From a virus: a stretch of DNA of 21,532 bases. Below the pieces are notes generated by a model. The model was not told the DNA's origin, ran no database searches, and worked only from the letters and a program-made list of their open reading frames with translations. Where the stretch lies: the IMG/VR virus record IMGVR_UViG_3300049846_001913, positions 1 to 21,532 of that record. One strand, given 5' to 3'. Made by a program: the position numbers and the translations under genes. Positions 1 to 21,532 of this stretch are shown here, piece by piece. Position 1 is the first letter of the stretch, and each line of letters starts with the position of its first letter.

Positions 1-183
1 CTCCTGGCACGCCCGCCACTGCGTCGCGTTCTCGTGCTGGACGAGCCGTTCAAGTTCGTGAGCGAGGAGTATCGCCCCAGGGTCCGCGCCATGCTCGAGA
101 AGCTCTCCGCTGAACTCGATGTTCAATTTATCATGGTGACCCACGTTCCAGAATTCAAAACCGGCACCATCCATCAACTATGA
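1..183 (+). CDS. SbcC/SMC-like ATPase, C-terminal end (5' end outside window)
   Basis: This is the last 60 codons of a protein whose start lies left of the window. A Walker B-like strand (VLVLDEPFKFV) is followed about 30 residues later by a hydrophobic strand and an H-loop (FIMVTH). That pair is typical of the C-terminal half of ABC-type ATPases such as SbcC/Rad50, SMC and RecF. In phages such proteins usually pair with an SbcD-like nuclease and act in DNA replication, recombination or degradation. The Walker A, coiled coil and signature motif are not in view, so the subfamily is not certain. Its TGA overlaps the ATG of the next gene (ATGA), which suggests coupled translation in one plus-strand operon. 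Confidence 0.72.
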   Translation, partial: LLARPPLRRVLVLDEPFKFVSEEYRPRVRAMLEKLSAELDVQFIMVTHVPEFKTGTIHQL

Positions 184-599
184 CATCCAACGACTACGCG
201 TTCCTGATTGTTTGGGCCTTCTACGTCTGGCTCATGAGCGTCCTCTACCGCCACATGCACCGCCGGTCCTTATGGCTGGACCTCCTGCGTGCCGCCTGCC
301 GGGCGCGGTATGGGGTTCGCGGCGGGCTGAAGCCACCACTCGCCCCCGCCCACCATCGGATGTCCGTCGAAGGAGACGTCCATGAAGACCCCGAAACGTC
401 TGGGTGGCGGTTTGCTTGGTATGAGTGGCGGTGGCTGTGCTGGAAGTGCGACAGCTATCTCTACGACCTTTCCGGGCTGCCCGACGAGTGGCACGCATGG
501 ATGATTTCCAAGTATGCAAAACCTGACACCAACCCTACAGACAATCCGAACACGCGTAGCCCTTGCGCAGTTAATCCCGACGACCGGAAGAGCAGTTGA
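180..599 (+). CDS. Small Trp-rich membrane protein of unknown function
   Basis: A 139-residue protein that I do not recognise. Residues about 7-25 form one hydrophobic segment rich in aromatic residues and probably cross the membrane. A basic stretch follows, then a Trp-rich region (around residues 76-106) with two cysteines four residues apart (CWKC). The ATG overlaps the stop of the upstream ATPase gene in an ATGA junction, which supports both the start and its being a real gene. The last 28 codons lie inside the start of the methyltransferase gene in another frame and read as low-complexity polar sequence, so the C-terminus may be constrained by the overlapping gene. Function unknown. Confidence 0.5.
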   Translation: MTSNDYAFLIVWAFYVWLMSVLYRHMHRRSLWLDLLRAACRARYGVRGGLKPPLAPAHHRMSVEGDVHEDPETSGWRFAWYEWRWLCWKCDSYLYDLSGLPDEWHAWMISKYAKPDTNPTDNPNTRSPCAVNPDDRKSS

Positions 600-1041
600 G
601 CTCGGGGTCGCCAAGGGCACCTTCAGCGACGCCCTGCTGCGCGCTCGCCCCGGCTTTCGCCTAGTAAGCATCGACTCCTGGGCGGACGACGAGCGGGGGC
701 ATGGCGACGAGGAGTTCGAGCAGGCCAAGAAGCTGCTCGGTGCTCACGGTGCGCGCTCCATCGTGATGCGCAAAACCTTTCGCGACGCCCTGGACTTCTT
801 CCCGCACGGCTCCCTCGACTTCGTCTACATCGACGGATACGCGCATACCGGGCAGGACAACGGTGCGACGCTGCGGGCTTGGTGGCCTAAGGTGCGCGCA
901 GGCGGAATCTTCGCTGGGCACGACTATCACCCGCGCTGGCCTGAGACCGTTGGGCAGGTCGACACCTTCTTCCACAACTTGGGGCTCAAGTTCGGCCTCA
1001 CTCCGGACGACGAGTTCCCGAGCTGGTGGGTTCGTAAGTAA
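514..1041 (+). CDS. Class I SAM-dependent methyltransferase
   Basis: A 175-residue protein with the layout of a Rossmann-fold methyltransferase of the Methyltransf_24 kind. Motif I is VELGVAKG (residues 28-35), the acidic residue at the end of the second strand is D54 in SIDSW, the motif IV-like strand is DFVYIDGYAH (102-111), and GGIFAGHDYHP (130-140) follows the next helix. The substrate cannot be read from sequence: phage members may modify DNA, sugars or small molecules. The ATG at 514 is needed to keep the helix before motif I, which forces an 86-bp overlap with the preceding gene. No good ribosome binding site is visible. It is the last gene before a strong terminator. Confidence 0.8.
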   Translation: MQNLTPTLQTIRTRVALAQLIPTTGRAVELGVAKGTFSDALLRARPGFRLVSIDSWADDERGHGDEEFEQAKKLLGAHGARSIVMRKTFRDALDFFPHGSLDFVYIDGYAHTGQDNGATLRAWWPKVRAGGIFAGHDYHPRWPETVGQVDTFFHNLGLKFGLTPDDEFPSWWVRK

Positions 1042-1060
1042 GCGTCGCCAACCGGCGAAA

Positions 1061-1097
1061 GGGTCCAGGAGGAGCACCCCGCAAACCTCCTGGACCC
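1061..1097. repeat. Perfect 12-bp inverted repeat in the convergent gap
   Basis: GGGTCCAGGAGG (1061-1072) and CCTCCTGGACCC (1086-1097) are exact reverse complements around a 13-nt loop. On the minus strand the stem is followed by TTTCGCC, a very weak T stretch. It could therefore slow or end late transcription coming from the right. On the plus strand it precedes the clear terminator. Confidence 0.6.
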
Positions 1098-1106
1098 AAC
1101 CAACCA

Positions 1107-1141
1107 CCCCCGAGGCTCTACACCTCGGGGGAATTGTTTTT
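1107..1141 (+). terminator. Rho-independent terminator of the plus-strand operon
   Basis: A perfect 9-bp GC-rich stem, CCCCCGAGG (1107-1115) and CCTCGGGGG (1123-1131), encloses a 7-nt loop and is followed by AATTGTTTTT. It lies 66 nt after the methyltransferase stop and is oriented to end the plus-strand transcript. Confidence 0.88.
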
Positions 1142-1195
1142 GCAGCCTAGGACCGGTCTTGGTCCAGTTGCGTGGCTGTAAGGGCAGCGGCCGGG

Positions 1196-1453
1196 CTAGG
1201 GCCGCGAGTTTTTCTCCTCCCACTTGAGAAGGATGCGCTTCGTTTCGGCTGTCCGCTCGTCAATGCGAACCAAGAGTTCTCGGTCCGCTGCTCGTGCCGC
1301 CTCCACAACCTCCAAGCGGGTGACCGCGTCGTCGATGCGGTATTTGGCCACCGCAATGGAGCCACCTGACGCGATAAGCGACAAGGCGATGGCCCCGACG
1401 GCGGGCAGGGGAAGTTTGACCTTCGTGTTCTGGTTAATGGAGGCGGCGGACAT
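1196..1453 (-). CDS. Small membrane protein with a C-terminal coiled coil (holin-like or lysis accessory)
   Basis: An 85-residue protein, last gene of the late operon. Residues about 15-37 are one hydrophobic segment (begins LPLPAVGAIALSL). The rest is a charged helical stretch with heptad-like spacing (DDAVTRLEVVEAARAADREL and onward), likely a coiled coil. The chosen ATG lies 14 nt after the preceding stop. A GTG further up (1492) would add 13 polar residues and overlap the upstream gene. Position beside two other membrane proteins at the end of the late operon suggests a lysis role such as a holin or holin partner. No family is recognised, and function is inferred from layout and place only. 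Confidence 0.6.
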   Translation of the reverse strand: MSAASINQNTKVKLPLPAVGAIALSLIASGGSIAVAKYRIDDAVTRLEVVEAARAADRELLVRIDERTAETKRILLKWEEKNSRP

Positions 1454-1466
1454 GGTAGGATTGGTA

Positions 1467-2396
1467 TCAGGTCTTGGCTTTGTCGGCTGCACGGTTGAGG
1501 TGCAGGAAACTTCTGGGGGCCTTCACGGCCTTCATCTGCTCGGCAATGGGGTTAAACACGCGGGCTTGCATGTCCTTCTGAATCTCCGGCGTGGCTTCAT
1601 CGTAGGCGTGGTCCAGGGCGCGGCGAATGGGTGTCAGCACCTTCAGCGCGGCATCGCCCTTGCGCTCAACGTGTGCCAGGTAGCCCAGGTAGCCCAGGAA
1701 CAAGGCAATCACGCCACCGCAGCCATACCAGAACCAATCGGATGCCATAAACCTCGCGACACTAAAGCAGGTGGCGGAGAGGGTGAGCAGGGTTCCGGTC
1801 GACTTCATGCCTGCAATGATATCCACTCCCGTGGCGATTGCAGACTTGAGGCGAAGCACGGCGAGCACGAGGGCGGCGATGGCGACAAAGTAGAGCACCG
1901 CGGCACCCCAGAACCGAATCGTCTTCCAGACGGAACCGGCGGCCTCGTCCTTTGCGTCCTGCAGAGCTTTCGCGTTCCGCTCCCGCTCGTTCTGGAGTTC
2001 CTGCTTGGCCTTGTCCCTTTCAGCTCGCGCCGCCTGCAAATCCGCCACGACCTGGGCTTCAGCGGCGGACGCCTGCTTCTCAGCCTCGCTTTCCTTGCCC
2101 GCCAGCACCAGCGCGGAGCGCTCCTTGGCTTCTTTAACGTGAGCGGGGTTTGCGGGCGTGGGTAGCCCGGCGCGGGCTACGCGCAGGTTGAGCCGTGCGG
2201 CGGAGACAGGCGGCGTGGTGGGGACGCCAAGCAAGTCGGTCAGGGCTTGGTCGATGGAGGCCAGGATGCGCGATAGGGCACTGCTCTCCGCCGATGGTCT
2301 ATCCGGGTAGGTTGTGACTTCGCGGGTTGACGTGGTGCAGGCGGCGAGGACTAGTGCTAGGACCACCAGGAGGAGCAGGGCGATGCGGTTTTTCAT
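1467..2396 (-). CDS. Lipoprotein with coiled coil and C-terminal transmembrane segments (spanin-like)
   Basis: A 309-residue protein. The N-terminus is a clean lipoprotein signal: MKNR, a Leu/Val-rich core, then lipobox LAAC with Cys20 as the lipidated residue. Residues about 100-152 are Ala/Glu/Lys/Arg-rich and should form a long coiled coil. Hydrophobic segments follow at about 160-182, 201-218 (weaker, holds Arg215) and 221-241, then a charged tail. A lipidated N-terminus, periplasmic coil and later inner-membrane anchor recall unimolecular spanins, but those are shorter with a single membrane segment. The ATG overlaps the upstream stop (ATGA). Alternatives are an outer-membrane lipoprotein partner of the upstream gene, or a superinfection-exclusion protein. 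Confidence 0.7.
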   Translation of the reverse strand: MKNRIALLLLVVLALVLAACTTSTREVTTYPDRPSAESSALSRILASIDQALTDLLGVPTTPPVSAARLNLRVARAGLPTPANPAHVKEAKERSALVLAGKESEAEKQASAAEAQVVADLQAARAERDKAKQELQNERERNAKALQDAKDEAAGSVWKTIRFWGAAVLYFVAIAALVLAVLRLKSAIATGVDIIAGMKSTGTLLTLSATCFSVARFMASDWFWYGCGGVIALFLGYLGYLAHVERKGDAALKVLTPIRRALDHAYDEATPEIQKDMQARVFNPIAEQMKAVKAPRSFLHLNRAADKAKT

Positions 2397-2755
2397 TGTG
2401 GGATGGTTGGAAGGGGTTTGATTTCACCGCGTTCGACGGCCTTGTCGTAGAGGTCGTAGGCAGAGGGTAGAACGGAGTCAGTGAAGGCGGCGTAGCGTCC
2501 GGCGATGGCGGCGATTTCAAGACGCCTGTCCGCCCGCGGGTTGGTGCTGGAGCGGGGTGCCGTAACAACTGCGGAACCCCTCATCAGGGACTTGCGCAGC
2601 TCTTCGCAGGCCTTTTCCGCGTTCTCGGCTCGGCGGGTTGCGTGGAACAGTTTGTCGTCCAGAGTCATCACGTGCCAGATTAGGGCGAGCATGAGGATGG
2701 CTAGGATGATGGCGGAGCCAGACCCTACGAGGGAGTCGAAGTTTGCGAGAATCAT
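2393..2755 (-). CDS. Small N-terminally anchored membrane protein (i-spanin-like topology)
   Basis: A 120-residue protein. Residues about 13-30 form one transmembrane segment near the N-terminus. A charged helix of heptad-like character follows (about 32-58), and the C-terminal half is mixed polar and helical. An N-terminal anchor followed by a coiled coil is the topology of Rz-type inner-membrane spanins, and the next gene, overlapping by ATGA, encodes a lipoprotein, as in Rz/Rz1 pairs. No sequence identity to a known spanin is claimed. It begins in an ATGA overlap with the upstream gene. Confidence 0.6.
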   Translation of the reverse strand: MILANFDSLVGSGSAIILAILMLALIWHVMTLDDKLFHATRRAENAEKACEELRKSLMRGSAVVTAPRSSTNPRADRRLEIAAIAGRYAAFTDSVLPSAYDLYDKAVERGEIKPLPTIPQ

Positions 2756-3408
2756 ACGGCGTTGTAGTCAGGGGGAGTGAAGCTGGCGGGCATGGCGGTG
2801 ACGTAGTTCTCGAAGGTCGGGTTTACCTGCCCGGCCTGCACCGCAACGATGAACGCCTGCGCGGCAGACCATTCAGCGTCCCACGCCGCTTGGCCGGCAT
2901 GGCCTTCGGCATGGAAGCGGGGGACTGACGAGAGCGCGGCAGAGCGGAGGGTGGTGATGTTGTCGTAGCCAAGGGAGGAGGCAAACGCGTCGAGGCGCTT
3001 CTGGCTGTGGTCTGCGCACCGCAGACGCAAGGCATCCATCTGCTCCTCAACGTCCTGCCCCGCGTCGAACAGGAGTTCGTCTATCGTGGTAGCGGCCTTG
3101 ACGCGGGTGAGCGTGAGTTGGCGGAAGGGCTCCGCGGCGAGGGTGCGAATCGCCTGGGCTTTGATGTCCGCGAACGGGCGGTCGGGAATGTTACGCTGAC
3201 TCTCCCCGCCCACGTGGCGGACGATGGTGATGTCGCGGACCTTGCCCTTGAGCTTCACGCGGACCTCCCAACCCTTTCCCTTGGGGCCGTTGTAGACGGT
3301 CCGGTAGACCGTGGTGATGGCGTCGGGGGTGTCCTTGCCGTGCTCGTCGGACTGACGGATGGCGGCGAGAGTTGTATCGGCTAGAGCCTGTGCAGATGCG
3401 TAGTTCAT
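2752..3408 (-). CDS. Unknown protein downstream of the tail fibre gene
   Basis: A 218-residue soluble protein without signal peptide or membrane segment. The first half is a mixed alpha/beta region rich in Lys and Arg (GPKGKGWEVRVKLKGKVRD). The second half is helical and ends in a motif with spaced Trp residues, an AF-x3-VQAG-x3-PT stretch and a MPA near the C-terminus. This resembles, by eye only, the C-terminal tails of small proteins often encoded beside phage tail fibres. A tail-fibre assembly or chaperone role is possible but unproven. The ATG follows the fibre stop after 9 nt without a Shine-Dalgarno sequence, and the stop overlaps the next ATG. Confidence 0.6.
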   Translation of the reverse strand: MNYASAQALADTTLAAIRQSDEHGKDTPDAITTVYRTVYNGPKGKGWEVRVKLKGKVRDITIVRHVGGESQRNIPDRPFADIKAQAIRTLAAEPFRQLTLTRVKAATTIDELLFDAGQDVEEQMDALRLRCADHSQKRLDAFASSLGYDNITTLRSAALSSVPRFHAEGHAGQAAWDAEWSAAQAFIVAVQAGQVNPTFENYVTAMPASFTPPDYNAV

Positions 3409-3417
3409 GATGGATGG

Positions 3418-5073
3418 TTAAAAGTTTTCGTAGTCGAGTCCGTCACCACCGTTGTAGAGCTTCGTAATTTCAGCGGGTGCCAGTGCGCGGTTCCAAAGGG
3501 ACATGCTTTCAAAGTAGATTTCACCGGATGCCCAACCATCAGCGTATCCGTTTACGTTGTGTCGTTCGATTATTGGAAAGTCTCCTGTGATGGTCGTGGG
3601 GTCGATAGGAACTCCCGCGTCTTCCATTATGTCGGCTTCCGCTCCATCGACGTATAGCTTCAACTCAGTGCCATCGCAGGTAATGACCGCGAGGTGCCAC
3701 TCTAGGTCGGCATACCCGTTGACGGAGACTGCGCCAACGTAGCCACCGGAGTAGGCGAAGTTAAAAAGGATGGAGCCGTAAGGTCGCCCGCCGCCCGCCG
3801 CGATGAAACCGACCACCGGATGCAGCACGTCCCCCGCATCCCTGAAATCGGCAAACAAGCAGAAATCAGGATAGCCCCCTGTCATGTCATTCTTGGTCTT
3901 AAACCAGAAAGCGTATGATGCGGCCCTTCCAGTAAGTTGTGGGAGCGAGGATACTGCACTGAGATAGGAGCCGTAACTAAAGTCCGCGCAGTTGCCCAAA
4001 ACACCAGAAGCAGAGCCGACGGCATTGTTATCCGATAAGTGTGCCGTCCCGTGAGAGTCGAACCGTGTTCCACTAACTTCATCAAACTTCCAATGGGCTA
4101 GAAGATTCGTCAGCAAAGTCATCTCCGTGATGGCTTCCGTGGGTAAGGAGTAGGCGGGCTCGCTGTCGCCGCTTGCGTTGGTTGCCACGACACCGCATCT
4201 AAGGAACTTACCAATCTGCGCGGTCAGAATTGTGTAGGTGGTGGATGTGGCGTCTTCGATGTCGGACCATCCGGAAGATCCGTCGTCTGAGATTTGCCAT
4301 TGGTGTGCGAAGTCACTTGCTGCGTTGGTCCAAACACCCCGCGAACACGAGACCGTGGAATACTCGGTGGCGGCACCGGTCAGTGCGGGCTTCGTTACGT
4401 TGTCGGGCACACTCGCTCCCGAGTAGATTCGCCAGCCTTGGCCGCCCCCAACGTCAACAAGGGTGATTAGAAGGGCCGGGGTCTTAACGAGCTTAATGAC
4501 TGTATCGATCCCATTCACTTTGTATCCGTCGGCGTCCAGTCGAAGAGGGTTGTCTCCCCAGGAGCCGGAAGAGTCGCTGAACTCGATCTGGGCATTGGAG
4601 CCAGTGGGAGCGGGCAACGCTACAACGAAGTCGGTGTAGGCCGTCGACTCTTGTGCTCCTCCCTCCAGACCAGAGCTTCCTTCCACGTTACCGATGGGGT
4701 CCGCCCCCGTGCCCGGCACTATCAGCTCCGCTGTTACAAGTCCGGAGTCGTTGGCGTTGGTCACGATGTCCGTGAGCGAGCGGGCATCCTCCCCGTAGAG
4801 GTAGAGGTTGTCGCCGTCACTGTAATACCCGCTCTCCCCGTAGCCCTCGTAGAAGGTCAGGCTCACTACTACTGGGGAGTTCCAGGTGAGTCCGGTAAAC
4901 CGGATGCCCGCAACTTCGAAGGTGGGCAGAACTTCTGGAGTAACGACGGCGTTGTTCGTGTCGACCGCGTAGTGTTTGCCGAGCTCGGCCACGAAGCTCG
5001 CGGTTTTCAGTATCGCGTTGTCGAGCCCTACGGCCGACGCTGTCGCCTTGGCTAGTTTGGATAGTGGTGTCAT
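3418..5073 (-). CDS. Tail fibre / receptor-binding protein with Ig-like and LamG domains
   Basis: A 551-residue protein. Residues 1-220 are an unrecognised N-terminal, mostly beta, region that probably attaches to the tail tip. Residues about 224-315 form an Ig-like repeat of the phage type (GVWTN, HQWQISDDG, STTYTILTAQIGKFLRC, VVATNASGDS). Residues about 321-550 form a LamG/concanavalin-like domain, starting LLAHWKFDEVSGT, with ELKLYVDG near 470-477 and the typical end SLWNRALAPAEITKLYNGG. Such domains bind carbohydrates, so this is the best candidate for host recognition in the window. The ATG at 5073 lies 4 nt after the upstream stop, with GAGGA at a suitable distance inside that gene. An upstream in-frame start at 5133 would overlap the previous gene needlessly. 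Confidence 0.82.
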   Translation of the reverse strand: MTPLSKLAKATASAVGLDNAILKTASFVAELGKHYAVDTNNAVVTPEVLPTFEVAGIRFTGLTWNSPVVVSLTFYEGYGESGYYSDGDNLYLYGEDARSLTDIVTNANDSGLVTAELIVPGTGADPIGNVEGSSGLEGGAQESTAYTDFVVALPAPTGSNAQIEFSDSSGSWGDNPLRLDADGYKVNGIDTVIKLVKTPALLITLVDVGGGQGWRIYSGASVPDNVTKPALTGAATEYSTVSCSRGVWTNAASDFAHQWQISDDGSSGWSDIEDATSTTYTILTAQIGKFLRCGVVATNASGDSEPAYSLPTEAITEMTLLTNLLAHWKFDEVSGTRFDSHGTAHLSDNNAVGSASGVLGNCADFSYGSYLSAVSSLPQLTGRAASYAFWFKTKNDMTGGYPDFCLFADFRDAGDVLHPVVGFIAAGGGRPYGSILFNFAYSGGYVGAVSVNGYADLEWHLAVITCDGTELKLYVDGAEADIMEDAGVPIDPTTITGDFPIIERHNVNGYADGWASGEIYFESMSLWNRALAPAEITKLYNGGDGLDYENF

Positions 5074-5077
5074 GAGA

Positions 5078-5995
5078 TTAATCCTCGGATTCAGTATAGG
5101 AGCCGGTGACTCCGGTGAGGCACCAACCGCCACCCATATGACGGAAGGTTAAAAGGAAGCAGCGGTAGGGCTCAACGGTCACAGGCATCGTCGCCGCCTG
5201 CGCATCGGTGAGCCGGATGTTGGAGAGGTCCATCAGGTGAGCGCCACTGGACCAGTTGATTTCCAACTCTAAGATGTCCCCCTTCTCGCCGCCGACGATG
5301 CCCGAGGGAGTCCAGTCGCCGTTGATGTAGCCATACTGATACGGGCCGTTGGCGTAGTCCAGCCCGACGTCCTCACCGAGGGAGTTCAGCCAGTAGGTCT
5401 CCCGACTTATGCGGGCGGCGGGGAACCACAGGGCGTCGTTGGCGATGAACTTCGCCCACAGGTTTGCGAACGTCAGCTTAATCCAGCTGAGCCCGTCGTT
5501 TGCCCCAGCAAGCACGGTGTCGGCGGTTGGGAGGATGGGGTATGGGGGAGCCGCTTCCGTTGGCGGGCCTTCGCCGTTTTGAAGGAGGTCGTTGGAGACC
5601 AAAGCCTTCAGTGTCGGGGTTGAGCGGACCCCGGGCATCTTCCACGAGAACTCAGCAAGGAGCGAGACGCTTGCCTTTGTCGCCGGAGTGAACAGGGCGT
5701 TGAGCTCAACCGTGTTGAAGCTCGGTGTCGCGACATACACGAAATCGTTCGGGTCCTCGGTCCCTCCTTCGGGCTCCTCCCAGACGTCTGTGAACACAAC
5801 TGCGGGCGAACCGAACGCAGGCTTGATACCGAAGATGAGCTCGTGCCCTTCGGGGAGAAGCTCCGGAGTCCCGTTACGGACGAACAGCACACGCAGCTCG
5901 GCGTCGTCGCGTCGCTTGAACGTGAGCTGCGACACCTTGGTGGCGCGCTCCGTGCTGGTAACCTCGAGCGTATCCAGATTGATGGTTAGGTTCAT
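5078..5995 (-). CDS. Tail-tip or fibre-base protein
   Basis: A 305-residue protein. The N-terminal third (KVSQLTFKRRDDAELRVLFV, then a Gly/Phe-rich strand around residues 55-70) resembles the N-terminal beta domain of BppU-like baseplate or fibre-base proteins, which often read as a short basic strand followed by a hydrophobic strand and a strand naming acceptable input. The middle has a Pro-rich hinge (about 142-150), and the C-terminal third is beta-rich and holds aromatic residues. The gene precedes the LamG fibre and probably links it to the tail tip. The ATG is preceded by GGAG, but too close to act as a normal binding site. Family assignment is by eye. Confidence 0.6.
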   Translation of the reverse strand: MNLTINLDTLEVTSTERATKVSQLTFKRRDDAELRVLFVRNGTPELLPEGHELIFGIKPAFGSPAVVFTDVWEEPEGGTEDPNDFVYVATPSFNTVELNALFTPATKASVSLLAEFSWKMPGVRSTPTLKALVSNDLLQNGEGPPTEAAPPYPILPTADTVLAGANDGLSWIKLTFANLWAKFIANDALWFPAARISRETYWLNSLGEDVGLDYANGPYQYGYINGDWTPSGIVGGEKGDILELEINWSSGAHLMDLSNIRLTDAQAATMPVTVEPYRCFLLTFRHMGGGWCLTGVTGSYTESED

Positions 5996-6048
5996 ACTCC
6001 GCGCTGTATGGAGCAGGGCCCGACCAGTAAAGTCGATTCTGGACAGGG

Positions 6049-8046
6049 TTACGGGATTCGAAATCCAGCAGTGTCTTCAAGGAAGACGGCGGCTCCACGC
6101 TCCGAGCAGATTGTGTCGTGCCAGACACCGGCGGCACCAGCTTCGATTATCTCGCTCTTGCTGACCGAGGACAGCACCTCCCCCTTCAGCAAAGTGGAGC
6201 CTCCTGTCCAGCCGGTCGAGGGGCAGTTGGCGTCCAGGGGCTCCGTAAACTTGGCGGTGACTGGGACGCTGGTGAGCTTCTCGCGCAAAACACCAGTGTC
6301 GGTTGTGGGGGAGCCCGATATCGTGGCGTGCTGGGACGGCATCCAAGCGAGTCCGTTGAAGCTGCCTGACGCCTCCACCACGGTGCCGGGCTGGTCGCCC
6401 ATCCACGTCCACGAAGGACGTCCGGTAGCAGCGTCGTATTCCATCTTGGTTTCCAGCCGCGCAGTTCCAGTCACCGAAACCTCGTAGCGGTATCCCGCCG
6501 CGTAGTCGGCACCGTTGCTCGTAGTGGCGTTGATACCCCACTCGGAAATCTTGGTCTCCGTTGCATACCGGACCGGCTCCATGAACGTGGACGTTCCGTC
6601 CATTGATGGAAACCCGGATATCAGGAGCACCCTCCTGGACTTGTAGGTGACGCGTGTCGGCACTACGACGGGCTCGCCGTCGAGCAGAACTTGGACCCCA
6701 GTAAGCACGTTGAAGTATTCGTTGCTTGGCTCCTCCTCCGCCACGAAGTCCACCTCGCCACTCCATCCGTCCACAACCGGCGAATCCACAGTCGTGTAGG
6801 TTGGGCCCTCTTCGTCGTATCCAGTCTGGACCGTCAGGCGGACAGACAGGTCCGACAGTTCGGACTCCACCTTGATGCGAGCACGGGTGGCAAACGTCCG
6901 GACAACCGACTCCCACGGCCAATCGGAAACAGGGTTGGTGGAGTCGACGCCAAACAGGATGAGCGCGGCACCCGCCTCGTCGGGGTATGCCCACACGTGC
7001 TGTTTGTAGCCCGCCTGCTCCCATTGCAGGTCGTCGGGTGCCCAGGCACCAAACTCATCGAAATACGGCAGGGCCAGGGCACCGCTTAGTGCCGTGGAAA
7101 CCTTGCTTGCCGTGAGCTGTGGAATGAGACCTCCCTGATAGGCGACAGCCGAGGTGCCTGCGTTGTTTCTTCGGGTGACCTCTTTCCAGGTGACACGACG
7201 CCGATACGCGACGGACGAGAACCTGTATCGTCCGCGGACAAGGCGCATGTGTTTGGTGCCGTCGGAGTCCCCGTCGCCCGAGTTGTATGCGACCGCATAC
7301 GGGAACTCCCCGTAGTCGTAGGTGCCGTATCCAAGTGTGAGAACTCCGGCGGAGGCTGTCTCGACGTCTGCCCAGGTGCACGGGCTCGACAGCACCACCG
7401 TCGCGTCGCTGGCAGACAGGCACACGAAGTCAGTTCCGTCGTAGGGCTCGTAGTCGGGGTTGATGCCTGCGTGGGTGGAGTCCGAGTAGGTCCACCAGGA
7501 GTTAGGCCCAAGCCATGCGTAGTTCGTCGGCAGGATGAGGCCGGTGTAGGGGCCGGTGACGGTCTCGTAGTTTGCGAGGTCGCACGCCTCTACGAAGTCG
7601 ATGCTGTCCTCCGAACTATACTCCATGTAAGAGTCCACGTTGGGTAGGGCCCCGGGCGCCCACGTGCCGGATGCCAGTGCGTATCCTGGATGGATGGCGG
7701 CACCTCCAAGCGTCCAGTTGGCCAGAACTCCATCCTGGACCCGCCGGAAGGTCCCCGCCCCCGTCCTAGTTTTGTAGAGCGACAGGTCGTAGGGGATTGG
7801 AGGTCGCCAGCCTCCCCCGACGGTGCCCGAGCCCTGCACGAACGGCTCGACGCCGAACGCCATGAAGGCAGCGCGCTGAATCTGAACGGCAACGCTGGAG
7901 CTCAGCGAGCGGAACTTCTGCTCAGTGGCTTCCTTGGAGGGCGCTGGCCGCTGAGGCGAGTAGCTGTTGAAGCTGGCGAGGCGGTGGACGTTGTCGAGTC
8001 GGGGCTGCGCGAAAGCGGGGGCGAGGTCGATTGGAGCGTTAGGCAT
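6049..8046 (-). CDS. Large tail-tip protein of unknown family
   Basis: A 665-residue protein that I do not recognise. It has no signal peptide or membrane segment. The first 60 residues look helical with basic residues. The rest is rich in Trp, Tyr, Gly, Ser and Thr with alternating hydrophobic residues, suggesting stacked beta domains as in tail-tip and fibre proteins. Cys residues are few. Its place, after the tape measure and before the fibre genes, fits a tail-tip component or a distal tail/fibre adaptor. The ATG overlaps the stop of the upstream gene by 8 nt (AATGCCTAA), which supports the start. Confidence 0.62.
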   Translation of the reverse strand: MPNAPIDLAPAFAQPRLDNVHRLASFNSYSPQRPAPSKEATEQKFRSLSSSVAVQIQRAAFMAFGVEPFVQGSGTVGGGWRPPIPYDLSLYKTRTGAGTFRRVQDGVLANWTLGGAAIHPGYALASGTWAPGALPNVDSYMEYSSEDSIDFVEACDLANYETVTGPYTGLILPTNYAWLGPNSWWTYSDSTHAGINPDYEPYDGTDFVCLSASDATVVLSSPCTWADVETASAGVLTLGYGTYDYGEFPYAVAYNSGDGDSDGTKHMRLVRGRYRFSSVAYRRRVTWKEVTRRNNAGTSAVAYQGGLIPQLTASKVSTALSGALALPYFDEFGAWAPDDLQWEQAGYKQHVWAYPDEAGAALILFGVDSTNPVSDWPWESVVRTFATRARIKVESELSDLSVRLTVQTGYDEEGPTYTTVDSPVVDGWSGEVDFVAEEEPSNEYFNVLTGVQVLLDGEPVVVPTRVTYKSRRVLLISGFPSMDGTSTFMEPVRYATETKISEWGINATTSNGADYAAGYRYEVSVTGTARLETKMEYDAATGRPSWTWMGDQPGTVVEASGSFNGLAWMPSQHATISGSPTTDTGVLREKLTSVPVTAKFTEPLDANCPSTGWTGGSTLLKGEVLSSVSKSEIIEAGAAGVWHDTICSERGAAVFLEDTAGFRIP

Positions 8047-8719
8047 TGTTCGTGCGCCAGTAGGTCAGGTGGCGGGTCAGGGCGTTGATGACTCCGCCTT
8101 CCGTGGTGGTCACGTTTGCGATGTGCATGGCGACCACGATGCTTCCCGAACCGGCGGAGTTAAGTGTCACGACGACGTCATCTCCGGAGCCAAGCGATAC
8201 GATTCGTCCGAGGGGGATATACATGAACTCTGGTGGGGTCCCGTCCTCAGCGAAGTTTGCCGTCGCGAACCCCGTCGGCGACGTGCTGGTTACGAATGCA
8301 AGCGATGTCGCCGCCAGAACCGCCGTGCTACTCAACCCCACCTTCGCCCAAACGTAACGGGTGCCCGCCGCCGTAACGTATCCGATGGGGGTGGTGAACA
8401 GGGCGTCGTCCGAGAACAACCCGCCAACCGTCCCCCACGTCACAAAGACGGGGACTCCAGCGGGCGGGGATTCGCCCGGGTCGTATCCAATCGGTCGGGA
8501 GGTTGTCAGGGTGAGCGGTCCGCTCGGGCGAACGCGCCGGATGACGGGTGTCTGCTTTGGAACGGTGAGGGAGAAGCCGGTCGTGCGCTGGCGAACCATC
8601 ACGCCGGGGCTCCCCTGCGGTGTGACTGCGCGCAAGGCAGCGCGGTCCGAGTTGACGTCGGTTGCCGATATTGGACTGGGCGCGACGTGATGGCCTCCCG
8701 TTTTTGGCGTGTTTGGCAT
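8039..8719 (-). CDS. Tail protein of unknown family
   Basis: A 226-residue protein without signal or membrane segment. Residues 1-85 are low-complexity and Pro/Thr-rich. The remainder is a Val/Thr/Gly-rich beta region (VFVTWGTVGG, GTRYVWAKVG) ending in an NNA tail. This looks like a virion surface protein. It lies between two tail proteins and probably belongs to the tail tip. A weak AAGGA lies some 12 nt before the ATG. No family is recognised. Confidence 0.55.
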   Translation of the reverse strand: MPNTPKTGGHHVAPSPISATDVNSDRAALRAVTPQGSPGVMVRQRTTGFSLTVPKQTPVIRRVRPSGPLTLTTSRPIGYDPGESPPAGVPVFVTWGTVGGLFSDDALFTTPIGYVTAAGTRYVWAKVGLSSTAVLAATSLAFVTSTSPTGFATANFAEDGTPPEFMYIPLGRIVSLGSGDDVVVTLNSAGSGSIVVAMHIANVTTTEGGVINALTRHLTYWRTNNA

Positions 8720-8781
8720 GTTGGGCGGGTCCTTGCTGAGGGTTGGCGGGTTGCAGGGCTTGTAAGGGCAGCGACGGAGGC

Positions 8782-9624
8782 TTACTCCCCGTCGGGAAAC
8801 TCCTCGTCATCCAGGTAAATCTCGTCCTTGTCGATGTAGACCTTGTTCGCGCCCTGCCACGCCTCCTCTCGGTCCCACCGATTGGTGTCCTGCGTGTTGG
8901 TGCAGTCGTCCGCGGACTTGCGCCATTGATACGCCGCCTTCAGGGCTGCACGCATCGGCCCAGGAGGAGTCTCCTTCAAGCCAAGGTCGTCGGTCTCGGG
9001 GGGCAGCGAGCCGCGGTAGGTTGTCTTGCGGGTCCAGACCGGAACGTGACACTCCCACCTGTCGTGCCCGCGCTGCAATAGCAGGATGAACTTGTAGGCG
9101 TTTGAGGCCGGGTTGATGGTCACGACGGCGTGGGTCGGGTTGCCGTCGCCGTCACGGGGCACGAACTTGTAGTAGGTCTTGAGGTAGATGTCGGTCTCTG
9201 CCCGCCAGCCTGCAATCGCCAGAAGGTCCTTCTTGGTCAGTGCCCAGGCCCCTCCGGTGCGGAACTTCTTGTGTGTCTCCAACTCCAGCTCCACCGCCAC
9301 CCACCGCAGCCCATAGGTGATGCGCTCCGCACGCGTAACGAGCGTCGTGGAACCGTTGGTGGAGATTTGGACCACGACCTCCAAGTCCGAGAGGTGAAGC
9401 GGGTCCAGCGTGGAGCGCCCGACGTCCATGCCGTCGACCGGTGTGACGCTGGCACGCGCAACTGACCCTCCGACCCACTCCTCGCCGCCCTTCGGTTTGT
9501 TGACGTTGAGGAGAGCAGTGGGGCCCCGGTAGATGTAGGTCCACTCGGAGCGTCCAGGTGTTTCAGACGAGGTCGGAAATCCCGGCCTCAATAGAGGTGC
9601 CATTACTGAAGCGTTGTAGGGCAT
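8782..9624 (-). CDS. Tail protein following the tape measure (unknown family)
   Basis: A 280-residue protein. The N-terminal two thirds read as a beta-sandwich-like region with long hydrophobic strands (RWVAVELELETHKKF, AVVTINPASNAYKFILLL). The C-terminus is acidic and ends in a run of Asp/Glu (DKDEIYLDDEEFPDGE). The gene directly after a tape measure gene in siphoviruses usually encodes the distal tail protein or another tail-tip component, so that role is likely here, but I see no diagnostic motif. The ATG lies 12 nt after the tape measure stop without a Shine-Dalgarno sequence. A 62-nt gap without an obvious gene follows. Confidence 0.6.
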   Translation of the reverse strand: MPYNASVMAPLLRPGFPTSSETPGRSEWTYIYRGPTALLNVNKPKGGEEWVGGSVARASVTPVDGMDVGRSTLDPLHLSDLEVVVQISTNGSTTLVTRAERITYGLRWVAVELELETHKKFRTGGAWALTKKDLLAIAGWRAETDIYLKTYYKFVPRDGDGNPTHAVVTINPASNAYKFILLLQRGHDRWECHVPVWTRKTTYRGSLPPETDDLGLKETPPGPMRAALKAAYQWRKSADDCTNTQDTNRWDREEAWQGANKVYIDKDEIYLDDEEFPDGE

Positions 9625-9636
9625 AGTGGTGATGTG

Positions 9637-11745
9637 TTACGCGGTGGTGCCGGAGGGGGAGTTGGCCATCCGGCGAATGAGTTCTCGGACCTCCACCAGG
9701 ATTTCGACGTGTCGGCGCTGGAGGTCCAGCGACTCGCGCCCACCAACGTCCAAACCGGTCCGGCTGAAGTTGGTGCGCCCGTTGTCTTCGCCAGCACCCA
9801 GCGCGGAGTCCAGCGACGTCTTCAACGGATTGGTGTAGGAGGAGGGGGTCGGTGCACGCAGACTGCCGAAGAAGTCGGTGAGCTCCTTGTTGATGGCGTC
9901 GGTCAGCGTGTCGGCGACCACAGGAGCGGCCTTTACAACCTGCTTGGCCATTGGGCGAGTCCAGTCCATCAGGCCCAGGCCCTTGTCGATGCCGCCCCAG
10001 ATTCCTTCCCAGATTTGCCGGTTGGCCTTGGAGTAGGCGTCCTCTTCGTATCCGGCATGTCCGAGCATACTACCGGCAAGGGCGTCGTTCGCTTTGAAGC
10101 GACCCTCGATGAAGGTCATCATCTTGTTGACCCCTGTGTTCTCGGCGTTCACCCCGCCACCGTTGAGGTAGTCCTGACGCTCCTTCTCCAACTTGGCGAG
10201 CTCAGCGCGGCTCTGCTCAATGCTCTTGCGCAGACCTGCAAACGCATCCTCGGAGTGGAACCCCTTCTGGAACAGGTTGTGGACCTCCCAGAGCTTCATC
10301 TGGAACTCTTGCAGCGACAGCGTAATCTTGGTGGCACTGCGGTAGAAGAAGCTCGTGAACGCACGCCAGCCCGCAATCACTCCGTTCACAACCATGCCGA
10401 CCACGTAGCCGATGCCTAGGAACGCTGTCTCCACCGTCGCAATAACCAGACGAATCGCCCCAAACGCTGTGACCATGATGCTCTGCCCAACCGCCATCAC
10501 AAGGCCCCAGCCCTTAATGAGCATGACGCTGACGTTGTAGACGCTGGCAAACGCGGTATACACGACGCTGGCGATGGAGTCCATGGCGTCGCGGAACCCC
10601 TCGCTATCCGCCGAGGCGGCCTTGAACGCGGTGTTCATGTCGCGGATGGCGGGTGCCAGCGCGGCTCCAATCGTAATCGAGAGCTCGGTGATGTTGTTCT
10701 TGAACACCTGGAACTGGTTGACGAGGGACTGCATCTGCTTGTCCGCGACCTCCTTCGTAGCACCACCAGCCGTGCGCAGACGCTGCTCGTAGGCGCGGAG
10801 CTTCTCGCCCTGGCCCATGAACAAGAGGGTGCCCTGCAGAACCATCTCGTTCAGACCGAGCTGCTCGAACTTGGCTGCGCGCTGGGCGTCCGTCATGGGG
10901 CCGAACTTCGACGTGAGCATGTCGACGATGTCTGCCGTGGACTTCAGCGCACCCGTCACGTCGTAGAGCGCGAGGGACTCTGCCTTCCACTCCTTGCTGT
11001 TCTTGACGGAGGATTGCTGGAGCTGGGCAAGGAACGACGAATAGATTTCACCCGCTTGCTGGGCCTTCTTACCTTGGTCTGCCAGCACCATCAAGGCGGC
11101 GACGCCCTCCTCGACATCCTTCTTGTAGGAGCGCATCGCGGCGGCGGTCTTAGTGGTCAGCGAGGTGGCGAACTGCTCCTGCGACGCGTTGGCTACGTTT
11201 GCAGCCGTGGAGAGAACGTCGGACACGCGTTGCATGTTCGTCATGTATTGCGTGGCGTCCTTGGAGGCCAAGCCCAGGGCGCTCACGTTGTCCGCGAGGA
11301 GCTCTGTTGCTTGCGCAAGGTCGAACGCACCGGCAACGGCGAAGTCGTTCACCACGGGGAGCGCCTTGATAGAGGCCTCTGCGTCCAAACCGGCAGAGGC
11401 CAGGAAGTAGTAGGCCTCTGCCAGCTTGTCCGCGGACGTCACACCGTTCACCGCCATGGACCGGACGTTCGCCTCCATGCGGGCCTTCATGTCGTCCGAC
11501 ACGTTGCCCATGATGGCCAAGCTCTTGGTCATCGAGTCCTCCAGCTTGGCGTATTCGCGCACGCCCACCACCCCTACAGTGGCAAAGGCCGCCACGACGG
11601 CGGCTCCTGCCACGGCGGCGGCGGCGGAGATGCTGGCCAAGCTGGCCTTCGCCCCGGCCTCGGCTGCGTTGAACTCAGCCTTCATGCGGGAGGCGTCGGC
11701 GCTGAGCCGCACCATCAGGTCTCCAACTACTCCGAGGGATGTCAT
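9637..11745 (-). CDS. Tape measure protein
   Basis: A 702-residue protein, the second-longest gene product here. Residues about 14-60 are an Ala-rich helix followed by a hydrophobic segment (AAAVAGAAVVAAFATVGVVG). Residues about 65-330 match the TP901-type tape measure core: repeated ASAGLD, SADKLAEAYYFL and ALGLASKDATQY-like helices. More hydrophobic helices lie around 440-500, as expected for a protein that reaches the host membrane, then a coiled region (EQSRAELAKLEKERQDYL). It sets tail length and is threaded inside the tail tube. At about 0.15 nm per residue the tail would be near 105 nm. The ATG at 11745 overlaps the T frame stop (ATGA). A start further up at 11811 only adds residues overlapping T. 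Confidence 0.93.
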   Translation of the reverse strand: MTSLGVVGDLMVRLSADASRMKAEFNAAEAGAKASLASISAAAAVAGAAVVAAFATVGVVGVREYAKLEDSMTKSLAIMGNVSDDMKARMEANVRSMAVNGVTSADKLAEAYYFLASAGLDAEASIKALPVVNDFAVAGAFDLAQATELLADNVSALGLASKDATQYMTNMQRVSDVLSTAANVANASQEQFATSLTTKTAAAMRSYKKDVEEGVAALMVLADQGKKAQQAGEIYSSFLAQLQQSSVKNSKEWKAESLALYDVTGALKSTADIVDMLTSKFGPMTDAQRAAKFEQLGLNEMVLQGTLLFMGQGEKLRAYEQRLRTAGGATKEVADKQMQSLVNQFQVFKNNITELSITIGAALAPAIRDMNTAFKAASADSEGFRDAMDSIASVVYTAFASVYNVSVMLIKGWGLVMAVGQSIMVTAFGAIRLVIATVETAFLGIGYVVGMVVNGVIAGWRAFTSFFYRSATKITLSLQEFQMKLWEVHNLFQKGFHSEDAFAGLRKSIEQSRAELAKLEKERQDYLNGGGVNAENTGVNKMMTFIEGRFKANDALAGSMLGHAGYEEDAYSKANRQIWEGIWGGIDKGLGLMDWTRPMAKQVVKAAPVVADTLTDAINKELTDFFGSLRAPTPSSYTNPLKTSLDSALGAGEDNGRTNFSRTGLDVGGRESLDLQRRHVEILVEVRELIRRMANSPSGTTA

Positions 11746-12074
11746 TGTGTTTTGGGCTTCTTGGGTTTGGGAGGCTTGCGCGGTTTGGTCCCCATTACGG
11801 CACCGAGCCACTTCGCCTTACTGGACTCGACTCGATTCTTGAGGTCCTCCTCCGATAGCTTGCGCGGCTTGCGGGTCTGGAACTTGATGAGGAAGTCCGA
11901 GTCCTTGATTCGGCTGGGGTTCTTGACCCTGGACCTGCACACCTCCGCAGCAATCTGAGCCAGGAAGTAGTCCTCGCGATGGAACTGGTTGGACTCGATT
12001 GCCTCGAAGGCCTGCCACTCCAGGAACTCTGTGCTCGTTACGCATTCGAGGGTTTCTTGGACTGTCCGGCCCAA
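11742..12074 (-). CDS. gpT-like frame of the tail chaperone (C-terminal part of the fusion)
   Basis: This open frame alone gives 110 residues from a TTG at 12074. The TTG lies inside the stimulatory stem and has no ribosome binding site, so independent initiation is unlikely; the fusion entry is preferred. The sequence has the gpT-type core (TSTEFLEWQAFEAIESNQFHR) and a very basic Lys/Pro tail (KPRKPPKPKKPK). Its stop overlaps the tape measure ATG, fitting the chaperone's direct action on the tape measure protein. Confidence 0.6.
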   Translation of the reverse strand: MGRTVQETLECVTSTEFLEWQAFEAIESNQFHREDYFLAQIAAEVCRSRVKNPSRIKDSDFLIKFQTRKPRKLSEEDLKNRVESSKAKWLGAVMGTKPRKPPKPKKPKTQ

Positions 12075-12499
12075 GCGACTGGCAAGGCGGAACCACGCCA
12101 GTCGCTCGCCGGTCAGGCGTTTTTTAAGGACTCCTCCGTCTTCGCCTGCTCATCCCCGAGCCCGTTGATGGACTGGGCCAGTGTGAAGATCTCCTGCACG
12201 ACCCCGCCCGGCCATTCGGCAATGGTGGCGGAGGGAATGCGGGTCTCCGTTCCGTCCACAGCGCGGGTGACGAGGCAAAGCTCCAGGAGCTTCGACTGCA
12301 TACCAGCCGTGGACAAGAGCTTGCCGGTGGGCTTGCCGTCCTTGTCGAACTCCATGCGATTGCGCATGTCGTCCATGTAGGATTCGCGGAGGGTGCCGGT
12401 CATCTCGTAGACCCGAAGTGCCTGTTCGATACCATCGGCTCCCTCGACTTGGATGTCCTCGAACTTGCGGATGAGTTTGAATTTCTTGATAGGCTTCAT
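11742..12499 (-). CDS. Tail assembly chaperone G-T fusion made by -1 frameshift
   Basis: If ribosomes slip back by one on the heptamer A AAA AAC at 12119-12125, translation of G joins the T frame: 127 residues of G plus 125 residues, total 252. The joined sequence continues sensibly as RLTGERLAWFRLASRLGRTV, then QETLE and STEFLEWQAFEAIE, which is the usual start and core of the gpT-type chaperone domain in lambda-like phages. Without the shift, that leading part would not be translated at all. In this family G and G-T coat the tape measure and recruit tail tube protein, with the fusion made at a low fixed rate. A 10-bp stem-loop sits 12 nt downstream as probable stimulator. Confidence 0.85.
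12074..12125 (-). promoter_or_regulatory. Programmed -1 frameshift site: slippery heptamer and stem-loop
   Basis: On the minus strand, codons TTA AAA AAC of G form the heptamer A AAA AAC (12119-12125) two codons before the TGA. A perfect 10-bp stem follows, AGCGACTGGC and GCCAGTCGCT (12097-12106 and 12074-12083) with a 13-nt loop, 12 nt after the heptamer. Slippage enters exactly the frame that encodes the T domain. Confidence 0.88.
12113..12499 (-). CDS. Tail assembly chaperone G
   Basis: A 128-residue helical protein between the tail tube and the tape measure genes, the usual place of gpG. The N-terminus is basic (MKPIKKFKLIRKFEDI), followed by an acidic alpha region (EGADGIEQALRVYEMTGTLR). 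It ends SLKNA. The last codons hold the slippery heptamer A AAA AAC just before the stop, which is typical of this gene. The ATG lies 35 nt after the tail tube stop without a Shine-Dalgarno sequence. In the family G is made in excess over G-T and is absent from mature virions. Confidence 0.82.
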   Translation of the reverse strand: MKPIKKFKLIRKFEDIQVEGADGIEQALRVYEMTGTLRESYMDDMRNRMEFDKDGKPTGKLLSTAGMQSKLLELCLVTRAVDGTETRIPSATIAEWPGGVVQEIFTLAQSINGLGDEQAKTEESLKNA

Positions 12500-12534
12500 G
12501 TGTAGAGTTGCGGGGTTGGGTTGGGTTGCTGGGC

Positions 12535-12963
12535 TTAGGCTCCGGCGGAGAGCAGAGGCTCGACTTCGTCACCGGTGTCATCCTGATTGCTCGGGATGAT
12601 GGTGACGTCGGCTGTGGGCTGCTCGCCCTCCTTGAGCGCGGCGGGGACGAAGCCGTCGAGCCAGCCCCAGAACACAAGGGTCGAACCATCAGGGAAGGTG
12701 ATGGTGATTTCCTGGTTCACGTTAATCTGCGCCACGATGTCCGTGTAGACGGCGGGGTCGTAGGCACAAGAAGCACCACCCTCCGAGAGGGTCTTGAGCT
12801 TCTTGGGGGCCTGCGTGCGCCACGTTTCGTTACGCATGGTGGTCGTTTCGGTCGCGCCACCGCCCTGCACGCCAGGAGGCGTGACTTCTTTTTCGTAGAG
12901 CTTAATGGAGGGAGCTCCACTGAAGCTGATTAGTGTCGAGAACCCGTCGTCGAGTCTGCTCAT
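12535..12963 (-). CDS. Major tail tube protein
   Basis: A 142-residue protein directly before the chaperone genes. The sequence pattern (APSIKLYEKEVTPPGVQGGG, then TTTMRNETWRTQAPKKL) is that of siphovirus tail tube proteins, in which this segment lies in the inter-ring loop and the following strands (INVNQEITITFPDGSTLVFWGWLDGF) build the tube wall. The acidic C-terminus ends EPLLSAGA. A strong ribosome binding site, AAGGAGATATA, lies within the end of the previous gene at the right distance. That fits a protein needed in many copies per virion. Confidence 0.84.
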   Translation of the reverse strand: MSRLDDGFSTLISFSGAPSIKLYEKEVTPPGVQGGGATETTTMRNETWRTQAPKKLKTLSEGGASCAYDPAVYTDIVAQINVNQEITITFPDGSTLVFWGWLDGFVPAALKEGEQPTADVTIIPSNQDDTGDEVEPLLSAGA

Positions 12964-12967
12964 GTTT

Positions 12968-13435
12968 TTATATCTCCTTGATGTTTGATGTTAGGTTGAG
13001 GGTGAATTCATACGCGGTCCGAGAACCGACCGTCCGCCCAAGCGACAGAATACCGGAGGTCCTGTGAACACCTCCGATATGGTAAGTCGTCCCTTCCAGT
13101 TCCACTTCTTTTCCTAGGGACTCCTCGTCGAGCCACTTCTTGATGTCGTGGAGCTTCTTCCAGCCTGCGCGGTAGGATGCTGCGCGAAGTCGAATTTGAG
13201 TTCCTGGGAACTCCGCATACTCGCCGCTCCGCTGGAGCCGTCCATCGGTGCGTCCCTCCGAGTCGTAGAACGCAACGGCCTCGTCTGGGATGACAGGAGC
13301 GGTGGCGGAGAACGAAGGCAGGTTTCCGATGAAGGAGCGGTAGGCCTCGGGGTCCACTTGCGGACCTTCGTGGTCCGACAGTAGGTCGTGCGAAATGAGA
13401 AGGGCTCTTAGAACCTCGGCGTTGGTGTTTTTCAT
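12968..13435 (-). CDS. Tail terminator-like / tail completion protein
   Basis: A 155-residue protein between the HK97 gp10-like gene and the tail tube gene, the usual place of the tail terminator that caps the tube and joins it to the head. It has mixed alpha/beta content: an N-terminal helix, a middle strand region (EFPGTQIRLRAASYRAGWKK) and strand-rich C-terminus (HIGGVHRTSGILSLGRT), which is compatible with the terminator fold. The assignment rests on gene order and general layout, not on a strong motif. It begins in an ATGA overlap with the upstream gene. Its stop region carries the Shine-Dalgarno sequence of the tail tube gene. Confidence 0.65.
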   Translation of the reverse strand: MKNTNAEVLRALLISHDLLSDHEGPQVDPEAYRSFIGNLPSFSATAPVIPDEAVAFYDSEGRTDGRLQRSGEYAEFPGTQIRLRAASYRAGWKKLHDIKKWLDEESLGKEVELEGTTYHIGGVHRTSGILSLGRTVGSRTAYEFTLNLTSNIKEI

Positions 13436-13806
13436 TTGGCGGATTGGACTTCGGCGAGCACGATGCTCAGGAGCAGCTTTTGATTATCGCGCAGCGCGTA
13501 TTCAAGGAACTTGGCGGTCTTGCCCGGCTTGTGACGCGCCTCCAGGTTCTCGTGCACGTAGATTGCGTAGGACTGGGTATAGCCAACCCGCACGACGGTC
13601 TTGGCCCCCGAGGTCCCGTCCTCGATTCGGGTGAAGGCGGAGTTGCGCATGTCACCTGTGTCGACGGGAGCCCTGCGCTGGCTCAAACGCTGGAGCTGAA
13701 GGCCTGCCCGCACAAGCCCCCGTTGCAGAGCGGCACCCATCTGGACCTCCTTGCGTCGAAGGTTCGCCCCAAACTGACGCAAGCCCGTTATCTGCGTCAT
13801 AATCAT
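13432..13806 (-). CDS. HK97 gp10-like neck / tail-component protein
   Basis: A 124-residue protein with the marks of the HK97 gp10-like family: a helical N-terminus (LQRGLVRAGLQLQRLSQRRA), the signature APVDTGDMRNSA (residues about 46-57), a strand VVRVGYTQSYAIYVHENL (about 71-88) and a C-terminal helix (TAKFLEYALRDNQKLLLSIV). Members act at the head-tail junction during tail completion. The ATG overlaps the upstream stop (ATGA), and the stop overlaps the next ATG. Assignment is secure at family level. Confidence 0.85.
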   Translation of the reverse strand: MIMTQITGLRQFGANLRRKEVQMGAALQRGLVRAGLQLQRLSQRRAPVDTGDMRNSAFTRIEDGTSGAKTVVRVGYTQSYAIYVHENLEARHKPGKTAKFLEYALRDNQKLLLSIVLAEVQSAK

Positions 13807-14156
13807 TGGGCTCGTCCTCCTAGGTGGGCAACGTGCAGGAACTCCTTCGCTTTCAAGTTGGGGATGCGGGCAAACCGGCGGACCTCCAAGGCCCCTGGAA
13901 CCTGGAACGGGTCCGCGTTGGTCCCCGCAACTGTCCCAAGGCTATAGAGGTCGCCGTCGCGCGCGATGTTCTCGGGATAGACGACGGCGGTGGAGCGGAG
14001 TGTCTTGCCGTCAGCGGTGACGAAGTCCTCCTGCGTGTCCTCCCACCGGCAAGCAATCTCGGCGGGCGCTGCGTAGGTGGGTCGTCCTTCCGCGTCGACT
14101 CCGTTGCGGGCCCAGTAGACGGCCTTCTGCTTGCGCATTCGGGTGATGAGGCTCAT
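13803..14156 (-). CDS. Head closure / head-tail joining protein
   Basis: A 117-residue protein. Pattern RKQKAVYWARNGVDAEGRPT, then the strand CRWEDTQEDF (around 35-45) and the strand STAVVYPEN, matches the small beta-barrel head-closure proteins encoded between the connector and gp10-like genes. These seal the portal after DNA packaging and bind the tail. The C-terminus (PNLKAKEFLHVAHLGGRAQ) is basic. I chose the ATG at 14156, which overlaps the upstream TGA as TGATG, over a TTG two codons upstream. Confidence 0.75.
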   Translation of the reverse strand: MSLITRMRKQKAVYWARNGVDAEGRPTYAAPAEIACRWEDTQEDFVTADGKTLRSTAVVYPENIARDGDLYSLGTVAGTNADPFQVPGALEVRRFARIPNLKAKEFLHVAHLGGRAQ

Positions 14157-14536
14157 CAGCAAGACCCTCCAACGAAGAACACGCCTGTCTTCTTCTTGGT
14201 TGCCGTCTCCGGCATCCGGTTCACCGATGCGAGCCCTCCCTTAGTGTCGAGCATCATGGCCTGCTGACCGTAAGGGGTCTGCGTGAGGTAGAGCCCAACG
14301 GAGTTCATGTAAGAGGCGCTCACGCCACCGGCAGACTCGCTCGAGACGCGTGGGTCGCGGATGGCGTAGAAGTGAGCGGCGAGCCAAGTCTCAATCTGCT
14401 CAAGCCGGACGTCGCTGTAACCAATCGAGCCGCAAAGCTCTGTGACGAGTTCGTTGGCGGCGGCGATGAAGGGGGCGAGCGCAATGGTCGGGTCGACCTC
14501 AATTACGGCCGACACTTTGGCGTCGTTGGTTCTCAT
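14156..14536 (-). CDS. Head-tail connector protein (DUF4054-like)
   Basis: A 126-residue mostly helical protein. The first helices hold IALAPFIAAANELVTELC and a short DVRLEQIETWLAAHFYAIRD stretch. The C-terminal half has the marks YLTQTPYGQQAMMLDTKGGL, typical of DUF4054-like gp6-type connectors. These sit below the portal and start the neck. It starts in an ATGA overlap with the DUF115-like gene and ends in TGATG with the closure gene, so the neck genes are probably translationally coupled. Confidence 0.75.
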   Translation of the reverse strand: MRTNDAKVSAVIEVDPTIALAPFIAAANELVTELCGSIGYSDVRLEQIETWLAAHFYAIRDPRVSSESAGGVSASYMNSVGLYLTQTPYGQQAMMLDTKGGLASVNRMPETATKKKTGVFFVGGSC

Positions 14537-15147
14537 AGAAGGATGGAGTCAAGTGGGAGTTGCGGAAACTGTGTCAGGCGCGAGCCTTCCGTGAGGTTAA
14601 TGACCTGACGCCCCGGGAACACGCGGGGGAGGTCTTGGGCTAGGCGGGTGAAGCCCTCGTAGAACCGTGTGTAGACGTCGTCGCTTGGAACGTCGTGAAC
14701 CCTGTCATGCCAGTTGGGGCGGCGGTCGGCGGGTAGCTGGCAATCGAATCCAAGGAGAAACACGCGCTGGGCTCCCATCAGGAGCGCCAAGTTAATCGCA
14801 CCGCAGCCACTGTTACCTCCGTAACCAAGTGCGTTCAGGTGCAGCCCGAAGTCCTCGCGGGGAACTTGCCGGACCCACTCGTGCTCCCCCGCGCAGGCAA
14901 GCTCAGGGGAGTGAGTGACGACGGGACCTGCAAAACCTTCAAGCTCCAGGCCGTATCGGTCGAACCACGAGATGTCTGAAAAGAAACAGACCTTGCAGAC
15001 TCTCGGACCAAGGGTGAACGCCGTGTTGCACCCGATGGTGTTCTTAGCGTGAAGCCGTGCCCAGTTGAACTCGCGAAGTGAAGGACCGCCCCCAATTATG
15101 AAGGCGTCCTGTCCTTTCCACTTCGGCTCTGGTGTCCAACGGGGCAC
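14533..15147 (-). CDS. DUF115-like (MptE/MAF-like) enzyme
   Basis: A 204-residue protein. A glycine-rich loop (FIIGGGPSLREF, residues 16-27) is followed by a small helix and the segment NTIGCNTAF (about 36-44). Later a hydrophobic strand GAQRVFLLGFDC (about 123-134) closes a Rossmann-like fold. This is the pattern of DUF115 / 6-hydroxymethylpterin pyrophosphokinase MptE-like proteins and the related MAF glycosyltransferases that decorate flagellin. It begins with GTG, 16 nt after the preceding stop. Its substrate is unknown: it may modify a nucleotide sugar or a virion protein. It is a non-structural gene between the capsid and neck genes. Confidence 0.68.
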   Translation of the reverse strand: MPRWTPEPKWKGQDAFIIGGGPSLREFNWARLHAKNTIGCNTAFTLGPRVCKVCFFSDISWFDRYGLELEGFAGPVVTHSPELACAGEHEWVRQVPREDFGLHLNALGYGGNSGCGAINLALLMGAQRVFLLGFDCQLPADRRPNWHDRVHDVPSDDVYTRFYEGFTRLAQDLPRVFPGRQVINLTEGSRLTQFPQLPLDSILL

Positions 15148-15163
15148 GGCGGGTTGCGCTTGC

Positions 15164-15571
15164 TTAGGCGAGGGACTTCGCGATGAAGCCGTCGACCTGT
15201 TTGTCGGTCAGGGGCTCTTCGTTGAGAGCGATGTCGGCGGCGTCGGGCTGCGTCACGAAGTGCGACTTGCCCTTGCGGAACACCTTCAGTTCGGCGGCGA
15301 CAGCCTTCGGGAACTTGGCGGTGACGTCCTCGCCCAGGGCGCTCTTGGCGGGGGCGGTTGCGCCTGCGTTGGCGCTGGGGGCGGCGGCACCGTCTGCGGG
15401 CGCGGCCGGGCTTTGGCCGGGCTCGCCCTGGGCGGCGGTCGGCTCGCTGACAACCTCGAACTTACCGAGGAAGAGCTTGTCGAGGTTGTATTGGGAGGGA
15501 ACGACGTCGCCCTTGTTGTAGGTCTTGCCGTTCTGAGTGTGCGTTGCGCTGAGGAGTTTGAAGTGCTTCAT
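15164..15571 (-). CDS. Small protein with Ala/Pro-rich linker, downstream of the capsid gene
   Basis: A 135-residue protein. A short N-terminal strand domain (MKHFKLLSATHTQNGKTYNK, then VVPSQYNLDKLFLGKFEVV) of a type common in phage head modules is joined by an Ala/Pro/Gly-rich linker (about residues 44-80) to a short C-terminal helical part. The C-terminal segment SALGEDVTAKFPKAVAAEL followed by KVFRKGKSHFVTQ and ADIALNEEPLT may bind another partner. Two folded ends around a flexible linker suggest a capsid-associated or accessory role, but the function is unknown. It lies after the capsid terminator and has no Shine-Dalgarno sequence. Confidence 0.6.
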   Translation of the reverse strand: MKHFKLLSATHTQNGKTYNKGDVVPSQYNLDKLFLGKFEVVSEPTAAQGEPGQSPAAPADGAAAPSANAGATAPAKSALGEDVTAKFPKAVAAELKVFRKGKSHFVTQPDAADIALNEEPLTDKQVDGFIAKSLA

Positions 15572-15624
15572 GGCGGATGTGATTCTAATGGTTGGATTAC
15601 GAACTAGCTGATTAAAGTAAGCAA

Positions 15625-15653
15625 GGGCGGGACCCCGTTAAAGAGTCCCGCCC
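15625..15653 (-). terminator. Hairpin after the capsid gene (intra-operon terminator)
   Basis: On the minus strand GGGCGGGAC and GTCCCGCCC (positions 15645-15653 and 15625-15633) form a perfect 9-bp stem with an 11-nt loop. The T-containing stretch TTGCTTACTTT follows. It lies just after the capsid stop and should partly end capsid transcription. Confidence 0.7.
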
Positions 15654-15675
15654 CGAGTGTTAGGAGCCGTCAGGC

Positions 15676-16746
15676 TCAGGCGGTGTTGCCGTGGACGATG
15701 CCGGTCTTGCCGGTGATGTCACCGCGGAGTTGCGGGACAAGGATGGCCATGACCTTGAAGTTGATCTGCATACCGCCCTGCGATTCCCACTGAACCGTCG
15801 AGACGTCCATGCCGATAACCTCGCGGATGACATCCGCGGTCCACTGCACGAGCACCATCTGGTAGCCCGAGAGGTAGTCGAGCGACTCGACACCGTTGAT
15901 GCCCTGAATCTTGGCGATGCGCTCGCGCAGGGTGTTGTCGCCCTTGGCGTCCGAGTAGTCGGCGTCCAGGTAGGCGTCCCACGCGGTGCCCACGAACAGC
16001 ATCCAAGGACCGTAGTGGAGAGCGTCGATGCTCTTCTGGCGCATGTCCAGAACCTCGAGAACCGTGGTCTTCGGGGTCCAGCCGGTGGAGGCGGGGTTGG
16101 TGAGCACCTTGGTCAGGCGCGAGGGGAAGTTGACGAGGCCATAAATGAGGCCGCCGCCATACTGGAACCCGAGCGTGCCGATGGCGAGCTTCTCGGCCTC
16201 TTCCGCGACGCGGCGAGCGGCGAGCTCAGCGGTCGAGGTGTCGAGGGGAGAGCCGCCCTGGCGGGAGGCCATCACCTGACGGGCGCTGAAGGAGAAGTCC
16301 TTGTGAATCAGCGGGAGGGGCAGGTTGCTGAGCTCGAACACCGGGCGGTCGCCCTCGCTCTTGCGCAGGCCGTCCATGCTGATGGTCGCGCCGGAGATGT
16401 CGCTCTGGGTCTCGGTCTGGAGCACCGTGGACGCCATACCGTTCGGCATGGTGTAGGTGAGGCCACCAGCGCGGAGAGCGCCGACGAGCTTGAGGCGGGG
16501 CTTCGCGGCCGCCACGACGGCACGGTCCAACGTAATCCAGTCGTCCTTGCGGAGAGTGGCCACGGCGTTGGTCGTCGGGATGGCTTGGGGCTCGAACTTG
16601 CCGGTGGCGGGGTTGAGCGAGTTGATGGTGATGTAAGAACGTCCGTCCTTACCGATAAAGGGGCGCAGCGAGCCCGTGTCGAACTGGTTCTGCATGAGGG
16701 TCGCGGCGATGCTGCCCTGCGCCTGACCGTTGAGGATAAAGTCCAT
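15676..16746 (-). CDS. Major capsid protein
   Basis: A 356-residue protein with HK97-fold layout, directly after the decoration gene. The N-terminal arm (about 1-50) is polar and Asn/Gly-rich. Residues about 55-150 have long strands and helices (RKDDWITLDRAVVAAAKPRL). The spine-like helix is TAELAARRVAEEAEKLAIG near 177-195, followed by a Gly-rich stretch and the P-domain-like C-terminus (MQINFKVMAILVPQLRG) near the end. The ATG is preceded by a good AAGGA at 9-nt spacing inside a leader nearly identical to that of the decoration gene. Like other members lacking an N-terminal delta domain, it depends on a separate scaffold, here probably made from the protease gene. Confidence 0.85.
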   Translation of the reverse strand: MDFILNGQAQGSIAATLMQNQFDTGSLRPFIGKDGRSYITINSLNPATGKFEPQAIPTTNAVATLRKDDWITLDRAVVAAAKPRLKLVGALRAGGLTYTMPNGMASTVLQTETQSDISGATISMDGLRKSEGDRPVFELSNLPLPLIHKDFSFSARQVMASRQGGSPLDTSTAELAARRVAEEAEKLAIGTLGFQYGGGLIYGLVNFPSRLTKVLTNPASTGWTPKTTVLEVLDMRQKSIDALHYGPWMLFVGTAWDAYLDADYSDAKGDNTLRERIAKIQGINGVESLDYLSGYQMVLVQWTADVIREVIGMDVSTVQWESQGGMQINFKVMAILVPQLRGDITGKTGIVHGNTA

Positions 16747-16773
16747 GTTTTGGATTCCTTAGTTTACTGAGTT
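16744..16773 (-). repeat. Leader of the capsid gene, copy 1 of twin leaders
   Basis: On the minus strand this 30-nt stretch holds AACTCAGTAA, then TAAGGAATC and AAACATG, ending in the start codon. It matches the decoration leader at 26 of 30 positions without gaps. The Shine-Dalgarno core is AAGGA. Confidence 0.85.
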
Positions 16774-16800
16774 TGTTGTGGTTGAGGGTGAGTGGCGTGC

Positions 16801-17250
16801 TTACCAGATAAGCACGGGGATACGGGTGGCAACGGCACCACCGGCGGTGAGGTTGATGGCCTCCTTCGCCTCGCCCACGACGTCCTTCACGGTGACACCA
16901 GTGGCGACCGTGGTGTCCTTGATGAGCGTGCCGTCGCCCGCGCTGACCAGCTTGTCGCCGATGGCGATGTTCTGGCCCGCCTTGATGAAGGCAAAGATGA
17001 CGTCGCCGGGCTCGGCGCGGTGAATGGACACGATATCGTCGGCCGCGTAGGCGGTGTCGATGTCGCGTCCGCGGAGGGCGTCCTCCTTGGCGAAGGCTTT
17101 ACCCGAGAAGCCACCAGCGGTCGCGTGCTTGGCGACCTTGCCGGTGGAGGCGGTATAGAGCAGGTGTCCGGGCGTGAGCGCAGCCGAGGCCGGAGCCTCG
17201 TCGTGGTTATCGCCGTCACCGATTAGAACAATCTGGTTACGAGTAGGCAT
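16801..17250 (-). CDS. Head decoration (capsid stabilising) protein
   Basis: A 149-residue protein encoded directly before the capsid gene. The sequence pattern LTPGHLLYTASTGKVAKHAT, followed by EDALRGRDIDTAYAADDIVS and later IAIGDKLVSAGDGTL, is that of common phage decoration proteins, which bind the capsid lattice at local threefold axes after expansion. It ends RIPVLIW. The ATG has AAGGA at 9-nt spacing, and its leader is shared with the capsid gene, so both are probably expressed at similar high level. Confidence 0.82.
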   Translation of the reverse strand: MPTRNQIVLIGDGDNHDEAPASAALTPGHLLYTASTGKVAKHATAGGFSGKAFAKEDALRGRDIDTAYAADDIVSIHRAEPGDVIFAFIKAGQNIAIGDKLVSAGDGTLIKDTTVATGVTVKDVVGEAKEAINLTAGGAVATRIPVLIW

Positions 17251-17277
17251 GTTTCTGATTCCTTATGTTACTGAGTT
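17248..17277 (-). repeat. Leader of the decoration gene, copy 2 of twin leaders
   Basis: The same 30-nt arrangement as before the capsid gene: AACTCAGTAA, TAAGGAATC and AAACATG with four substitutions in the positions between. The rest of the 61-nt gap is also alike (CTCACC followed by CTCAGCAAC), so the two gaps may be duplicated copies. Confidence 0.85.
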
Positions 17278-17311
17278 ACGGTTGCTGAGTCTTGGAGGTG
17301 AGGGACGCGTG

Positions 17312-17794
17312 TTAGGCGTTCGCTTCCTTGCCGAAGTTCATGGTCGGGACCGGAAGGGCGGTCTCGGCGTTGGCGGTGGGAGCCGCACCACCCGCGTGGT
17401 TGGCGACAGGGGCGAGGCCGGCAAAGGCACCGGCGGCGGGCGCAGCGGAGGCGGCCGCGATGGCGGCGATGGACTCGAGCTGGTTGATGCTCAGGGCACC
17501 GAGAGCAGCGTCGTCCAGCGTGTTGGCCTTGTTCGCCTTGATGGTGGCGATGGCCTTGGCGCGGTTGGCGGTGAGCTGGGCCTTGCCGAACTCGAGGGCC
17601 GCACGGTCCTCGGCGTTGAGCTCGGGAGCCTTGGGGGCCTCGGGGACGACCGGCTTGGCGGTGGCCTTTTCGGCGTTGTTCTTGAGAGTCTCAAGGGTGC
17701 TCTCGGAGAGAGTCTCGAGCTCGGCACGATGTGCTTCGGTGTAACCCGAGGCAGCGTTGGCGATGAGGGCGGCGATGATGGCTGTCTTTTTCAT
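17312..17794 (-). CDS. Nested scaffold protein by internal start in the protease gene
   Basis: An in-frame ATG at 17792-17794 (Met339 of the protease fusion) begins MKKTAIIAALIANAASGYTE, giving a 160-residue protein ending at the same stop. A purine-rich AGAGAT lies just before it on the minus strand at a spacing of a few nucleotides, better than what precedes the full-length gene. The product is helical with coil-like Glu/Lys/Ala content (DRAALEFGKAQLTANRAKAI) and an Ala/Pro-rich tail ending NFGKEANA, as in capsid scaffolds. Phage lambda C and Nu3 use the same arrangement. The start has not been verified, so this remains a well-supported prediction. Confidence 0.68.
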   Translation of the reverse strand: MKKTAIIAALIANAASGYTEAHRAELETLSESTLETLKNNAEKATAKPVVPEAPKAPELNAEDRAALEFGKAQLTANRAKAIATIKANKANTLDDAALGALSINQLESIAAIAAASAAPAAGAFAGLAPVANHAGGAAPTANAETALPVPTMNFGKEANA

Positions 17795-18808
17795 GGTATC
17801 TCTGTGGGTTGTGGGTTGGGAGTTTGCGACAGGCGACTTCGTGACCTCTTTGTATTCAGTCACGCGAATCACTTCCGTCGGTTCACCTGTCAATACCGCC
17901 GGGGCTGCACCGTTGGTGGTATAGCTCTGGCGGTAAAGTTTTTGGTTCATCGAGTAGACGAACGTTCCGTCGGGGAAGACGTCGGTCACCCAGACGTCAA
18001 TGTAGGCACTGGGCGTGCTCGAGCCGGAAGCCTTTGCAGGCGCGAACTTCTCGCGCAGGGCCTTGTCGAGCTCGGAGCTGATTTGGTGGAAGGACTTCAC
18101 GTCGGCGTTGCCCACCAGTGCGCGGGTGTAAAGGGACTTCAGGTAGTCCTCGGTCACGCCTTCCAGCGGAATGGACAGGGCGTTGGCCTGATTGCGCAGG
18201 AGTCCGGCACCGTCCTCAAGGCTGCACGCGCCCTTCACGTCGGGGAGAATCGCCAGGTGGTCCGGGCGGTGGTTGCGCGCAATGGCTGTGTAGGCCTCGC
18301 CCTCCCAGACGCCCGGGGTCTCCTCGTTGTCGGTGAACACGCCGGTTGAGACCTCCATCATTTGGTTGGCTGTGATGCTCTTCATCACGCGAGGGTCGAT
18401 GGCGTTGGCGCGGGTAGGCTCAATCCAGGCCTCAGCGGTGAGGCGGCCGAGCTTGTCGCACTTGGCGTTCATAATGACGCCTATCTTGTGGGTGTCGATA
18501 ACCTTGGGCTCGCAGGCGCTCACGCCCTTGCCGTTGATGACGGGGTGGTAGACCACGACGGGCTTGTGGTTCCATACCATCGGGGTCTTGGCGAGCTCCT
18601 CCGCGGGATAGTAGAGAGCACCGCCGGAGCCGTTGTGAACACCCTCGACCATCATAACCATCGGCACGACCACGAAGTCGCGGCCTTCCATCTTGTCGTT
18701 TCGCACCAGCTTGGCGCGGTTGGTTGTGAGGATGCCCTGTAGAGCAGGTGCTGCGGTGCCGTGATTGAGCACCAGGGTTGTGGGTTTTGCTTTGGTTTGC
18801 TTGCGCAT
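17312..18808 (-). CDS. Prohead protease (DUF2213-type) fused to scaffold
   Basis: A 498-residue protein. Residues about 40-205 form a DUF2213-like prohead protease domain: HNGSGGALYYPAEELAKT (58-75), the strand MVWNHKPVVVYHP (77-89), then EVSTGVF (152-158) with a candidate serine at S154, and ARNHRPDHLAILPDVKGAC (177-195), with candidate catalytic histidines. Residues about 268-322 are a small beta domain (YIDVWVTDVFPDGTFVYSMN). Residues 339-498 are Ala/Glu/Lys-rich, predicted helical and low in aromatic residues, like a delta or scaffold domain. It directly precedes the decoration and capsid genes. It has no Shine-Dalgarno sequence and sits just after a terminator-like hairpin. Confidence 0.84.
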   Translation of the reverse strand: MRKQTKAKPTTLVLNHGTAAPALQGILTTNRAKLVRNDKMEGRDFVVVPMVMMVEGVHNGSGGALYYPAEELAKTPMVWNHKPVVVYHPVINGKGVSACEPKVIDTHKIGVIMNAKCDKLGRLTAEAWIEPTRANAIDPRVMKSITANQMMEVSTGVFTDNEETPGVWEGEAYTAIARNHRPDHLAILPDVKGACSLEDGAGLLRNQANALSIPLEGVTEDYLKSLYTRALVGNADVKSFHQISSELDKALREKFAPAKASGSSTPSAYIDVWVTDVFPDGTFVYSMNQKLYRQSYTTNGAAPAVLTGEPTEVIRVTEYKEVTKSPVANSQPTTHRDTMKKTAIIAALIANAASGYTEAHRAELETLSESTLETLKNNAEKATAKPVVPEAPKAPELNAEDRAALEFGKAQLTANRAKAIATIKANKANTLDDAALGALSINQLESIAAIAAASAAPAAGAFAGLAPVANHAGGAAPTANAETALPVPTMNFGKEANA

Positions 18809-18831
18809 GTTAGGTAGTGGTCAAAAAGAAA

Positions 18832-18856
18832 GGAGCCCCTCTTTTGGAAGGGCTCC
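18832..18856 (-). terminator. Terminator-like hairpin upstream of the protease gene
   Basis: On the minus strand GGAGCCC (18850-18856) pairs with GGGCTCC (18832-18838) around an 11-nt loop, and TTTCTTTTTG follows immediately (18822-18831). That is a good intrinsic terminator inside the late operon, only some 13 nt before the protease start. Confidence 0.78.
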
Positions 18857-18876
18857 GTTGTTCGGTCGCCTTGGTT

Positions 18877-18893
18877 CTTCGCGACATGCGAAG
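18877..18893 (-). repeat. Small perfect hairpin in the gap before the protease gene
   Basis: CTTCGC and GCGAAG (18877-18882 and 18888-18893) form a 6-bp stem with a 5-nt loop in the 113-nt gap at 18809-18921. The gap holds no gene and no convincing promoter. With the next hairpin it makes a structured region before the protease start. Confidence 0.45.
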
Positions 18894-18921
18894 TCTCGGC
18901 GGCAGATTCAAGTCCAATACT

Positions 18922-19113
18922 CTATCCGGGCAAGGGCGGCATCTTCACCGACTCCTCCCGAACAACCCGCACAAGACGTCCTTCCTGGAACTCAAACGAG
19001 AGCTTGCCGAAGGTCTTCTCAGACTGGAATCGGGCGACTTCATGAGCTGCCCACGCCATGTCTCGGGCGTGGTTGGATGCGGGTGCCTTGGCGGGTTGTT
19101 CGGGTGCTGGCAT
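18922..19113 (-). CDS. Small protein of unknown function
   Basis: A 63-residue protein with a polar Ala/Pro N-terminus and an amphipathic C-terminal half (EKTFGKLSFEFQEGRLVRVV), the kind of short strand-rich protein common in phage head modules. The ATG follows the upstream TAA after 12 nt without a Shine-Dalgarno sequence. No family is recognised. Being in the same frame-tight operon and ending just before the hairpin gap supports it as real. Confidence 0.5.
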   Translation of the reverse strand: MPAPEQPAKAPASNHARDMAWAAHEVARFQSEKTFGKLSFEFQEGRLVRVVREESVKMPPLPG

Positions 19114-19125
19114 GGCTTAGGAGGG

Positions 19126-19530
19126 TTAAGGGCTTGGGCGGGCAGGGACGGAGGGTTGGGCAAGCTGGACGGTTGGGCGTGGGAGCAGGACGTAACGCTC
19201 CATCAGCTTGGGGGCGACCGGCTCGCCGCTCTTTAGCAGGGTGGTCACGTGCTCGTCGAGTCCCTCCAGCGTCTCCTGACGAGAGATGAGTTCGCTGAAT
19301 ACCTTCAGCTTCTCGCCCATCTCCTGGTAGGCTGCGCAGAGTTCCGTGAACACCATGGCGAGTGCGTCCAGGCCTTCGGACGAAGCGGCGATGGCGGCGA
19401 CGAGGTCGGCGCGACGCTGGGCTATCTCCTCAGGCGTCACACCAAGCCTGCGCGCCAAGACCTCGTCGTGGACTGGTCCGGGCGAGCGAATGATGGCCGA
19501 GTCGTCTGATACGGTGAATGGGCAGCTCAT
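19126..19530 (-). CDS. Helical protein of unknown function in the head module
   Basis: A 134-residue protein, mostly helical. It contains an HTH-like stretch (DEVLARRLGVTPEEIAQRRA, residues about 22-41) followed by long helices (AIAASSEGLDALAMVFTELC and EMGEKLKVFSELISRQ). The C-terminus is Pro-rich. The HTH-like stretch alone does not prove DNA binding: it could be a packing motif. The ATG at 19530 lies one nt after the MazG-like stop. A longer in-frame reading upstream would overlap the MazG-like gene and gives a Ser/Thr/Arg-rich nonsense-like leader. Confidence 0.55.
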   Translation of the reverse strand: MSCPFTVSDDSAIIRSPGPVHDEVLARRLGVTPEEIAQRRADLVAAIAASSEGLDALAMVFTELCAAYQEMGEKLKVFSELISRQETLEGLDEHVTTLLKSGEPVAPKLMERYVLLPRPTVQLAQPSVPARPSP

Positions 19531-19531
19531 C

Positions 19532-20140
19532 TTAGTAAGCCTTGCCCCCGTGCTTATAGGAGCGGGTCTTGTTCCGCTCAGCCTTGGCGTAGATGGCGTG
19601 CACCACGCGCAGGTTGTTTCCGGCGGCGAGGTCCAGGATGCGAATGACCGTGTCGGCGAGTTCGGCTTCGAGGCCTGAGAACTCCGGCACCTTGTCGTCC
19701 GGCGGGTTGCCAGCGCGGTCGGCTTCGAGGCCCTCGGAGAGCTCGCTGTGCATAAGCGCAATCGCTTCGCCGACGTTGCGCTTCGCCGCCTTGGCTACCT
19801 GTTGGGCGACTTCCGGCGGGAGCGCCACCTTGCCCTTCTCGAGGGTCTGGAGGAGGTCGGCATACCACTTCGGCGTCTCCCACCAACCGCTACGAACCGC
19901 GGTGTTGTGGATGTCGGTCTGCAGGTAGAGGAGGTTGGCCTTGCCCCGCTCGTTGCAGACCTTGCGCAGCTCCTCCACTTCGAGGGCAAGGTTGAGGGCG
20001 TCGTCGTAGGTTGCTTTCAGGGCCGCTTGAAAGTCAGGCGGGGGCGTTGGGGGCTCTTGCGCGGGGGAGGCAGCAAGGGACAGGAGCGTCTGCACTTGGG
20101 CGAGACGCTGGTTCACGGCGGACAGGTTGTTCGGTGTCAT
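19532..20140 (-). CDS. MazG-like nucleotide pyrophosphohydrolase
   Basis: A 202-residue, mostly helical protein. The C-terminal half has the MazG-type metal-binding signature: ExxE at E133/E136 (ALMHSELSEGLEADR) and ExxD at E160/D163 (EAELADTVIRILD), separated by 23 residues, within the usual 12-28. It ends AIYAKAERNKTRSYKHGGKA, the usual tail of phage and bacterial MazG-like proteins, and DIHNTAVRSGWWE (around 76-88) is the typical N-terminal helix. Such enzymes hydrolyse nucleoside triphosphates to monophosphate and pyrophosphate, and phage forms are proposed to act on the nucleotide pool. The ATG at 20140 is chosen because the 55 residues upstream are Pro/Arg-rich and overlap the previous gene. 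Confidence 0.8.
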   Translation of the reverse strand: MTPNNLSAVNQRLAQVQTLLSLAASPAQEPPTPPPDFQAALKATYDDALNLALEVEELRKVCNERGKANLLYLQTDIHNTAVRSGWWETPKWYADLLQTLEKGKVALPPEVAQQVAKAAKRNVGEAIALMHSELSEGLEADRAGNPPDDKVPEFSGLEAELADTVIRILDLAAGNNLRVVHAIYAKAERNKTRSYKHGGKAY

Positions 20141-20165
20141 GGTTTGGTAGGACCGAGCGGGATGC

Positions 20166-20450
20166 TCAGTAAATGATGGGCTGCTTCTTGGAGTCCAGGG
20201 CGGGTGCCGGTTTGGGCTCAGGGTCCGGCTCAAGAACAACGGCACCCAGAATCTCCGCCGCCTTGGCGTTCCAGCTGGAAGGTGTGGGCCAGTATTGCCC
20301 GCCAAGTCGGGCCTCCAGGACAGTCCCCAAGACGGACTCTATGCGTCGGGCTTGGCCGATACTGGTGTCGTCGTCGGAACTGACACGTATGGTGCGCTCG
20401 CTGAGCTCTGCCGTCACCTTGTCGGCTCCGTAAAAGAATTCGATTTTCAT
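20166..20450 (-). CDS. Small unknown protein after the head-morphogenesis gene
   Basis: A 94-residue protein beginning MKIEFFYGADKVTAELSERT. The first 45 residues look like an alternating beta/alpha fold, then a region with several Trp/Tyr residues (EARLGGQYWPTPSSWNAKAA) and a Pro-rich tail ending QPIIY. No family is recognised. The chosen ATG at 20450 starts 4 nt after the upstream stop, while earlier in-frame starts lie within the upstream gene. AGGGA lies nearby, within the end of the previous gene. Confidence 0.55.
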   Translation of the reverse strand: MKIEFFYGADKVTAELSERTIRVSSDDDTSIGQARRIESVLGTVLEARLGGQYWPTPSSWNAKAAEILGAVVLEPDPEPKPAPALDSKKQPIIY

Positions 20451-20454
20451 ATTC

Positions 20455-21532
20455 TTATTTTCCCTGAAGTTGCTCAAGCAGGAAGGTGAAGTATTCGGGG
20501 TCCTTCTCGGCAAACCCAAGAGGGTCCCGGACTAGGCGCTCAATCCCAGTGGTGAGGAGCTCCGTCCCTAGGCTGATACCATAGTCCTTTCCAGAGTAGG
20601 GGTCGCCACCGCGTAGCTTCCACTCGTCCTCGAAAGCGCGCTCTATCGGAGGGCCGTCGTAGGCCTTGATACCAGTGAGCTTGGATAACGGTGCCGCGGG
20701 CATGCCCCCAGCCCGCTTCTTCAGGAACTCCTTGGACGCTTTGGATATCTCGTAGTATCGGAACTCCAAATCGTGCGTGATTTCATGCAGCATTGTCGAC
20801 TCGGAGTCCTCTATTGAGAGTTCGATTCCCCTGAACTGGTTGTAGTTGGCGCGAACATCCCGACCTCCCACGCGCACCTCGGTATACGCTTTCGGGTGCC
20901 TGTCCTTTGAAATCAGTTTGGTGACCCTCTCCTCCGTCTTAGTCCAGCGCTCGCGCACGGCGTTCACCTGTGATTGCCGAACACCCTTGTCGTAGCGGAA
21001 GGTGGCAGTGTTGCGCCACTCAGCCCTATCCTCGACGGGCACCTCTATCAAGTGCATCAGCTCGGCTCTGCGTTTGTCCTCCGCCGCCCGCAGCACACCC
21101 AAGGCCTCGTTCTCGTGCTCCCAGAGTGGGCGTCCATCTATGGCCTTTCGTCCGTAAATGGCGGCGGTCTCTTTAGACTCCTGCTCGTATAGAGCGTCGC
21201 GGAGTTTTTCGTATTCAGCCGGAAAGTCCTGCCCCAGCCTGCGTTTTGTGGAGATGTCGTATTTACGGTCCAGCTCCCGAACCTGGGCTGCATACTTTTC
21301 TCGGACCTTCATCGCCTCATTCTGCTCCGCCGTGACTTTGTCTTGGATGGCCTTTAGGGACTCGCGAGCCCTTTTGATTTCGTCTGTTGGGTTCTTCAGT
21401 GCCTCGATGACGGCCTTTGCCCGCTCTGTTGGTGTCTTGGGAACCTTGGCTTCCGCCTTGGGAGGTGTCGGGGCTGGTGGGACCACCACGGGAACCGGCA
21501 CAACAACCGGCGGAGGCGGGGGAGTGACGGGA
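20455..21532 (-). CDS. Head-morphogenesis protein with metallopeptidase-like C-terminus (5' end outside window)
   Basis: The open frame runs off the right edge, 358 codons visible. The part nearest the edge is Pro/Val-rich and low in complexity, followed by Lys/Glu-rich helices (VREKYAAQVRELDRKYDIST) as in minor head proteins. The C-terminal third has HEITH, a HExxH zinc motif (20773-20787), and a later Glu in TELLTTG, a layout like gluzincin-type metallopeptidases. The C-terminal sequence DPYSGKDYG, then GIERLVRDPLGFAEKDPEYF, matches the tail region I know from phage minor head proteins of the SPP1 gp7/Mu gpF kind. It is likely internal to the capsid. Whether the fold is active as a protease is not known. 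Confidence 0.78.
   Translation of the reverse strand, partial: PVTPPPPPVVVPVPVVVPPAPTPPKAEAKVPKTPTERAKAVIEALKNPTDEIKRARESLKAIQDKVTAEQNEAMKVREKYAAQVRELDRKYDISTKRRLGQDFPAEYEKLRDALYEQESKETAAIYGRKAIDGRPLWEHENEALGVLRAAEDKRRAELMHLIEVPVEDRAEWRNTATFRYDKGVRQSQVNAVRERWTKTEERVTKLISKDRHPKAYTEVRVGGRDVRANYNQFRGIELSIEDSESTMLHEITHDLEFRYYEISKASKEFLKKRAGGMPAAPLSKLTGIKAYDGPPIERAFEDEWKLRGGDPYSGKDYGISLGTELLTTGIERLVRDPLGFAEKDPEYFTFLLEQLQGK

Follow-up and report, generated by a model that had tools for sequence, protein, structure and literature searches.

How the T domain of a tail assembly chaperone can be expressed from a reading frame that offers no start codon of its own is the question raised by two overlapping genes in the window, the whole 21,532-nt (21.5-kb) stretch of a GC-rich viral genome analyzed here (IMG/VR virus record IMGVR_UViG_3300049846_001913). 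The original prediction, made from this single sequence, proposed a programmed -1 frameshift linking the tail chaperones G and T. Analysis of the window and its viral relatives indicates that the site, which belongs to an uncultured tailed phage, almost certainly directs programmed -1 ribosomal frameshifting like that of lambda G/GT. The frameshift feature lies entirely on the minus strand, and the locus consists of the following parts:

12113-12499, minus strand: gene G, predicted tail assembly chaperone, an ORF of 128 aa from ATG to TGA
12131-12137, minus strand: GGAGGAG, resembling a Shine-Dalgarno sequence and lying 5 nt ahead of the heptamer, tentatively a possible extra stimulator
12119-12125, minus strand: A AAA AAC, the slippery heptamer, which follows the X XXY YYZ pattern in the frame of G
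12113-12118, minus strand: 6-nt spacer from the heptamer to the full stem
12113-12115, minus strand: stop codon TGA of G, ending the unshifted product one sense codon past the heptamer
12066-12112, minus strand: putative stimulatory stem-loop of 17 bp with a 2-nt bulge, containing a 10-bp core
11742-12119, minus strand: the 125-aa T domain, read in the -1 frame (PF06223, phrog_337)
9637-11745, minus strand: predicted tape measure protein, which matches PF10145 (E 6e-23) as well as several tape measure families of PHROG

The heptamer announced near the stop of G is present at 12125-12119, in phase, with TGA at 12115-12113, the 3' end of the gene reading TTA AAA AAC GCC TGA. Under the codon usage of this genome, in which TTA represents 3 of 318 leucine codons and AAA 23 of 171 lysine codons, the spelling of Leu-Lys-Asn as nnA AAA AAC has a probability of about 0.009, while any in-phase X XXY YY heptamer within the last 12 codons of G, the protein being given, has one of about 0.011. 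A slip of one base back enters the gpT frame, as had been proposed: the -1 frame (12119-11742) encodes 125 aa matching PF06223 (Phage_tail_T, Minor tail protein T; E 3.6e-10, above the cut-off) and phrog_337 (E 9.8e-17), and the predicted fusion of 252 residues agrees with the sum of 127 and 125 aa. Within the window the T frame contains no ATG, GTG or TTG ahead of the TTG at 12074, which sits inside the conserved domain, and at the G stop it offers only a CTG (12116-12114). Annotation will probably overlook T or give it a wrong start, because it has no start codon.

The identity of the upstream product was approached through its homologues and its modelled fold. A Pfam search with the G protein of the window returned no match, and the same sequence alone reached phrog_344 only below threshold (E 0.037); among the G homologues, 33 of 44 hit phrog_344 (tail assembly chaperone) and four hit the lambda protein G family PF06894. 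In Foldseek the AlphaFold model of G (pLDDT 91) was closest to 2OB9, the tail assembly chaperone of HK97 (probability 0.99, E 0.02), whereas a sequence profile of G compared with the PDB yielded nothing meaningful. A second structural comparison ranked 3KLU YqbN (Z 7.5), 2OB9 (Z 7.4, rmsd 5.7 over 95 residues), 5IR0 (Z 6.2) and 3FGX (Z 5.0) above all others (Z of at most 3.4), and the named best matches among predicted viral structures were mostly tail assembly chaperones. Homologue profiles and modelled fold thus point to G as a tail assembly chaperone.

The gene order places G and T, in that sequence, after a tail terminator and a tube candidate and before the tape measure gene, whose ATG starts at 11745 and overlaps the stop of T as ATGA. 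Overall, the locus combines an in-phase heptamer at the G/T overlap, a T frame at -1 without its own start, a recognizable T domain and a tape measure gene immediately next, as in lambda-type sites, together with a downstream RNA structure of the stimulatory type, which is accessory and not universal in such systems.

Several other genes of the window were assigned in passing. A major capsid candidate (15676-16746, minus strand) matches DUF6260 (E 1e-19) and the encapsulin family PF04454 (E 1e-10), and a glycan-related protein encoded in the head-tail operon (14533-15147, minus strand) matches phrog_4603, alpha-2,3-sialyltransferase (E 1.6e-28), with a weak MptE-like match. Downstream of the tail genes, a virion protein that carries a lectin domain of the concanavalin A-like type (Laminin_G_3; 3418-5133, minus strand) is possibly a host-binding part. 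Finally, a methyltransferase-domain gene (514-1041, plus strand; PF13578, E 2e-13) lies on the strand opposite to the structural genes.

Viral contigs searched with T and with an alignment of T yielded 74 viral relatives, while a search of viral contigs with the single G sequence and a search of genome contigs with the T alignment recovered none. After omission of one truncated locus and removal of near-copies, 57 non-redundant loci were compared, namely the window and 56 viral relatives, nearly all of them uncultured. The comparison of the heptamer across related phages that had been suggested at the outset gave a clear result: an in-phase X XXY YYZ heptamer occupies the equivalent position of the junction in 55 of the 57 loci, in the forms AAAAAAC (40), GGGAAAC (8), AAAAAAA (4), AAAAAAG (2) and CCCAAAA (1), with AAC as the A-site codon in 48 of the 55 and with the stop separated from the heptamer by precisely one codon in most relatives. 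The search motif TGERLAW itself is present in only six of the 57 loci, which shows that this result is not a product of the way in which the loci were found. The codon preceding the heptamer encodes any of nine amino acids (Ala, Glu, Ser, Pro, Gly, Val, Leu, Ile and Lys) and ends in A in all 40 loci with AAAAAAC, compared with 23% of codons in the rest of G. On the tree of T proteins, GGGAAAC has at least four separate origins on well-supported branches, and up to eight, always with the complete GGG triplet. One of the relatives is Streptomyces phage PHTowN (2490-2500), whose annotation shows two distinct tail chaperone genes, with an in-phase GGGAAAC between them, and no frameshift.

The perfect 10-bp stem AGCGACTGGC/GCCAGTCGCT was located as described, with 12106-12097 pairing with 12083-12074, 12 nt past the heptamer. 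The spacer itself needs correction: taken at first as 12 nt and longer than usual, it is an ordinary 6 nt, since the 10-bp stem is the core of a longer, bulged stem of 17 bp, in which the minimum-energy fold pairs 12112-12096 with 12084-12073 and 12070-12066 around a 2-nt bulge. This fold of the window has a free energy of -38.4 kcal/mol (z -4.3 against dinucleotide shuffles), compared with -22.7 for synonymous recodings (z -4.2), in which the downstream T codons were replaced by synonymous draws from each gene's own usage. The excess stability extends to the family, with a mean z of -2.18 over the 57 loci (Wilcoxon p 1e-9) against -0.31 in control windows deeper in T, and about 14 of the 57 loci lack a clear excess (z above -1). 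When folds were restricted to begin at least 4 nt after the heptamer, the spacer measured 4-9 nt in 54 of the 57 loci, most commonly 7 nt. A search of positions 11900-12400 against Rfam gave no match.

Comparison of the stem across relatives revealed paired changes as well. At the majority stem register 73.8% of the cells are paired, against 39-55% when the register is slid by 1-3 columns, and the covariation score at this register (0.253) exceeds all 500 shuffles; the number of stem pairs with double changes is no higher than in shuffles. RNAalifold run on all rows yielded no single consensus stem, because the register differs between lineages: the majority pairs at an anchor sum of 42 and the window at 46, the window and L005 being shifted by 4. 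It is the position of a strong hairpin that is conserved, more than any particular stem.

A related phage with its heptamer broken by synonymous changes had been named beforehand as potential counter-evidence; two relatives have indeed lost the heptamer, which is kept in the other 55 loci. Locus L006 (1480-1560) has neither the heptamer nor an excess stem (z +0.6), and carries AAGGA followed by an ATG overlapping the G stop; to judge from these elements, it may have replaced frameshifting by reinitiation of T. In L028 (999-1869) the overlapping T stands at +1 relative to G instead of -1; an ATG occurs at 1474, and G retains CAAAAAC as a remnant. Each exception is a single contig, so that an assembly error is possible; taken at face value, both indicate that the mechanism can be lost.

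L006 illustrates the best surviving alternative, namely that T is a separate protein made by termination-reinitiation at the G stop, at the CTG in the window and at ATG or TTG in some relatives. An ATG overlaps the stop in L002, L003, L006, L043 and L062, and a TTG in L019, L022, L025, L040, L059 and L063, yet nearly all of these loci retain the heptamer, and heptamer and stem are mostly kept regardless of whether a start codon is present. In 42 of the 57 loci, moreover, the T frame contains no ATG, GTG or TTG ahead of the conserved core, and reinitiation leaves both the third-base A before the heptamer and the exchange of AAA for GGG unexplained. We therefore regard it as a very improbable general account of the locus, and ribosomal frameshifting as the preferred one.

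Still less probable is that RNA polymerase, and not the ribosome, slips on the A run and so produces the fusion. The run comprises six A in the window and seven or eight in some relatives, six being short for polymerase slippage, and the GGGAAAC and CCCAAAA relatives obey X XXY YYZ without any long homopolymer. Complete AAA-to-GGG triplets are what re-pairing of the P-site tRNA demands, and they argue against polymerase slippage as well as against simple A-richness, while a stem 4-9 nt downstream is a feature of ribosomal and not of polymerase slippage. Finally, the notion that heptamer and hairpin arose by chance where two genes merely overlap draws on the single AAAAAAC of the window being about the number expected somewhere in 21.5 kb, but is refuted by its position, phase and conservation, by the low probability of an in-phase heptamer in the window alone (about 0.01 given the protein) and by the fold excess over synonymous controls, and its likelihood is negligible.

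According to the ribosomal frameshift model, most ribosomes would translate G through to the TGA and release the 128-aa chaperone. A minority would be held up by the hairpin 6 nt downstream while tRNA-Lys occupies AAA in the P site and tRNA-Asn occupies AAC in the A site, whereupon both tRNAs would re-pair one base back on AAA AAA and the shifted ribosomes proceed in the T frame to give the 252-aa G-T fusion. If lambda is a guide, the G part would bind the tape measure protein and the T part recruit the tail tube protein, in which case the rate of frameshifting would fix the G:GT ratio needed in tail assembly.

The Shine-Dalgarno-like GGAGGAG upstream of the heptamer is only tentatively a part of the signal, because G ends in a Glu-rich tail. 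Across the family, anti-Shine-Dalgarno pairing at a spacing of 5-7 nt is stronger than in synonymous controls (mean -1.2 kcal/mol, p 2e-4), with no excess at other spacings, and in the window alone the difference from the same kind of control is not significant (p 0.12). A crude count had suggested a large enrichment of such motifs (62% vs 14%), which shrank under synonymous controls. A dnaX-type signal consists of a Shine-Dalgarno-like element, a heptamer and a stem, the upstream element of dnaX lying at a spacing of about 10 nt, compared with 5 nt for the candidate element of the window.

A broader reading, which we consider unlikely, is that these phages form a large uncultured group with a three-part signal, composed of a Shine-Dalgarno-like element about 6 nt upstream, a heptamer ending in AAC (weak in E. 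coli and strong in eukaryotes) and a hairpin of fixed position and drifting register, from which lineages such as L006 would have switched to reinitiation of T at an ATGA stop-start. Such a signal, if real, would suggest hosts in which tRNA-Asn renders AAC slippery. Frameshifting of the lambda G/GT type is as such textbook; what began as a guess from a single sequence has become a conserved and testable signal in 55 of 57 viral loci, and its natural variants (AAAAAAC, GGGAAAC, CCCAAAA and the loss in L006) offer material for studying the co-evolution of heptamer and hairpin.

G-T frameshifting is widely conserved among long-tailed phages (PMC5009743), and the programmed -1 frameshift of lambda G/GT is the subject of Levin 1993 and of Xu, Hendrix and Duda 2004 and 2013, as cited in PMC5009743. 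The window resembles lambda in the site preceding the tape measure gene, in the -1 direction, in the logic of a chaperone and an extended chaperone, in a T domain that shares its Pfam family with minor tail protein T and in G homologues some of which match PF06894. It differs in its heptamer, A AAA AAC in the window and G GGA AAG in lambda, as well as in a strong stem at a distance of 6 nt from the heptamer and in a stop that follows the heptamer after one codon.

The initial view that A AAA AAC is less usual in this gene finds no support, because this heptamer is the dominant one in the window's family (40 of 57 loci) and has already been reported in tail chaperone genes (PMC3556154, PMC5313236, PMC5009743). 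In phiCbK-like Caulobacter phages the slippery site of the tail chaperone is AAAAAAC, and in Colossus GGGAAAC (PMC3556154), which are the two commonest forms in the family studied here; the likeness lies in the heptamer, the passage of that paper dealing with the site giving no stem-loop for phiCbK, in contrast to the strong stem of the window. A chaperone frameshift motif is likewise described in the Acinetobacter phages Loki (AAAAAAC) and IME_AB3, where the relevant passage of PMC5313236 predicts frameshifting from the motif alone, whereas in the present case the signal was tested family-wide; AAAAAAC has possibly been reported for Dragolir too (PMC6003738). A point against the frameshift reading is that in E. 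coli, which may not be the host of this phage, A_AAA_AAC is less slippery than A_AAA_AAG (PMC5009743). A parallel in both heptamer and location comes from the haloarchaeal virus HCTV-2, whose host is archaeal and which has A_AAA_AAC at its G-T junction as in the window, its relatives HCTV-1 and HCTV-5 carrying G_GGA_AAC and G_GGA_AAG, respectively (PMC5009743).
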